The notes under the pieces: model-generated
Databases searched by the model: none
What the model was told of the DNA's origin: nothing
What the model saw: only the letters and a program-made list of their open reading frames with translations
Source of the DNA: Methanolobus tindarius DSM 2278
GTDB taxonomy: Archaea; Halobacteriota; Methanosarcinia; Methanosarcinales; Methanosarcinaceae
DNA length: 64,000 bases
Assembly (NCBI RefSeq): GCF_000504205.1
Contig: NZ_AZAJ01000001.1
Coordinates: 1,090,879 to 1,154,878, forward strand
Reading direction: 5' to 3'
In this document: positions 1 through 64,000 of the stretch, piece after piece
How positions within the stretch are numbered: position 1 is the first letter of the stretch
Layout of the letters: each line of letters begins with the position of its first letter
Translations under genes and position numbers: made by a program

Positions 1-916
1 CATTTTCAGAGATATTGTTGTCCAGAAGATACTTAATCACTGCATAGGAAACAGCACATCCAAGAGGATTGCCACAGTAAGTGCCACCATGGTCACCAAT
101 CTCTATTTTTTCTGCTACTTTTTCCGACATAGCAAAAGCACCGAAGGGGAAACCGCCGGCAATTCCTTTGGCCATGGTCAGGAAATCGACTTCCACACCA
201 CATTCACCTGTAACAAAGGCAGGTCCAGTCCTGAAAAAACCGGTCTGTATCTCATCCACAATGAGCAGACTGCCATTATTCTTACACAGATTACTAACCT
301 CTTTCAGGTAATCCTGTGAAGGTATGCGGATTCCACCCTCTCCCTGTACGGGTTCCAGTATTACTGCTGCAACACTCTTATCAAGAGCATCTTTCATTGC
401 TTCCAGATCATTGTATGGAACAAAACGATAATTGGGCATTAAAGGATTATACCTGTCCCTGCTTTTGGCCTGACCTGTGGCTGAAGCCGTACTGATTGTA
501 CGCCCGTGGAAACTCTGGAAAGTTGAAATTATTTCAGGCCTGCCTGTCACCTTCTGGGCAAGTTTTATGGCAGCATCGTTTGTCTCAGCCCCGCTGTTTG
601 TAAAGAAAATCCTGCTAAGATTTGATGGGAGAATCTCCTGCATCAGGGAAAGTAGGCGTGCACGTGACGGTGAATATGTAAGTCCTGAATTGGGGTTCTG
701 GATTATTTTCTTCCCCTGCTCGAACAGGGCATCAGTAATAACCGGATTTGCATGACCTATACATGTCACACCCCAACCGGCTGTGAAGTCAAGGTATCTT
801 CTTCCTTCTTCGTCCCATACATAAACTCCCTCTCCTTTTTCAATGGAGATTTGCTGTTTCACGAAGAATGGTGCAAAATACTTGTCTTCTGTTTCAATTG
901 TGTCCTTGCTAGACAT
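1..916 (-). CDS. argD: Class III PLP aminotransferase, probably acetylornithine aminotransferase (3' end outside window)
   Basis: Transfers an amino group between an omega-amino donor such as N-acetylornithine and 2-oxoglutarate, using PLP in the cytoplasm. The reading frame is open from the ATG at 916 to the window edge (305 codons seen). Visible class III landmarks are SGAE (about residues 108-111), FHGRT (136-140), EPVQGEGG (188-195), DEIQTG (221-226) and the PLP lysine in MAKGIAGGFP (about residue 250). An alternative ATG a few bases upstream runs straight into TAG. It lies 67 bp downstream of the TetR gene in the same direction. Class III substrate specificity cannot be settled from motifs; a 4-aminobutyrate or other omega-amino acid transaminase is possible. 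Confidence 0.8.
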   Translation of the reverse strand, partial: MSSKDTIETEDKYFAPFFVKQQISIEKGEGVYVWDEEGRRYLDFTAGWGVTCIGHANPVITDALFEQGKKIIQNPNSGLTYSPSRARLLSLMQEILPSNLSRIFFTNSGAETNDAAIKLAQKVTGRPEIISTFQSFHGRTISTASATGQAKSRDRYNPLMPNYRFVPYNDLEAMKDALDKSVAAVILEPVQGEGGIRIPSQDYLKEVSNLCKNNGSLLIVDEIQTGFFRTGPAFVTGECGVEVDFLTMAKGIAGGFPFGAFAMSEKVAEKIEIGDHGGTYCGNPLGCAVSYAVIKYLLDNNISEN

Positions 917-983
917 TGTTCATCACTTTCTGCCTGTTCATGTAATTAATCTGTTAATTTCAAACATTATGATTATCGGTTTT

Positions 984-1664
984 TCACTGGGAAGTATGGA
1001 TTTGACTTCCAAGCTGTTTCCTGATACCTTCCACGTAAGCCAGGATCGGAGCCTTTATGCAAATCTCATTGTTCTTTAATCCCAGCGTATCGTTGAAAAG
1101 CTTTTCACTGAAATCCAGGAGTTCTCCATATTCCCATGGAATTGCATTGTCTTCTGAAAAAATAGCTTCTCGGGACCTGTCAAGAACTCTCATCAACTCT
1201 CTTGTCCAAAGTCCTGCCAGAATATTCGGATACTGAACATCGAAAATTCCTTCCTTATTTCCTCTCTGTATCAACTGCGCATAGAGTTCGGTTGTGACTT
1301 TTTCAAAGTCATCTGCTATCTTTTTGATAATGATATGGTTGCCACTGAATGAATAAATGCGACTCAGTTTCGGCCAGTCTTTGACCTGATTAAGCTTATA
1401 CCGGGTAATTTTAATCAGGACTTCGTTTATTGAATCTATGACCGGAGAATCACTTTCAAGTACCTCATCGTAGTAAAGCAGGAATTCGTGCATGTAATTC
1501 CGGGTAATTGCTTCAATGACTTCTTCCTTTGATTTGAAGTGATGATAAAAGCCACCTTTGGAACTGCCTGCCTTCTGGATTATATCCGCAACTGTGGTTT
1601 TATCGTATCCCTTTTCGGAAAATAGTTCATGAGCTGAGTTGATGATCCTGTCTTTCAATTCCAT
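984..1664 (-). CDS. TetR/AcrR-family transcriptional repressor
   Basis: A 226-residue TetR-type regulator. The N-terminal helix-turn-helix is at about residues 8-50 (IINSAHELFSEKGYDKTT followed by a KGGFYHHF recognition region); the rest is a helical ligand-binding domain with no recognisable specificity. It is the last gene of a minus-strand unit ATPase-permease-permease-TetR, 46 bp after the second permease. A 29-bp near-perfect palindrome sits over the promoter of that unit (4116-4144), so autoregulation of the exporter operon in response to a toxic ligand is the simplest inference. Confidence 0.85.
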   Translation of the reverse strand: MELKDRIINSAHELFSEKGYDKTTVADIIQKAGSSKGGFYHHFKSKEEVIEAITRNYMHEFLLYYDEVLESDSPVIDSINEVLIKITRYKLNQVKDWPKLSRIYSFSGNHIIIKKIADDFEKVTTELYAQLIQRGNKEGIFDVQYPNILAGLWTRELMRVLDRSREAIFSEDNAIPWEYGELLDFSEKLFNDTLGLKNNEICIKAPILAYVEGIRKQLGSQIHTSQ

Positions 1665-1710
1665 ATTCTTTCCTTTACAAGCGATGAAGAGATAATAGAG
1701 AGTTATTAAT

Positions 1711-2472
1711 CTAGCGATAGGCCGTCTTATTGAACCGCTTTATCAACACTATGACCAGAACAAGCTGCAGAATGATGCCTATTATCAATACTACCCACCA
1801 CAGACTTTCACCTGCATACGCCATCCAGTAAGCTTTGCTGATCCAGTAAGGAGGAAACAGACCCATAAGCCAGACCCATGGCTCGGGCAAGAACCAGCCC
1901 AGCAGAATAGACCACCCGGCTATTCCACCAACTTTCGATAAAGCAAAACCTTCAACCTTGTTCCCGGCAAATGTTGCGAAGAACAGTGCCACAATTGATG
2001 CCGTCAGCGAGGCTCCGGCTATGAGCAAAAGCATTTGCCACAACGGCAAAAGGGCAAGGTCAATGAACAGGACCATTCCTGCAATAACAAAAAAACCCAG
2101 AAAAAAAGGCACAGCTACGCGGTACACCAGATAATACTTCAGGGGAACAGGTGTGACAAGCATGGCTTTGATGGTATTCCCATCCTTCTCATCAAGCAGG
2201 ACGAAGCCAAAGACTGCACCTACAAGCAATGCCCCATCAAAGAGTGCAAAAAAGGCTACAAGCATTGGATACAGTTCAGCAAGACTTGTTGCAATGCCTT
2301 CCATCGGGAGCAGACCTGTCTCTGCCAGATACACATTCAGCCACGGAAGTCCATAATGTAGCACGGCTGCAATAATTGCGGCAAAAAGAAACATGAATAT
2401 CAGAAAGCTGTCCCTTCGAATGAGTTTTACATCATTGCTTCCGAGATTGTACAGCAGTTTTGTGATCTGCAT
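1711..2472 (-). CDS. ABC-2 type transporter permease, second subunit
   Basis: A 253-residue integral membrane protein with about six hydrophobic helices, forming one half of the membrane channel of an ABC-2 exporter. I start it at the ATG at 2472 (MQITKLLYNLG), 2 bp before the TGA of the upstream permease; the longer frame from 2664 only reads the upstream gene in another frame. N-terminal sequence up to the first helix (KLIRRDSFLIFMFLF) and the final basic tail (IKRFNKTAYR) are typical of the family. It pairs with the permease at 2475-3200 and the ATPase at 3197-4081. Substrate unknown; relatives are often labelled drug or fluoroquinolone exporters. Confidence 0.8.
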   Translation of the reverse strand: MQITKLLYNLGSNDVKLIRRDSFLIFMFLFAAIIAAVLHYGLPWLNVYLAETGLLPMEGIATSLAELYPMLVAFFALFDGALLVGAVFGFVLLDEKDGNTIKAMLVTPVPLKYYLVYRVAVPFFLGFFVIAGMVLFIDLALLPLWQMLLLIAGASLTASIVALFFATFAGNKVEGFALSKVGGIAGWSILLGWFLPEPWVWLMGLFPPYWISKAYWMAYAGESLWWVVLIIGIILQLVLVIVLIKRFNKTAYR

Positions 2473-2474
2473 GT

Positions 2475-3200
2475 TCAGTTCACCTTCATGATGATGTGTG
2501 TATTGAAAGCACGGTATGCCCAGACCGAAAAGAGACCGATCTGTATGGCCGTGTAAACAACCGCATAACCCCATTCCCATGTCATGAGTGGAATGTATGC
2601 ACCCTGCATCAGCATCGCCGGTGCGCTTGTAGGTATTATGAGAAACACAGGATGAACTATCCATCCAAGGAAATACAGAAACGGAAGTTGAAGTAATACT
2701 GCGATCATTGACATGGGTATGAGAAAATCAGTAATCCTGTCAAAACGAACTATCAAAATGATACCGATGAGTGTGTAGATCACTCCGATTGCGACAATGC
2801 CCAGCAACAGGAGTGGAATGTTCGGGAAAGTGACTTTGTCCGAAAAACTCATGATTAACATTGCACCACCGATCATCACGAATGATTCCAGCGTTGCCAG
2901 CGCGGTGAGACTTATCACCTTGGACAGGAGATATTCGAATATTCTCAGTGGTGAAACGATCACTGCATTGAGGGTGCCTTCGTCTTTTTCAAAGATAATC
3001 ATGCCTGCAACGTAAAGCAACGTGGAACCACCTGCAACCATGAGCATCAAAGCCGGCACGACAGAATATAACTGGCTCGGACCTGCCACGCTGGATACTG
3101 CTACTGCAACGAGTATTCCTGCGATTATTCCAATAGTGTAAAGGTTGTTGCGTAGCTGTACGGTCACATCGGTCCTCATTGTGGAAACCAGACGACTCAT
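2475..3200 (-). CDS. ABC-2 type transporter permease, first subunit
   Basis: A 241-residue membrane protein with about six transmembrane segments. Its cytoplasmic EKDEGTLNAVIVSPL stretch (about residues 72-86) is the conserved coupling region of ABC-2 permeases that contacts the ATPase. The ATG overlaps the stop of the ATPase gene by 4 bp (ATGA), indicating translational coupling. With the permease at 1711-2472 it should form a heterodimeric channel. Confidence 0.85.
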   Translation of the reverse strand: MSRLVSTMRTDVTVQLRNNLYTIGIIAGILVAVAVSSVAGPSQLYSVVPALMLMVAGGSTLLYVAGMIIFEKDEGTLNAVIVSPLRIFEYLLSKVISLTALATLESFVMIGGAMLIMSFSDKVTFPNIPLLLLGIVAIGVIYTLIGIILIVRFDRITDFLIPMSMIAVLLQLPFLYFLGWIVHPVFLIIPTSAPAMLMQGAYIPLMTWEWGYAVVYTAIQIGLFSVWAYRAFNTHIIMKVN

Positions 3201-4081
3201 GTATGGAGTGCCTCCCCGGTAACCTGAATAAAGATATTCTCCAGAGTGGTTTCCTGCGTGTGAATAGTTTCAATGTGTTTACCTGATTTTAACAGATTGA
3301 TGAATTCATCGTCTTCCCCTATGCCATCAAGTGGGAATTCCTTACACTGGACATTCTCCGTCTCAGTGTTCACCTCGAACTGTTCTCCAAGATATTCCAC
3401 ACGAACGTTGCGTTTTCCGTACTGTTTTTTGAGAGCTGAAGGTGAGTCGATAATACCGATGTTACCTGATGTGATGAAGGCAACCCTGTCGCATAATTCA
3501 TCCGCCACCATCATGTTATGGGTGGTTACAAAAACTGTTGTACCCTGACTGCGTAGTTCCAGCACCAGATCTTTGATCTTACGGGAACTAACCGGATCAA
3601 GACCGCTTGTCGGTTCATCCAGAAAGAGTATTTTCGGTCTGTGAATAAGACTCCGTGCAACATTCAGACGGACTTTCATACCTTTACTGAATTCAGAGAC
3701 TTTTTTATTAGCATCATCCTTCAACCCTACCCATTCCAGAACTTCCATAGGTTCTGATGTTTCTCCCTCATAAAGCGAGCGGAAATAGTTCAGATTTTCC
3801 AGTGCTGTGAGTTTTAGGTAATGATTCGGCAGTTCGAATGAGACACCTACATGCTCGTAATAGTCCTGTCCCCATTCGCTGACCTCACGTCCCATTACCT
3901 CAATGCTACCTCCGTATTCTTTGAGAAGTCCGATTATCAGGTTCTGCGTGGTGGATTTCCCCGCACCCGACGGTCCCAGGAAACCAAATATCTCACCTTT
4001 ATCTATTTCAAAATTCAGGCCGTGCAGTGTTTCATTCTCTGCACCGGGGTATGTATAGTTAAGATTTTTGACTGTAATCAT
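3197..4081 (-). CDS. ABC transporter ATP-binding protein (ABC-2 exporter)
   Basis: A 294-residue ATPase energising the two following permeases. Walker A GPSGAGKST is at residues 36-44, a slightly degenerate signature FSKGMK at 131-136, and Walker B ILFLDEPTSGLDP at 151-163; the switch histidine lies in FVTTHNMM. The C-terminal about 70 residues resemble the extension of drug-exporter ATPases. The ATG at 4081 is the first gene of the operon and lies about 35 bp downstream of the TetR-type palindrome, which covers the TATA box. The substrate cannot be read from sequence. Confidence 0.92.
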   Translation of the reverse strand: MITVKNLNYTYPGAENETLHGLNFEIDKGEIFGFLGPSGAGKSTTQNLIIGLLKEYGGSIEVMGREVSEWGQDYYEHVGVSFELPNHYLKLTALENLNYFRSLYEGETSEPMEVLEWVGLKDDANKKVSEFSKGMKVRLNVARSLIHRPKILFLDEPTSGLDPVSSRKIKDLVLELRSQGTTVFVTTHNMMVADELCDRVAFITSGNIGIIDSPSALKKQYGKRNVRVEYLGEQFEVNTETENVQCKEFPLDGIGEDDEFINLLKSGKHIETIHTQETTLENIFIQVTGEALHT

Positions 4082-4115
4082 CTGGATTGGTTCCTGTTTT
4101 ATTAGTTTAATGGAA

Positions 4116-4144
4116 ATATACAGACCGACGGTCGGTTTGTATAT
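4116..4144. promoter_or_regulatory. TetR-type operator over the exporter promoter
   Basis: A 29-bp inverted repeat centred on G4130 has half-sites ATATACAGACCGAC and GTCGGTTTGTATAT with a single mismatch. On the minus strand its right-hand part supplies a TATA-like GTATAT about 30 bp before the expected start of the exporter transcript. A bound repressor would therefore block TBP/TFB. The ACCGAC-n-GTCGGT core is like that of many TetR operators, and a TetR gene ends the operon. Confidence 0.8.
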
Positions 4145-4321
4145 TGTAGTTGGTAGTCTATTGTATTTAGACTTTTGTGAGAATCGGCCTATAAAACGGA
4201 TAAATTCAAAAGATATGTAATCAGAAATGAAAAAACACTACTTTATAGAGATAATTAAAATACAGCATAATTTATTTACAGTACTAAAGTATTATCAGAT
4301 TTATCGAGCGAGGGGATCAAC

Positions 4322-5254
4322 ATAGACACAGATAAAGGTATCATAGTTCTGATAATAATTTTGCTGTCGGTAATTTCTGCCAGTGCATTTTTACATTCCA
4401 GAACACTCGAAAATCACGAAAATACCACATATAATACAAGTGATGGAAATACCAGCAAAGAACAGAACCCAAGTAATGTATCATACGAACAGGGAAATAT
4501 CACCCATCAAACAAGTGCTGTAAACACCAAAATAGAACAAAGCACAGGAATTGTTTCTAAGGTTGACATTGATGCAGTTTCCACTAAACTACCTGAAGAC
4601 CTGGATTACAATGAAACTGTCATAATAGACACGGAAAAATTGAATAATTCCGCAAAAGAGGGTAATATTAACCTGATACTGAACGATGAAAATATTGAAA
4701 TCATTATTCAGAAATCAACTGAAAGGAAGGATAGGATTTGGTATAAAGGATTCACTAAAGAAAACCCGGATTATAATGTAGACATTACCATTAGAGGTGA
4801 TGAAGTGTATGGCTTCATTGATACCTATGACAAAGTATACACCATATTCCCAACAAATGTTGTAGTTGAAGGGGAAATTATTCATGTAGTAATTATATCT
4901 GATATTCTTAATTCAAGATTAGAGCTAGAAAAATATCCTGTAGATCCTCTTACATTTGATATAATCAACGAAGACAGTTTAAATCATGAATTTGCCGTAG
5001 AAGTTTTTGATCCATATAACAAATCCATATTCAAGGAAAGTTATTCATTACATCCTGGTGAAACAATGAACTCGCCTGAAGTAAGTAAACAACTTGGATT
5101 ACATCATTATGTGTACTCACTGGATAATGGGGAATCATTTGTACTCTATGTAAGAGTTGGACGTTCAACAAATATGGGTTCTTCTGAAAAGGCCTCATTT
5201 GAAATAACAAATGATATTACAAATCCATTGTTGGTTAGTACCACAATTGCGTAA
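4322..5254 (+). CDS. Membrane-anchored extracellular protein of unknown function; possible ATA start
   Basis: About 310 residues. The sequence from 4322 begins with a short charged stretch and a hydrophobic helix (GIIVLIIILLSVISASAF), then a Thr/Asn/Ser-rich linker and a beta-rich ectodomain (about residues 80-310), typical of an N-terminally anchored surface protein. No ATG, GTG or TTG precedes the helix; the first usable TTG (4361) would cut it in half. An AGGGGATC SD-like element ends 6 nt before an ATA at 4322, which I use as tentative start. The part around YKGFTKENPDYNVDITIRGDE vaguely resembles metalloprotease propeptides but no catalytic motif is present. Function unknown. Confidence 0.6.
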   Translation: MDTDKGIIVLIIILLSVISASAFLHSRTLENHENTTYNTSDGNTSKEQNPSNVSYEQGNITHQTSAVNTKIEQSTGIVSKVDIDAVSTKLPEDLDYNETVIIDTEKLNNSAKEGNINLILNDENIEIIIQKSTERKDRIWYKGFTKENPDYNVDITIRGDEVYGFIDTYDKVYTIFPTNVVVEGEIIHVVIISDILNSRLELEKYPVDPLTFDIINEDSLNHEFAVEVFDPYNKSIFKESYSLHPGETMNSPEVSKQLGLHHYVYSLDNGESFVLYVRVGRSTNMGSSEKASFEITNDITNPLLVSTTIA

Positions 5255-5306
5255 TCTAACTTTTAAAGCAGGGAAAAATAAGAACAGGAACAAAAGTACC
5301 AGAAGT

Positions 5307-6476
<1,170 letters not shown>

Positions 6477-6649
6477 TTAATCTGTGAATTATAATGTAGT
6501 GAACTTTCCAATACTAGTTAAAAATGTTCGTTGCAAAATAATTTAGACCATCCTACTCAGGAAAACAGAAAGTTCCAGATCATAAAAAAATAATTTTAAA
6601 TCTGGGATTAAAGAAAAGAAAAGTGCACAGAAGTGCAACTTAAAATTAA

Positions 6650-6928
6650 TTAAATATCAATAGCAGTTTTGAAAACATCAAGGAACTCGTCACACTGGGT
6701 AACCATAACATTAGCAGCATCCTTGACAACTTCAATCGGATCTGCACCATCTGTCTTTACAAAAAGTATAGGATCACTAATTGAAACGTGTTTCATATCG
6801 TATGTTGCTATCTGAACTCTCTTGTCATCGAGCAGAGCGGACTTGAGCATATTGAGAAGAGTGTGGTTTTCCCCAATAATCTCAAGATGCATTTCGTCTT
6901 CTGTTTTGTCAATGATCTTCAATTCCAT
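6650..6928 (-). CDS. rpoL: DNA-directed RNA polymerase subunit L (Rpo11)
   Basis: A 92-residue homologue of archaeal Rpo11/RpoL (eukaryotic RPB11/AC19) that heterodimerises with Rpo3 to nucleate polymerase assembly. The whole alpha-like fold is recognisable: MELKIIDKTEDEMHLEIIGE, then the H-T-L-x-N helix (ENHTLLNMLKSALL) and the YDMKHVSISDPILFVKT strand region. The ATG follows a TGGTGAGAT-type SD. It lies between csl4 and pscS on the minus strand, a common archaeal neighbourhood with exosome genes. Confidence 0.93.
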   Translation of the reverse strand: MELKIIDKTEDEMHLEIIGENHTLLNMLKSALLDDKRVQIATYDMKHVSISDPILFVKTDGADPIEVVKDAANVMVTQCDEFLDVFKTAIDI

Positions 6929-7006
6929 CTTTATCTCACCATAAGTAATGTGTAATTATTATGTAATTTAAACTATGATTATAAATTATAATCAATCGAT
7001 AATCGG

Positions 7007-7813
7007 TTAGACTATTCCGGTACCGTAGTCTGCAGAGAGCTTTCTTGTCTCTGTGCGACCACATTCAGGACATTTCAGTTTCTTGTTGTCCTTTACCATC
7101 GGGCTGTGACACCTTGAGCAATATGCTTTCATGACACCAAGGGATTTATCATCGGTGCTCAGACGCATGTTCTGGGTGTTAATGACCTTTGCTTTGACAA
7201 CATCAGAAAGTGAAAACTCGTATCCAAGATTCTTTACATAGGAATCCTTCACGTTGGACACATGAATTGCTGCAGCACCATTTGTCTGGAACTCACGCTC
7301 TCCTTTTCCTTTGATTGCACCGATCTCAACAAGAGCTACTGAATCACGCATATTGACAACACTTCCAATAATAATGTCGCCTTCTTTGATCTCAGGAGGA
7401 ATGCTTGTCTGAGGTACCACAGAGATTGTTCTTGATTTCCTGTCAACTTTTACATATCCGGTGTTAAGTGAGTGAATATCTGCAACGTTGACATAAGTTC
7501 CTGAACCTGCTTTGAACTCTTCAGTAGTTCCCACAAAGTCACCAGGCATTACAAATACAGATTCTTCTGTACTAAGTTCCTCTTCATCATCCATATCATC
7601 ATCTTCTGTTGAGCCTTCATCGGGCTTATCATCTTTCTTTCCTGACCTTCTATTACGGCCCTGTCCTTTCTTTTCAACAGCTTCTTCCACAGCTTCTGCT
7701 GCTTCCTTGACTACTTCTGAGGAAAGAACCTCTTCTTCACTTACCTGCTGGTCTTCAGAATCAGATGATTTGATCTTCCTGCGTGAAGTCTTACGTCTAT
7801 TTCTTATCCTAAT
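7007..7813 (-). CDS. csl4: Exosome subunit Csl4 with acidic N-terminal extension; possible ATT start
   Basis: RNA-binding cap subunit of the archaeal exosome. The conserved part starts at VMPGDFVGTTEEF, followed by an S1-like domain and a C-terminal zinc ribbon (CSRCHSP...CPECGRT). Before it lies a low-complexity, basic then acidic segment. The first standard start in this segment is GTG at 7690, which lacks an SD; the frame stays open to 7825, where GAAGGG lies 6 nt before an ATT at 7813 (reading RIRNRRKTSRRK). I take 7813 as tentative start; starting at 7690 (227 residues) or inside the linker are alternatives. The coding identity is firm; the start is not. Confidence 0.75.
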   Translation of the reverse strand: MRIRNRRKTSRRKIKSSDSEDQQVSEEEVLSSEVVKEAAEAVEEAVEKKGQGRNRRSGKKDDKPDEGSTEDDDMDDEEELSTEESVFVMPGDFVGTTEEFKAGSGTYVNVADIHSLNTGYVKVDRKSRTISVVPQTSIPPEIKEGDIIIGSVVNMRDSVALVEIGAIKGKGEREFQTNGAAAIHVSNVKDSYVKNLGYEFSLSDVVKAKVINTQNMRLSTDDKSLGVMKAYCSRCHSPMVKDNKKLKCPECGRTETRKLSADYGTGIV

Positions 7814-7898
7814 TAGAATCCCTTCTTATAATCTGAAATTATATAAAAATGCACAAATCCATGAATTCCTTCAAGTAAGAACCGCATTTCTTAAAATA

Positions 7899-8486
7899 TT
7901 ATCGCACTATCCGATAAATCTCTACCTTTACCATTTCTACTTCTTTTTTATGGAATTTAAATGTTCGTTTCATTGGAAATGCTGTTGAGTACCAGTCTGT
8001 AATTCTGGCATCACCTATGAACTTACTTATAAACTCATGGCTCCCGCAATTATGAATAGAATATATCACATCACTGGTTTTCAACGCACTTAAAAGAAAC
8101 GGTCGGTCATTACCTTTGGCCTGAGCACCGAACGGCGGATTCATGACAACAGTATCAGCATGCCCATCTACCTCAAAAATATCGGCATGGACGAACTCAA
8201 CGTCAACACCAAGTTTCCCGGCATTTTTCCGGGCAAGTTCCAGAGCCTTGTTATCAACATCAAAACCAACAACCTTCTCTGCACCAAGAAGCTTTGCACC
8301 AATTGCAAGCATACCTGTCCCGCATCCCAGGTCAAAAACTGTTCCTTCAAGATCACCCTGCATATATGCAAAATGAAGAATTTCAGCCGCAAGTAATGCA
8401 GGAGTAGCATATTGTTCCAGGTTCACATTTGGAGAATCAAAACCCTCTACCTGCTCCAGCAACATCTCAAGCTTACGCTGCTTCAA
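7899..8486 (-). CDS. METTL5-family RNA N6-adenine methyltransferase-like protein
   Basis: A 195-residue class I methyltransferase. The SAM-binding motif I is VFDLGCGTGMLAIGA (about residues 50-64) and the catalytic N6-adenine motif is NPPFG (116-120); the acidic motif GFDVD follows at 74-78. The architecture matches the archaeal relatives of METTL5, which methylate an rRNA adenine. Translation appears to start with TTG at 8486, 6 nt after AGGTGA. It is 2 bp downstream of dph2, consistent with a translation-related operon. A different RNA target is possible. Confidence 0.82.
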   Translation of the reverse strand: MKQRKLEMLLEQVEGFDSPNVNLEQYATPALLAAEILHFAYMQGDLEGTVFDLGCGTGMLAIGAKLLGAEKVVGFDVDNKALELARKNAGKLGVDVEFVHADIFEVDGHADTVVMNPPFGAQAKGNDRPFLLSALKTSDVIYSIHNCGSHEFISKFIGDARITDWYSTAFPMKRTFKFHKKEVEMVKVEIYRIVR

Positions 8487-8488
8487 TC

Positions 8489-9484
8489 TTATTCACCTGT
8501 TATTTCATCAAAGTAAAGGTCTTCCCATTCCCTTTCGCCAAGCACTATCTCAAACTCCAGCGGAGTCAGCATCGGAGCATGGAACCTTCCAACCTCATCA
8601 ATAGCAAGACGAGGGCATGCAGTGTTGACGAATGCATCAACTTTGAACTGTAATAATTGATCCGGAGTTACAAGGTCCATTGTAAAAATATGTGCATCTT
8701 TGCCATGCTCTTTTGCCATCTGTTTAAGCTCCTTAGCAAGTTCCATGCGTTCCTGTCCGGGTTTCGATGAAACAATGATTCCAAAAATCTCTGCATCAAG
8801 GGATTTTGCAATCACAGCACTTCTCTGTCTCAGAACCTTTGAGTAATCTGCTTCCCTTAACTCGTTGACAAATGGATCAGCGATAAGTACACGCTTCTTC
8901 ATGGCAAGTGAAACACCAAGAGGATGGAATTGTCCGCTTCCAATGAACAGATACTCATCACAATCTGCGTTGCGTGCAGAAGAGAAATTACATCCAAGAA
9001 CCTGACCGGGATATGCAATCTTGCTGTCACCGGAACAAATTACACATTCTTTTCCATGTTTTTCCAGAATCTTCACAGCATCACCCAGCTTATGAACATG
9101 CTGCACCGTTGTGATAAGACCAATGCGCTTGCCTTCCAGTCTGGAAGCTGCCAGTCCAACAACATCCTTTACATCAACAGCCGACCTGGTTTCTATGAAA
9201 TATACTTTCTGTGAAAGTTTGTTATCGTCAAGATGAGCATGCCCGAAGTGGAAGAGAATATCAACATCATTAATCAGAGCAACGTCAAGGTCACAGGCTC
9301 CAAAACACGGATTGCCAGAAATAAAAACACTAACCTCTGTCTCATCCTCAATACGTGAAGCTATTCCCGGCGAACGTCTCTTAAAACCTTCTGGAAACTG
9401 CAATCCCACTACTTTTGCACCTGTATCTCTGATTACTGAGATTATATACTCAAGCTGAAAATCAAAAGCTTCGCCGTCACTCAT
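8489..9484 (-). CDS. dph2: 2-(3-amino-3-carboxypropyl)histidine synthase, diphthamide biosynthesis (Dph2)
   Basis: First step of diphthamide formation on elongation factor aEF2: an atypical radical-SAM enzyme transfers the 3-amino-3-carboxypropyl group of SAM to a histidine. The 331-residue protein has cysteines in NPCFGAC (C60, C64), VLGCNF and NTACPRLAI, one from each repeat domain, matching the widely spaced [4Fe-4S] ligands of archaeal Dph2. I start at ATG 9484 ([10 protein letters not shown]), which overlaps the hpt stop by 8 bp and follows GAGGAT; the longer frame from 9505 has no support. Confidence 0.9.
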
Positions 9485-10040
9485 GTATATCCTCGATGGA
9501 AACACCTTTCTCAGTCACATCAATGCGAACAAGAGTCTTCACATCAATACCCATTTCCTTTAGTCTTGAAACACCGTCACCACGTTCAATGACTACAATG
9601 GCATCTGTCACGGTGGCACCTACCCCTTCAAGAGCACTCATAAGTGCTACAAGAGTACCTCCGGTGCTGATGACATCGTCCACAATAAGAACCCTGTCAC
9701 CTTCGAAGATATCATTAATGTAGAGTTCACCCTTGGAGTAACCGGTTTCCTGTGACAGTTTTATTTCACCTTCAAGACCATACTGTCTCTTCCTTATAAT
9801 ACAAAAAGGAACTCCGGTCTTCATTGAAATTGCAGTTGCAAGAGGGATTCCCATTGCCTCTATTGCAATTATCTTATCAAAATCCTTGCTGACCATCCCC
9901 AGAATGTGCTCAGTGACCTCTTCCAGAAGTTCCGGCTCAAGTCTTGGAACTCCATCTGATATCGGATGAATAAAATAGTGATATTTTCCCCTGTGAACGA
10001 TTGGTGCATTCAGCAGGGATTCACGTAGTATCTTTAGCAT
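9477..10040 (-). CDS. hpt: Hypoxanthine/purine phosphoribosyltransferase
   Basis: Salvages hypoxanthine (and probably guanine) to nucleotides with PRPP. The 187-residue protein has the PRPP-binding signature [13 protein letters not shown] at about residues 117-129 and the archaeal Hpt N-terminus with [13 protein letters not shown]. Its 3' end overlaps dph2 (ATGAGTGA), so the two are probably co-translated. Confidence 0.88.
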
Positions 10041-10101
10041 AGTTATCGCCTTACTACCTGCCAGTATATAAATGGAGACCGTTGAAGTAAGAACTTCAAG
10101 G

Positions 10102-11781
10102 TCAAATCACTGAAAAAGCCGTTACCTGATCCCTCTCCTGCGTAATAGCAGAATAAAGAGCCTCCTTACTCAGTGACATCGGATGATAGTAACTTCCATT
10201 ACTTTTCATTGCAACCTCCTTTGCAAGCATTGAACCGGTTGCACTGATATCAACTACAAGAATATTGACTCGGTGGTCAGCTATCTGCTTGCAGACCTGC
10301 CTGATCTCCCTCCTGATATTCCCACCAAGATGAAGCGGAGAATTAGCAGTGCCATCTGTTACAAGTATCATAATAGGAACGGCAGACGGTTCTTTCTTTA
10401 CTTCCCTGATAAGAGTGTCAAGACCCCTTAGCATTCCGGAAGCCATTGGAGTTGTCCCTCCGAAAGGAACCTTCTCAAGATACCTTTTTGCAGCTTCCAC
10501 AGACGATGTGAACGGCAGCACCAGTTCACCGGAACGACCACTGTATGTCACAAGTGAAACCCTGTCCCTGCGCTGGTAAGCATCTTTCAGCAAAGCGAGA
10601 ACAACACTGGTGGTGATTTGAACTTTGTCGCTCTCATCCATAGAACCGGATGTGTCAAAAACAATGTTAATCAGACTTGAAATACGTCTTCTTCGTACTT
10701 TCTCCCTGATGTCACCTTTTTTAATCTCAATCTTGCCATCCTTGGCATGATGAGCTGCAGCCCTTACAGTTGGAGCAATGGCAATATCAGTAATTTTCTC
10801 TCCGGGCATCCTGTACCTTACATACCTTCCACGCTTGCTCTTGGTGAGAACCTCTGCACGTCTACCGGATTTCAGTCTGCCTGCTGCGAGTCTCTTCTTC
10901 TGGGAATTGCGGGCAAAGTCATTGAGAATCTTACCAACTGTCTTGTCCTCTTTAAGATCATCAAACAATTTGCTGGATTCGGATTTTGTGACTCTTGACT
11001 CGTCTCCTAACTCTTCCTCAAGTTCATCATGACTGAGAATAGGAACGTATTCTTTAGGAGTGAGTTCTACACATACTTCAGGTTCATAAACACATATTTC
11101 TTCGGATTCGTTTTGATCTGCTTCAAAGACAATTTCATCAGGAAGAGAAACCGGAGCTTCAAAAGATAGTTCCTCAACCGGGTAATCTTCTTCTGGGACT
11201 TCCTGAGATTCCAGAGAGTCCTGAACTTCCGGATTATCATTTGCTTCCAGATTTTCATGCTCATCCGGCACTTTATTTATAGAAACTTCCTCACCTTCAA
11301 CAGGTTTCAGAATATCGGCAAATACAGACCTTTCTGGGTCAATTTCCTGAGAAGTGGAATTTTCAGTAGCAACGAAGGTATCTTTGGGAATGATATCCTC
11401 TACTAGAGAACTGTCAGGTTCTGACGTATCAGGTGGTAAAATTATAGCATCATCGATAGCTATATTCTTTTGAGCATACCTGAATACATCTGCGATAGCT
11501 GAATCTGATGTCCCGATAAGAGGCTTGAAAAATGTTTCAGGTTCAATTGAAATATGATCGGAATCCGCAACTATGCAGACATCCTCAATTTCACCCGGCC
11601 TTATCTGCTCCATATTTGCATACAGGTTTTCGTACAGAATATCCGTATCCTGCTTGGAAAAATGTGAAACTGAAGCTCTGGGGATACGTAGCCCAAGCAC
11701 AGGATATCCTAAGTGTAACACTTTAATGCCATAATTGCGAGGAAGATTCCTGCGCAGGCGCTGAACAAGTTCATCGTCCAT
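10102..11781 (-). CDS. VWA-domain protein, magnesium/cobalt chelatase D subunit-like
   Basis: A 559-residue ChlD/BchD-like protein. An N-terminal domain (about 1-90) is joined by a roughly 200-residue Glu/Pro/Ser-rich acidic linker to a C-terminal von Willebrand A domain (about 365-555) with an intact MIDAS: DTSGSM, the threonine of GGTTPMASG, and the aspartate of ILVTDG. Such proteins act with an AAA+ ChlI partner in metal insertion or complex remodelling; that partner is encoded directly upstream (13-bp gap). No large CobN/ChlH subunit is in the window, so the metal and tetrapyrrole cannot be named. Confidence 0.8.
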
Positions 11782-11794
11782 ACCCGCACCTCAT

Positions 11795-12922
11795 TCAAAC
11801 CTTGCCGTCAACAACCGCTCTTAGCTGATCAACACTGAATTCCTCTTCCTCAAATGGCTTCTTACGCATCCTGTGCGGAAGCACCATTTCAGAAGCTTCG
11901 ATAATATCATCGTTAGTGATACGTTCCCTGCCCTCATAAGCAGCATTTGTCCTGGCGGCACGCTCTATCATGATATCCGCACGGTGTCCGTCCACATTAA
12001 AAGCAATACAAATTTCCGCAATGGTGCGCAGGTTATCTCTTGTTGTGGTGACACGGGGAAGCATCTGCATGGCTTTTACAATCTTAGAACGCAGTTTTTC
12101 CTGTTCTGCCTCAAACTCACGGATGAACTGTTTAGGCTCATCGTTAAACCTGTTACGCCGTTCCACAATTTCGATACGCTGCTCTACATCATAGATACCG
12201 GTAACTTCAACCTGCAATGCTATCCTGTCAAGCAACTGCGGACGAAGCTCACCCTCTTCGGGGTTCATACTTCCCACAATAATGAAATTTGCAGGATGGC
12301 TTACACTTACACCTTCACGCTCAACGGTGTTCACACCCATTGCAGCAGCATCCAGAAGAGCATCAACTACAAAATCATCGAGCAGGTTTATTTCATCAAC
12401 ATAAAGAATTCCACGGTTTGCCTGGGCAAGAATTCCCGGATCAAATGCCTGTACACCCTGGCGCACAGCTTTCTCAATATCAAGACTTCCTACAACCCTG
12501 TCCTCTGTTGCACCAACTGGAAGGTCCACGACCCTCATCTGCCGCCTGCCAATGTAAAGTGTACCTTTGCGTTTCTTTTCCTGGCATTCCCAGCAGAACT
12601 TTTCAGGATCGTTAGGGTCACAATTGAATTTACAACCCTCCACCGTTTCGATCTCAGGTAATATTTCAGTAACGCCTCTTACGGCGGTTGATTTTGCAGT
12701 ACCTTTCTGGCCGCGTATAAGAACGCCGCCAATAGATGGATTAATAGTGTTAAGAATGAGTGCACGGAGCATTTTCTCCTGTCCGACAATTCCGGCAATC
12801 GGATAAAGTACTCTTTCTGTTTTAGTAGCCTGTCTGGCAATGTCCTCCAGATATTCTGATGGAGAATCATTTTCTACGACTTTAGGAACTTCTGTTATTG
12901 TTCCAGTGATACTTGAACTCAT
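11795..12922 (-). CDS. AAA+ ATPase, magnesium/cobalt chelatase I subunit-like
   Basis: A 375-residue ChlI/BchI-type AAA+ motor. Walker A GQKGTAKS is at residues 71-78, Walker B in [11 protein letters not shown], the sensor in [19 protein letters not shown] cysteine cluster (GCKFNC...FCWEC, about residues 96-113) matches the Cys-rich insert of archaeal and cobaltochelatase-type ChlI proteins. Together with the downstream VWA protein it would form an ATP-driven hexameric ring. ATG start at 12922. Confidence 0.88.
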
Positions 12923-12992
12923 ATTATCGCCTTCCCAGCATGTAATTTTGACTTTTAATTATTGATTTTTTTATTGTTTGCAGCATTCGGCT

Positions 12993-13400
12993 TTACAGAT
13001 ACCTCAGAATGATCGCAGATATAAGTGCCAGGAATAGGAGAATCAGCCCTCCTACGAAAAATCCGAACACGACTTTCGTATGCACTTTCTTTTCCACATT
13101 TTTTGCCAGTCCGTTGAGCTCATATAAAGAGAATGTAGAACTCAGCAGGAAAAGGATAGCTGAAAATAGCAAGAGTGAACCTGCAACAAGAATATATTCT
13201 GCAGTCCATGTCAATGCCTTGGCGTTTAAAAGATCAATAAAAAAGTCTTTTCCGTGTCTTACATATGAAGCTGTGATCCACAGCATAGTGTAAGCGATCT
13301 CTGCTGCGCCCATTATCATTGAACACAGAGCAGTTGTCATAAGCGTGACCATCATCCCTATGTCAGGGATTTTCAAATCGATTTTCCATTCATCACCCAC
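12993..13400 (-). CDS. Small integral membrane protein, unknown
   Basis: 135 residues with about four hydrophobic helices: VTLMTTALCSMIMGAAEIAY, a central EYILVAGSLLLFSAILFLL, and a C-terminal FFVGGLILLFLALISAIIL. It starts with GTG at 13400, preceded by AAGGTGA. It sits 71 bp upstream of the chelatase-like pair, same strand, so a membrane role in that unit is possible but not shown. I do not recognise a family. Confidence 0.65.
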   Translation of the reverse strand: MGDEWKIDLKIPDIGMMVTLMTTALCSMIMGAAEIAYTMLWITASYVRHGKDFFIDLLNAKALTWTAEYILVAGSLLLFSAILFLLSSTFSLYELNGLAKNVEKKVHTKVVFGFFVGGLILLFLALISAIILRYL

Positions 13401-13556
13401 AATTTCACCTTAGGAGTCTGTTTTGTTGGTATGCCCTCAAATTGGAGATACGCAATATATGCATTATAATAATAAAAATATACTTATTAAAATACTGAAA
13501 TTGGAAAGTTAAATAAAAAAAGAAGTAAGCAGAACTAAAGACTGTTTCTGCATTAT

Positions 13557-14468
13557 TTAGAACTGTCTTAATACGGTTTCAGCAAGATTCCTGCTTATAT
13601 CCACCGTCTTCATCAAAGTATCATTTCTTGACACACTGCACCCGATTTCTTTAAACCGACTATCTTCTATCGGGTCACGCTCATCGATAATCAGATGGTC
13701 AAGGAAATCAGAATAGTATGATGCAACGCCGTATGAGGAAACCTCAATATCTCTTGCAGTCATGAGTTTACCTGCCGGTCCGCTTACAGGTTCAGTACCT
13801 ATTATAGGGCTGACTGCAATCACCTTTTTCTCTTTCAGAATATCCCTCATCCCGGGAAGCTCTATTATTGGACCAATGCTTGTTATAGGGTTGCTCGGAC
13901 CTATCAGAACATTGTCTTCCCTTTCAAGTGCCTCCACAACAGCCGGGGAGATAGTTGCTTTTTCAATTCCTTCCTGACATACTTCCAGAACCTCAGGTTC
14001 ACCATGTTTTCCAACCCAGAAATCCTGGAAATGCATCTTTCCTTCTGGTGTGTTTATCATACTGGAAACGGAATCATCGGACATAGGAAACACATTAGCT
14101 TTTACACCGAATGACTTTGAAAGACCGATTATTGCTTCTGTAAGTGTAAGACCACTCCTGATAAGGTCTGAGCGCATAATATGGGTAGCACGGTCGATAT
14201 CACCAAGCATCATGACCTCATCATAACCCATATCCTTCATTGCATTGTGTGTTAGATATGTGTCGCCCTTCACGCCCCACCACTTTGAAGTGTCAAGCCT
14301 GCCTGAAAGCAGATAGAGTACAGTATCGATATCGGGTGTGATCAGGTTTCCTGAAACCCATATATCTTCTGCGGTGTTAACCACAACAGTGATCTTTTCT
14401 TCCGGGTAAACTTCACGAAGGCCGTTCATTAATTTAGGTGTGCCGGTTCCACCTGAAAAAATAATCAT
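13557..14468 (-). CDS. cofD: 2-phospho-L-lactate transferase (coenzyme F420 biosynthesis)
   Basis: Transfers the phospholactyl group (from lactyl- or enolpyruvyl-diphospho-guanosine) to Fo to give F420-0. The 303-residue protein has the diagnostic N-terminus FSGGTGTPKL (residues 4-13), NTAEDIWVSGNLITPDIDTV and GDIDRATH motifs, and the usual length. ATG at 14468; divergently transcribed from sppA across a 108-bp promoter region. F420 is the central hydride carrier of methanogens. Confidence 0.94.
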   Translation of the reverse strand: MIIFSGGTGTPKLMNGLREVYPEEKITVVVNTAEDIWVSGNLITPDIDTVLYLLSGRLDTSKWWGVKGDTYLTHNAMKDMGYDEVMMLGDIDRATHIMRSDLIRSGLTLTEAIIGLSKSFGVKANVFPMSDDSVSSMINTPEGKMHFQDFWVGKHGEPEVLEVCQEGIEKATISPAVVEALEREDNVLIGPSNPITSIGPIIELPGMRDILKEKKVIAVSPIIGTEPVSGPAGKLMTARDIEVSSYGVASYYSDFLDHLIIDERDPIEDSRFKEIGCSVSRNDTLMKTVDISRNLAETVLRQF

Positions 14469-14576
14469 TTTAGTACATCTCCTTGCCAGTTTTTCTTGGT
14501 TATACGGTTCAAGCTATATAAGTAAAGACCTCGTAAAATAATATTAGTTATTTCAGAGGAAACAGGAGAAGGAATC

Positions 14577-15515
14577 TTGGAAAAATCAAGTAAAATATTA
14601 ATTTATGGTGCTATGGGAATAGTCATTTTAATCCTTGCACTCACAGGGATTATTGTAGCTGTCATGAATATTCCAATAGAAGGATCATCGGGAGAGATCG
14701 CTGTTATAGACCTTGACGGAACTATCTATTCAGGAGGAACAGAAGAAGACCTTTTCAGTGACTATCAACCCGGAGTTGAGGACTACATAGAATGGATAGA
14801 GGATGCGCAGGAAGATGATGGAACAAAAGCCATTCTCATCAGGATTAATTCACCTGGTGGTGAGGCCATTGCCAGTGAAAAGCTTGCAAGAGCAATAAAG
14901 GAAGCATCTGAAAAGAAAGTTGTTGTGGCATATGTTGAATCAATGGCTGCTTCTGCGGCTTATCAGGCAGCTTCGTCCACGGATTATATTGTGGCTGAAA
15001 AGCAGTCACTTGTTGGTAATATAGGAGTCAGGATGGAAATTATCCATTACTATGGCCTGATGGATGATCTCGGAATTAACGTCACAACCATCAAGAGCGG
15101 AGAGTACAAGGATATCGGTTCTCCAACCAGACCAATGACAGAAGAGGAAAAGGAAATGCTTGGTTCCATTGTTAACGAAAGCTATGATGACTTTGTTTCC
15201 TGGGTTGCTGAGAACAGAAATATGAGTCTGGAAGAAGCCTACAAGGTTGCAGACGGCAGGATATACAGCGGTTCCCAGGCAAAGAAAGCAGGACTTGTTG
15301 ATATGGTCGGAACCGAGGAAGATGCAATTGACATTACTGCTGAGATGGCAGGAATTACCGGCGAACCTGACCTGTATGAATATGAAGGAAAATCATCCGG
15401 CTTCCTTGGAATGAAACTTAATGACGCACTGTACTCTTTTGGATACGGCTTTGGAAAAGGCCTGGCAGCAACATCAGTTGAAGAAGCATCTTCTTCCTAT
15501 GGAATGTACTTCTGA
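14577..15515 (+). CDS. sppA: Signal peptide peptidase SppA
   Basis: A membrane-anchored serine protease (312 residues) that degrades leftover signal peptides. One N-terminal transmembrane helix (YGAMGIVILILALTGIIVAV) precedes the S49 domain. The catalytic serine lies in ESMAASAAY (about residue 124) and the general-base lysine in SGEYKDIGSPTR. The length fits the short archaeal/Bacillus type with a single protease domain. Start is TTG at 14577, preceded by GGAGAAGGA. Confidence 0.88.
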   Translation: MEKSSKILIYGAMGIVILILALTGIIVAVMNIPIEGSSGEIAVIDLDGTIYSGGTEEDLFSDYQPGVEDYIEWIEDAQEDDGTKAILIRINSPGGEAIASEKLARAIKEASEKKVVVAYVESMAASAAYQAASSTDYIVAEKQSLVGNIGVRMEIIHYYGLMDDLGINVTTIKSGEYKDIGSPTRPMTEEEKEMLGSIVNESYDDFVSWVAENRNMSLEEAYKVADGRIYSGSQAKKAGLVDMVGTEEDAIDITAEMAGITGEPDLYEYEGKSSGFLGMKLNDALYSFGYGFGKGLAATSVEEASSSYGMYF

Positions 15516-15591
15516 TAAAACTGTAATTTGCAGGCGAGAAGTAATAGAAACGAGTGCAAAATCATTATAAGATGAAGGATATGTAGGTTGT

Positions 15592-16794
15592 ATGAAAGTC
15601 ATCCGTGACCCTATACATGGATACATTGAGCTTGACCCGCTCACGTTATCGATAATCGATTCACCGCAAATGCAGCGACTTAGAAGACTTAGTCAGCTTG
15701 GGCTGTCAAACCTTGTTTATCCAGGAGCTAATCATTCACGTTTTGAGCACTGCCTGGGAGTTATGCATCTTGCCACTATGTTGACCGGAAAGATAGATAC
15801 AGTCACGGAAGATGAAAAAGAGGAACTCAGGGTTGCTGCTCTTCTCCATGATGTAGGACATGGACCTTACTCACATGTAACTGAAAATCTTACAAAACTT
15901 TACACAAGACAGCACCATGAGGATGTTCGTGAGATACTGAAAAAAGGAGAACTTGGAGAAATTCTAAGTGATAATGGACTGAATCCTGCAACTATTGAAG
16001 ATCACATCCAGGGAAAAACGGACATGGGAAAAATACTCAACAGTGAGATTGATGTTGACAGAATGGACTACCTTGTAAGAGATTCTCATTATACTGGCGT
16101 TGCTTTTGGTCTTGTAGACCATGTAAGACTTATCAATGAGATGAAATTTTACGAGAACAATCTTGTAGTGAATTCAGGTGGTGTCAAGGCGGCAGAATCG
16201 CTTCTTGTATCCAGATTCCTGATGCATCCATCGGTTTACTATCACCATGTTTCAAGAATTGCTGAAACTATGTTTACAAGAGCGGTTGATGACCTTATCC
16301 AGAAAAAATCACTCAATCCTTTTGATCTCAGGAAGATGGATGATTCTGGACTGCTTGAAATGATACGCAACGATGAAGGTTATGCAGGAGAGCTTGCGCA
16401 GAGACTTGACAACAGGAAACTCTACAAAAGGGCGCTTTATGTTGGATTTGATGAAGTTGGCGAGGGAGTCCTAAAGCACCGGAAAAACATCAAAAGAGTG
16501 GAAGCTGAGATTGCAGAAGAAGTTGGAATTGAGCCTGAATCTGTGCTTATTGATATTCCCAGAAATCCGGAAATCGCTGAAATGAAAGCTCTTGTGAAAG
16601 TCAAGAACAGAATGCTCCGGCTTGATGAGGCATCCCATGTTGTTGCCACTCTGGAGCAGGCACACCGTGATAACTGGAAAATGGGAGTTTATACCCCAAC
16701 CGAATACAGGGAAGCTGTTGGAAAAGCAGCGAAGAACTTCTTTGAAGTTAAAAGAACAACAAAACAGTTCCGTTTGACAGAAATCGAGGAATAA
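15592..16794 (+). CDS. HD-domain phosphohydrolase (SAMHD1/dNTPase-like)
   Basis: A 400-residue HD-superfamily hydrolase. The conserved start VIRDPIHGYIELDP, the first metal histidine in RFEHCLGVMHLA (H53) and the HD pair in LLHDVGHGPYSH (86-87) place it with dNTP triphosphohydrolase-like proteins (YdhJ/SAMHD1 group). The later EIDVDRMDYLVRDS supplies the last metal aspartate. It likely hydrolyses nucleotides; the substrate is unproven. The next gene begins 1 bp after its stop. Confidence 0.85.
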   Translation: MKVIRDPIHGYIELDPLTLSIIDSPQMQRLRRLSQLGLSNLVYPGANHSRFEHCLGVMHLATMLTGKIDTVTEDEKEELRVAALLHDVGHGPYSHVTENLTKLYTRQHHEDVREILKKGELGEILSDNGLNPATIEDHIQGKTDMGKILNSEIDVDRMDYLVRDSHYTGVAFGLVDHVRLINEMKFYENNLVVNSGGVKAAESLLVSRFLMHPSVYYHHVSRIAETMFTRAVDDLIQKKSLNPFDLRKMDDSGLLEMIRNDEGYAGELAQRLDNRKLYKRALYVGFDEVGEGVLKHRKNIKRVEAEIAEEVGIEPESVLIDIPRNPEIAEMKALVKVKNRMLRLDEASHVVATLEQAHRDNWKMGVYTPTEYREAVGKAAKNFFEVKRTTKQFRLTEIEE

Positions 16795-16795
16795 T

Positions 16796-17161
16796 ATGAA
16801 GGAAATCAGGAAAGTTGCGGCAGGTATCAGTCTTGTGCTTGAATGGAAAAAGACAGGTGACGATTACGTTGCCAGCCTTACAGGAGGCGATGAACACGTA
16901 GGAGCTGTTGGCGTTGGTTTCTATGACCCAGAATCAAAGAGAGCATCTTCATCTGTGATTACATCACCGGGACACAGGGAAACTGAAATTGCACTGAATG
17001 GTGCAAAGGAATTCAGCAAGGCATGCAAAGCAACTTCCGTATTCATCGTTGGCATTCATTTAGACAATATAACACTTGATGAGATTAATGAGATCGTTTC
17101 CGCATCAGGAGAAATGATCAATGAACTTGCTGTAATTATAGGCGTAGGAGAAGGATTCTAA
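16796..17161 (+). CDS. LpdD-like prenylated-flavin-associated protein
   Basis: A 121-residue protein resembling the LpdD/PAC-like small proteins that accompany UbiX/UbiD systems. Recognisable parts are GGDEHVGAVGVGF, TSPGHRETEIAL and the C-terminal AVIIGVGEGF. Its stop TAA shares a base with the ubiX ATG, so the two are tightly coupled; a chaperone or carrier role for prenyl-FMN is inferred from that linkage. Confidence 0.7.
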   Translation: MKEIRKVAAGISLVLEWKKTGDDYVASLTGGDEHVGAVGVGFYDPESKRASSSVITSPGHRETEIALNGAKEFSKACKATSVFIVGIHLDNITLDEINEIVSASGEMINELAVIIGVGEGF

Positions 17162-17712
17162 TGGAAATAGTAATAGGTATCAGCGGGGCTTCTGGTTCTG
17201 CTTATGGAGTCAGGTTGCTGGAAATTCTTGCAAAAACAGATATTTATACCCATCTTGTCATGACAAAAGCCGCAAAGCAGATACTTGATATCGAAACAGA
17301 TTACGAGCGATCCTATGTCGAAAGCCTGGCAGATGCAGTCTACGATGAGAGTGATTTTACAGCACCAATTGCAAGCGGTTCTCACAAGTTCTACGGGATG
17401 ATTATTGCCCCATGCAGCATGAAAACACTTGGCGAAATTGCAGGGGGAATGTCTGATAACCTGCTTGGACGGGTCGCTGATGTTTGCCTGAAGGAGAGAA
17501 GAAAACTGGTGCTGATGCCACGTGAAACGCCTCTTAACCAGATACATCTGGAGAATATGCTGAGACTTGAGAGAGCCGGCGGAATTATTCTGCCTGCATG
17601 CCCCGGATTTTATTCAAGACCACAAACAATTGATGACCTTGTAAATTCTATGGCAGGGCGTGCACTTGACCTGATGGATATTGACAACGATATTTACAAG
17701 CGCTGGGAGTGA
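17161..17712 (+). CDS. ubiX: Flavin prenyltransferase UbiX
   Basis: Adds a dimethylallyl unit to FMN to make prenyl-FMN, the cofactor of UbiD decarboxylases. The 183-residue protein has the FMN-binding GISGASGSAYGVRLLE start, the S-H-K-F-Y-G-M region, PCSMKTLGEIAGGMSDNLL, and the prenyl-phosphate site KLVLMPRETPL. No ubiD is in the window; its target decarboxylase must be elsewhere. Confidence 0.93.
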   Translation: MEIVIGISGASGSAYGVRLLEILAKTDIYTHLVMTKAAKQILDIETDYERSYVESLADAVYDESDFTAPIASGSHKFYGMIIAPCSMKTLGEIAGGMSDNLLGRVADVCLKERRKLVLMPRETPLNQIHLENMLRLERAGGIILPACPGFYSRPQTIDDLVNSMAGRALDLMDIDNDIYKRWE

Positions 17713-17713
17713 G

Positions 17714-17819
17714 ATGGCTCTTTCCAGTAAAAGACTCTGCTTGAACTGTGCTTATCTCTACCTTAAGCAATCACGGGTTTTGCACTTACCATGGTGACAA
17801 TTGGAAGCCGGACTTTTGA
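17714..17819 (+). pseudogene. Small CxxC...CxxH zinc-binding protein gene broken by a +1 frameshift (candidate)
   Basis: An ATG at 17714 sits directly after a GGAGTGAG SD overlapping the ubiX stop. Frame 1 reads MALSSKRLCLNCAYLYLKQS and then ends at TGA 17795. Skipping one base near 17774 continues as GFCTYHGDNWKPDF with TGA at 17817-17819. Joined, this gives a 34-residue protein with CxxC and CxxH pairs, a plausible zinc knuckle. Either the gene is decayed, the sequence has an indel, or recoding occurs. Confidence 0.4.
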
Positions 17820-18005
17820 CATGGCAGGCGATCAGTGAATATCCATCATTACTAAAAATGAATCTGGCTCAATTGGTTTAAAATGGGTATTGATCCAGTC
17901 ATTTAACAGCTTTCTAGATCTATGTATTACATCGATAAACATCTAAATATCGAAATCCTACAGAACCAAATTATCAATGTTTAGATTCTGTACATATATG
18001 AACAT

Positions 18006-18557
18006 TCAATCCGTATTGAATGTCAAAGATTCCATGATCTTATTTGCGGTTTCCAGATCATAGTTATAGTAATATCCCGACCTAGCCCCATAGGCTAGCA
18101 TAAATAATCGATCATTGGCACGGAAGAGCACCATCTTTACTTTTCCTGAATAACTATGGTCAACTACATTTTCTATTTCATACGCTGCGTATCCATTAAA
18201 ACTAGTATGTTTCCCTCGACCACGAAAACGAAAATCCAATGAACCCATATGAACTAATTGAGCGCCCCATGTTGATTGATAATCAAGAAAATCATCAACT
18301 GAACTAGACGATCCAACATAAGCTACTCCAATTATTGATCCGTTTTCGGGATCATTAAATAAAACACTGTTTTGAGTCTCTTCATAATCCCAGGTTTCTG
18401 GATAATCAATGCTGAATCTATAATCATCATTTGCATAGGTTTTGTAACCGTCGTTGAAATGGGTAGCATAATCAGTGCAACCACTTGACACAATCATTAT
18501 GAGAAGAAGAGTACTTATTACGCTTAAGGAAATTATTAATTTTTGTTTTTTTACCAT
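18006..18557 (-). CDS. Lipoprotein with PsbP-like domain
   Basis: 183 residues. A positively charged start (MVKKQKL), a hydrophobic stretch and a lipobox-like SSGC (cysteine about residue 27) indicate a membrane-tethered lipoprotein. The remainder (about 40-183) is a PsbP/MOG1-like fold with the typical YRFSIDYPETWDYE entry and a final NKIMESLTF helix. Such proteins are common on archaeal surfaces with no assigned role. It is a single gene with an AT-rich region on both sides. Confidence 0.75.
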   Translation of the reverse strand: MVKKQKLIISLSVISTLLLIMIVSSGCTDYATHFNDGYKTYANDDYRFSIDYPETWDYEETQNSVLFNDPENGSIIGVAYVGSSSSVDDFLDYQSTWGAQLVHMGSLDFRFRGRGKHTSFNGYAAYEIENVVDHSYSGKVKMVLFRANDRLFMLAYGARSGYYYNYDLETANKIMESLTFNTD

Positions 18558-18798
18558 TTTTCCACTATCCTATTGTCCAATAATTCCCTCTATACCCTAG
18601 AAGACTGGAGAGTGGCATAAAAATATAGAAGTAGTATATAAGAATACTTATTTTGCATTGTTATAAATTAATACAATATGTGATAAATTGACATAACTAT
18701 TCTTAACACCAACACACATAATTAGAACTGTTAGCCTGTTGTTAAAATCCAAATCAATCAATTCCTATTTAAACCACAGCAGCGCCCCCCGAAATCTA

Positions 18799-18813
18799 TT
18801 TATACAATATATG
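18799..18813 (+). promoter_or_regulatory. TATA box for tRNA-Pro
   Basis: TTTATACAATATATG preceded by a purine-rich BRE-like GAAATC. It places initiation near 18825-18830, about 15-20 nt before the mature tRNA 5' end. It is the clearest archaeal promoter in the 288-bp gap between the lipoprotein and tRNA genes; the rest of the gap shows nothing else I recognise. Confidence 0.65.
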
Positions 18814-18844
18814 CTATGTAAGGGCTACCCTTCTGAATCTGATT

Positions 18845-18922
18845 GGGATAGTAGGGTAGCTTGGTCCATCCTCGAGCGTTTGGGACGCTTGGACTGCGGT
18901 TCAAATCCGCGCTATCCCACCA
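18845..18922 (+). tRNA. tRNA-Pro (anticodon UGG), CCA encoded
   Basis: Acceptor GGGATAG pairs with CTATCCC, followed by discriminator A and a genomically encoded CCA. The anticodon stem GAGCG/CGCTT closes the 7-nt loop TTTGGGA, giving anticodon TGG with G37 as expected for proline tRNAs. The T arm has the loop TTCAAAT. No intron is visible. Confidence 0.93.
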
Positions 18923-19048
18923 GAACTTATTTACAACTTTTCCAGTGAAAATTTTACTATATTCCTACTATTGTTTTGTGACCATTAGCTTGGTCTTTTT
19001 GTCTTACAGGATTAGTTTTATAATATATCTGTTGGGAATAATGTCCCC

Positions 19049-19330
19049 ATGGCAAACGTTAAAGTAAAACTATTTGCAAATCTCAGAGAGATTGCACAAA
19101 CTTCTTCTCTATCACTCACAGGAGACTCTGTTAAAGAGGTGCTCCTTTCACTTACAGAACAATATCCTGCTCTTAAAGAACTCGTATTTGAGGCAGGAAC
19201 GGATGCAAAACTTTGTGGTTACATCAATGTATTCCTGAATGGAAACAACATCAAGCATATGGAAGGACTTGAGACCGTACTGAGCGATGACGATGAACTT
19301 GGAATATTTCCACCGGTATCCGGCGGTTAA
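19049..19330 (+). CDS. moaD: MoaD/SAMP-family ubiquitin-like sulfur carrier
   Basis: A 93-residue beta-grasp protein ending in the essential di-glycine (PPVSGG), which is activated as an acyl-adenylate and thiocarboxylate. Archaeal members serve molybdopterin synthase, tRNA thiolation or protein modification (SAMPs). It lies 20 bp upstream of moeA, which favours a molybdenum/tungsten cofactor role, needed by formylmethanofuran dehydrogenase. Confidence 0.85.
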   Translation: MANVKVKLFANLREIAQTSSLSLTGDSVKEVLLSLTEQYPALKELVFEAGTDAKLCGYINVFLNGNNIKHMEGLETVLSDDDELGIFPPVSGG

Positions 19331-19350
19331 ACTGAAACAGAGGGACTTGG

Positions 19351-20535
19351 ATGATATTCAGAGAACGCACAGATGTTGGCGAAGCAAAGAGAATGTTCCT
19401 TGCCGGGATCAATAGTATTGACAGAACGGAAGTACTCCCTTCAAGATCTGCGATTGGAAGAGTGCTTTCTGCAAGCATACTTGCACCACGTAACGTTCCG
19501 CATTACAGACGTTCTGCAATGGATGGATTTGCAGTAAGATCTGTTGATCTTATAGGTGCATCTCCAACAAACCCTGTTATGCTCCAGATATCCGATGAAA
19601 TAATGGAAGGAACATGTACCCCGGTCAATACGGGAGATTACGTACCTGATGATGCAGATGCAGTTTTGATGATGGAAGATACTATTTCCATCGGAGACAT
19701 GATTGAGATAAGGGCACAGGTGCATCCCGGAAAGAACGTTGGTGAGATCGGCGAGGATGTAAGGAAAAATGAAATAATATTCAACAAAAGCCATATTCTA
19801 AGACCTTGTGACATTGCAGTGCTGGCATCGCTTGGAATCAGTGAGGTCAAAGTCTATTCAAAACCTGTTGTTGCAATTATCCCTACAGGCAATGACCTTC
19901 TACCTCTTCCGGGAAGCGAAGAACCTGCACCGGGAAAAACACTTGACATTAACAGCCTCATGATAGGAGAGTATGTAGAGAAATGGGGCGGGAGTGCAAG
20001 ATATTGCGACATCGTTCCTGAAGATGCTAATCTAATCGAGGAAGCCATCAAGGCAAACCTCGACACTGACATGATTGTTGTTTCTGGCGGAACCTCGGTA
20101 GGAGACAGGGATTTTGTTCCGGCTGTAGTGGAAAAACTTGGCAGAAAACTTGTTCATGGAGTAGGACTCAGCCCAGGAAAGCCAACTGCACTTGGAATTG
20201 TTGAAAATGTGCCGGTACTCTGTATGCCCGGATATCCGGCAGCGGGGCTTGTGGCGCTCTTTGCATTTGGCAAACCTGCACTTAGAAAATCCGGGAATAT
20301 ACCTGATATACCTGACACAACCGTAAAAGCCACATTAAGCGGGAAAATACTATCCAGAGAAGGATATGTCAGCTATGCAAGAGTAATACTCGAAGGCAAC
20401 ATTGCTCATCCGCTAATGACAGCTGGTGCAGGAATACTGAGTTCCATTGCAAAATCAGATGGTTTTGTTATAATCCCGGAAAATGTGGAAGGTTGCGAAG
20501 AAAGAAGCGAAGTGGACGTAGTGTTAATTGAATAA
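19351..20535 (+). CDS. moeA: Molybdopterin molybdenumtransferase MoeA
   Basis: Inserts molybdate (or tungstate) into adenylylated molybdopterin. The 394-residue protein has the N-terminal MDGFAVRSVD motif, the MoCF-binding domain signature VVSGGTSVGDRDF, GLSPGKPTALG and the C-terminal beta domain. Its end overlaps the first fluC gene by 8 bp. Confidence 0.93.
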   Translation: MIFRERTDVGEAKRMFLAGINSIDRTEVLPSRSAIGRVLSASILAPRNVPHYRRSAMDGFAVRSVDLIGASPTNPVMLQISDEIMEGTCTPVNTGDYVPDDADAVLMMEDTISIGDMIEIRAQVHPGKNVGEIGEDVRKNEIIFNKSHILRPCDIAVLASLGISEVKVYSKPVVAIIPTGNDLLPLPGSEEPAPGKTLDINSLMIGEYVEKWGGSARYCDIVPEDANLIEEAIKANLDTDMIVVSGGTSVGDRDFVPAVVEKLGRKLVHGVGLSPGKPTALGIVENVPVLCMPGYPAAGLVALFAFGKPALRKSGNIPDIPDTTVKATLSGKILSREGYVSYARVILEGNIAHPLMTAGAGILSSIAKSDGFVIIPENVEGCEERSEVDVVLIE

Positions 20536-20926
20536 TGATTATCTGAAAAACCAGAGCTCAGAACTTCTCACAGTTGGTATGGGAGGATTCTTTGGAGCAA
20601 TATCAAGATTTCTTATTGCAGGATACTTTGCCCCTGAATCCGGAACTCTTGTGGTAAATGTACTTGGGAGCATACTGCTAGGTATTCTCATGTACAGCTC
20701 CGAGTATCTTGGGATTGTATCTCCTAAAACACGTATGTTTTTCGGAATTGGATTTTGCGGATCACTAACTACTTTTTCTACATTCACTGTCCAGACATTC
20801 CAGATGCAACTGGTTGAAGCTGCATTCAACATTCTTGCAAATATAATCCTGACACTTGCCGGTATTTTCACTGGCAGGGCATTGGTTATCTATATAATGA
20901 GAAGGAGGGAAGGGACTGGTTTCTGA
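20528..20926 (+). CDS. fluC: Fluoride channel FluC/CrcB, first half-channel gene
   Basis: A 132-residue four-helix membrane protein. Family marks are VGMGGFFGAISRF, the pore asparagine in LVVNVLGS and the Phe-box motif GFCGSLTTFSTFTVQT. Start is TTG at 20528 overlapping moeA. A second fluC follows immediately; in such gene pairs the two proteins usually assemble as an antiparallel heterodimer that exports fluoride. Confidence 0.9.
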   Translation: MNNDYLKNQSSELLTVGMGGFFGAISRFLIAGYFAPESGTLVVNVLGSILLGILMYSSEYLGIVSPKTRMFFGIGFCGSLTTFSTFTVQTFQMQLVEAAFNILANIILTLAGIFTGRALVIYIMRRREGTGF

Positions 20927-21263
20927 AATCCTTCTTGTAGGAATCGGAGGTTTTATCGGTGCTAACCTCAGATACCTTGTTTCCGGAGCGATTCCCAGAA
21001 TAAATGAGATTCCTGCCGGAACACTTGCTGTAAATACCATTGGCAGCTTTGTACTTGCAGCGCTGACATTCACTTCTGTGGAAGGAACTCTACGTTACAT
21101 GATAAGTGTAGGAATGCTTGGTTCTTTCACAACATTCTCTACATTCGCCTACGAGAGCTTCAGGCTTCTTGATGAAGGAGAAAGCAAACATTTCCTTATG
21201 AATATCGGACTTAACCTTTCCTCGTGCCTTTTTGCGGTATATTTAGCTTACATTATTGTCTGA
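20916..21263 (+). CDS. fluC: Fluoride channel FluC/CrcB, second half-channel gene; apparent CTG start
   Basis: 115 residues with all FluC marks: VGIGGFIGANLRYLVSG, LAVNTIGSFVLAAL and GMLGSFTTFSTFAYES, four helices. The frame upstream is closed by TGA at 20898-20900 and has no ATG, GTG or TTG before the first conserved glycines. A perfect GGAGG (20904-20908) lies 7 nt before CTG at 20916, giving (M)VSEILLVGIGG; it overlaps the first fluC by 11 bp. Starting at the first GTG (21078) would leave only 61 residues and lose two helices. Confidence 0.82.
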   Translation: MVSEILLVGIGGFIGANLRYLVSGAIPRINEIPAGTLAVNTIGSFVLAALTFTSVEGTLRYMISVGMLGSFTTFSTFAYESFRLLDEGESKHFLMNIGLNLSSCLFAVYLAYIIV

Positions 21264-21269
21264 TGATTT

Positions 21270-22385
21270 TCATATGATATTCAACTGCAATAACACAGCC
21301 AGCAAAATCAATATAATTCCTGTGATCAGACGGACTTCTACACGTCTTTTTTCCCTGAACTCGTTTACCTTTTCCGGATCCAGGCCAAAAGCAAGAAGAG
21401 CACCAAGTATCAGAATTGGCAGTACAACTGCAAAATTATAGAGACCCATGTACAACACGGCATTTACAGTGTTGCCCCCCGACAGGAGCATTTCGAGGAT
21501 CATCAGGTAAACAGCGCCCACACACGGGGCTTTCACCAGAGAGAATATTCCTCCGCCAACAAAAGAGATTAGAAGTATATTCTTGCCTCTTGCATGGTTC
21601 ATCAGATCTACAAACGAATGAGGGGTTTTGAAGGATGATTTTGAATGTTTGCTTATGTAGTATGCATCATAAATATGCCAGACCCCAAAAATAGCAACAA
21701 GCAATACCATAAAAGACATTATGGCATCTCTTATTCCAGGAAATGAAGTAATTGTGTTCAGAATTCCAAAACCTACAACCATATAAGTTGCAAATATTCC
21801 GGCACAAAAACCAGAAACCAGAACAAGCATATCCTTGCGGGAACCTCCGGAAGAGACAATTGCTGATGCAAGGAAAGCCATGACAGCAATGAGACATGGA
21901 TTGAAGCCTGCCAGAAGACCTGCAATAAAGATTACGGCAGGAGTTTGATTATCTAATGATTCTGCAGATAAAGATTCAACTTTTGATGATTCGGTATCAT
22001 ACTCCATAAACGGAGCTGTTTCTATTGCTTCAGAAAGCATTGAACTGAGTTTCTCAGTGTCACCTCCATAGTCATTGTAGCTAATTACTATGCTTCCGTT
22101 TACGACAACCGCAGGAACAGTTGTAACACCATAACTTTGTGCCAGGCTGAAAGCAGCTTTAATCTCATAGGAAGTGAAGTTAGTATCAGGATAAGTGGAA
22201 ATCACATCATCTATAACCGGCGATGCCTTTGCGCATTTCAGACAACCATCTTCATAAAAATATTCCACTGACACTGCAGCCTGAGCTAAACCAGTCAGAA
22301 GTATTAGGGAAAAGAAAAATACAGGCAGAAACCTGCAGTAATTTCGTTCAGTGACAGGATGTCGATGAACAGGTCTTTTTATCAT
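21270..22385 (-). CDS. Thioredoxin-CcdA fusion: transmembrane thiol-disulfide transporter
   Basis: About 371 residues. A signal-like hydrophobic start leads into an extracytoplasmic thioredoxin-like domain with a CxxC (GCLKCAKASP) and the cis-proline TTVPAVVV. This is followed by a six-helix CcdA/DsbD-beta domain with the paired membrane cysteines in AGFNPCLIAV and VKAPCVGAVYL. It should carry reducing equivalents across the membrane to exported thiols. I start at ATG 22385 (MIKRPVHRHP), which is in the end of the upstream gene; a start at 22415 is possible. Confidence 0.82.
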   Translation of the reverse strand: MIKRPVHRHPVTERNYCRFLPVFFFSLILLTGLAQAAVSVEYFYEDGCLKCAKASPVIDDVISTYPDTNFTSYEIKAAFSLAQSYGVTTVPAVVVNGSIVISYNDYGGDTEKLSSMLSEAIETAPFMEYDTESSKVESLSAESLDNQTPAVIFIAGLLAGFNPCLIAVMAFLASAIVSSGGSRKDMLVLVSGFCAGIFATYMVVGFGILNTITSFPGIRDAIMSFMVLLVAIFGVWHIYDAYYISKHSKSSFKTPHSFVDLMNHARGKNILLISFVGGGIFSLVKAPCVGAVYLMILEMLLSGGNTVNAVLYMGLYNFAVVLPILILGALLAFGLDPEKVNEFREKRRVEVRLITGIILILLAVLLQLNII

Positions 22386-22773
22386 ACTTGCTTTCCAGAA
22401 CGGATTTGGTTTCAATGCTCAAAAGTTCACCAGTGCTGGAAGAGACAAAGCCTTCAATAACGTACAGGTCTTTGACACCGGAACATGCACAGCTGCGTTC
22501 CATAATCCTGACTCTCCAGACACTATTCTCCTCAACGGTACCGTTGGGAACGGAATCTATCAGGTCAGTGCTTGTGACCCTCCATTCCTCCACATGGAAA
22601 TATTCTTCGGAATAATTAATTGCCATCGGACTGCTTTCAACAATAGTTACTGCCTCTAAAGAGCTTACGTCAGTATCCACACTATCCGAACCCAGGTACG
22701 TATAAGCACCTGCTATCCCCACAAGTATCAAAACAGCTATAACTGCAATGACAGTATTGTTGTTTTTTTCCAT
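22348..22773 (-). CDS. Membrane-anchored protein with C-terminal cysteine pairs
   Basis: 141 residues from ATG 22773 (MEKNNN); an in-frame ATG six codons earlier is less likely. One N-terminal helix (TVIAVIAVLILVGIAGAYTYLG) anchors an outside domain carrying SCAC and a final CSSTSCH. It overlaps the start of the thioredoxin-CcdA gene by 38 bp, so it is a good candidate substrate or partner of that redox protein. Family not recognised. Confidence 0.7.
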   Translation of the reverse strand: MEKNNNTVIAVIAVLILVGIAGAYTYLGSDSVDTDVSSLEAVTIVESSPMAINYSEEYFHVEEWRVTSTDLIDSVPNGTVEENSVWRVRIMERSCACSGVKDLYVIEGFVSSSTGELLSIETKSVLESKYDKKTCSSTSCH

Positions 22774-22937
22774 AAGTATTGGTATTAGCATTTAAGCTAT
22801 AAAGTTTACTAAACATCATTGTGCACCCGAATCATAAACCCGTATATTGAATGAAAAACTAATTTATTGATGAGAACCAGAAAGAAAATGTAACATTACC
22901 TCATTTGCATTAACAAGCAAAGTATCCAGGGGAAAAC

Positions 22938-23267
22938 ATGAGAACATTACTTTTAAGAATATATCTGAGTGAGAATGACAAGTACAAAGGAAAAAATGCA
23001 CACCATGCAGTTATTGAGTTCCTGAAAAACAAAGGTATTGCAGGAGCCACTGTCCATCATTGCATGGAAGGATATGGAGTTCATCACAAGATACACACTG
23101 CAAGTGTCCTTAGACTTGGAACTGACCTGCCGGTAATTGTTCAGGCCGTAGATAAAGAAGAAAATATCAGAAACATTATTCCTGAACTAAAGAACATGCT
23201 TCCAACCGAGCTTATGATAGTCCAGGATGTGGAAGTCGTCTCAGGAGAATGCTTTAAAGAAGAGTGA
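22938..23267 (+). CDS. DUF190 protein
   Basis: A 109-residue PII-like-fold DUF190 protein (RIYLSENDKYKGKNAHHAVIEFLK, GIAGATVHHCMEGYG, LRLGTDLPVIVQAVD). DUF190 genes are repeatedly found next to crcB/fluC genes, and the fluC pair lies 1.7 kb upstream, so a role in sensing or regulating fluoride export is plausible. ATG follows CCAGGGGAAAAC. Confidence 0.85.
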   Translation: MRTLLLRIYLSENDKYKGKNAHHAVIEFLKNKGIAGATVHHCMEGYGVHHKIHTASVLRLGTDLPVIVQAVDKEENIRNIIPELKNMLPTELMIVQDVEVVSGECFKEE

Positions 23268-23286
23268 AGAGACCTGAAGTCCCTAA

Positions 23287-23547
23287 TCACCTGTAAAGAA
23301 CAACTGTGCTGCCCCTTACATCGACAAGGGTTGTCTTAGTTGCTTCTGCAAGTTTTGCAGCAGATGTTTTGATGTTTTCTCCCTCTGCGCTGGTCTTTAG
23401 CATCTTGACTTTAATAAGACGGTTAGCTTTAACCTGCTTTTTAATTTCTTCCAGTACAGAATCAGTGATCCCATTCTTTCCTATGTTGATAATAGGTTTG
23501 ATTTTTGTTGCTTCGTTTTTTAATTGATATAATTTCTCTTTATCCAT
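23287..23547 (-). CDS. YhbY/CRM-domain RNA-binding protein
   Basis: An 86-residue single CRM domain protein. The GxxG-type loop appears as INIGKNGITDSVLEEIKKQ, and LIKVKMLKT plus a final VVLYR strand complete the fold. Homologues bind pre-50S ribosomal particles. Convergent with the DUF190 gene. Confidence 0.85.
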   Translation of the reverse strand: MDKEKLYQLKNEATKIKPIINIGKNGITDSVLEEIKKQVKANRLIKVKMLKTSAEGENIKTSAAKLAEATKTTLVDVRGSTVVLYR

Positions 23548-23704
23548 AATTGATACTCCGATAATTTGTATTAAATTTTGAATTATACGTCACAAGTTGG
23601 GTGTTGAGTATTTGAAACTGACCATTGACACTGGGTATTTCCAAAATTGTAAAATACACAAAAAGTAGTGTAAAAGGAATATGACTGCCCACTATAAGGC
23701 AGTT

Positions 23705-24403
23705 TTAGGTTTTTTTGAGAACGATATCTGTTCCTTCTATTGCATACTCAAACCATGGAGTAGGCTTTGAAGTCATTCCCACTACCCTCATGGCATAGGC
23801 ATCTCCAACAGCCTTTATTTCGATCATCCCATCAAAGAGCTGTTTCAGGGTAGCTATTGTTTGTGCATCGTGCATCTCATCTTCGACCACATACAAACCA
23901 AAACCGTTAGCAGCTTTTACACGTCCTGTGAAGACATGCAGGAACCTGAAAACTGTCTGTATGTTTGAATACATAAGGATAGTTGACAGGGAGTTGATAC
24001 AAAGATGAACCTGCTGCTTCTTCTTTTTAATGAGCATTTCTTCAAAGAACTGGCTGATCTTTACACCGATGCCGGTCAGATCCACCGGACTTGAAGCCCT
24101 TTTTATCTTTTCAGTATCTGCTGCACCCATTCCAAGTGTCTTGGTAACGCAGTCGACAATACCAATATCTGCTGTTGATGTGTCCAGACCATAATCTTCG
24201 AACCACCCGAGAACACGTTCACCTGGCTCACGTGTAGATACTATTATAGCCGATCCGGCAGGACTCTGGCTGTTAAAAATAATGGCATCCAGCAGGTCAT
24301 CTTTTCGGCTCATAGGTGGACCTATCATCATTAGATTAGTTCCTTCCCGGATGTCGCCTAGGAGCTCATCCAGTTCCTTGATGCCTAAAGAGTAGCCGGA
24401 CAT
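23705..24403 (-). CDS. RAD55/KaiC-like RecA-fold protein with altered Walker A
   Basis: 232 residues of the archaeal RAD55 family (GIKELDELLGDI start). Where active relatives have GGPGxGKST, this one has IGPPMSRKDDL, lacking the glycine and the Ser/Thr after the lysine, so ATP hydrolysis is doubtful. The Walker B-like region (VHLCINSLSTIL) keeps the hydrophobic strand but no acidic pair. A regulatory or structural role is inferred; a true KaiC-like ATPase is at 27726. Confidence 0.75.
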   Translation of the reverse strand: MSGYSLGIKELDELLGDIREGTNLMMIGPPMSRKDDLLDAIIFNSQSPAGSAIIVSTREPGERVLGWFEDYGLDTSTADIGIVDCVTKTLGMGAADTEKIKRASSPVDLTGIGVKISQFFEEMLIKKKKQQVHLCINSLSTILMYSNIQTVFRFLHVFTGRVKAANGFGLYVVEDEMHDAQTIATLKQLFDGMIEIKAVGDAYAMRVVGMTSKPTPWFEYAIEGTDIVLKKT

Positions 24404-24578
24404 GTTTCCCTCTTCATTGGGATTGTATATAGGATTTGCCCTTTAGAGATTTTTTTAATCCTCTTTAAAGGGATTCTACATCATTTACTTCCATTACAAA
24501 TATAAATATTAACGTATATAAATGTGCCTTTTTGGTACACTCTAATTAAATAAAATATACAATATAAACCTTTTTTGG

Positions 24579-25118
24579 TTACTGGCGAGCATGTTTCACA
24601 AGATGGCCGGTTTCAGGTAGTATAATGTCTTTCAAGGCAAGTTCCACGGCATTTGGAGAACCAGGAACGCAGAATATAACTTTTCCTTTTAAAAGGCCTG
24701 CTGCTGCACGTGAGAGAATAACTGAACTGCCTATCTGTTCTATACTCTTGAAGCGGAATAGTTCACCAAATCCAGGAATATCCTTGTCAAACAGGGGTGC
24801 TACGGACTCTATAGTTACATCCTTTGACGCAAGTCCGGTTCCACCACTTGTGATTACAACATCTGCATCAGATTCAAGTGCGCGGTGTATGGAACCTTTG
24901 ATCAATGAAGGATCATCCGGAACCAATTCATATTTTGTAACTTTGTGCCCGCTGGAAGTCACAAGTTCCTGCATCAGTTTCCCGGAACCATCATTGGCTT
25001 CCTCTGGCGAGGAAACTGCTCCAAATTCACTGAATCTGGAACTGGAAATGGTGACCAGATAAAAAGAATACACTTTCAACGTGCCTTCTTTATGTTCTTT
25101 TGTAGACTGACTGCTCAT
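24579..25118 (-). CDS. moaB: MoaB/MogA-family molybdenum cofactor protein
   Basis: A 179-residue molybdopterin adenylyltransferase-type protein. It has the SGGTGLASKDVT ligand loop, FRFKSIEQIGSSVILSRAAAGL and the C-terminal FCVPGSPNAVELAL motif. With moaD and moeA in the same window it supplies Mo/W cofactor synthesis. The first about 20 residues before VYSFYLVTIS are family-unlike and variable. Confidence 0.88.
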   Translation of the reverse strand: MSSQSTKEHKEGTLKVYSFYLVTISSSRFSEFGAVSSPEEANDGSGKLMQELVTSSGHKVTKYELVPDDPSLIKGSIHRALESDADVVITSGGTGLASKDVTIESVAPLFDKDIPGFGELFRFKSIEQIGSSVILSRAAAGLLKGKVIFCVPGSPNAVELALKDIILPETGHLVKHARQ

Positions 25119-25165
25119 ACGAAGTATTTATACCTTAAAAAGTATAAGAAACACTCGATTAGACC

Positions 25166-26248
25166 ATGAGAATACTTTCTATTGATGTTGGGACAGGCAC
25201 GCAGGATATACTGCTTTATGATACTGAACGTGAGATTGAGAACAGTCTTGTGATGATTATGCCATCACCGACAGTTATTGTTGCAGAAAGAATTAGAAAG
25301 GCAACTCATGAAGGGCGCAATATTATCCTTACAGGAGATGTGATGGGAGGAGGACCCTGTGTCAGAGCCATTAAAGCCCATATGGAAAAGGAGTTAAAGG
25401 TCTATGCAACTGAAAAAGCTGCCCTTACAATAAAAGATGACATTGAGAGAGTAAAATCGATGGGTATCAATATAGTGTCAGAAGATGAACTGGAAACTCT
25501 TGCTGATGCAACTCAAGAAATAGTTCTTCAGGATATTGATGTTGATGCACTCAGTAATGCTCTTGGTAGTTTTGGAGTGAGTATGCCGGAAATGATTGCT
25601 GTGGCAGTACAGGATCATGGAAACTCACCTCAGGAAAGTAATCGCATATATCGTTTCAGGATATTTGAGAGACTTATAGATGAAGGTGGAAACTTTGAAC
25701 AGTTTGCCTACAATGCCGACAATGTCCCTGATGAATTCACTCGCATGGCAGCAGTTGCAAGAACACTGAGAAGGCATGACACCATCAAAGATACTATTAT
25801 CATGGATACCGGACCTGCTGCAATATTTGGAGCTCTGCTTGATGAAAATGCATTACAGCCGGCAATAGTTGTAAACATTGGAAATGGTCACACGCTTGCA
25901 GCTATTGTAAAAGACAATCGTGTTGTTGCGTTGCTTGAACACCACAGCTCTGCACTTGACGGAGAAAAGTTACAGAAATATATAATAGATTTTGCCAGCG
26001 GCAATCTTAGTTTTGAGGATATCTTTGATGATGGTGGGCATGGTTGTTACATACGTGAAACACCCGGATTTAATGCAATCAGATCAATAATGATAAACGG
26101 ACCCAGACGTAACATACTTATGAATATGGATAAAGAGAAGCGGGACAATATTGTATGGGATAAGCTGTTTTTTGCATCCCCATATGGAAACATGATGCTG
26201 TCAGGCTCTTTCGGACTTCTTACAGTCCAGCTTGGCAAAGAGCTCTGA
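25166..26248 (+). CDS. DUF1786 protein, ASKHA-like fold
   Basis: 360 residues. It begins with MRILSIDVGTGTQDILLYD, an actin/sugar-kinase-like phosphate loop, and has a second such loop in VNIGNGHTLAAIV, matching the DUF1786 family of methanogens. FQ-family members are sometimes mislabelled pyruvate-formate-lyase activators; no radical SAM cysteines are present here. Its biochemical role is unknown. Divergent from moaB over 47 bp. Confidence 0.8.
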   Translation: MRILSIDVGTGTQDILLYDTEREIENSLVMIMPSPTVIVAERIRKATHEGRNIILTGDVMGGGPCVRAIKAHMEKELKVYATEKAALTIKDDIERVKSMGINIVSEDELETLADATQEIVLQDIDVDALSNALGSFGVSMPEMIAVAVQDHGNSPQESNRIYRFRIFERLIDEGGNFEQFAYNADNVPDEFTRMAAVARTLRRHDTIKDTIIMDTGPAAIFGALLDENALQPAIVVNIGNGHTLAAIVKDNRVVALLEHHSSALDGEKLQKYIIDFASGNLSFEDIFDDGGHGCYIRETPGFNAIRSIMINGPRRNILMNMDKEKRDNIVWDKLFFASPYGNMMLSGSFGLLTVQLGKEL

Positions 26249-26387
26249 ACCTGTGATAAGACTTATAAACTCCAAGGTAGTATGAGGACAGCCATCGAGA
26301 TTAATCCATATTGTTGAAGGTTGAGAGCAACATCAACAAATACAAATATATACATATCAATTAAGGTACAAATCCAGATGCAAAAAT

Positions 26388-26415
26388 AACGGTATTATCA
26401 TAGTTACGTACCGTT
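26388..26415 (+). promoter_or_regulatory. Leader hairpin upstream of rpl10e
   Basis: A perfect 7-bp inverted repeat (AACGGTA...TACCGTT, 14-nt loop) lies between a TATA box (about 26345-26355) and the ATG at 26452, so it would sit in the 5' leader. The start itself has an AAGGAGA SD at 26438-26444. It may be an autogenous control site; this is inference. Confidence 0.4.
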
Positions 26416-26451
26416 CTTTATTACGATAATTAATTCAAGGAGATTTTATTC

Positions 26452-26970
26452 ATGGTAAGAAAACCAGCAAGTATGTACAGGAACGTCAGACAACGCTCAT
26501 ACACCAGAAGGAAATACATGGGTGGTGTGCCAGGTAGCCACATCATTCACTACGATATGGGTAACAAGAGCGCTGAGTTCCCTATAAAGGTAACACTCGT
26601 AGTTAAAGAAAGATGCCAGTTACGCCACACTGCACTTGAAGCTGCACGTATTACAGCTAACAGGGCAATGGTAAACGCAGCAGGTCGTGCAGGATACCAC
26701 ATCAAACTCAGAGTATATCCACACGAAGTACTCAGAGAGAACAAGCAGGCTACCGGAGCAGGTGCAGACCGTGTATCCAGTGGTATGCGTGGTGCATTCG
26801 GAAAGAACGTAGGAACTGCAGCAAGAGTTTCAGCCGAGCAGAAGATCTTCACAATATCTGTTAACAAAGAACACTTTGCAGCAGCAAAGGATGCTCTTAG
26901 AAAAGCTGGCCAGAAACTGCCAAGCCCAGTCAGAATTGTAGTTGATCAGGGAATGGAACTTGTACAGTAA
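26452..26970 (+). CDS. rpl10e: 50S ribosomal protein L10e (uL16)
   Basis: A 172-residue archaeal uL16, a universal large-subunit protein near the tRNA-binding corridor. The N-terminus [20 protein letters not shown] and the region [21 protein letters not shown] are diagnostic, and the length is normal. Confidence 0.96.
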
Positions 26971-26995
26971 ATAAAATTACAACGAGGGATAAAAG

Positions 26996-27604
26996 ATGGA
27001 AGATTACGAAGCACTTCTGGATCGTGCAATAGCAAACTTACCCGACATGGAGACTACGGATGCCCGTTTCGTAATCCCTGAGCCAAAGATCATGGTGGAA
27101 GGTAAGACCACTATCCTTGATAACTTCAACAATATTGCTGATGTCCTTAACAGAAACCCGGATCATGTGATGAAATATCTCACACGTGAAATGGGAACTG
27201 CCGGAAAGATAGATGGTCAAAGGGCAGTGTTCCAGGGGAGATTCTCCAAGGAACAGATAAAATCCAATATTGAAGCATATGTTGAAGAATTCGTCATGTG
27301 TTCCGAATGTGGAAGACCTGACACCCAGCTTACCAAGATGGACCGCATAATGGTGCTTAAATGTGCTGCATGTGGTGCACACAGACCGGTAAAGAAGAGA
27401 CGTGCCAGCGCGCCTGTTAAACAGGATGCAATTGAAGAAGGTAAAGAATATGATGTCAGGATCGATGCAGTTGGTTCAAAAGGTGACGGAATTGCTAAGG
27501 TTGACAGATATACTATCTTCGTACCTGGCGCTGCAAAGGGCGAAACCCTTAAAATAAGAATCAAGAGAATCAGCGGAACCCTCGCATTTTCTGAAAAAGT
27601 ATGA
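26996..27604 (+). CDS. eif2b: Translation initiation factor aIF2 beta with C-terminal TRAM domain
   Basis: Beta subunit of the trimeric factor that brings Met-tRNAi to the ribosome. 202 residues: alpha/beta core (about 10-100), a C2-C2 zinc ribbon (CSECGRPD...CAACGAHR, about 101-124), then a TRAM domain ([20 protein letters not shown], about 144-202), a fusion found in Methanosarcinales. Follows rpl10e by 25 bp, probably one operon. Confidence 0.93.
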
Positions 27605-27725
27605 TACCTGGACACAGGTATCAATAATCTTCTTTTTTTGAAATCTTTTTTTAAAAGCAATTGTTATATAATATTCGTGCGGTAAATATATTAAATTACT
27701 CGAAAATAAATAATCGAGGAAAGAT

Positions 27726-28505
27726 ATGGCACGAGTACCCACAGGAATACCAGGATTTGATGAACTTATAGAAGGCGGGTTCATAGAAAATGATGTAATT
27801 CTACTAACAGGAGGACCTGGCGCAGGTAAATCTACTTTTGGATCACAATACCTGTATTCAGGAATTACTCAGTACAATGAACCGGGAGTTTATGTTACTT
27901 TTGAGGAAACGCCTGCCCGCATAATGAGAAACATGTGGAGATACGGCTGGGATATGGAACGTCTTATCAAAGAAAATAAGCTCCGCATTATCAGGGCGGA
28001 CCCCATTGCCTACGGACGTTACATCAAGAAAACCCTGGAACCTGACAAACATGACCATGATAATGCAACACTGGAAACCGTGCTGAAGCAGATTTATGCA
28101 AGTGTGAAGGAAATTAATGCTAAAAGACTTTTCATTGATTCGCTGACCTCTCTTAAAATATCTCCTGATCCGGTAGATGTAAGGCATATTATACTTGAAT
28201 TTGTCAAGAATATAGAAAGTTTTGACTGCACCACGCTAATAACAAGTGAAGCAAACATGAACCCCGACCATTTCAGTGTCGAAGAGTACCTTGCCGAAGG
28301 AGTTATCTGTCTTAAAGTCAACAGGATTGCCGGAGAAAGGATCAGATCCCTTGAGATATTAAAAATGCGAGGAGTAAAGCACGACGAAGTGCTTCGCCCA
28401 TATGTGATTACTGACAAGGGCATTATTGTCTATTCATCCGATTCTGTTATAGGCAAGGAAGCTGATGTGTTCTCCCTACAAAGATCTTCGATTCTTGGGG
28501 AATAA
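27726..28505 (+). CDS. KaiC-like RecA-superfamily ATPase
   Basis: A 259-residue single-domain RAD55/KaiC protein. Intact Walker A GGPGAGKST is at residues 29-37, Walker B in RLFIDSLTSL. The following radical SAM gene starts 5 bp downstream, so the two are co-transcribed. Such archaeal KaiC-like ATPases are linked to signalling; the partner here is unusual and its function unknown. Confidence 0.85.
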   Translation: MARVPTGIPGFDELIEGGFIENDVILLTGGPGAGKSTFGSQYLYSGITQYNEPGVYVTFEETPARIMRNMWRYGWDMERLIKENKLRIIRADPIAYGRYIKKTLEPDKHDHDNATLETVLKQIYASVKEINAKRLFIDSLTSLKISPDPVDVRHIILEFVKNIESFDCTTLITSEANMNPDHFSVEEYLAEGVICLKVNRIAGERIRSLEILKMRGVKHDEVLRPYVITDKGIIVYSSDSVIGKEADVFSLQRSSILGE

Positions 28506-28510
28506 TGTAA

Positions 28511-29713
28511 ATGAAAGCCGATCATAAAAATTCAGATAATAAAGACATTGCATTGGTTTCAATACCCGGACTTTCAATCAAAATGGACAAAAAAGCTGAT
28601 TTTGTTCAGCTTAAAGCGCATGGACCATTAAAAAAGGCCTGTGCACCTTTTTTAAAGAAGATAAACCAGCGCCTTAAAGAAGAAAAGCCTGCTTTTGTTG
28701 ATGAAGATAAAGTAATAGCTTCAACGTGGCTTCCGCCAATTCCAAGTAAACCTTTCAATCGACTGCTTGTTGCTGAAACTCAAATAGCACTTGGCAGATA
28801 CATACCTGAAACGGTTTCTTTTGAGATAACACGTAACTGCAAATGTAATTGTGAGCACTGCGTGGTCAGCGGTGGAGAAGGAGACCTTGACATCGAAACT
28901 ATCAAGCAGGCCATAGATGATGTTCTTGACATGGGTGCAATGGTCATTGTATTCACGGAAGGCGACCCGATGCTTCGTGAAGATATCTATGAGCTTATTG
29001 ACTATGTGGACAAGGAACGTGCCATTGTCAATATGTATACTCCGGGAACCGAGATGACACCTGAGAATGCACGCAGGCTTAAGGAAGCAGGACTGCATAA
29101 CCTGCTGGTCAGCATCTATTCCACAGAAGCCGAGAAACATGATGCTGTCAGAAGACTTGATGGTGCTTTTGATATTGCTACAAATGCTATTAAAACAGGA
29201 CTTGAAGCAGGATTACTTGTTACAATGGCAACCCATGTTTCCCCTAAGAATATTGATGAACTGCCTGCAATGTATGAGTTTGCAAGGGAACTTGGAGTTC
29301 ATGAGTTTTCCCTGTGGGAATCTGTCCCGAAAAAGAAGGACGACCCTATAATCTCAAACGGTGACAGACAGAAAGTGCTTGAAATGTATCACCGCGTTAA
29401 CTCAACTAAAGGTGGGCCACGTATCTTTGCTAATACATACTTTGAAGGAGAAATGCTCGGATGCATGGCTGGCCAGAGATGGATGCACGTCTGTGTTGAT
29501 GGTCTTGTAAAAGGATGCCCTTATATCCCATTCCATTATGGAAATATACAGGAGACCTCTATTAAAGATATCTGGACAAAGATGCGCAAAGATAAAGCTT
29601 TCAGAGGCCAGCGCAGCACATGCCTGATGCAGGAAAAAGAGTATCTTCAGCTTGTGGAGAAGATTCCTGAGGATGCATCAAAACCTTATGATATTGATAA
29701 AATTCAGGCCTGA
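28511..29713 (+). CDS. Radical SAM protein with C-terminal SPASM-like cysteines
   Basis: 400 residues. The SAM cluster motif C-x3-C-x2-C is CKCNCEHC (about 112-119), followed by the barrel with FTEGDPMLRED. C-terminal cysteines (GCMAG, VCVDG, KGCPYIPFHYGN, STCLMQ) resemble a SPASM/twitch auxiliary cluster domain as in peptide-modifying or heme-pathway enzymes. No substrate peptide gene is evident beside it. The 110-residue N-terminal extension is not typical. Confidence 0.82.
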   Translation: MKADHKNSDNKDIALVSIPGLSIKMDKKADFVQLKAHGPLKKACAPFLKKINQRLKEEKPAFVDEDKVIASTWLPPIPSKPFNRLLVAETQIALGRYIPETVSFEITRNCKCNCEHCVVSGGEGDLDIETIKQAIDDVLDMGAMVIVFTEGDPMLREDIYELIDYVDKERAIVNMYTPGTEMTPENARRLKEAGLHNLLVSIYSTEAEKHDAVRRLDGAFDIATNAIKTGLEAGLLVTMATHVSPKNIDELPAMYEFARELGVHEFSLWESVPKKKDDPIISNGDRQKVLEMYHRVNSTKGGPRIFANTYFEGEMLGCMAGQRWMHVCVDGLVKGCPYIPFHYGNIQETSIKDIWTKMRKDKAFRGQRSTCLMQEKEYLQLVEKIPEDASKPYDIDKIQA

Positions 29714-29940
29714 TATTCACTGAATATCTTTTTACTATTTTTAAAGCCAAAGAATAGTGTTGGGATAAAAGCAATTGATCCATATAAAGGTATTACCATC
29801 AACAGAGAGAATGAAAAAAACAACATGAATACAAAAAGTGACAGTAAATACCTGTCACCCTGTTTTTTTACATTATAGAAACTCAATAGGACCATCAATG
29901 CAGAAATAACTGTTGTGAAATGGTATATTGTTATGCTCAT
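29704..29940 (-). CDS. Small membrane protein, unknown
   Basis: 78 residues with two hydrophobic helices (TTVISALMVLLSFY and LLSLFVFMLFFSFSLLMVIPLYG). It overlaps the 3' end of the radical SAM gene by 10 bp on the opposite strand. No family recognised; a paralogue-like reading pattern (FYN-KKxGDRYLLSLF) recurs in the next gene. Confidence 0.55.
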   Translation of the reverse strand: MSITIYHFTTVISALMVLLSFYNVKKQGDRYLLSLFVFMLFFSFSLLMVIPLYGSIAFIPTLFFGFKNSKKIFSEYQA

Positions 29941-30033
29941 TATCTACCTTGCGTGATTATTTATAAAGAATAATTAATGTGACTATGATCCAATAATTCT
30001 CAGTTCTCATCTCCTTGCATGGTATCAGTTCTT

Positions 30034-30585
30034 TCAGGATGGAACAGTTGCTTCTTCATGCATTGCCAGGAATTTTCTGAAATAACCATGCATCTGGTAG
30101 TACGACATAAATAGATAGGTTCCTGAAAAGAAGACTATAAAGTCCATATCCGGCTTAATGAAAGTGTCCATTGCATGTACAATATATAGAATAAAAAATA
30201 GAGAGCCACTCAACCATAATGAGTATATTAGGGCTGCTTTTTTTGCACCATATTCCAGAGCCAGTTTCCCCCACAATTTATTACCAACAAGGACCTCTTT
30301 GAGCTTCAGCTCTTTTGAATAGTCATTTTTGTTAAAGCTAGCCAGCAGTCTTTGTTCCTGGAACAGAAGAATATTCTTTCTTTTACTAATAGCGAACAGA
30401 AATGTCACCATCAGACATAAAATACCCAATAGAGGACTGAAATACATTGCAGTAAGAGACATGAGGATCAGGAAAGAAACAATTACAGGAAGATAACTTT
30501 CATGATCCCTGCGTGCACGGTATAGATTGTAAAATCCAATTATCAGAAAGAAAACTGCTGCCAGCAAAAATATTCTATTCATCAC
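30034..30585 (-). CDS. Integral membrane protein, unknown
   Basis: 183 residues with four or five hydrophobic helices, starting MMNRIFLLAAVFFLIIGFYNLYRARRDHESYLP. The N-terminal pattern (FYNLYRARRDHESYLPVIVSF) is similar to FYNVKKQGDRYLLSLF of the upstream small protein at 29704, suggesting they are related fragments of one family. Function unknown. Confidence 0.6.
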   Translation of the reverse strand: MMNRIFLLAAVFFLIIGFYNLYRARRDHESYLPVIVSFLILMSLTAMYFSPLLGILCLMVTFLFAISKRKNILLFQEQRLLASFNKNDYSKELKLKEVLVGNKLWGKLALEYGAKKAALIYSLWLSGSLFFILYIVHAMDTFIKPDMDFIVFFSGTYLFMSYYQMHGYFRKFLAMHEEATVPS

Positions 30586-30787
30586 AAATACCTATCATAA
30601 AGACCGGTGCAATATTACAAATATTTAATGCTTATTTGATTTATTTTGCACAGATGAGTGACCAAACATCCAATTTTCCTGATAAGAACATTTACATATC
30701 ACTAGGTATTTTTACTAACAATTTCATGTGCAGGTATTAATTTAAAAAAGGCATGAATATTAACTTAATTTGATCAAGAGGCAACAT

Positions 30788-32086
30788 ATGAACATGAAGA
30801 TCGACCCCTGGAGCGCATTGAACATTGATGATTATTCCAAATTATTCGATGAATTTGGTATTCAGCCATTTGATGATATGGTCCGGGAAATCGAGAATCC
30901 TCATAAGTTCATGAGCCGAAAAATAATTTTTGGTCACAGGAACTATGACCGCATCACTGATGCAATGAACAACAACAAACCGTTCTCAGTCATGAGCGGA
31001 TTCATGCCTTCCGGAAAAGTCCATCTTGGACACAAGATGGTAATGGAAGAGATAATCTGGCACCAGCAGCAGGGTGCTGATGCATTCGTCGGAATTGCAG
31101 ACCGCGAAAGCCATGCTGTCAGAGGAATGTCATGGGAAAAGTGCAGTGACATTGGTATTAACGAATACATCATCAGCCTGATTGCTCTTGGATTTGAACC
31201 GAACGGACATATTTACTTCCAGTCAAAATCCGAACAGGTCAAAGACCTTGCATTCGAACTTAGTTCAAAGGCAAACTACTCAGAACTTAGTGCCATTTAC
31301 GGCTTTACAGGCGAGACTAATGTTGCACACATGTTGAGTGCTGTGACACAGAGTGCAGACATACTTCATCCACAGCTTGAAGAATACGGCGGACCAAAAC
31401 CAGCTGTAATTCCTGTAGGTTCTGATCAGGATCCACATATCAGGCTTACAAGAGGACTTGGACATAAGATGAATATGTTCAAGATAGAAGGCAGGGAAGA
31501 CAAGGACGGAAATAAATATTTCAGCATCCGCAGCAAGGCTGCTCCTGAAGAAGCCCTTAAAGAACTAAGCCAGCGTATTCCCGATAAAACCAAGCTTTTT
31601 GAAGGGCACGTTGATGTTTTCAGTGCAGACAACTTTGAAAGTCTCATGAAGGTAGTGCAGGATGTAGAACTTGAATTTGGAGGTTATGCATTTGTTCCGC
31701 CTTCATCAACATATCACAGGTTCATGTCAGGACTTCAGGGCGGGAAGATGTCAAGCAGTGTTCCGGAAAGTTATATTTCACTTACAGAAGAACCAAAGGG
31801 TGCTGCAAAGAAGGTAAAGAGGGCAAAGACAGGTGGCAGAATAACCCTTGAGGAACAGAAAAAACTTGGTGGTGAACCTGAAAAGTGCTCTGTTTATGAA
31901 ATGTTCCTGTTCCACCTTGTAGATGATGACGAAGAACTTGCACAAATATACACTGAATGTCGGGAAGGAACCAGAATGTGCGGACATTGTAAAGCCCTTG
32001 CAGCAGAAAGAACAGAAAAGTTCCTGAAAGAACATCAGGAACTGCGTGAAGTTGCAAAGGACAGGCTTGATGAATACGGACTATAA
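30788..32086 (+). CDS. trpS: Tryptophanyl-tRNA synthetase
   Basis: Class I aminoacyl-tRNA synthetase, archaeal/eukaryotic type, 432 residues. The HIGH motif is PSGKVHLGH and the KMSKS motif is GGKMSSS. Binding-site residues include the [12 protein letters not shown] stretch. I start at ATG 30788 (MNMKIDPW), after AAGAGGCAA; a TTG at 30770 is possible. pheS follows 55 bp later. Confidence 0.95.
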
Positions 32087-32141
32087 TTTAACAATTAATT
32101 ACAAATTACAGATTTACGAACTCAATTTAACAGGTGTGATA

Positions 32142-33620
32142 ATGAGCTCCCAGTACAACCTTACATCCAATGAGAAAAATGTATTGATAGCATTGGAGAA
32201 TCTAAAAGATGCAAGCCCGGATGAGCTTGCAGAGAAGTCTGAAATGAAAATGGAAACTTCAATGCAGGCTGCTTTTTTGCTCGAAGAGAAAGGACTTGCC
32301 CAGGTAGACGAAACAGTAACAGAAATATTTGAGCTTACTGACGAAGGAAAGAAGTATGCTCAGGAAGGACTGCCTGAAAGACAGATAATTGATGCTATTT
32401 CAGGCCCAACCTCAATGGATGAACTAAAGGACAAATTCAATCCTGCTGTTGCTGGTATTGCTACCGGATGGCTTCGCCGTAAGGGCTGGGCAGGAATTGA
32501 GAAAGGAATGATAGTTCCAACCGGCAATGCTGAAAAAGGAGAGGATGAAAAGGCCCTGGAAGCATTTGCAGATGAAGCAAAGACATTCGATGAACTTGGA
32601 GCAGACAAGAATGTCATAAACGACCTCATCAAACGTAAGCTTGTAGCTAAGACTGAACACAAGAAGAGAAAGGTCTGCATCACATCTGAAGGTAAGGAAC
32701 TTGTTGCAGCAGGCATCACTGTTGAAGAAGAGGTTGCACAACTCACATCCGAACTCCTGAAAAGCGGGGAATGGAAAGACAAGAAGTTCAGACCATATAA
32801 CATTCACACAGCTCCAAGACCAGTATACGGAGCAAAGATTCACCCATACCAGCGCCTCATTGATGAAATGAGACGTATTTTTCTTGACATGGGATTCACT
32901 GAGATCAAGGGAGAAGCAGTACAGAGCTCATTCTGGAACTTCGATTCACTGTTCCAGCCACAGGATCACCCTGCAAGAGAAATGCAGGACACATTCCACC
33001 TTTCCAGCACATCAGACCTTCCTGTTGAATATAAGGACAAGGTTTGTGCAGCACATGAGAATGGAGGAGAAACTGGGTCAACCGGATGGGGTGGAAAGTG
33101 GAGTGAAGAGATTGCATGCAAAAATGTACTCAGAACCCACACAACTGCACTGACGATCAAATACCTTGCAGACAACCCTGATGCACCTGTAAAGGCGTTC
33201 TCTATTGACAGGGCATACCGCAGAGAGACAATTGACCCGACACACACACCAGAATTCGAACAGCTTGAAGGTGTCGTGATGGACAAGGACATGTCATTCT
33301 CAAACCTTCTTGGATGCCTCTCAGAGTTCTATCACAGGATGGGATTTGAGGATGTAAGATTCAGACCAGGATATTTCCCATACACTGAACCAAGTGTTGA
33401 GCCTGAAGTTTATGTTGAAGGACTTGGATGGGTTGAGCTTGGTGGGGCAGGCGTATTCAGAAAAGAAGTTACAGCCCCTCTTGGAATTAAATATCCGGTT
33501 CTTGCATGGGGACTTGGAGTCAGCAGACTTGCAATGCTGAAACTCGGACTCAAGGACCTGCGCCAGTTGTATCACTCTGACATCGACTGGCTACGTAAGA
33601 GTGAAGTATGTCAGCTTTGA
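32142..33620 (+). CDS. pheS: Phenylalanyl-tRNA synthetase alpha subunit
   Basis: 492 residues. Three N-terminal winged-helix DNA-binding-like domains (about 1-190) precede the class II catalytic core with motif 1 around [19 protein letters not shown], motif 2 [24 protein letters not shown] and motif 3 [13 protein letters not shown] start at ATG 32142 ([12 protein letters not shown]) following GGTGTGATA; the earlier ATG at 32046 lies inside trpS. pheT is not adjacent. Confidence 0.95.
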
Positions 33621-33683
33621 GCTGGACATACACTTCCGTTTTTATCTTTTTTATTTTGAATATTAAAAATGCAATGCTTGAAG

Positions 33684-34811
33684 TTATCTTTTGAATGTTG
33701 TTATGATTTTTGCCACAAAAGACATGTCAATATCAACTGCGTTTGCAGGACAAAGTTCCCGGCAGCAGTAGCACATGATGCATTTGTTTTTATTGATCTC
33801 TAAATGATCACCAATTTCATCTATTGCTTTTACAGAACAATTCATTGCACAGGCACCGCAAAGTACACATTTTGAAGTATTGATCTTTGGTTTCATTTCA
33901 AATTGCTTACCGAAGAATCGCATAACAAAAGGTGGCAAATTAAAGAGAATACCACCACTTGAAGGTTTGTACTTCTGTGTGACTATTTGTGGATCAATAC
34001 CTACAACATCAGGATTTTGACTCCCATATCCACGTTCAAGAGCTGCAACTGTTGTCGGAATCTGTATTGGATCCACACCCATTATATCAGAAGCGATCAC
34101 ATCCAGTGATACACAATCATATGAGGCCATGATTGCACCGGTTTTAATTGGTGTTCCATGAGCAGGACCATTACCTTCCATACCTACAACCGCGTCCATT
34201 ACAGCAAGGTGAGGTTTTGCAATTGAATACAAATCAATAACAGCTTCTCCAAAGAGTTTTCTGTCACCCAGTAGATGCATTTCTTTTCTGGTTTTTAGAG
34301 GCAATGCACCAAACATATTCTTCACAGCACCTGTGTAATATGTCAGTTCATGGGTTTTCATCTTGGGAAGAGAGATTATTACATCAGCATCCGTGATAGC
34401 TTTAGAAATGTAAAGACTTGAAAAACGCATTGCATCAGGAACCTCTACTTCTATGTAACCTTCCGTCTGGAAATTTAGAAGTTGAACGTTCTGGGATTTT
34501 GCTACATCCTCAATGCCTGATGTCCTGAACGCATGAGCGGTTGCGCCAGGTCTTGTGATTCCTGCACCGTCACCAATTACAGGAGTACCACCTGCATCCT
34601 TCACAAGTTCACACATTGCGGCAACTATGGACGGATGAGTTGTTACAGCGTCTTCGGGCTTGCGGGCAGCAAGGACATTTGGTTTTAGAAGAACACGATC
34701 ACCATTGGATATTATGGACTTCAGGCCACCAATAAGAGAAAGCGCTTCAATGATGCATTCTTTTGAATGAGAATAATCGTCACATTTTACAATGGAAACT
34801 TTGTCAGCCAT
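33684..34811 (-). CDS. DUF362 protein with two C-terminal [4Fe-4S] clusters
   Basis: 375 residues. The DUF362 domain (LLKPNVLAARKPEDAVTTHP, GDGAGITRPG, SLPKMKTHELTYYTGAVKNMFG) covers about 1-290; a ferredoxin tail carries CVLCGACAMNC and CIMCYCCRELCP. It probably transfers electrons in a redox reaction of unknown substrate; common in anaerobes. Confidence 0.85.
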   Translation of the reverse strand: MADKVSIVKCDDYSHSKECIIEALSLIGGLKSIISNGDRVLLKPNVLAARKPEDAVTTHPSIVAAMCELVKDAGGTPVIGDGAGITRPGATAHAFRTSGIEDVAKSQNVQLLNFQTEGYIEVEVPDAMRFSSLYISKAITDADVIISLPKMKTHELTYYTGAVKNMFGALPLKTRKEMHLLGDRKLFGEAVIDLYSIAKPHLAVMDAVVGMEGNGPAHGTPIKTGAIMASYDCVSLDVIASDIMGVDPIQIPTTVAALERGYGSQNPDVVGIDPQIVTQKYKPSSGGILFNLPPFVMRFFGKQFEMKPKINTSKCVLCGACAMNCSVKAIDEIGDHLEINKNKCIMCYCCRELCPANAVDIDMSFVAKIITTFKR

Positions 34812-35002
34812 TATGAACTATATTAGGGAAGTTAATTGAAATAAGTATTGAATGGATGATTGTACACAGCTTCAAGTAATTAAATAGTAAACAAAAAGAT
34901 ACACCTCATCATTATTAGAATTATGACTTGCGACACAAATTAGGAAAGTATATAACCAAAGATCAAGAAATGTGGCACATCAATTTATGGTGAGTTAAAA
35001 AC

Positions 35003-35019
35003 GTGAGTTGAAAACTCAC
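35003..35019 (+). promoter_or_regulatory. Leader hairpin before first PEF-CTERM gene
   Basis: GTGAGTT-GAA-AACTCAC forms a 7-bp stem; a further GTGAGTT copy lies at 34990-34996. A TATA box (AGTATATAAC, about 34948-34957) puts initiation near 34975-34980, so the repeats would be in the leader, ending 18 nt before the ATG at 35038. Confidence 0.45.
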
Positions 35020-35037
35020 AATAAGTGGTGGTGCACA

Positions 35038-35547
35038 ATGAAGAAAATATTTATAATAACAATAATTTTGCTGGTTGCAACTATGCAACTAGCTGTAGCA
35101 GAGTCAGATTGCCCTGACAGTGACGCAATTCAAAAAAAAATAGAATGCCCAGAATTTGACTTTGGGGATACTTTTGTAGGAGATAATATTACAGTAGACG
35201 TAATGGATGACCAATCTGTTGTCGGCCACGTTACCATAGAAATAACTGCAGTAAAAATAGATGGTAGTGTTTATGAAGCACTGGCATTCGATTGGACTTC
35301 AGATATACCAGTATGTTTTATGAATGTGAAATCAGGAGCAGGAGATAATGAATATAACGTTGGAGGACAATATTCAGGAAGTGGTTCAGTACTTGGTTAT
35401 GGAGAAATAAATGAACCAAATGCCATAAGCCATATTACATTTTGTTTCTGTGAACCCGAAAACAAAATACCAGAATTCCCAACACTTGCTCTGCCAATCG
35501 CAGCAATTATTGGACTTGCATTCATAATGCAGCGCAGAAAGGAGTAA
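35038..35547 (+). CDS. Secreted PEF-CTERM protein 1
   Basis: 169 residues from ATG 35038, after a GGTGG SD. Signal peptide MKKIFIITIILLVATMQLAVAES; ectodomain (about 22-140) with cysteine pairs (ESDCPDS, IECPEF, VCFMN, FCFCEP); C-terminal sorting signal PEFPTLALPIAAIIG...MQRRKE. PEF-CTERM proteins are cut by an archaeosortase and lipid-anchored to the membrane outside. Its last about 78 bp and terminator are nearly duplicated in the next gene. Role unknown; no archaeosortase in the window. Confidence 0.85.
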   Translation: MKKIFIITIILLVATMQLAVAESDCPDSDAIQKKIECPEFDFGDTFVGDNITVDVMDDQSVVGHVTIEITAVKIDGSVYEALAFDWTSDIPVCFMNVKSGAGDNEYNVGGQYSGSGSVLGYGEINEPNAISHITFCFCEPENKIPEFPTLALPIAAIIGLAFIMQRRKE

Positions 35548-35559
35548 GATTACTCCTTT
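35538..35559 (+). terminator. Hairpin terminator of PEF-CTERM gene 1
   Basis: AAAGGAGTAA-GA-TTACTCCTTT, a perfect 10-bp inverted repeat that includes the stop codon, followed by AAACTTTCTTTTTTTG. The stem overlaps the last codons. Confidence 0.6.
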
Positions 35560-35749
35560 AAACTTTCTTTTTTTGATGAAACTGATACTGGTTTCTTTAT
35601 TTAATTTCTTTCAATATTTCCTCAATTCAGACTCCTCATTATTATCATGCTAATGATAAATCAGTCTTGTTCGGAAAGTATAATAACAATAAGAAGAGAG
35701 TTATTATTAACATAGAAATGACCATGTCTCTATGTAGATGGTGGGGATC

Positions 35750-36220
35750 ATGAAAAGAACAATATTAATAATACTAATAGCGGTGGCTCTGATGCCATTT
35801 GCAATGGTAGCAGCTGCTGAGAGCACTATTGAGTGGAATAATGAAAATGGCTTGTATGATGCTGACAGAGATTGCACAGGTTATGTTCCAAATGGAACAG
35901 ACGGATGGCTACATTGGGTGCTGACAGGAACAGGTGATGTAACTGAAGCTTACATCATGGTTGATGGTGGGGAGTGGCAAGGTCCGTTTAAGGTAAACAA
36001 CCAAATGATACACTTTTACACTGAGCCGTATTATACCCCAGAAGAACTTGAGGATATGACAGTTACAGTGAAATATGAAGGGACTCTGACCGAGACATAT
36101 GTGTTTACACTTTCACACTACTGCCCGGGAGATTATGAAGTTCCAGAATTCCCAACACTTGCTCTGCCAATTGCAGCCATAATCGGAATTGCATTCCTTA
36201 TGCAGCGCAGAAAGGAGTAA
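35750..36220 (+). CDS. Secreted PEF-CTERM protein 2
   Basis: 156 residues from ATG 35750 after GGTGGGGATC. Signal peptide MKRTILIILIAVALMPFAMVAAAES, a small ectodomain of beta character (about 25-130; NGTDGWLHWVLTGTGDV, MVDGGEWQGPF) and the sorting tail PEFPTLALPIAAIIG...MQRRKE, almost the same as in PEF-CTERM protein 1 although the ectodomains are unrelated. Function unknown. Confidence 0.85.
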   Translation: MKRTILIILIAVALMPFAMVAAAESTIEWNNENGLYDADRDCTGYVPNGTDGWLHWVLTGTGDVTEAYIMVDGGEWQGPFKVNNQMIHFYTEPYYTPEELEDMTVTVKYEGTLTETYVFTLSHYCPGDYEVPEFPTLALPIAAIIGIAFLMQRRKE

Positions 36221-36232
36221 AACTACTCCTTT
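36211..36232 (+). terminator. Hairpin terminator of PEF-CTERM gene 2
   Basis: AAAGGAGTA-AAAC-TACTCCTTT, a 9-bp inverted repeat across the stop codon, followed by U-rich CTTTAAATTTCCTTTTTTG. Same position and sequence as the terminator of the preceding PEF-CTERM gene. Confidence 0.6.
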
Positions 36233-36256
36233 ACCTTTAAATTTCCTTTTTTGAAA

Positions 36257-37000
36257 TTAATTATCCATAGCTTCTTCTACGCTTTTTCTAATAATATAAC
36301 CGGCTTCGTGTAGAATAGTATCGCCTATCTGTGCGTCCTTTTCCATACTTGCAGTACAGGGATATGAATGATGAGAGCTGGAAATTGTTTCCTTATAGTC
36401 TTTTACATCCGACCATTTCAGTTTCTTGGCAACGAACCATGTTGCACCGCAGGGTGCATCCCTGACAACTTCAACGTGTGTAAAAATACCATTGGTATTA
36501 TCCACTTCAATTTTAAGCAGTGGTCGGCCAAATCCAAGATTGACAAACTCGTCAATTGTAGGTTTTCCAGTCAGTTCCAAGGAACAAAATGGTTTTGGGC
36601 TTTGAAATTCAATACCCTCAAACTCCAGTTTTTTTCTTATCTGTTCAGTGAGACCGGCCGGAACCAGACGAGAATCATCAACTGGAATAATAACAGCCTT
36701 TGCATTGCTTGACAGAGCAATATCAGGTACCGACATCATAAGATCAGGATGTAGATCAATGGCTAGAATCAGGTCTGCAATTGGAAGATGTGATGGAATG
36801 TATTCATCCGTATCCTCAACAAAATCAGGAAGGTCTGTTCGAAGTTCAAAAAGACCTACGATCATAGGTGCAAAACTCATTCTAGGTTCTCGGCAATGGT
36901 CACAGAGATCACCACATGAAACACAAAAACTATCTGAATTTACAAGATTGCCGACAACCTTTTTTCCAAACTCACCCGAATAAAAAATGCTCAGACGCAT
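36257..37000 (-). CDS. DUF166 protein
   Basis: 247 residues, starting MRLSIFYSGEFGKKVVGNL (ATG 37000). DUF166 marks include a CxxCxxxCxxC cluster (CVSCGDLCDHC), DLILAIDLHPDLM and the APCGATWFVAKKL end. This methanogen family has been annotated as thymidylate synthase-related without proof; the cysteine cluster suggests an iron-sulfur or zinc site. No SD; possibly leaderless. Confidence 0.8.
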   Translation of the reverse strand: MRLSIFYSGEFGKKVVGNLVNSDSFCVSCGDLCDHCREPRMSFAPMIVGLFELRTDLPDFVEDTDEYIPSHLPIADLILAIDLHPDLMMSVPDIALSSNAKAVIIPVDDSRLVPAGLTEQIRKKLEFEGIEFQSPKPFCSLELTGKPTIDEFVNLGFGRPLLKIEVDNTNGIFTHVEVVRDAPCGATWFVAKKLKWSDVKDYKETISSSHHSYPCTASMEKDAQIGDTILHEAGYIIRKSVEEAMDN

Positions 37001-37039
37001 GAAACTAGTATACAATTGATACTAGATAAAGTTCCCTGC

Positions 37040-37576
37040 CTACTTTACTGAAGTTTTCGTACGAACAATCCCCATTACATAAGAAGGAATACATCCAATT
37101 GCTGTGCATGTTTCAAGTGAAACACCCTGGGACGTTATGTCAAGATGATGCCTGGCAAGACTGAAAAGATCCTTTGGAAGCCCTTTGCGACCAAGACCAA
37201 CAAGCACAAGGAAGGATTTGTTATGTATTATTTCATCTGCAAAGGTTTCCGGAGTAATGGCAAATTTCTGCTCAGGCTTTGAAGTTGTCACAACCACAGA
37301 ACCAAAATGCGCCTGAAAACCTTTCTTTGGAAGGTCGAAAACAAAAAGATGTTTTTTCTCATGAAGTAACTTCAGGTATTTACCGGATTCACCGATTGTT
37401 GTTTTATCAGCAACAAATTCCACAAGCTCATCTGCACTCATCTTAAAAGGAAAATCATAAAGTGCAAGAGAAAAACCGTATGCATAACATATAGGTGCAG
37501 CCCTAGCTATTGCCCTGTAATGAGCATCCAGCACTTTGATCTTATCATATGTGTTCACGATACCTAATGTCAGCAT
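37040..37576 (-). CDS. DUF531 protein
   Basis: 178 residues (ATG 37576, MLTLGIVNTYDKIKVLDAHYR). Archaeal DUF531 with a knotted-methyltransferase-like look (FLVLVGLGRKGLPK, C-terminal GVSLETCTAIGCIPSYVMG). SPOUT-type RNA methylation would fit these glycine-rich loops but is only inference. Lies 39 bp upstream of the DUF166 gene on the same strand. Confidence 0.75.
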   Translation of the reverse strand: MLTLGIVNTYDKIKVLDAHYRAIARAAPICYAYGFSLALYDFPFKMSADELVEFVADKTTIGESGKYLKLLHEKKHLFVFDLPKKGFQAHFGSVVVTTSKPEQKFAITPETFADEIIHNKSFLVLVGLGRKGLPKDLFSLARHHLDITSQGVSLETCTAIGCIPSYVMGIVRTKTSVK

Positions 37577-37670
37577 GCATATCACCTTTTAGCTTGATTT
37601 CCAGGCTGAACACAGATAGCTTAAAAGTATTAAACCTGTTGCATTGAGCACAATTTATCAGGTCGTACAT

Positions 37671-38489
37671 TCATATTTCATGTTGTTTCCACAGGACTTC
37701 ATCCATGCTTCCACTCCTGAAACCTTCAAGATCCATAGTAACATAGCTAAAACCAATGTCTTTAAAATATTGAGTGATTTCCTCTTTCATGCTTATTAGC
37801 TTAAGCATGTCATCAGGACTTACTTCTATACGTGCAATACCTTTATGGTCACGTACCCGGAATCCCTGTAATCCATTGTTAAAAAGGAAAGATTCGGCAG
37901 AATCAACCCTCTTAATGCCTTCTTCTGTCAGGGCTTCACCGTAAGGAAACCTTGAAGCAAGACATGGAGACGACATTTTGTCTGCAACGGAAAGGCCAAG
38001 TTCGCCTGCTATCTGGCGTACCTCATTCTTGCTTATATCCAGTTCCATTAAAGGAGAATACACAATGTTTCCAGCCTCTTCGATTGCTTTTCTTCCAGGC
38101 CGATAGGAAGCAAGATCTGAAGAATTACTACCTTCGAGTATGAAATTCAGTCCATGATTTTTTCTGACTTTATTCATGGCTGCAAGAATCTCTTTTTTAC
38201 AATAGTAGCACCTGTTTGGGCTGTTCTCTGCTATCTGAGGAAAAGACAATTCATCCACTTGCACAACCTTGTGCTCAATTCCTATATCTGAAGCAAGTTT
38301 TTTTGCTGCTTTAAGTTCTCTTTCCGGGAAAGAATGGAGATTCACAGTTACAGCAATTGCTTTGTCCCCAAGTACTTCATGTGCCAGAAAGGCAAGAATT
38401 CCACTGTCAACTCCACCGGAAAAAGCTACAAGTACACTTTCATGAGAAGCTATGTCCTTTTTGAGAGATTCTATTTTGGAATTTATCAT
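37671..38489 (-). CDS. larE: LarE-family ATP-dependent sulfur transferase (PP-loop)
   Basis: 272 residues from ATG 38489 (MINSKIESLKKDI). The PP-loop is FSGGVDSG and the conserved cysteines are NRCYYC and SSPCLASR. LarE adds sulfur to the pyridinium dicarboxylate precursor of the nickel-pincer cofactor; forms with three cysteines carry a [4Fe-4S] cluster instead of sacrificing a cysteine, which fits this sequence. No larB or larC is near, so another sulfur-transfer role is possible. Confidence 0.82.
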   Translation of the reverse strand: MINSKIESLKKDIASHESVLVAFSGGVDSGILAFLAHEVLGDKAIAVTVNLHSFPERELKAAKKLASDIGIEHKVVQVDELSFPQIAENSPNRCYYCKKEILAAMNKVRKNHGLNFILEGSNSSDLASYRPGRKAIEEAGNIVYSPLMELDISKNEVRQIAGELGLSVADKMSSPCLASRFPYGEALTEEGIKRVDSAESFLFNNGLQGFRVRDHKGIARIEVSPDDMLKLISMKEEITQYFKDIGFSYVTMDLEGFRSGSMDEVLWKQHEI

Positions 38490-38646
38490 TTGATTACTAT
38501 ATGTTGAATATATTATTAAGAATATCCTAATTGAAAATGATCTAAGAAACATACCAGGTGAAAAAATAAATAGTGAATGTCCTTCAAAAAGCATAAAACA
38601 AAGTTCTGCCATATACTTGCAATACTTTTAATAATGGTGATAATTG

Positions 38647-39987
38647 ATGGCATTTTTCGGAACAAATGGTGTAAGGGGAATAGCAAACGAATACATAACT
38701 CCACAACTTGCAATTGATGTTGCAAGGAGTATTGGAACCTATATGGGTTCTAAAGGTGTTGTTGCAATAGGCAGGGATACAAGGGCTTCCGGAGAAATGT
38801 TAAAATCCGCTGCAATTGCAGGTGCACTTTCATCAGGACTTACAGTGATTGATGTGGGCATTTGCCCGACCCCTTCTGTCCAGTATTATGTAAAAGAATA
38901 TGCAGATGCGGGAATTGTTGTAACAGCATCCCACAATCCCAGAGAGTACAACGGTATAAAGCTCATCGCAGCAGACGGTAGTGAAATGTCACGCGAAGGA
39001 GAACGTGATATCGAGAAAATATACTACTCCAAAGAGTTCAGCGCTGCATCATGGGAAAAGACAGGAGACCTGCGCCATGACAGTAATGCCAATGAATTCT
39101 ACCTTGATGGTATTATCAATTCTGTTGACAACAAACTTATCCGCGGGAAAAAGTTCAAGGTCGTTGTTGATACCGGATGCGGAGCCGGTTCTGTAACATT
39201 GCCATTCCTTTTACAGAAACTTGGATGTGAGGTAATCACACTCAATGGCCAGGTGGACGGAACTTTCCCATGGAGAAACCCGGAACCAACACCAGACGTA
39301 CTCACAGAGCTTGCTGACATTGTGAAGCTGTCCGGTGCAAACATGGGAGTTGCGCAGGATGGAGACGCAGACCGTGCAGTATTCTTTGACGAAAATGGTA
39401 ACTTCATCGAAGAGGAAATCCAGCTTGCAATGATGGCAAAATATGTCCTTGCAAGGAAAAAGGGACCAATAGTCACACCGGTTAGTTCCTCATCACGTAT
39501 GCTTGATGTTGCCAAAGAAGCAGGCGTTGAACTTGCATGGACAGCCGTCGGATCCATCAATGTGGCACGCAAGATGATGGAGATTGATGCAGTCTTTGGA
39601 GGAGAAGGTAATGGAGGACTTATCTTCCCGGAACACCAGTACTGCCGTGACGGTGCCATGGCATGTGCAAAATTCCTCGAGATTATCGCAAACGGACAGA
39701 AACTTTCCGAACTCGCTCAAAGTGTTCCTGAGTACTTTAACTCAAAGACGAAGATAAAGATCGAGGACTCAACTGCAACTATGGATAAAGTCAAAAAGGA
39801 TGTTCTTGCAGGAGATAATGAGGTCGACACCACAGACGGAGTAAAAGTCTGGTACAACGATGGATGGGTGCTTATAAGACCATCAGGAACTGAGCCAATT
39901 ATCAGAATATTTGCAGAATCAAAGACAAAGGAAAGAGCAGATGCTCTTATGAATGAGGGTGTTGAGATTGTCAACAAATCAAAGTAA
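38647..39987 (+). CDS. glmM: Phosphoglucosamine mutase / phosphohexomutase
   Basis: 446 residues. Starts MMAFFGTNGVRGIAN, with the phosphoserine loop in VVTASHNPREYNGIK, the metal loop DGDADR, the sugar loop GGEGNGGLIF and phosphate-binding RPSGTEPIIRIFAE. It interconverts hexosamine- or hexose-1- and 6-phosphates for surface glycans. ATG at 38647; the neighbouring TTG is less likely. Confidence 0.9.
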   Translation: MAFFGTNGVRGIANEYITPQLAIDVARSIGTYMGSKGVVAIGRDTRASGEMLKSAAIAGALSSGLTVIDVGICPTPSVQYYVKEYADAGIVVTASHNPREYNGIKLIAADGSEMSREGERDIEKIYYSKEFSAASWEKTGDLRHDSNANEFYLDGIINSVDNKLIRGKKFKVVVDTGCGAGSVTLPFLLQKLGCEVITLNGQVDGTFPWRNPEPTPDVLTELADIVKLSGANMGVAQDGDADRAVFFDENGNFIEEEIQLAMMAKYVLARKKGPIVTPVSSSSRMLDVAKEAGVELAWTAVGSINVARKMMEIDAVFGGEGNGGLIFPEHQYCRDGAMACAKFLEIIANGQKLSELAQSVPEYFNSKTKIKIEDSTATMDKVKKDVLAGDNEVDTTDGVKVWYNDGWVLIRPSGTEPIIRIFAESKTKERADALMNEGVEIVNKSK

Positions 39988-40027
39988 AATTCACATTCAG
40001 AAAATAGGCTTTTATTTGTAAAACAAA

Positions 40028-40627
40028 TCAAGCTTTTCCTCTTGATTCACCAAGGACGATTCCCGTAGCAATCAAATGAGCAACTCGAAGTGGCTCAGGG
40101 ATATTGCTCCTTGTTGATGTTATTTTTATTATTTTTGCAGCCATTTCATAATCCAGTCCGCAACACTGAAAGAAAACAGGATTATCATCATCTTTTGTTA
40201 CCACGCTACTGATCTTGCTAGCCTTTCTTATGATTTCCATCCTTGTTTCAGGTTCAGGCAGAAATAAAAGAGCTTTTTCTATACTTTCAAAATCAGGCAG
40301 GTCGCGCATCAGGACAATAACAGGAATATTGGTTCTTTCATAAAGAGAAACTATATCAACCGGATTGAATCCACCATAAGTGACACCATCCAGCATTATA
40401 GCGCGTATCTGAGGCAAATGTTTGCTGCAATTTACCATTGAAACTATACTGTCTGTTGCGTCCAGACCATCCCTTGTAACCTCTGAGCGAAGTACACCAT
40501 CAAGCCATTTTCCACCACGAAAGAAGGCTCCGACTATTGTGATCTTATCGCTGATAAGTGCAGAATCATCTATACCAAGTATGCGGATCTCATCTTTAAT
40601 GTGAAAATTGTGGTGTGTGCTATTCAC
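40028..40627 (-). CDS. DUF99 (endonuclease dU-like) protein
   Basis: 199 residues beginning with GTG. The DUF99 pattern is RILGIDDSAL, FFRGGKWLDGVL, IMLDGVTYGGFNPVD and the C-terminal PEPLRVAHLIATGIVLGESRG. Some members cut DNA at deaminated bases; others are uncharacterised. Convergent with glmM. Confidence 0.8.
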   Translation of the reverse strand: MNSTHHNFHIKDEIRILGIDDSALISDKITIVGAFFRGGKWLDGVLRSEVTRDGLDATDSIVSMVNCSKHLPQIRAIMLDGVTYGGFNPVDIVSLYERTNIPVIVLMRDLPDFESIEKALLFLPEPETRMEIIRKASKISSVVTKDDDNPVFFQCCGLDYEMAAKIIKITSTRSNIPEPLRVAHLIATGIVLGESRGKA

Positions 40628-40675
40628 AAAAAATAGTATGAAAAAAGGTAGTGAAGTAACTTACCAGCAGGAATG

Positions 40676-41965
40676 TTAAATGAACATTCCTTCCGGAAGA
40701 ACTTCTTTTTCAGTTTCTTTCTTTGACATGACTTTCTGTACAGACTCAAGGAAATCATCCATAGTGATTGTTTTCTTGTCAAGTCTTACAGCAAGCATAC
40801 CTGCTTCCATGGCAATAGCATTCAAGTCTGCACCGCTTGCTTTTTCGGTGAGTTTTGCCAGTTTCCTGTAGTCAAGATCATCTGCAACGGACATGAAACG
40901 TGTGTGTATCCGGAAGATATTCGCACGTGCTTCTTCATCCGGCATTGGTACATTGACTATCCTGTCAAATCTTCCAGGTCTTAGAATTGCAGGGTCAAGA
41001 ACATCAAGCCTGTTAGTAGCTGCGATAATTCTCACATCACCCCTGTTATCAAAACCATCCATTTCCGCAAGCAACTGCATGAGCGTTCTCTGGACTTCAC
41101 GGTCTGCACCGTTGGTGTCATTCAGACGTCTTGAAGCAATTGCATCAAGTTCATCAATGAAGATGATACTCGGGGATTTTTTCCTTGCCATTTCAAAGAG
41201 TTCTCTGACAAGTTTTGAACCGTCACCAATGTATTTTTGTATCAGTTCAGAACCTACCACCCTGATGTAAGTGGCTTCAGTCCTGTGTGCAACGGCCTTT
41301 GCCAGTAATGTCTTACCGGTTCCAGGCTCACCGTACAGCAAGACTCCTTTTGGCGGAGTGATACCTATACGCTGAAAAGCCTCCGGTTTTGTCAGTGGTA
41401 ATTCTACAGATTCTATCAGTTCCTGTATCTGTGAATCAAGTCCACCTATATCTTCGTAGTCCACATCCTGTGACTCTATTACCTCCATTGCTGAAACTGC
41501 AGGGTCTTCACTTGTCGGGATTACTTCCACGATCGCAAGTGTCTGCTGGTTCAATGCAACTTTTGCACCTGGAACTAAAGATTCTTCACTCAGGTACTGG
41601 GATACATTGACCATAAACTGCGGTCCCGTGGAGCTTCTTACAAGCACCTTTTCCTCAGAAATGACATCCATTATTGTTGCCACTACAAGAGGAACTGTTT
41701 TCAGACGGTCAACTTCCGCCTGCAGTCTGCGCACCTCACGTTCGTATTTAAGCTTCTGGCTCTCAACAAAACGTTTTTCTGACTCGATTTGGTCGCATTG
41801 TTCCTTCAGGAGAGTATTCCTGGACTCTAACTGTCTCATTCGGTCTAACAGATATTTGGAAAAGTCTTCCTCGTTATCTGTACCGACATAGTCATAGTCG
41901 GCTTTGTTCACAGAGGTAAAATCATACCTGCCGTGCTCAAAGTCACTGTCGCTGGTCTCGCTCAT
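40676..41965 (-). CDS. pan: Proteasome-activating nucleotidase PAN
   Basis: AAA+ unfoldase that feeds the 20S proteasome, 429 residues. N-terminal coiled coil ([16 protein letters not shown]...), OB domain, then AAA module with [20 protein letters not shown] and arginine-finger region. I start at ATG 41965 ([12 protein letters not shown]). The C-terminus is PEGMFI: hydrophobic-Phe-X rather than the hydrophobic-Tyr-X docking motif of best-known PAN proteins. Confidence 0.95.
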
Positions 41966-41990
41966 GTGCCTCCGAATACTATTTAAGTGC

Positions 41991-42009
41991 AAAGGGTATA
42001 TAGCCCTTT
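41991..42009. promoter_or_regulatory. Shared divergent promoter of pan and mbf1
   Basis: A TATATA element (41997-42002) is flanked by AAAGGG and CCCTTT inverted halves. It lies 32 bp from the pan ATG and 47 bp from the mbf1 ATG, a fitting distance for initiation in both directions; no other good TATA is in the 83-bp gap. Confidence 0.5.
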
Positions 42010-42048
42010 CGTAAAGAAGAGATTAGACACTTTATGAGTTGAAGATCT

Positions 42049-42540
42049 ATGCAGTGTGAAATATGTGGCGCCGAGATCAGAGGCGGTTCTTTTAAAGTAA
42101 ATATTGACGGTAGTGAACTTACAGTTTGTGGAAGATGCTCACAATATGGCACTTCAGCAGGCAAGCGCAACCCAGTGTCCAAAAAAGTTGCACCTGTAAG
42201 CCGTCGGCCAGCTCCTGCAACAAGAAGCAGCAGGCCACCAAGGAAAGCCCCTGGAATGATAGTTGACGAACTTGTAGACGAGTACGGTCAGGCAATAAAA
42301 GAAGCAAGAGAAAGAAAAAAGTGGTCACATGACCAGCTGGCTTCTAAAATTAAAGAAAAATCAACACTTATTAAAAAGATAGAGCGTGAAGAGATCGTAC
42401 CTGAGGACGATGTTCGTCAGAAGATAGAGAAAGCACTCGATATCAAGCTCACCGAAAGAACCGGAGAGAATGATTGGAGTGGTGAAAGACTTAACCGTGG
42501 AACTACTCTTGGGGACATTGTGACCATCAAGAGAAAATAA
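42049..42540 (+). CDS. mbf1: Multiprotein bridging factor type 1 (aMBF1)
   Basis: 163 residues. N-terminal zinc ribbon CEICGAEI...CGRC (about 3-28), a basic proline-rich linker (about 38-70), then a helix-turn-helix domain (about 75-130) with EARERKKWSHDQLASKIKEK. Archaeal MBF1 binds ribosomes and may act in translation. Divergent from pan. Confidence 0.9.
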   Translation: MQCEICGAEIRGGSFKVNIDGSELTVCGRCSQYGTSAGKRNPVSKKVAPVSRRPAPATRSSRPPRKAPGMIVDELVDEYGQAIKEARERKKWSHDQLASKIKEKSTLIKKIEREEIVPEDDVRQKIEKALDIKLTERTGENDWSGERLNRGTTLGDIVTIKRK

Positions 42541-42566
42541 AATATCAAAATTACCAGAGTGATAAA

Positions 42567-43382
42567 ATGAGCCTTGAAGGTAAAAAACTGGGATTTATCG
42601 GAACAGGAAAAATGGGCAGTGCATTAATTAAAGGAATATGCAATGCTGGACTGTTTTCCCCATCCGGCGTATATGCAAGTGACTTATACGAACCATCTCT
42701 TGATGAACTTAAGCAGAGTGCAGGAGTAAATGTCTCCACAGACAATGCAGCTACAGTTATCAATTCAGATATAATCGTGCTTGCAGTAAAACCACAGATC
42801 CTTAAGAAAGTGATTGCAGGTATAAAAGAGGATATTGGCTCCGACAAGCTTGTAATATCCATTGCAGCTGGTGTCAAACTTGCAGACATTGAAAGGGAGT
42901 TCAATGAAGGAACAAGAGTAATCAGAGTTATGCCAAATATCGCAGCTACTGTTGCTGAAGCTGCTTCTGCCATCACCCAGGGAAGTAACGCTTCAAAAGA
43001 AGATGCAGAGGATGCTCTTGCAATATTCGGTTCAGTAGGAAGCGCTATTCAGGTTCCTGAAAATCTCATGGATGCAGTGACTGGCCTTTCCGGCAGTGGA
43101 CCTGCATATATATTCCCTGTTATTGAAGCAATGGCAGATGGTGCTGTATATGAGGGACTTGACAGGAAGAGTGCACTTGTACTTGCAGCTCAGACGGTTC
43201 TGGGCGCTGCAAAAATGGCACTTGAAACTGAAACCCATCCTGGCGAACTTAAGGATATGGTTACATCTCCTGCAGGAACAACTATCAGGGGAATTAAAGT
43301 CCTGGAAGAATACGGTATCAGATCAGCTTTCATGCAGGCTGTAATTGAATCATCAAACCGTTCCAAGGAACTTGGAAAATAA
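42567..43382 (+). CDS. proC: Pyrroline-5-carboxylate reductase
   Basis: Last step of proline synthesis. 271 residues: Rossmann GFIGTGKMGSALIKGI (about 9-24), AVKPQILKKVI, IRVMPNIAATVAEAASA and the C-terminal GSGPAYIFPVIEAM plus SPAGTTIRGIKVLE. ATG after CCAGAGTGATAAA. Confidence 0.93.
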   Translation: MSLEGKKLGFIGTGKMGSALIKGICNAGLFSPSGVYASDLYEPSLDELKQSAGVNVSTDNAATVINSDIIVLAVKPQILKKVIAGIKEDIGSDKLVISIAAGVKLADIEREFNEGTRVIRVMPNIAATVAEAASAITQGSNASKEDAEDALAIFGSVGSAIQVPENLMDAVTGLSGSGPAYIFPVIEAMADGAVYEGLDRKSALVLAAQTVLGAAKMALETETHPGELKDMVTSPAGTTIRGIKVLEEYGIRSAFMQAVIESSNRSKELGK

Positions 43383-43572
43383 TAAATACCAGAAAATAAT
43401 AATCTCTACTATTGTTCTAGAACTGTATTTCCTGGAATAGAAAGGTTTATTACTGTAAAAAGTTTTAATTATATCTAGGCTAGGAAATCCAGGCATATTA
43501 GGTGCGGGAGCCTAAAAAAACGCAAACAATGAGAGAAGCATATGAAAAAATTACACAAGGGGATTTTCTGGA

Positions 43573-43941
43573 ATGGGGATTGGAGTTAAATCTTTTGCTG
43601 TAATCCGGGGTGACAATGCCGATAAAGTCAATGTGGCGTTACATGACCTTGAGCATTACGGGAGAATGAGGTTTGTATCAAAACCAAAGCGTATCGAGCC
43701 GGTTTATGCAGATACCCTGTTAGTAAGTGTTGCAGGCGTAGCACTAAAAGCAAAGTGCAATTCTGCTGCACTGGTAGAACTTGACAACAATGCAGGTGCT
43801 GCAATAAGCAAGTTAAGGAAGATACACCCTCCTGCCCATGTAGTTATAGTAAGTCCAAGGCACGAAGTCTATGATGAGCTAATGGACAAATCTGAACTAT
43901 ATCCAGAATTTGAGCGTAGTTTTGAACCCCAACACCACTAA
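43573..43941 (+). CDS. DUF356 protein
   Basis: 122 residues of a family restricted to methanogens (FAVIRGDNADKVNVALHDLEHY, AGAAISKLRKIHPPAHVVIVSPRH). The ATG follows AAGGGGATTTT. The 190-bp leader holds a TATA box (about 43463-43474) and a small TAGGCT...AGCCTA hairpin (43476-43514). Function unknown. Confidence 0.78.
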   Translation: MGIGVKSFAVIRGDNADKVNVALHDLEHYGRMRFVSKPKRIEPVYADTLLVSVAGVALKAKCNSAALVELDNNAGAAISKLRKIHPPAHVVIVSPRHEVYDELMDKSELYPEFERSFEPQHH

Positions 43942-43959
43942 GGATGTAACAAATTAAAG

Positions 43960-44421
43960 TTAATCGTTAGTATCTGTACCTGAGGTTATCTTTCTTAGTT
44001 TTTCAACATAACCGGGAAGGCTTTCAATATCTTTAATTTCTTTTTGTACCAGGGATACGATAAGTTCCCTTATTCTCATATCCGGATTGATTCCAAGAGC
44101 ATGCAGATTCTGCACGAGTTTATCAGCAAGAATATTACCTCTGCGATCCCAGTCAGTTAGAATAACTATTTGTTTTCCGGTCTTTGCGAGATCCTCACTG
44201 AAATTAACAAGAGAATGATGGGTAGCCAACCTGAAAGTACCATTGAACCCAAGAGACTTTAATGCAATTACATCCCTTTTTCCTTCCACAACTAAAATCG
44301 AATCCTGATTTACAAAATCCTGTAATTCACCCAGTAATTTGTCCATTTGTTCCATCCTTTTTTCATATACTATCAAAGGAGCTTTCAAATATCTTTTAGA
44401 GCCGGGTTTTCTTGGTCGCAT
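43960..44421 (-). CDS. Toprim-domain protein (RNase M5/primase-like, COG1658 type)
   Basis: 153 residues from ATG 44421 (MRPRKPGSKRY). The Toprim core has the glutamate in LVVEGKRDVIAL (about 51-62) and the DxD-like TDWDRRG (about 99-105). Basic ends suggest nucleic-acid binding. No SD and a TTTAAAG box about 25 bp upstream hint at a leaderless transcript. Confidence 0.75.
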   Translation of the reverse strand: MRPRKPGSKRYLKAPLIVYEKRMEQMDKLLGELQDFVNQDSILVVEGKRDVIALKSLGFNGTFRLATHHSLVNFSEDLAKTGKQIVILTDWDRRGNILADKLVQNLHALGINPDMRIRELIVSLVQKEIKDIESLPGYVEKLRKITSGTDTND

Positions 44422-44571
44422 GACAATAATCCATATCTTTAAAGTAGGTTCCTGATAGGTGTTCAAACAGGATTGTCAATTGCCTTTCATTTGATTAAAG
44501 AATGACCTTTGAAATCATGTAAAATGTAAGATGTAAAACACGCAAAATAAAAAGATTCTAAAAAGAGATAA

Positions 44572-44666
44572 CTATTACAAGTAAAGACCTGTCGCAATCG
44601 AAAGCAAACATTTTGGGATTGGGAGGGAATCGTTGCGACAGGATATGATAAATTTACTTGTAATAG
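44572..44666 (-). ncRNA. Two-tier hairpin RNA with C-rich loop, overlapping the end of a small ORF
   Basis: Outer arms CTATTACAAGTAAA (44666-44653) and TTTACTTGTAATAG (44585-44572) are perfect 14-bp complements. Inner arms CCTGTCGCAA (44642-44633) and TTGCGACAGG (44597-44588) are perfect 10-bp complements. A 10-nt/2-nt internal loop separates them. The 35-nt apical loop contains TTCCCTCCC followed by AATCCC. Beyond 44572 the RNA strand is U-rich (TCTCTTTTTAGAATCTTTTT), a likely termination site. The outer 5' arm carries the last codons and stop of the 26-aa ORF. Confidence 0.7.
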
Positions 44667-44734
44667 CGAACGAACTGATCAAACTGTTCATAGTAGTATG
44701 CTCTTTCTACCAGGTTTTCGAAATATTCATCCAT
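44654..44734 (-). CDS. 26-residue aromatic small protein
   Basis: ATG 44734 to TAA 44654 encodes MDEYFENLVER...QFVRYYK, 26 residues with ten Tyr/Phe and alternating acidic/basic positions, predicted amphipathic helix. GAGGTGA, nearly the full anti-SD complement, lies 5 nt upstream, and a TATA-like TTAATATATG (44764-44775, read on the minus strand) is about 30-40 bp upstream. Too short for standard gene callers. Length and style resemble small regulatory proteins of Methanosarcina mazei such as the 23-aa sP26 that binds glutamine synthetase, but I cannot establish homology. Confidence 0.72.
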   Translation of the reverse strand: MDEYFENLVERAYYYEQFDQFVRYYK

Positions 44735-44836
44735 GTATTTCACCTCAGACACTAGATTGTTTTCTGCATATATTAAGAAAAGGCAAGCGAGGTGAAAGTA
44801 TTCAAGCAAATAAAAACTACAACTTTCATATTAAGA

Positions 44837-45163
44837 TTAAACAGCATCATCAAGCAGATTGTCATTTAAAATTGCAATTATATGAGAATATTCAGCATTC
44901 TGCAAAAGAAGAGATTTCTTAGAATTATGCATCCCGTTTACAAAAGAGATTTCAGAACTGCGAAGTCCAAACAGGTCTGCAAGAGCGGAGATAAGCTGTT
45001 CATTGGCCTTGCCTTTCTGAGCATTCTGGGACAAGCGCACTTCAATTCTTTTTCTCCATAGATTATAGCCGCTTGGTACGCAAAGAACCTTCGAACCAGG
45101 CGTAACTTCAATATCAATAATAACCCCGGAATCCACCTCTTTTAAAGCATCCTCAAAAGACAT
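44837..45163 (-). CDS. DUF167/YggU-family protein
   Basis: 108 residues from ATG 45163 (MSFEDALKEVDSG). The DUF167 core is DIEVTPGSKV, RIEVRLSQNAQKGKANEQLISALADLFGL, with a C-terminal extension. Small conserved protein of unknown role. Confidence 0.8.
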   Translation of the reverse strand: MSFEDALKEVDSGVIIDIEVTPGSKVLCVPSGYNLWRKRIEVRLSQNAQKGKANEQLISALADLFGLRSSEISFVNGMHNSKKSLLLQNAEYSHIIAILNDNLLDDAV

Positions 45164-45524
45164 TGTACCAATTCTCCAGATTCCAGATAAATATCGGATA
45201 AACAAAACAAATGTATGTATGAAAAGAAGGATAATGCTGTCGTCTGACGCACTAACTCCGGGAGATCATCCTATTGGAATGTCCGCTGTCCTTCCCAGTT
45301 TCCCTCGTGACAGGCTTTATCGCACTATCCAGTATGTTACGTATTGAGGTTGTCTGTACAATCACCGATAGGCTCTGCCATGCTCTCATGCAAGGACCTA
45401 ACAATACGCATGATTACCTACTACAGCTTAGACATATAAATATAGCGTTTAAAAACGCGTATTAACAAGCAAACTGAATGCATATACTTGATAAGTCCTT
45501 ATAAAGGATTAAAGCCATTAATTA
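45164..45524. other. 362-bp gap: GC-richer block with possible 37-codon ORF, then AT-rich promoter
   Basis: Bases about 45229-45430 are clearly richer in G+C than the flanks. The block holds a plus-strand ORF at 45234-45347 (MLSSDALTPGDHPIG... to TGA, 37 codons) with AAGAAGGATA before it. It could be a small gene, decayed gene or structured RNA; I recognise none. A TATA-like CATATAAATATAG (about 45433-45445) probably serves the amidohydrolase at 45525. Confidence 0.35.
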
Positions 45525-46631
45525 ATGTTTATGTCATGGGAACAAACAATATCCGGAAAAATAATATACGGACCTGAAGCAGAGGTCATTGAAGGCTATA
45601 TTGTCGTAGAGGATGGCATCATTAAAGAAGTGCATGAGAAAAAAAATGATTCACAAATAATAATTGCTCCCTGTTTTGTAAATGCACATACACATATAGG
45701 AGATTCTGTCTGTAAAGATCCTGTTCTTGGAAAAAACATTGGTCACTATGTAAAACGGGAACTTGACCAGCTTGTTAAACCACCTGATGGCCTTAAACAC
45801 CGCATACTGAACAGTACATCCCGTGATGAAATGATTGAAGCTATGAAAAGCTCAATCTGCGATATGAATTACACAGGAACTTATGCTTTTGCGGACTTCA
45901 GAGAAGGCGGCTTAAATGGAATAAATGTTCTCAAAGAAGCTCTAAATTCTTCAGAAATAGAAGGAAGGATATTTGCCAGGCCAATTCAAATTGAAGATGC
46001 GGATAAACTCTGCACAGAGCTGGATGAAATACTGGAAAATGCTGACGGATTGGGAATGAGTGGCGCTAATGACATGAGTATGAGTATACTCGAAACTGCA
46101 AGAGAACAGGCGGCAAAATATGGAGCAACTTTTGCTATTCATTCCGGTGAAAGCAACCGAAGTGATATAGACAAGGCACTGTCACTTGATCCTGACATAT
46201 TAATACACATGACACATGCGGAAAAATATGACCTGAAAAGGGTTGCAGATGGAGATAAGCCCATAGTGGTTTGCCCCCGATCTAATTTTATCACTGGGGT
46301 TGGAATGGCACCCATTGCAAAAATGCTGGATATGGGTATAAAAGTGGCAATCGGAACTGATAATGTAATGTTAAACTCAGCCAACATGTTTTCAGAGATG
46401 GAAATTTTATCTAAAATTTTTGGCATAGAGGACAGACAAGTATTTATGATGTGTACGCTTATGGGTGCAACGATATTAGGACTTGAGAATACAGGTTCTA
46501 TTCTGGAAGGAAATAAAGCCAAAATCATGATCATTAATGGGAATTCAAGCAATCTCGCAGGTACAAGGGAAGTAATAAGCGGGATTGTGAGAAGGGCGCG
46601 ACCCGATGATATACTATCCATTATAACTTAG
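45525..46631 (+). CDS. Amidohydrolase-family deaminase-like enzyme
   Basis: 368 residues. Metal ligands: HxH in NAHTHIGD, histidine of AIHSGES, HMTHAE and the aspartate of GTDNVML. The composite beta-sandwich at both ends is typical of the ATZ/TRZ and guanine/deoxyadenosine deaminase branch. A purine-derivative or S-adenosylhomocysteine-related deaminase is likely; the substrate is unproven. Confidence 0.82.
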   Translation: MFMSWEQTISGKIIYGPEAEVIEGYIVVEDGIIKEVHEKKNDSQIIIAPCFVNAHTHIGDSVCKDPVLGKNIGHYVKRELDQLVKPPDGLKHRILNSTSRDEMIEAMKSSICDMNYTGTYAFADFREGGLNGINVLKEALNSSEIEGRIFARPIQIEDADKLCTELDEILENADGLGMSGANDMSMSILETAREQAAKYGATFAIHSGESNRSDIDKALSLDPDILIHMTHAEKYDLKRVADGDKPIVVCPRSNFITGVGMAPIAKMLDMGIKVAIGTDNVMLNSANMFSEMEILSKIFGIEDRQVFMMCTLMGATILGLENTGSILEGNKAKIMIINGNSSNLAGTREVISGIVRRARPDDILSIIT

Positions 46632-46660
46632 ATGGGATATATTCACGAAGGAGAGGGACA

Positions 46661-47119
46661 ATGACAAGCACTCTGTATAAAAATATATTTATTGCGACCG
46701 ATGGATCCAAACAAAACCAAAAAGCAGTTATGCACAGCGTTGAACTCGCTAAAATGAGTGGTGCAAAGTTATATGCAGGATACGTTGTTGATACTGCGGC
46801 TTTTGCATCTATCCCCATGGATGCCGGATGGGAAATGATGTATGAACTTCTGGAAAAGGAAGCAAACGGAGCTACTGAATCCGTTGAAGATCTGGCAAAG
46901 AAAGAAGGCGTAACTGTTGAGACAGTGGTTCTTGAAGGTAACCCAAGTCATGAAATCATCGAATTTGCTGATAACAACAACATCGACCTAATAATAATGG
47001 GAACTCTCGGAAAAACCGGATTTGACAGGTTCCTGCTTGGAAGTGTTGCTGAAAAGGTAACAAGAAACTCAAAGGTTCCTGTACTTGTTGTACGAGGGGA
47101 ATCTGAAAAGGATGAGTAA
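46661..47119 (+). CDS. Universal stress protein UspA-family
   Basis: 152 residues with the ATP-binding pattern: NIFIATDGSKQNQKAVMHS at the start and the GTLGKTGFDRFLLGSVAEKV loop followed by VPVLVVRG. Same direction and 11 bp upstream of the CBS-domain gene, so they are probably co-transcribed. Confidence 0.9.
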   Translation: MTSTLYKNIFIATDGSKQNQKAVMHSVELAKMSGAKLYAGYVVDTAAFASIPMDAGWEMMYELLEKEANGATESVEDLAKKEGVTVETVVLEGNPSHEIIEFADNNNIDLIIMGTLGKTGFDRFLLGSVAEKVTRNSKVPVLVVRGESEKDE

Positions 47120-47130
47120 GGAGTTTCACT

Positions 47131-47982
47131 ATGCCAAAAAACATCAAAATCTCTGATATAATGAGAACAGAGGTTGCATTTGCAACCCTACCAGGATCAA
47201 GAGATGAAGTTCATACCTTACTCAAAGAGAAAAGAGTGTCAGGTGTGCCTGTATTAAAAGATGGTAAACTTGTAGGTGTTGTGAGCAGGGCAAACCTCCT
47301 GAAAAATCCGGAAGAAGAGCAGCTTGCTCTTTTAATGACACGCAACCCGTTAGTTATAGACCCGGATGAAAGCATCATAGAAGCTGCAAAGATACTGTTA
47401 AAAAACAACATCAGAAGACTTCCTGTCGTGAAAGATGAAAAACTGGTAGGTATCATATCCGTTGCAGATATCGTTGCGTCTATTGCAGAACTTAACATAA
47501 CAGAACATGTTGGACAATACATGAACACAACTGTAGTCCCAATATGGACTGACACACCACTTAATGTTGCTGCAAGAGTAATGGAACTTGCAAAAGCAAA
47601 GGCATCTCCGGTAATTGACAGTAACCTTGAAGTTGTAGGCATAATTACAGATCGTGATGTTATAAGTGCTAGTGTTATTGAGGATTCAGTCGAGATGTCT
47701 GACATGTCCAATGGTTCAGATGACGATGAATGGACATGGGAATCCATGAGAGACACAATGAGCATCTACTACAGCGTTTCAAGGGTAAAAGTACCTGACA
47801 TACCTGTAAAAGATGTAATGGTCAGTGACCTTGTAAAAGCTGCATATATTTCAGGAGTTAGCGAATGTGCATTGAAGATGAAGAGGAACAAGATAGATCA
47901 GATTCCTGTTGTCAATGCAAACCAGAGATTCCTGGGACTTCTGCGTGACCGTAACCTCATGAAGGCCATCGTAGATAACTAA
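47131..47982 (+). CDS. Four-CBS-domain protein
   Basis: 283 residues containing two Bateman pairs; CBS motifs recur as VSGVPVLKDGKLVGVVS, RRLPVVKDEKLVGIIS, ASPVIDSNLEVVGIIT and IDQIPVVNANQRFLGLL. It should bind adenosyl ligands and sense energy state or SAM. Operon partner of the UspA gene. Confidence 0.88.
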   Translation: MPKNIKISDIMRTEVAFATLPGSRDEVHTLLKEKRVSGVPVLKDGKLVGVVSRANLLKNPEEEQLALLMTRNPLVIDPDESIIEAAKILLKNNIRRLPVVKDEKLVGIISVADIVASIAELNITEHVGQYMNTTVVPIWTDTPLNVAARVMELAKAKASPVIDSNLEVVGIITDRDVISASVIEDSVEMSDMSNGSDDDEWTWESMRDTMSIYYSVSRVKVPDIPVKDVMVSDLVKAAYISGVSECALKMKRNKIDQIPVVNANQRFLGLLRDRNLMKAIVDN

Positions 47983-48032
47983 ATATTCAGGGTAGCAATA
48001 CCCAGACAATCTTTTTTTTAATAGTGATTCCA

Positions 48033-48722
48033 ATGGAACGCCCATTTACATTTATAAATTCAGCAATGTCTGCCGATGGTAAGATATCAACAAAAGAGAG
48101 AAAACAGGTAAGGATCTCCGGCCAGATAGATTTCAACCGTATGGACCAGCTGCGCGCAGGATCTGATGCAGTGATGGTAGGGATCGGCACAGTACTTGCC
48201 GATGATCCAAGCCTGACAGTGAAATCATCTGAACTCAAAATGGAGAGAATTGCATCTGGCAAGGAAGAGAATCCTGCAAGAATTATTGTTGATAGTAAAG
48301 CAAGGACACCCATTGATGCTGACATCTTTAAAAAAGGTGAAGGTAAACTTATTATAATCGTTTCTGAATCTGCACCTTCAGATAAAGTAGCTCTTCTAAA
48401 AGAAAAAGCAATAATTGTTGTTGCTGGCAAGAAAAGCGTGGATCTTAAACAGGCAATGTCTGAACTAAAATCCCAAGGAATTGATCGCCTGATGATTGAA
48501 GGCGGGGCAACACTTAACTGGGGAATGATATCAAACGGGCTTGTTGACGAGATTTATACTTTTGTTGGAAACCTGATAATTGGTGGAAAGACTGCCCCGA
48601 CTTTTACAGACGGAGAGGGTTTTACTGAAAAAGACATACAGAAACTTGAACTCATTGATGCTGAAAAAATGGAAGAGGGAATTCTTCTTAAGTGGAAAGT
48701 TCCTGCAAATCCAGGTCAGTGA
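48033..48722 (+). CDS. arfC: 2,5-diamino-6-ribosylamino-4(3H)-pyrimidinone 5'-phosphate reductase
   Basis: 229 residues, RibD C-terminal reductase type. Family marks are PFTFINSAMSADGKIST, MVGIGTVLADDPSLTV, ARIIVDSKARTP and LMIEGGATLNWGMI. It makes the ribityl intermediate of riboflavin, also the Fo precursor in archaea. ATG 48033 (MERPFTF) after GTGATT; GTG at 48024 is possible. Confidence 0.9.
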   Translation: MERPFTFINSAMSADGKISTKERKQVRISGQIDFNRMDQLRAGSDAVMVGIGTVLADDPSLTVKSSELKMERIASGKEENPARIIVDSKARTPIDADIFKKGEGKLIIIVSESAPSDKVALLKEKAIIVVAGKKSVDLKQAMSELKSQGIDRLMIEGGATLNWGMISNGLVDEIYTFVGNLIIGGKTAPTFTDGEGFTEKDIQKLELIDAEKMEEGILLKWKVPANPGQ

Positions 48723-48850
48723 TATTTTCTTTTTTTTGTCAATTGGTTTTGTTCTTCTTTGCCAAAAGCATACACAAAGTATAAATCATTATACTTTAAA
48801 TATAAGCCAAACTAAAAGCTAACAAACCTAAGCCAGAGAAATGTGATACC

Positions 48851-49324
48851 ATGAATAAACTAATTCTGCCGGTAATAGTCTTGATTTCAGTGCTTTTCAT
48901 AGTCGCGGGAATGACAGGCGACAATAAGGAAGCGATGGAAAATAGTGCGATAATAGAGGTTACAAGTGCTCAGGAACTCAATGAACTGGTTGAACAAGGA
49001 CCTGTTCTAATTGAAATTGGAGCTGACTGGTGTCCTGCATGCAGCGCACAAAAACCAATAATGGCAGAGATTTCGCTGGAATACGAAGGAAAAGCATCTG
49101 TAGTATATCTCAACTCCGATAAGGCAAGCGGACTTGCTGCCAGTTTTAACATATACTCAATCCCTGACTCGTTTGTCATCGTTGAAAACAATGAGGATGG
49201 TTACGTTTACATGGGAACAGATGGTCAGGTTACTACAGACAGGAATTACGCAAGATACATAGGCCTGACAACTAAGAACAAGTTCACAGAATTGCTTAAT
49301 AATGCAATTGAATACAGGAAGTAA
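48851..49324 (+). CDS. Membrane-anchored thioredoxin-fold protein
   Basis: 157 residues. An N-terminal helix (LILPVIVLISVLFIVAGM) exposes a thioredoxin domain with the redox motif WCPAC (about 59-63) and cis-proline in YSIPDSFVIV outside the cell. The CcdA gene follows 9 bp downstream. Confidence 0.85.
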   Translation: MNKLILPVIVLISVLFIVAGMTGDNKEAMENSAIIEVTSAQELNELVEQGPVLIEIGADWCPACSAQKPIMAEISLEYEGKASVVYLNSDKASGLAASFNIYSIPDSFVIVENNEDGYVYMGTDGQVTTDRNYARYIGLTTKNKFTELLNNAIEYRK

Positions 49325-49333
49325 GTTGATTAA

Positions 49334-49987
49334 ATGGTCGATGCAGGCACGTTAACACCACTGGCGTCTTTTTTTGCAGGTATTGTGAGCGTGCTCTCTC
49401 CCTGTGTATTACCCTTGCTTCCAATCGTACTTGCATACTCAACAGGAAACAGCAAACTTCGCCCTCTAGCGATAATTGCCGGACTTACGTTTTCATTCAC
49501 AATAATGGGAATTGCAGCATCGGCTTTTGGTGAGCATATTTTGCCATACCTTGGTGAAATCAAGATAATTGCTGAGCTCATTATTATTTTAATGGGTATT
49601 TCTATGCTCATGCAAAAAGATGTTTTTTCATTTTTATCCCAATATACCGGTAAAATCCATGCCGAAGGAAAGGGACTTGCCGGTGGACTTGTCATCGGCG
49701 CATCCCTTGGAATAGTGTGGATCCCATGCGTAGGCCCCATACTGGCATCAATACTCACCCTTGTAGCACTTGAAGGAAACGTCCTCTATGGTGCAGGACT
49801 TCTGATCATATATTCAATGGGTTTTGCAATCCCTATGCTGTTAATTGCATATTCTGCAAAACTATCCGGTGACAAGCTCAGTAAAATATCAGAATATGAT
49901 ATTGAACTAAAAAAAGGAGCAGGTGTTGTGCTGATATTAGTAGGGCTGTGGATGGTTTATTCAAATCACTTAAGGGCTTTGCTGTAA
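49334..49987 (+). CDS. ccdA: CcdA-type transmembrane thiol transporter
   Basis: 217 residues, six helices, with the conserved cysteines in SVLSPCVLPLLPIV (about residue 23) and VWIPCVGPILASILTL (about 135). It passes electrons from cytoplasmic thioredoxin to outside thiol proteins such as the upstream CPAC protein. Confidence 0.9.
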   Translation: MVDAGTLTPLASFFAGIVSVLSPCVLPLLPIVLAYSTGNSKLRPLAIIAGLTFSFTIMGIAASAFGEHILPYLGEIKIIAELIIILMGISMLMQKDVFSFLSQYTGKIHAEGKGLAGGLVIGASLGIVWIPCVGPILASILTLVALEGNVLYGAGLLIIYSMGFAIPMLLIAYSAKLSGDKLSKISEYDIELKKGAGVVLILVGLWMVYSNHLRALL

Positions 49988-50095
49988 GATAGATCCATGC
50001 AAACCAGACAAATTTAATAACGGTTAAATAAAAATTGCCGCATATTTTTTAGTAATGCCAATTGAATTCTGTTGGCAAGTTTGTTTGGTGGTATA

Positions 50096-51868
50096 ATGAA
50101 TTTCAAAATAATTTTATTGGCTGGATTAGTTTTCGCTATCATTAGCGGAATGACGGGCACATCGTGTGCAGCCATTTCCGACACGGTTGGAGACTTTGAC
50201 TCACAAGACATAAGCTCACTTGATGTTTCAAGTGACGGAAATAACCTCTACATCACAATAACATGCACGGACAGTGTTACAGACTATAGTTTTTACGGTG
50301 CTGTTTTTGTTGATACAGATCAGAATGTGCTGACTGGCTATGCGGACAATGGTGCAGACTACGTTTACCAGTTCGGTTATATGAGCATTATTTATTCAGA
50401 ACCTATGGTGACAACTACACTGAACGACAACACACTGTATAGTGACTCTATTTATGTGCAGGGCAATCAAATATTTATAACACTGCCTCTCTCAGCATTG
50501 GGCAATGATGATGGGAACATGAATGTTGTTGTTGTTCTCCATGATCAGATGGTAAAAGCCCTTGACTTTGACCGTGCCCCTGATCAGGGAGTATTCAATA
50601 CTGCAACGAGGAGTATTGAGACCTCTGGGTTGAATCTGGCTGGAGGAATTGTTACTGATAAAATAGGAGACAGCAATTCAGCAGACATACGGGAGATGAG
50701 CGCAAGCGTAACAAATGGCGTCCTGAACATAGAGGTGACCTACAACCAGAATATCGAGCCCAGTGGATATTCATACGGTGAAGATGTCACAGGCTGGATA
50801 TCTATTGACACCGACCAAAAACTTGCAACCGGTTTTACCAATACCGAACAGGCGCCTCCAACGTTTGGTGTGGATTACCGTATCGAATACGCAGTTGGAA
50901 CCCTTACAGGAACGGATGCCAGTATCAAGATGTTAGATACCGATTCAGATATGACAAGCCTGGGTTACTCAGATACAAAGAGCAAATCTATCGGAGTGCC
51001 ATATAACGATGCTAGCTTCAAAGTTTCAGGAAATAAAGTTTCCCTTGAAATACCCCTCACAATGCTTGGAAACGATGACGGGAATATGTACATCACGACA
51101 GATTCATTCAGTCTGCAGGGTTCGATGAATGGAGAGATAGAGAGTGTACCAGATTACGGACAGGGTGCTCTTAACACTGCAGACGGCTCAATAAAACCTC
51201 TTCTGGCATACGGTACAGACAAAAAAACACTTACCGATGCTGCAGCAGATTCTGCCGGTTTTGGATATGATGGAGATGATATTGTAACCGCAGACATTGG
51301 TTTTACAGACAACATCATGCTGATAACTATTGCTTATTCCAGTCTCGAACTGGATGACGGAGCGATCACCACCGTTTACTTTGACACAAATCAGGACAAT
51401 AGCCCGGACTACATGCTCAGTTTAGGCCTGTACAATGGGGTTCTTTCGGGAACTATATTTGGAATGTACAATGGAAAGTACAGCGTAAGGGAAGCAACTC
51501 ACCTGATTACCATGCAGGGAAATAAGATGTACGTCAGCGTTCCTGCAGAGTTTTTGCCTGACGATGGAAATATGGATATTTTCTTCGAAACAGCCATGGT
51601 TCCATATGACACTAAAATACCGGAATCAAAGCGAGCAGAAACAGGAACAGTATATATTAACCCGGATAGTGATGGCAGATCACTGTATGACAGAGCACCT
51701 GATACAGGAGTTTTCACAATCGGAGCAAATGGCAATTTCCAGACTGCCAACACTGACAATAATAACGTTCAGCAGGATGGACAGGAGAAAGAAGGACCGG
51801 GATTTTCAAGTTTGATGGGTGTTGCTGCAGTGGTGGCGAGTTTGTATATTTTGAGGAGGAGAAATTAA
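50096..51868 (+). CDS. PGF-CTERM surface protein with three DOMON/CBM9-like repeats
   Basis: 590 residues from ATG 50096 (MNFKIILLAGLV) after GGTGGT. Signal peptide; three similar beta domains of about 180 residues, each opening with D-x-x-GD-x-x-x-x-DI (DTVGDFDSQDISS, DKIGDSNSADIRE, and DAAADSAG with a later DDIVTADI) and ending near D-x-A-P-D-x-G-V-F or a variant. The tail EGPGFSSLMGVAAVVASLYILRRRN is a PGF-CTERM signal processed by archaeosortase A. Such folds bind heme or sugars; ligand not evident. Confidence 0.82.
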   Translation: MNFKIILLAGLVFAIISGMTGTSCAAISDTVGDFDSQDISSLDVSSDGNNLYITITCTDSVTDYSFYGAVFVDTDQNVLTGYADNGADYVYQFGYMSIIYSEPMVTTTLNDNTLYSDSIYVQGNQIFITLPLSALGNDDGNMNVVVVLHDQMVKALDFDRAPDQGVFNTATRSIETSGLNLAGGIVTDKIGDSNSADIREMSASVTNGVLNIEVTYNQNIEPSGYSYGEDVTGWISIDTDQKLATGFTNTEQAPPTFGVDYRIEYAVGTLTGTDASIKMLDTDSDMTSLGYSDTKSKSIGVPYNDASFKVSGNKVSLEIPLTMLGNDDGNMYITTDSFSLQGSMNGEIESVPDYGQGALNTADGSIKPLLAYGTDKKTLTDAAADSAGFGYDGDDIVTADIGFTDNIMLITIAYSSLELDDGAITTVYFDTNQDNSPDYMLSLGLYNGVLSGTIFGMYNGKYSVREATHLITMQGNKMYVSVPAEFLPDDGNMDIFFETAMVPYDTKIPESKRAETGTVYINPDSDGRSLYDRAPDTGVFTIGANGNFQTANTDNNNVQQDGQEKEGPGFSSLMGVAAVVASLYILRRRN

Positions 51869-52066
51869 GAATAGAGAATATGTTGCATTTTTGTGATAAC
51901 TAGGCATATACGTAAAAATTGAACAATTCACCATATATACGTTTTTTACATTCAGTTATACACCAGCTACATAAATAAAGAACAAGAGGGGATTATTTCT
52001 TTCAATTAGCAATCTGTATATATCGAAAAGAACATTGCTATATTGTTGATATTTTTGGTGGGTTCA

Positions 52067-53389
52067 ATGAGTATGTGCCAATTTGAAAAAGGTAATTGGA
52101 AGTGTCCTTTGGATGCAGAAGAAGGACATGATTTTTGCTATTGGCATCGGGAGATTGAAGGAAAAGAACCAAGCAATGAACAATTGAATGAATTAAAAAA
52201 TACAGAAATTTATTTTGTTTTTTTGCAGAAAGCAAAGTTATTGCAAGCAGACTTAGAAAAAGCAAATTTAAGCTTTGCAAATTTGACTCAAGCACATTTA
52301 CAGAGGGCGAATCTACAAGAAGCAAGATTATATAAGGCAAAATTGCAGGAAGCAAATTTAGAGAGGGCAAACTTACAGGAAGCAAACTTAAAGTGGACAA
52401 ACCTTCAAAAAGCAAACTTAACGCAGGCAACCCTACAAAAAACAGATTTATTGGGAGCAGATTTACAAAAAGCAAGCTTATTTAAAGCAAAGCTACAAAA
52501 AGCAGTCTTGTCAAAAACAAAAATGCAGGAAGCAAATTTAGAAAGAGCAAAAATGCAGGATACAAATTTGGAAAATGCAAACCTATGGAAAGCAAATTTA
52601 AAAAATGCAAATATGAGGAAAGCAAAGTTATATCTAGCAAAATTGCAGAATACGCATTTAAGCGGGACAAAATTGCAGGGAGCAGATTTGTCAGAAACGC
52701 TTTCCGATAGTAATACTTATTTAATAGATGCTAATCTGAAAGATGCTAACCTTTATAAATCGTTTCTTGATTCAACTAAAACTTTAAGGTACTCCATTAT
52801 ATTTGAAGACGAAAGCCTAAATGAAAAAGAAATAAATGAACAGAGAGCAGATGAAGAAGCATATCGTGAAAAAAAACATGCGCTTTATCAAGCTTCTTTA
52901 GAAGTATATAACAAATTATATCATTTCTATTCTGATGAGGGGATGGATTTCAGAGCAAAACACGCTCATTACCGTAGGTCTGAGGTTAAACGCAAGTTAT
53001 TGTTAGTGAAGCATGAAAAATTGTATACAAGAGATGCCCTACCAGACACATTCAGATCTGCATTTGATAGATTTTTTCTTAAGATGCTCACCGGATATGG
53101 TCAAAATCTAATGAGACCTATACTTATCTCTGTATTCTCGATTTTTGCCTTTGGATTTATCTTTTGGCTTCTTAATGGAGTTGCAGTTGACCCTGAAGCA
53201 AGAGGAATCCAACTTTTAGATTACTTTTACCTTAGTTTGACTACCTTTACAGGTCTTGGATTCTCCAACGTCCAACCGGATATTACAGTACCATTAATGC
53301 AACCTTTAATCATGCTGGAATCTGTTTTTGGCGTAACAATGGTCGCTTTGATAATCTTTGTAATCACATACCAAATATCATCGAGATAA
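52067..53389 (+). CDS. Pentapeptide-repeat ion channel protein
   Basis: 440 residues from ATG 52067, after GGTGGG. Order: Cys/His cluster (MSMCQFEKGNWKC...FCYWH, about 4-28), roughly 38 A(N/D)LxK/Q-type pentapeptides (about 55-245; quadrilateral beta helix), a helical linker, then two transmembrane helices flanking a pore loop TTFTGLGFSNVQP (about residues 397-409). The filter is TGLGF rather than TVGYG, so cation selectivity is uncertain. Repeats make the DNA quasi-periodic at 15/30 bp. Confidence 0.85.
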   Translation: MSMCQFEKGNWKCPLDAEEGHDFCYWHREIEGKEPSNEQLNELKNTEIYFVFLQKAKLLQADLEKANLSFANLTQAHLQRANLQEARLYKAKLQEANLERANLQEANLKWTNLQKANLTQATLQKTDLLGADLQKASLFKAKLQKAVLSKTKMQEANLERAKMQDTNLENANLWKANLKNANMRKAKLYLAKLQNTHLSGTKLQGADLSETLSDSNTYLIDANLKDANLYKSFLDSTKTLRYSIIFEDESLNEKEINEQRADEEAYREKKHALYQASLEVYNKLYHFYSDEGMDFRAKHAHYRRSEVKRKLLLVKHEKLYTRDALPDTFRSAFDRFFLKMLTGYGQNLMRPILISVFSIFAFGFIFWLLNGVAVDPEARGIQLLDYFYLSLTTFTGLGFSNVQPDITVPLMQPLIMLESVFGVTMVALIIFVITYQISSR

Positions 53390-53429
53390 AAAAACAGATG
53401 TCAAGTCCAATTTTAAAAACAGAAATAAA

Positions 53430-53452
53430 GAACACGTTAAAAACACGTGTTC
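53430..53452. terminator. Hairpin between convergent channel and cbiC genes
   Basis: GAACACG...CGTGTTC, 7-bp stem with a 9-nt loop, lies 9 bp beyond the cbiC stop in the 71-bp convergent gap. A-rich on one side (AAAAAC), so it could serve either gene. Confidence 0.4.
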
Positions 53453-53460
53453 AAGCAAAA

Positions 53461-54165
53461 TTACTCTTCGTTTGCTATTGTAACAAGTTCATTGATACAG
53501 GCAACTGCCATTGGTGTTCCGCCACGTGTGCCTACACAAGTGATGGAAGGAACCGGTGCACCCCTGACAACTTCTTTTGATTCTGCTGCGTTGACAAAAC
53601 CTACAGGTGTGCCTACGATGATAGCTGGCTTGATACCGTGTTCTATCATCCTGCATACTGCAAATGCAGCAGATGGTGCATTGCCTATTGCGACAATTGA
53701 ACCTTCAAGAATATCCTTGCATTTCAGGAAACCTGCTGCGGTTCTTGTAATGCCGTATTTTTTAGCAAGTTCTGCATCCTCATCCTTGTCAAGTACACAG
53801 ATGACCTCACAGTTGTGGCCTCTCTTTGTGATACCTGATTTGACCATGTTGATATCAACAAGAATTGGAGCTCCTTTTCTGATTGCCTCAACACCTGCGT
53901 TTATAGGATCATTGACAAAGCGCATAAGGTCTGCAACAGCAGGGTCGCCGGTTGAGGTGACACAACGCTGTTTCACGCGGTCCTCAGGAGTTTCATCACC
54001 CACAAGTTTGCGTGCAATGTTGCGGCTTGTCATGTAGATTGCCTTGGCCTCATCAGTCTGTGAACCAAGGTCATTGCAGATAGCAACGAGATCAGGGTCG
54101 ATCTCAGTTGTCATCTCTACAAGCTCTTCAATGCTTGTGTCAGTCTTTTTGGAATCAGTAGTCAT
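53461..54165 (-). CDS. cbiC: Cobalt-precorrin-8 methylmutase
   Basis: Moves the C11 methyl to C12 to give cobyrinate in anaerobic cobalamin synthesis. 234 residues with VKQRCVTSTGDPAVADL, the catalytic histidine in KRGHNCEVIC, GNAPSAAFAVCRMIE and TPVGFVNAAESKE. Last gene of the cbi operon; overlaps cbiH by 11 bp. Confidence 0.93.
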   Translation of the reverse strand: MTTDSKKTDTSIEELVEMTTEIDPDLVAICNDLGSQTDEAKAIYMTSRNIARKLVGDETPEDRVKQRCVTSTGDPAVADLMRFVNDPINAGVEAIRKGAPILVDINMVKSGITKRGHNCEVICVLDKDEDAELAKKYGITRTAAGFLKCKDILEGSIVAIGNAPSAAFAVCRMIEHGIKPAIIVGTPVGFVNAAESKEVVRGAPVPSITCVGTRGGTPMAVACINELVTIANEE

Positions 54166-54946
54166 ATTTCCGATGATACCCCCTTGGAGTGATTATCCTC
54201 TTGCCGTGAGGTGAATCCCATATGCGGGAATCGTTTGTTGTGATAAGGATTGTTGTACTCATGTCAACCCAGTCATTGTAATCCATTACCTCGCCAAGGG
54301 TTGTAACAACATAATCCTGATCTGTTTCCCTCAGAGCATTCTTTACGAGAGCTACAGGAACTGAATCTTCCTTGTGCTTTCTGATAATGTCAATTGCTCT
54401 TGAGAAATTGGATTTGCGCTGGCGGCTCTTTGGATTATAGAGCGACATCACAAAATCTGCCGATGATGCTGCATCGAGTCTTTTCTCGATTACTTCCCAT
54501 GGTGTCAGAAGGTCACTGAGACTTACGGTACACATATCATTGACAATAGGTGCTCCAACAACACTTGCAGCTGCTGTGATTGCAGTTACTCCAGGCAGAA
54601 CCTCCACCTCTACATCAAGACCTGCATGTTCTGCAACTTCAAGAACAAGACCTGCCATGCCGTAAACATTAGCATCTCCACCGCTTATCATGGATACAAC
54701 GTTATCCTGTGCAAGCTCCACTGCCTTGCGTGAGCGGTCAACTTCCTTACCCATGGCACTGCGGACTATCTCCTGTTTGTCCAGCAGGCTTGCCATCTGG
54801 TCAAGATAGGTACCGTTTCCGACAATGTAGTCTGATGTCATAATTACATCCCTTGCCTTCACTGTCAGCTGCTCCACTGAACCCGGACCTATTCCGATGA
54901 TGTAGAGTTTACCTTTACTCTGCGATTGCGATTGTGACCCTTCCAT
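54155..54946 (-). CDS. cbiH: Cobalt-precorrin-3B C17-methyltransferase
   Basis: SAM-dependent C17 methylation with ring contraction. 263 residues; GIGPGSVEQLTVKARDVI loop, VSMISGGDANVYGMAGLVLE, EVLPGVTAITAAASVVGAPI and MSLYNPKSRQRK. A short polar Q/S-rich start (MEGSQSQSQSK) precedes the fold. Overlaps the cbiG C-terminal gene. Confidence 0.92.
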   Translation of the reverse strand: MEGSQSQSQSKGKLYIIGIGPGSVEQLTVKARDVIMTSDYIVGNGTYLDQMASLLDKQEIVRSAMGKEVDRSRKAVELAQDNVVSMISGGDANVYGMAGLVLEVAEHAGLDVEVEVLPGVTAITAAASVVGAPIVNDMCTVSLSDLLTPWEVIEKRLDAASSADFVMSLYNPKSRQRKSNFSRAIDIIRKHKEDSVPVALVKNALRETDQDYVVTTLGEVMDYNDWVDMSTTILITTNDSRIWDSPHGKRIITPRGYHRKYDY

Positions 54947-55268
54947 ATACCTTCTTCCTTAGTATCAATTGTTTTTTTTCCGACAGCGCCAGTGCAGCAG
55001 GTTCTGCCACACCCCTAAGCCCGAAGCGTTTTGCCTGCGAAGCCGACGGCGCATCATAGTTATTCAATTCGTCGTGATCTATGAATGTTATTGTGAGCCC
55101 GAAAAAATTAGCTGCTTCATGCAGTCCAGTCTCGTTCTCTTTAAGTTTTGCTGATGCCAGTCCTTCCACATCATCAATGCTCCTGCCTACCTCCATAAGC
55201 GCATTGTTTATCGCATCGATGGCTTCCTGACTGTCAATACCCCTTCGGGCCCCCATACCTATGATCAT
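54915..55268 (-). CDS. cbiG: CbiG C-terminal domain protein (split gene)
   Basis: 117 residues equal to the C-terminal (CobE-like) domain of CbiG: MIIGMGARRGIDSQEAIDAI, LASAKLKENETGLHEAA, GVAEPAALAL. CbiG opens the delta-lactone of cobalt-precorrin-5A with loss of acetaldehyde. Here it is a separate gene overlapping the N-terminal gene by ATGA. Confidence 0.86.
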   Translation of the reverse strand: MIIGMGARRGIDSQEAIDAINNALMEVGRSIDDVEGLASAKLKENETGLHEAANFFGLTITFIDHDELNNYDAPSASQAKRFGLRGVAEPAALALSEKKQLILRKKVYGRVTIAIAE

Positions 55269-55807
55269 TTGTCCTCAGCCTTTTCTTCTCTTTTCAAGAC
55301 AGAAACATCGTCACCGACTATGACGATCTTCGGACCTTTAATTTCGAGGACTTCAACATCCTCATCAAGCAGAGCGCAGTTCACCTGAACAGTGGATGGC
55401 TTGTTGACAATATCACATCCAAGAGACTTGGCAATTCCTTCCACAGAATTCCTGTTGTGAACTTCAGTAGCAGTAGTTACAACTGGAACAGGTCCTATCT
55501 CAGCGATCTTCCTGACGACCTCATTGCCGCCATGATGACCTCCAAGCAGTGGAATTGCAAAATTCATGTTGGAATCTACAACTACAACTGCTGGATCCCT
55601 CCATTTATCCACAATAAGCGGTGCAATCTCACGGACTACAATGCCGGTGGCAAAAACTGCCACGATAGCATCATATTCTTCGAATGCCTTCCTGAAAATG
55701 GTTTTATCGAACATCAGGATATCTGCATCCAGATGTTCTGCCAGTCGCTCTGCAACCTCAAGATTTCTCTCAAAGGTTATGACAGCGGTTCTTGTGCCAC
55801 TCCGTAT
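55265..55807 (-). CDS. cbiG: CbiG N-terminal and middle domain protein (split gene); apparent ATA start
   Basis: About 180 residues. RTAVITFERNLEVAERLAEHL then FDAIVAVFATGIVVREIAPLI-like (seen as YDAIVAVFATGIVVREIAPL) and GGHHGGNEVVRKIAE identify CbiG. The first ATG (55714) would delete the conserved first about 31 residues. A GGGAGGT SD (55821-55815) lies 7 nt before ATA at 55807, giving (M)RSGTRTAVITF; this overlaps the cbiF end. I use it as tentative start. Confidence 0.8.
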   Translation of the reverse strand: MRSGTRTAVITFERNLEVAERLAEHLDADILMFDKTIFRKAFEEYDAIVAVFATGIVVREIAPLIVDKWRDPAVVVVDSNMNFAIPLLGGHHGGNEVVRKIAEIGPVPVVTTATEVHNRNSVEGIAKSLGCDIVNKPSTVQVNCALLDEDVEVLEIKGPKIVIVGDDVSVLKREEKAEDK

Positions 55808-56520
55808 AAGTAAGACCTCCCAAAGTTACCATATTCTACAGGCTCTACAACTCCACCGATAAGAATCATTGCGGAGCGCTTGATACCTGCTTCCTTAACC
55901 TTACTGGCAATGTCTGCAACAGTGCCCTTAATGATCTTCTGGTCAGGCCATGATGCATGGAAGACAACTGCAACGGGAGTGTCATCAGGATATTCCACCT
56001 TCTCCATGATCTGCTCGATCTTCTGGGTTCCCAGGAAGACTGCCATGGTTGCACCGTGTCTTGAAAGCTCTGTAATCTGGTCTTTTTCAAGTGTCTTGCC
56101 TGCAGGACGTGTGATTATAAGGGTTTCTGAAACCTCGTTAAGTGTAAGCTGGGTTTGAAGTGCTGCTGCCGTTGCAAACACTGAAGACACACCAGGGATG
56201 ATTTCAACCGTTACATCAAATTTCTTCAGTTCTTCTATCTGCTCGACGATAGAACCATAGAGTGATGGGTCACCGCTGTGTAATCTTACAACCTTCTTAC
56301 CTGCTTCAAGATTATCAACTATAAGTTTGTTAGTCTCATCAAGGGTAAGTCCGTAACTGTCGATCTTTTCCCCTTTGCAATAATTGACAACTTCAGGATT
56401 TACAAGGGAACCTGCATAGATTACAAGGTCAGCCCCTTCAAGAAGCTCTTTGCCCATTACGGTTATGTATTTTGCATTTCCCGGGCCGGACCCTACAAAA
56501 TATACTTTCTTATCTACCAT
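55777..56520 (-). CDS. cbiF: Cobalt-precorrin-4 C11-methyltransferase
   Basis: 247 residues; FVGSGPGNAKYITVMGKELLEGAD, VRLHSGDPSLYGSIVEQIEEL, EIIPGVSSVFATAAAL and VFHASWPDQKIIKGT. ATG 56520 (MVDKKVY) after GGTGA. Methylates C11 of the corrin ring. Confidence 0.94.
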   Translation of the reverse strand: MVDKKVYFVGSGPGNAKYITVMGKELLEGADLVIYAGSLVNPEVVNYCKGEKIDSYGLTLDETNKLIVDNLEAGKKVVRLHSGDPSLYGSIVEQIEELKKFDVTVEIIPGVSSVFATAAALQTQLTLNEVSETLIITRPAGKTLEKDQITELSRHGATMAVFLGTQKIEQIMEKVEYPDDTPVAVVFHASWPDQKIIKGTVADIASKVKEAGIKRSAMILIGGVVEPVEYGNFGRSYLYGVAQEPLS

Positions 56521-56536
56521 TAGATTCACCTTGTGA

Positions 56537-57148
56537 TTATTCCTTCTGGGCGTAGATTATGCTGAAATAGTTGCCCTTTTCAGGAATCTTTTCTCTTTCT
56601 GTGATAATTACTTCCCTGTCGCTGAAAAGGCGCTCACAGAAAGTAAACTTGTTAAATCCTTCCTTTTCATATGATTCGATTATCTCAAGTGGTCTGCTTG
56701 CCTTGAGTCTTATCCTGTACTTGCTGTCTGAACCATCGCTTACCTCAAAAGAGGAGTCAACTTCAGCACCAGTTTGTGCAGCGAATGATGTAATTGAGCT
56801 GATACCCGGAATTGTTGCGGTCTCAACATCAGGATAGAATTTTTTCATCACACGTTTTAAGTGTGTGAAGGTTGAGAAGAAATTAGGGTCGCCAATTAGA
56901 CCAAAGACAATAAGATTGTCCTTTGATTCCTCAGCAAGCATATCAGCATTCTTTTTCCAGACCTCATTGAGTACCTCATAATCAGTCAGCATTGGGAAAT
57001 CAAGAATCTCTGATTCTGCATAAGGTGCTACCAGGTCAGCTGCCATACGTCCAGGCACATATACCTTATATGCCTTTTTCAGGCTTTCTACAGCTTTCAA
57101 TGTCAGAAGCTCCGGATCTCCCGGACCAAGTCCTACTCCTACAAGCAT
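56537..57148 (-). CDS. cbiL: Cobalt-precorrin-2 C20-methyltransferase
   Basis: 203 residues; VGVGLGPGDPELLTLKAVE, LIGDPNFFSTFTHLKRVM, TIPGISSITSFAAQTGAEV. Short at the C-terminus compared with bacterial CbiL (about 230) but with all core loops. Methylates C20. Confidence 0.9.
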   Translation of the reverse strand: MLVGVGLGPGDPELLTLKAVESLKKAYKVYVPGRMAADLVAPYAESEILDFPMLTDYEVLNEVWKKNADMLAEESKDNLIVFGLIGDPNFFSTFTHLKRVMKKFYPDVETATIPGISSITSFAAQTGAEVDSSFEVSDGSDSKYRIRLKASRPLEIIESYEKEGFNKFTFCERLFSDREVIITEREKIPEKGNYFSIIYAQKE

Positions 57149-57200
57149 TTTTTATCACCATTAAATAAAGATAAATTTAAAGATAAATTACAAGTCAAAT

Positions 57201-57755
57201 TCAGTTTTTACCGGACTTGCCGACGATAATGTATATCGGATTCTCCGGCTTGAACATGGTTTCGCCAGTAATCGGTGCACTGCGAGACACTATTATATGC
57301 AGTGCTTCTTCGAATAAGTCAAGTTCTTTCATCTTGTTTATTACGTTTACGACAGTTTCGATTCTGACCGCATTCAATACAATACTTTTTGCCTTTTTCT
57401 CGGCAAGCACTTCAAGCACACGGGAAATATTTTTCGTGCCACCAATGAATGCACAATCTATTGAACCAATTTCCTGTTTTTCAAGGATTTCAGATGATTC
57501 GACGGAAAACACTTGTGCATTGTTAATCTTAAATGCTTCGAAATTTTTCTTCGTCACACTAATGGCTTCTTCCCTTGCATCAATAGCGCATATACTGATG
57601 TCACGTACCATTTTTGAAGCTTCTATTGACACGGCTCCTGTTCCACAACCAATATCAAAAAATCTGCAACCGTCGGTTAAATCAAGTTTAGATAACGAAA
57701 CTGCGATAATTTCTGGTTTTGTAGGGCCGCCACTTACATGCAAAAGTTCAGTCAT
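57201..57755 (-). CDS. cbiT: Cobalt-precorrin-6B C15-methyltransferase (decarboxylating)
   Basis: 184 residues; GGPTKPEIIAVSLSKLDL then SAM loop FFDIGCGTGAVSIEAS and FIGGTKNISRVLEVL. It methylates C15 and removes the acetate carboxyl at C12. First gene of the minus-strand cbi operon T-L-F-G-G-H-C. Confidence 0.93.
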   Translation of the reverse strand: MTELLHVSGGPTKPEIIAVSLSKLDLTDGCRFFDIGCGTGAVSIEASKMVRDISICAIDAREEAISVTKKNFEAFKINNAQVFSVESSEILEKQEIGSIDCAFIGGTKNISRVLEVLAEKKAKSIVLNAVRIETVVNVINKMKELDLFEEALHIIVSRSAPITGETMFKPENPIYIIVGKSGKN

Positions 57756-57869
57756 GTTCCACCTAACTAAGATAAACTGGAGTTAAGTAGATATAAGTTG
57801 CCCTTCATAAAACTGTTGCATTATTGCGAAATAGTATGAAAATCCAAAAATATTATTAGGGCGGTTGCA

Positions 57870-59354
57870 ATGGAAAACAAGAAAAATGCAAAAAAATTAC
57901 TGGTATTGGGTACTGCATCAGATGTGGGCAAGAGCATAATGGTTACTGGCCTGTGCAGAATACTCTCCAGAAAATACAAGGTTGCACCATTTAAGGCCCA
58001 GAACATGAGCCTGAATTCATGGATAACAAAAGATGGGAAGGAAATTGGAATTGCCCAGGCTATCCAGGCTAAAGCCGCCGGAGTTGACCCCACGGCAGAC
58101 ATGAACCCGGTGCTTCTCAAACCAAAAGGAGACAGGACCTCACAGGTGATCGTACTCGGTGAACCATATGCAGACAAATCTGCCGGAAATTACTATGATT
58201 CAATAGAAGAAATGCATGGAGTACTCAGAGGTGCCCTTGAAAGACTGGAGTCTGAATATGATCTCATAGTTATGGAAGGAGCAGGCGGTGCCGCGGAAAT
58301 AAACCTTTATGACCGTGATATCGTCAACATCGGCACAGCACGTATTACACAGGCACCCATAATCCTGGTCGGAGATATCGAATCAGGCGGCGTCTTTGCA
58401 AGTCTTTACGGTACAAAGGAACTCTTACCGGAAGATGTAAGTAAAAATCTCAAAGGATTTGTGATCAACAAATTCAGAGGAGACCCTGCAATTCTCGAGC
58501 CCGGGCTTAAACAACTGGAAGACCTTACAGACGTACCGGTACTTGGTGTTCTGCCTTATTCAAAACTCAAGATTCCCTCTGAAGACTCAATGGCAATCAG
58601 GAAAAAGAAAAAAGGCCGTGAAGAAATTGAGGAAATCAATGATATTGACATTGCAGTAATCCGCCTGCCAAGGATATCGAATTTCACAGATTTCGAGCCA
58701 CTTGAAAGAATTGCAAATGTCAGGTACGTAGACCTTGATGATGAACTGGGTAACCCTGATTGTGTTATAATACCAGGTACAAAGAACACAGTAAGCGATC
58801 TCCTTGACCTGCAGTCAAGCGGCATGGATGCCCGGATAAAGAAACTCAAAGACAAGGCAGTGATCTTTGGTATTTGCGGCGGCTACCAGATGCTTGGAAA
58901 AGTCATCCATGATTCCGGCATTGAGAATGGAGTTGAGGCAGATTATGAAGGCCTGGGTCTTCTTGAAACCGAAACTGCATTCGGCGAATACAAAAAGAAA
59001 ACAGTCCAGGTCAAAAAGAAGATTGTTGCAGAAGGACCTATATTCAACCATATTAAAGGCGAGGAAATATGGGGATACGAGATCCACATGGGCGCAACAA
59101 AGACACCAAGGACGGTATTCGGTGATGACGGCAGTATTGATGAAAGCGGAACCGTAGTGGGAACATACCTGCACGGACTTTTCGAAAATGCAAACATACG
59201 TCATGCACTCATGATCTATCTTACTGAAAAGAAAGGTGTGGATTATCAACCTGAAACCGTCACTACAGAAGATGAAGCTTATGAGGAACTTGCCCGGGTA
59301 GTTGAAAGCTGCCTTGACATGGACAAGATATACGAACTTATCGAAGGCCAGTAA
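57870..59354 (+). CDS. cobQ: Cobyric acid synthase
   Basis: 494 residues. N-terminal amidoligase ATPase domain (VLGTASDVGKSIMVTGLCR, MSLNSW, EGAGGAAEINL) and a C-terminal class I-type glutaminase (GICGGYQMLG; final GTYLHGLFEN). It amidates four carboxylates of adenosyl-cobyrinate diamide. Divergent from the cbi operon across 114 bp. Confidence 0.95.
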   Translation: MENKKNAKKLLVLGTASDVGKSIMVTGLCRILSRKYKVAPFKAQNMSLNSWITKDGKEIGIAQAIQAKAAGVDPTADMNPVLLKPKGDRTSQVIVLGEPYADKSAGNYYDSIEEMHGVLRGALERLESEYDLIVMEGAGGAAEINLYDRDIVNIGTARITQAPIILVGDIESGGVFASLYGTKELLPEDVSKNLKGFVINKFRGDPAILEPGLKQLEDLTDVPVLGVLPYSKLKIPSEDSMAIRKKKKGREEIEEINDIDIAVIRLPRISNFTDFEPLERIANVRYVDLDDELGNPDCVIIPGTKNTVSDLLDLQSSGMDARIKKLKDKAVIFGICGGYQMLGKVIHDSGIENGVEADYEGLGLLETETAFGEYKKKTVQVKKKIVAEGPIFNHIKGEEIWGYEIHMGATKTPRTVFGDDGSIDESGTVVGTYLHGLFENANIRHALMIYLTEKKGVDYQPETVTTEDEAYEELARVVESCLDMDKIYELIEGQ

Positions 59355-59557
59355 TGGTCTTCAACTAATCTTTTTTATCATTCTGGTTTTATTTGGTTTT
59401 ACCTGAGTGCTTTTTTGAAAATAGCGATAGCTCTGCTGCAAAAAATGTAACCATTAGACGTCATCGGTATTTCAAAATAATATCAACCTAACAATACATA
59501 ATATATTGTGCAACAAAAAAGAGTTGACCAAAAATAGTATATACTAAATTAATCATG

Positions 59558-59574
59558 TTAGGCTTACCTACTAA
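59558..59574. promoter_or_regulatory. Probable DtxR/IdeR-type iron box of the feo operon
   Basis: TTAGGCTTACCTACTAA resembles the DtxR-family consensus (TTAGGTTAGCCTAACCTAA type). It sits just after a TATA element (AGTATATACT, about 59536-59545), near the expected transcription start and 26 bp before the feoA ATG. Iron-dependent repression is inferred. An additional CCTAAC half-site is near 59487. Confidence 0.55.
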
Positions 59575-59599
59575 AAGTAAACAAACATAAGGTCATAAC

Positions 59600-59836
59600 A
59601 TGAATGAAAAAACACTGGATTTCATAGAGCCTGAAACCTCCGTAAAGGTTCTGAAAGTAACAGGCCAGAAGTCTTCAAGAAAAAGGATTCTGGACATGGG
59701 ACTCACTCCCGGTACAAGAGTAGACGTTATCAGAAGGGCACCATTAGGCGATCCTGTTGAATTCAAACTTAAAGGTTACAATCTTTCACTCCGAAAAAAG
59801 GAAGCTGAAACTGTTCTTGTAGAGGTTGTCAAGTAG
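59600..59836 (+). CDS. feoA: Ferrous iron transport protein A
   Basis: 78-residue SH3-like FeoA domain (RILDMGLTPGTRVDVIRRAPLGDPVEFKLKGY). It assists FeoB, encoded 29 bp downstream. Confidence 0.93.
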   Translation: MNEKTLDFIEPETSVKVLKVTGQKSSRKRILDMGLTPGTRVDVIRRAPLGDPVEFKLKGYNLSLRKKEAETVLVEVVK

Positions 59837-59865
59837 CCGCATGAAAAAGAGACAATGGTGGTAGA

Positions 59866-61887
59866 ATGACAGAAAAAATTACTGTTGCACTTGCCGGGAA
59901 CCCGAATGTTGGAAAGACTTCAATATTCAACGCAATAACGGGTTCAAAACAGCACGTGGGCAACTGGCCCGGCGTTACGGTGGAACGCAAGATCGGAAAA
60001 AAAGTGCACAACGATGTGATGATGGAGATTGTTGACCTCCCTGGAACATACAGTCTTACAGCATACTCGCTTGACGAGATTATTGCCCGTGATTTTATTA
60101 TTGAAGAGAAGCCGGACGTTGTGGTGCAGGTCATTGACGCAACAAACCTTGAGAGGAACATGTACCTCACGACCCAGTTGATGGAACTTGGAGTCCGGCT
60201 TGTGATTGCGCTCAATATGACAGACCTTGCACTTGCAAAAGGTGACAATATTGATGAAAAGAAGATGCAGGAATTTTTAGAAGTTCCGGTTATATCCACG
60301 ATAGGAAGCAAGGGAAATGGAATTGAAGGACTTCTTGATGCAGTCACAGACGAATTACACAAAACAAGGGTTACAGAGAATGTATTCAACTACGACGATC
60401 AGATTGAAGAAAATGTTGAGAAACTAGGAGTTATTCTTGACAGTGACCCGTATTTTGCACATTATCCTTCACGATGGTTCAGTTTAAAGTTGCTTGAGGG
60501 CGACGAGAATATAATCAAAAAAGCAAGGGAGAGTGATAGTTACCCGGAAATACAAAAAATACTGAATCAAACCGATGCTGAAACTCTTGAAGCAAAGGTA
60601 GCAGACCAGAGATACAAGACTATACAGACAATGCTGAAACAGGTATGTAACATCAATACATGCCGTCTCACCGGATCTGACATGGTGGACAGAGTAGTAA
60701 CAAACAAAGTACTGGGAATACCGATTTTCCTGTCGCTCATGTGGGCAGCTTTTGAAGTTACTTTCACATTTGGAACCCCATTCATGAATATAATCGATAT
60801 ATTCTTCGGATGGATGGCAGAAACAGCAACAAACGTAATTCCTGTCCCGTGGATGGCATCCCTTATCGGAGAAGGAATGATCGCAGGTGTAGGTTCAGTG
60901 ATCATTTTCCTTCCAAACATCCTCCTGCTCTTCTTCATGATTTCTCTTATGGAAGACAGCGGTTACATGTCCAGAGCCGCATTCATAATGGATAAAGTCA
61001 TGAGCAAGTTCGGGCTTCACGGCAAATCTTTCATACCCCTTGTAATGGGATTCGGATGTAACGTGCCTGCCATTATGGCTACCCGTACCATCGAAGACAC
61101 CAGAGACAGGCTCATCACCATCCTGATAGCTCCTTTTGTGTCCTGTGGAGCAAGGCTTCCGGTTTATGTTCTCCTGGCCGGGGCTTTCTTCGGACATGAC
61201 GCAGGAGTAGTCATATTCGGTCTGTATGCTCTTGGAATCCTGGTTGCCATATTAAGTGCAAAACTCATGCGCAGTACCATTCTGCAGGGCGAAGATACAC
61301 CTTTCATCATGGAACTCCCGTCATATAAGTTACCAACTCTCAAAGGAAGTCTTATCCACATGTGGGAGCGAGGAAAGATATACCTCAAGAAAGCCGGTAC
61401 AATCATTCTGATCGGTGTGGTCGGTGTATGGTTACTGGCATCAATTCCTGCTCCCGGAAGCAGTGGAACATTCGCGTCCGAAGAGGTGTATGGCACAACA
61501 GAATCCGTAATCGGAATGATAGGGCAGATACTCGAACCTCTTGTCGCACCACTTGGATTTGACTGGAAGATCGCGGTGGCACTGGTCTTCGGTATTGTGG
61601 CAAAAGAAATTGTAGTCGGGTCCATGGGTGTACTTTACGGAGTCGGTGAAGACGAAGAGAGTCTCTCAAACATACTCGCAGCCGGAGCAATGACACCTCT
61701 TGCAGCACTTGGACTCATGGTGTTCACTCTCCTTTACGTACCATGTTTCGCCTGCATAGGTGTGATTAAAAGAGAAACAGGTTCCTGGAAATGGACATTG
61801 TTCCAGCTGGTTTACGGAACCACACTGGCATGGGTATTTGCATTTGTGATATATCAGGTCGGCACACGTATGGGGCTGCTGGCCTGA
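59866..61887 (+). CDS. feoB: Ferrous iron transport protein B
   Basis: 673-residue Fe(II) transporter. N-terminal G domain with GNPNVGKTS (G1), the DLPGTYSL G3 and NMTD G4 motifs, then a guanine-dissociation helical part (about 175-260) and a polytopic permease with two Gate motifs (FLPNILLLFFMISLMEDSGYMSRAAF, ...MGFGCNVPAIMATRT). Full length. Confidence 0.96.
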   Translation: MTEKITVALAGNPNVGKTSIFNAITGSKQHVGNWPGVTVERKIGKKVHNDVMMEIVDLPGTYSLTAYSLDEIIARDFIIEEKPDVVVQVIDATNLERNMYLTTQLMELGVRLVIALNMTDLALAKGDNIDEKKMQEFLEVPVISTIGSKGNGIEGLLDAVTDELHKTRVTENVFNYDDQIEENVEKLGVILDSDPYFAHYPSRWFSLKLLEGDENIIKKARESDSYPEIQKILNQTDAETLEAKVADQRYKTIQTMLKQVCNINTCRLTGSDMVDRVVTNKVLGIPIFLSLMWAAFEVTFTFGTPFMNIIDIFFGWMAETATNVIPVPWMASLIGEGMIAGVGSVIIFLPNILLLFFMISLMEDSGYMSRAAFIMDKVMSKFGLHGKSFIPLVMGFGCNVPAIMATRTIEDTRDRLITILIAPFVSCGARLPVYVLLAGAFFGHDAGVVIFGLYALGILVAILSAKLMRSTILQGEDTPFIMELPSYKLPTLKGSLIHMWERGKIYLKKAGTIILIGVVGVWLLASIPAPGSSGTFASEEVYGTTESVIGMIGQILEPLVAPLGFDWKIAVALVFGIVAKEIVVGSMGVLYGVGEDEESLSNILAAGAMTPLAALGLMVFTLLYVPCFACIGVIKRETGSWKWTLFQLVYGTTLAWVFAFVIYQVGTRMGLLA

Positions 61888-61921
61888 TACTATGACCTGA
61901 AACATTAGGGAGATAATAGAT

Positions 61922-62383
61922 ATGAAAAGAAGTTACGGCAATAAAGAAATGGCATTTGCAGCACTCGCGGGAGTGCTGTATGCTTTCTTTGGACTCCTGC
62001 ACATTGTAGAGGGTCTTGGAATCGATACGGGAATGGCAGGATTATTGTTTATTCCGGGAGACATCCTTGGTGGACTCTGTCTTGTAGTAATTGGTGCAGT
62101 ATTCCTCAACGGACTGCGGGAGATGCTTCAGGGTATTAATGCAGGAGTCTCTTTTGTTTACGTGGGAATCCTGATGTCACTGATATTTGCGGCAGTTTAC
62201 CTGCTTATCATGGGTGGCAACCTGCTGGATTCATTCATAGTTCCAGATGATTACGAAGGCTGGAGCATAATGGAAGCATTCAGACCTGGAATTTACCTGG
62301 GAATACTTTCGCTTTTTGGAATATTCCACTGGAAGGACAGTTTCTCACTTAATGAAGTACTTGTATTCAGGGAGGGAGCTTAA
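61922..62383 (+). CDS. Membrane protein of the feo operon, unknown
   Basis: 153 residues with about four helices (FAALAGVLYAFFGLLHIVEG, GLCLVVIGAVFLNGL, GILMSLIFAAVYLLI, PGIYLGILSLFGIFHW). Lies 34 bp after feoB and overlaps the next gene by 1 bp. No family recognised; a metal-transport accessory is inferred from context. Confidence 0.75.
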   Translation: MKRSYGNKEMAFAALAGVLYAFFGLLHIVEGLGIDTGMAGLLFIPGDILGGLCLVVIGAVFLNGLREMLQGINAGVSFVYVGILMSLIFAAVYLLIMGGNLLDSFIVPDDYEGWSIMEAFRPGIYLGILSLFGIFHWKDSFSLNEVLVFREGA

Positions 62384-62700
62384 TGGTAGTAGGATACAGA
62401 TATTTTCTTAGAAGAATGGCAAAGATGATGGATTCAAGAGAGAACCTTACCACACGAACCATTGCTGACAGGCTTAACCTGCGGCAGGATGAGTTCAAGG
62501 ACTTGCTTGCTATCATGGAAAAAAAAGGCGACATCGAATGCTGTATTGAAAATGCGGCAGTACATGAGTGTTCAGGCGGCTGCAAAGGCTGTTCAAGGGT
62601 CTGCGCAGGCCCTGAACTTTCTTCCAGAAGCATGAATATGAAATCATACAAATTGACCGATAAAGGCAGAGCTTTGTGCGGAGAGCAGACATTAAACTGA
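62383..62700 (+). CDS. FeoC-like winged-helix protein with Cys cluster
   Basis: 105 residues. A winged helix (TTRTIADRLNLRQDEFKDLLAIMEKKGDIE, about 22-50) is followed by a cysteine-rich CCIENA...CSGGCKGCSRVC (about 51-73), like the iron-sulfur-binding part of FeoC regulators. It probably senses iron or oxygen and modulates FeoB. Last gene of the feo operon. Confidence 0.75.
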   Translation: MVVGYRYFLRRMAKMMDSRENLTTRTIADRLNLRQDEFKDLLAIMEKKGDIECCIENAAVHECSGGCKGCSRVCAGPELSSRSMNMKSYKLTDKGRALCGEQTLN

Positions 62701-62819
62701 TGTTTATGTTTACTCTTCGTTTTGTTTATTAATTTCTGACGTATTTTCATTTGTAAACCGAAATCACCCTTTTATATTGTTCTGTAAAAAGAATAAGGTA
62801 TTCAGTTATCTGAATAACA

Positions 62820-63221
62820 TCACTTTTTGTTTTTAAGCAGGAACTTAATCAGATCAGTGCTCATATGCAGTTCTCGTTCCATCTTTGCTGCAATTTCATC
62901 ATCAGAAAAACCATCTTTCCTGAACTGATCGAAACGTTCATATACAGTTTCTGAAACTTCAGAGTACTCATTGATGTCCTTTCTATGACCCCATACATCA
63001 CCTTCTATGAGTGCAACGCCTTTCATATCCAAAAACATCTGAGTGGATTTGGAAATTGTTTTTATATAGGAAGTTGGTATGTGGAGTGCTTTCACATCAG
63101 GACAGTTTGTTATGAGTGTTAAGATGTCTGTATTTGATGGCCTGAAGGCAAGATGAATCATTTCCTCATTTGGACCAATGTTATTGATTTCTTCTTTTGA
63201 ACTTACAACTCTTATTTTCAT
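62820..63221 (-). CDS. DUF1699 protein
   Basis: 133 residues of a family known from Methanosarcinales (MKIRVVSSKEEINNIGPNEEMIHLAFRPSN, VKALHIPTSYIKTISKSTQMFLD, ALIEGDVWGHRKDINEY). Helix-rich C-terminus with DEIAAKMERELHMS suggests DNA binding; function unknown. Confidence 0.78.
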   Translation of the reverse strand: MKIRVVSSKEEINNIGPNEEMIHLAFRPSNTDILTLITNCPDVKALHIPTSYIKTISKSTQMFLDMKGVALIEGDVWGHRKDINEYSEVSETVYERFDQFRKDGFSDDEIAAKMERELHMSTDLIKFLLKNKK

Positions 63222-63531
63222 TATTTGTCTCCGATATTTGAATAAAATGAGATTTGCTGTTCAAAAGTATACAAATTACTTAAAAATTACTGTATATACA
63301 AGATATGATTGAAATTACTATATTTTTTGAATTATGACATTTCTGGATGTAGACTAAACTACTTATGAAAATAGAAAAAAGCAAATTTTGAAATTAGGAT
63401 TATAGGTATAAAGTCAAGCAAAAATACTATTTTCTACACAAAGCATCCAAACCCATAATCCTTAAATATAATTAGTCATCTTTAATCAATATTGTACATA
63501 TATATACATTATTGCGTTGAAAGGTGCTAAC
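63222..63531. promoter_or_regulatory. 310-bp intergenic region with trpD promoter
   Basis: AT-rich. A TGTACATATATATACA stretch (about 63493-63508) is both TATA-like and near-palindromic; TGTACA is the TRP-box core bound by TrpY in Methanothermobacter. An inverted repeat AGGATTAT/ATAATCCT flanks 63396-63462. SD AAAGGTG precedes the trpD ATG. No further gene seen. Confidence 0.4.
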
Positions 63532-64000
63532 ATGAAGGACTACATCAAGAAAGTAAGTGAAAAGCAGGACCTCACAATTACAGAAGCGGAGGATGCTATC
63601 ACAAAGATATTCACAAAGGCCACAGACGCACAGATAGGTGGCCTCCTCATTGCTCTTAAAATGAAGGGAGAGACCCCGGATGAGATTGCAGGTTTTGCAA
63701 CCGGTATGAAAAAAGCTGCAAACACAATTGCCCCTAAAGTTGAAGGTGCACTTGTGGATGTAGTGGGAACCGGCGGAGACAAGCGTAACACCATCAATAT
63801 CTCAACAGCATCTGCAATAGTTACCGCAGCAACCGGCGTGGCTGTCGCAAAGCACGGTAACCGCTCAATAACCTCACTTTCCGGTAGTGCCGATGTCCTG
63901 AGAGAACTCGGAATAAAAGTGGACAAAGCACCTGAAGAAGTAACCCAGTCTATAGAAAAGAACGGAATCGGATTCATGTTCGCACCGATCTTCCATCCTG
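63532..64000 (+). CDS. trpD: Anthranilate phosphoribosyltransferase (3' end outside window)
   Basis: First 156 codons of TrpD, which joins anthranilate to PRPP in tryptophan synthesis. PRPP/Mg motifs GTGGDKRNTINISTASA (about 80-96) and KHGNRSITSLSGSADVLRELGI (about 107-128) are intact; the N-terminal helical domain has ALKMKGETPDEIAGF. Confidence 0.92.
   Translation, partial: MKDYIKKVSEKQDLTITEAEDAITKIFTKATDAQIGGLLIALKMKGETPDEIAGFATGMKKAANTIAPKVEGALVDVVGTGGDKRNTINISTASAIVTAATGVAVAKHGNRSITSLSGSADVLRELGIKVDKAPEEVTQSIEKNGIGFMFAPIFHP

Follow-up and report, generated by a model that had tools for sequence, protein, structure and literature searches.

The SOS response of bacteria includes micro-effectors such as SidA of Caulobacter (~29 aa) and SulA. 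How euryarchaea coordinate their response to damage, and whether checkpoint effectors exist in them, is a question still largely open in the field. In Halobacterium the genes induced by UV-B, radA1 among them, have the motif TTTCACTTTCA in common upstream of the TATA box, and this UV-responsive motif has been reported for radA1, top6B, vng17 and vng280 (PMC2556686). The UV-inducible promoters of Sulfolobus require A(N)TTTC at -39 to -44, which reads ACTTTC in upsE and upsA (PMC5817253), and ANTTTC, the DNA damage response element of this genus, is bound by Orc1-2 (PMC9738581). Moreover, dual-function sRNAs have been reported in the methanogen Methanosarcina mazei (PMC11456600).

The locus described here lies in a window of 64,000 nucleotides (positions below are those of the window) from the 3.15 Mb genome of Methanolobus tindarius DSM 2278. 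It is best explained as a single-gene unit for a conserved micropeptide, switched by an activator-type promoter element common to radA, RPA, uvrA, hef, recQ, xseA and further genes of DNA repair, a reading to which we assign a probability of roughly 0.68. An earlier note had treated this locus as a small mRNA/sRNA. The likely context, a DNA-repair regulon, was missed there, and the most conserved element of the locus, TACTTTCACCTCGCTTG (44800-44784), was overlooked, being placed just beyond the interval that the note covered.

The micropeptide gene and its conservation

The unit is encoded on the minus strand and was found only once when its whole genome was checked. It is flanked by the gene for a DUF167/YggU family protein upstream (44837..45163) and by the gene for a small Toprim-domain protein downstream (43960..44421), both also on the minus strand and outside the unit. 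The TATA box TTAATATA (44769..44776), which aligns across homologs, is followed by the Shine-Dalgarno (SD) sequence GAGGTGA (44740..44746), retained by most homologs and located 5 nt 5' of the ATG at 44734, and by the 26-codon ORF MDEYFENLVERAYYYEQFDQFVRYYK ending in TAA at 44654 (44654..44734). The T-rich stretch CTCTTTTT (44560..44567), 3' of a hairpin considered below, is by its sequence a candidate transcript end. All these signals had been described in the earlier note, as had the idea that the peptide is functional, and this idea is now strongly supported by the distribution of its homologs across the family and by the selection acting on its reading frame.

The 26-residue query matched all 27 Methanolobus genomes searched, at full length and with zero stops, and in the same search also matched six further genera. 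An order-wide profile built from 24 homologs found members in 142 of 180 Methanosarcinales genomes (E<=0.1) and in 107 of the 118 genomes with a completeness of 90% or more, although some of the matches in families f2 and f3 were weak and may be due to chance. The peptide is 24-48 aa long across the order, with ~47 aa in the M. mazei homolog. For 25 different sequences, taken from Methanolobus and a single sister genus, the pN/pS ratio was 0.206 in frame, indicating purifying selection, against 1.98 and 1.15 in the shifted frames. Taken together, these sequence comparisons argue strongly that the 26-aa ORF is a genuine conserved protein-coding micro-gene, and the micropeptide is very probably translated. 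Such a gene is present in nearly every Methanosarcinaceae genome, yet its length is below that reached by routine annotation.

Searches of Pfam, NCBIfam and PDB profiles with the peptide returned no relative, no family and no solved structure. An amphipathic helix was considered for the peptide and rejected, since its helical hydrophobic moment was not above that of shuffled sequences. A diverged form of the peptide (MDLFWSGLVRRAS...) occurs in family f5 and several dispersed copies of the gene are found in genus g5. In Methanosarcina-type genomes there is a tandem second copy (L048, G036:C1:879259 and 880604), and the copy at 879259 is without evident box.

A promoter box common to the peptide gene and repair genes

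The element TACTTTCACCTCGCTTG (44784..44800, minus strand) lies 66 nt before the ATG and 7 nt 5' of the TATA box. Homologs of the peptide gene have its consensus, TACTTTCAC-N3-GCTTG, in common 5' of their TATA box. All 27 Methanolobus loci tabulated match this box at 12 or more of its 14 positions, at -66 or -67. In 40 additional homologs, picked by the peptide profile alone but from genomes related to those in which the box was recognised and hence not fully independent, the box was found at -65 to -69 with at least 12/14 matches in 31 and at least 10/14 in 37; none of 8000 shuffled windows attained 12. Peptide and box therefore go together, also in those homologs whose peptide is divergent. 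The case for the peptide gene as a member of a DNA-repair regulon, with the box at fixed spacing, is strong.

When a TATA-like stretch was required and one mismatch at most was allowed, ten box sites were counted in the own genome against none in the control, whereas allowing up to two mismatches gave genome-wide sites only about twofold over the control. Eight genes are found directly behind these boxes, encoding RadA, a TIGR03916-type radical-SAM repair protein, Hef, RPA, UvrA, a SbmC/GyrI-like protein, RecQ and XseA (identified with NCBIfam and Pfam, the radical-SAM protein scoring below the curated cut-off). The remaining two sites precede the gene for this peptide and that for a small structured RNA. 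The genes for RadA, UvrA, RPA, RecQ, Hef and XseA, as assigned by reading translations, were again found behind the box in other genera. In a scan of 295 genomes of the phylum, almost all occurrences of the exact pattern fell in Methanosarcinaceae and close relatives, with almost nil in the control; scattered sites elsewhere precede RPA and a Mre11-like gene. No tRNA or known RNA gene carrying the box was found, Rfam search included, and a partial literature search gave no paper describing such a regulon in Methanosarcinales. For a large order of methanogens the box defines a regulon that can be put to the test, the more so as the genetics of Methanosarcina are good. It comprises repair genes and uncharacterised small genes, and the peptide is its most consistently shared small member.

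Other short genes behind boxes were also observed. In the own genome two paralogous 86-aa proteins (L092, C1:1251239, and L099, C1:2418345), for which no Pfam or NCBIfam family was found, and two related short basic proteins of 31 and ~30 aa (MDPSEQVFVDNYKHRMRKK...; L098, C1:2415009, and L117, C1:1245897) have near-exact boxes, and a 34-aa ORF, MTEFEKRVKLITTIRSIQKKSAASRDKRKKQAFF, sits between the box and uvrA (L124). Moreover, tyrosine recombinase-like proteins are encoded behind exact or near-exact boxes in two other genomes (L166 in G036 and L177 in G030), which suggests damage-linked mobile elements.

The 3' hairpin and a second box-driven RNA

The last codons and the stop of the ORF form the 5' arm (44653..44666) of an outer stem, whose 3' arm (44572..44585) is perfectly complementary to it over 14 nt. 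Inside it the arms CCTGTCGCAA (44633..44642) and TTGCGACAGG (44588..44597) form a second stem of 10 bp. The apical part has TTCCCTCCC and AATCCC, and contains the C-rich, anti-SD-like loop CCCTCCCAATCCC (44615..44627; all minus strand). This architecture is as first described in the earlier note. The predicted RNA fold is more stable than 200 of 200 dinucleotide shuffles (z -4.1), and an Rfam search of the RNA gave no matching family. In an alignment of 26 sequences, 25 of them from Methanolobus and the last from a sister genus, the inner stem (8 bp) is paired in 97% of cells and has three pairs with two-sided change, one of them U-A/C-G at 14:12; its covariation score was equalled by no shuffle. 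The outer stem is retained in two registers, with a mean duplex energy of -13.2 kcal/mol as compared with -4.8 kcal/mol for shuffles. In addition, synonymous codon identity, in a small sample, is 0.87 in codons 21-26 versus 0.76 in codons 2-20, as would be expected if RNA pairing also constrains the last codons. CCTCC or CCCTC is kept in the loop of 25 of 27 Methanolobus loci, being lost in two species, and variants occur in several sister genera. By inspection, the C-loop hairpin is not evident in Methanosarcina-type genomes and in family f5, which keep both the peptide and the box. Peptide and switch would thus seem to be ancestral, and the hairpin to be specific to its lineage. The most likely role of the hairpin is to mark the 3' end of this short mRNA and to protect it, and an RNA or a protein probably binds to the C-rich loop.

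The structured RNA at the other box site (L126, G000:C1:1520383+) has counterparts behind the box in ~35 Methanosarcinaceae genomes (among them L184, L188, L162 and L205-L231), with a conserved hairpin ACACGCCTT...AAGGC...GGTGY and an exposed CATCCCCTC. In most of the 27 loci located, the distance from box to core is 70-73 nt; of 30 loci compared for this RNA, three had been placed wrongly. As its ATG and frame shift between species, this RNA looks non-coding.

The covariation of the stems and the conservation of the loop, together with the exposed CATCCCCTC of the second RNA and the precedent of dual-function sRNAs in M. mazei (PMC11456600), would be consistent with an mRNA that encodes the peptide and also pairs in trans, through its CCUCC/AUCCC loop, with the G-rich SD regions of other mRNAs. 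Nevertheless, a crude search of the own genome for complementarity to the loop gave 27 sites against 13 in the control, with almost none before a plausible start and no convincing SD targets. The loss of the motif in two Methanolobus species, and relatives that retain peptide and box with no evident hairpin, also count against such pairing, which is possible but doubtful. The proposal of a small mRNA/sRNA is supported in part, for the peptide and for the conserved RNA structure beside the ORF, but its trans-acting half does not find the same support.

A probable damage response and comparison with known systems

The box could instead be a general strong-promoter element and the peptide a housekeeping micro-protein. 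Damage induction is here deduced from promoter sequence, some box sites precede genes of no known repair role and some repair genes are without an exact box. This explanation is unlikely, as there are only some ten sites per genome, the genes at exact sites are overwhelmingly repair genes that recur across genera, and the core matches published UV-response motifs. The ACTTTC(A) core is directly 5' of BRE/TATA at 44800-44784, as in the archaeal UV promoters, and the same box also stands before radA and further repair genes of this genome. That the hairpin is the whole function and the ORF incidental, as a structured 3' end on a short transcript might suggest, is already contradicted by purifying selection in this frame only and by order-wide matches to the peptide profile, the peptide being conserved even where the hairpin is absent.

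Induction of the micropeptide gene by damage is preferred, and is likely. The match of core and position to the Halobacterium and Sulfolobus motifs suggests that the Methanolobus box responds to damage, and as the switch is that of the main DNA-repair genes, the tiny protein is probably made when DNA is damaged. Upon damage a regulator, for which an Orc1/Cdc6 paralogue is one candidate, would bind ACTTTCAC upstream of BRE/TATA and transcription of the peptide gene would rise. During the response the peptide may then act as a soluble regulator by binding to a partner in replication, repair or cell division. It would be a SOS-like effector in Methanosarcinales, with a lineage-specific structured 3' end on its mRNA. 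A much bolder and improbable version would see a euryarchaeal SOS-like regulon with a dedicated effector micropeptide, a functional counterpart of SidA/SulA, in which this mRNA and the second box-driven RNA also supply C-rich anti-SD loops, by which translation would be reset once DNA is damaged.

The locus resembles the small proteins and sRNA154 of M. mazei, a member of the same methanogen family, in that a short transcript of an archaeon combines a small ORF with RNA structure (PMC11456600), although sRNA154 belongs to nitrogen regulation. With SidA and SulA it shares a very small gene in a DNA-repair regulon, but the peptide is archaeal and has neither an apparent membrane segment nor sequence similarity to them. 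The Sulfolobus element is likewise a non-palindromic ACTTTC immediately 5' of BRE/TATA; it belongs to another phylum, however, with a shorter motif, a different gene set and Orc1-2 as its binder. As compared with Halobacterium, the Methanolobus element, TACTTTCAC-N3-GCTTG, has a second half-site and covers more repair genes, but both have the ACTTTCA core upstream of TATA, before radA and other genes, which in Halobacterium are UV-induced and include a small ORF.
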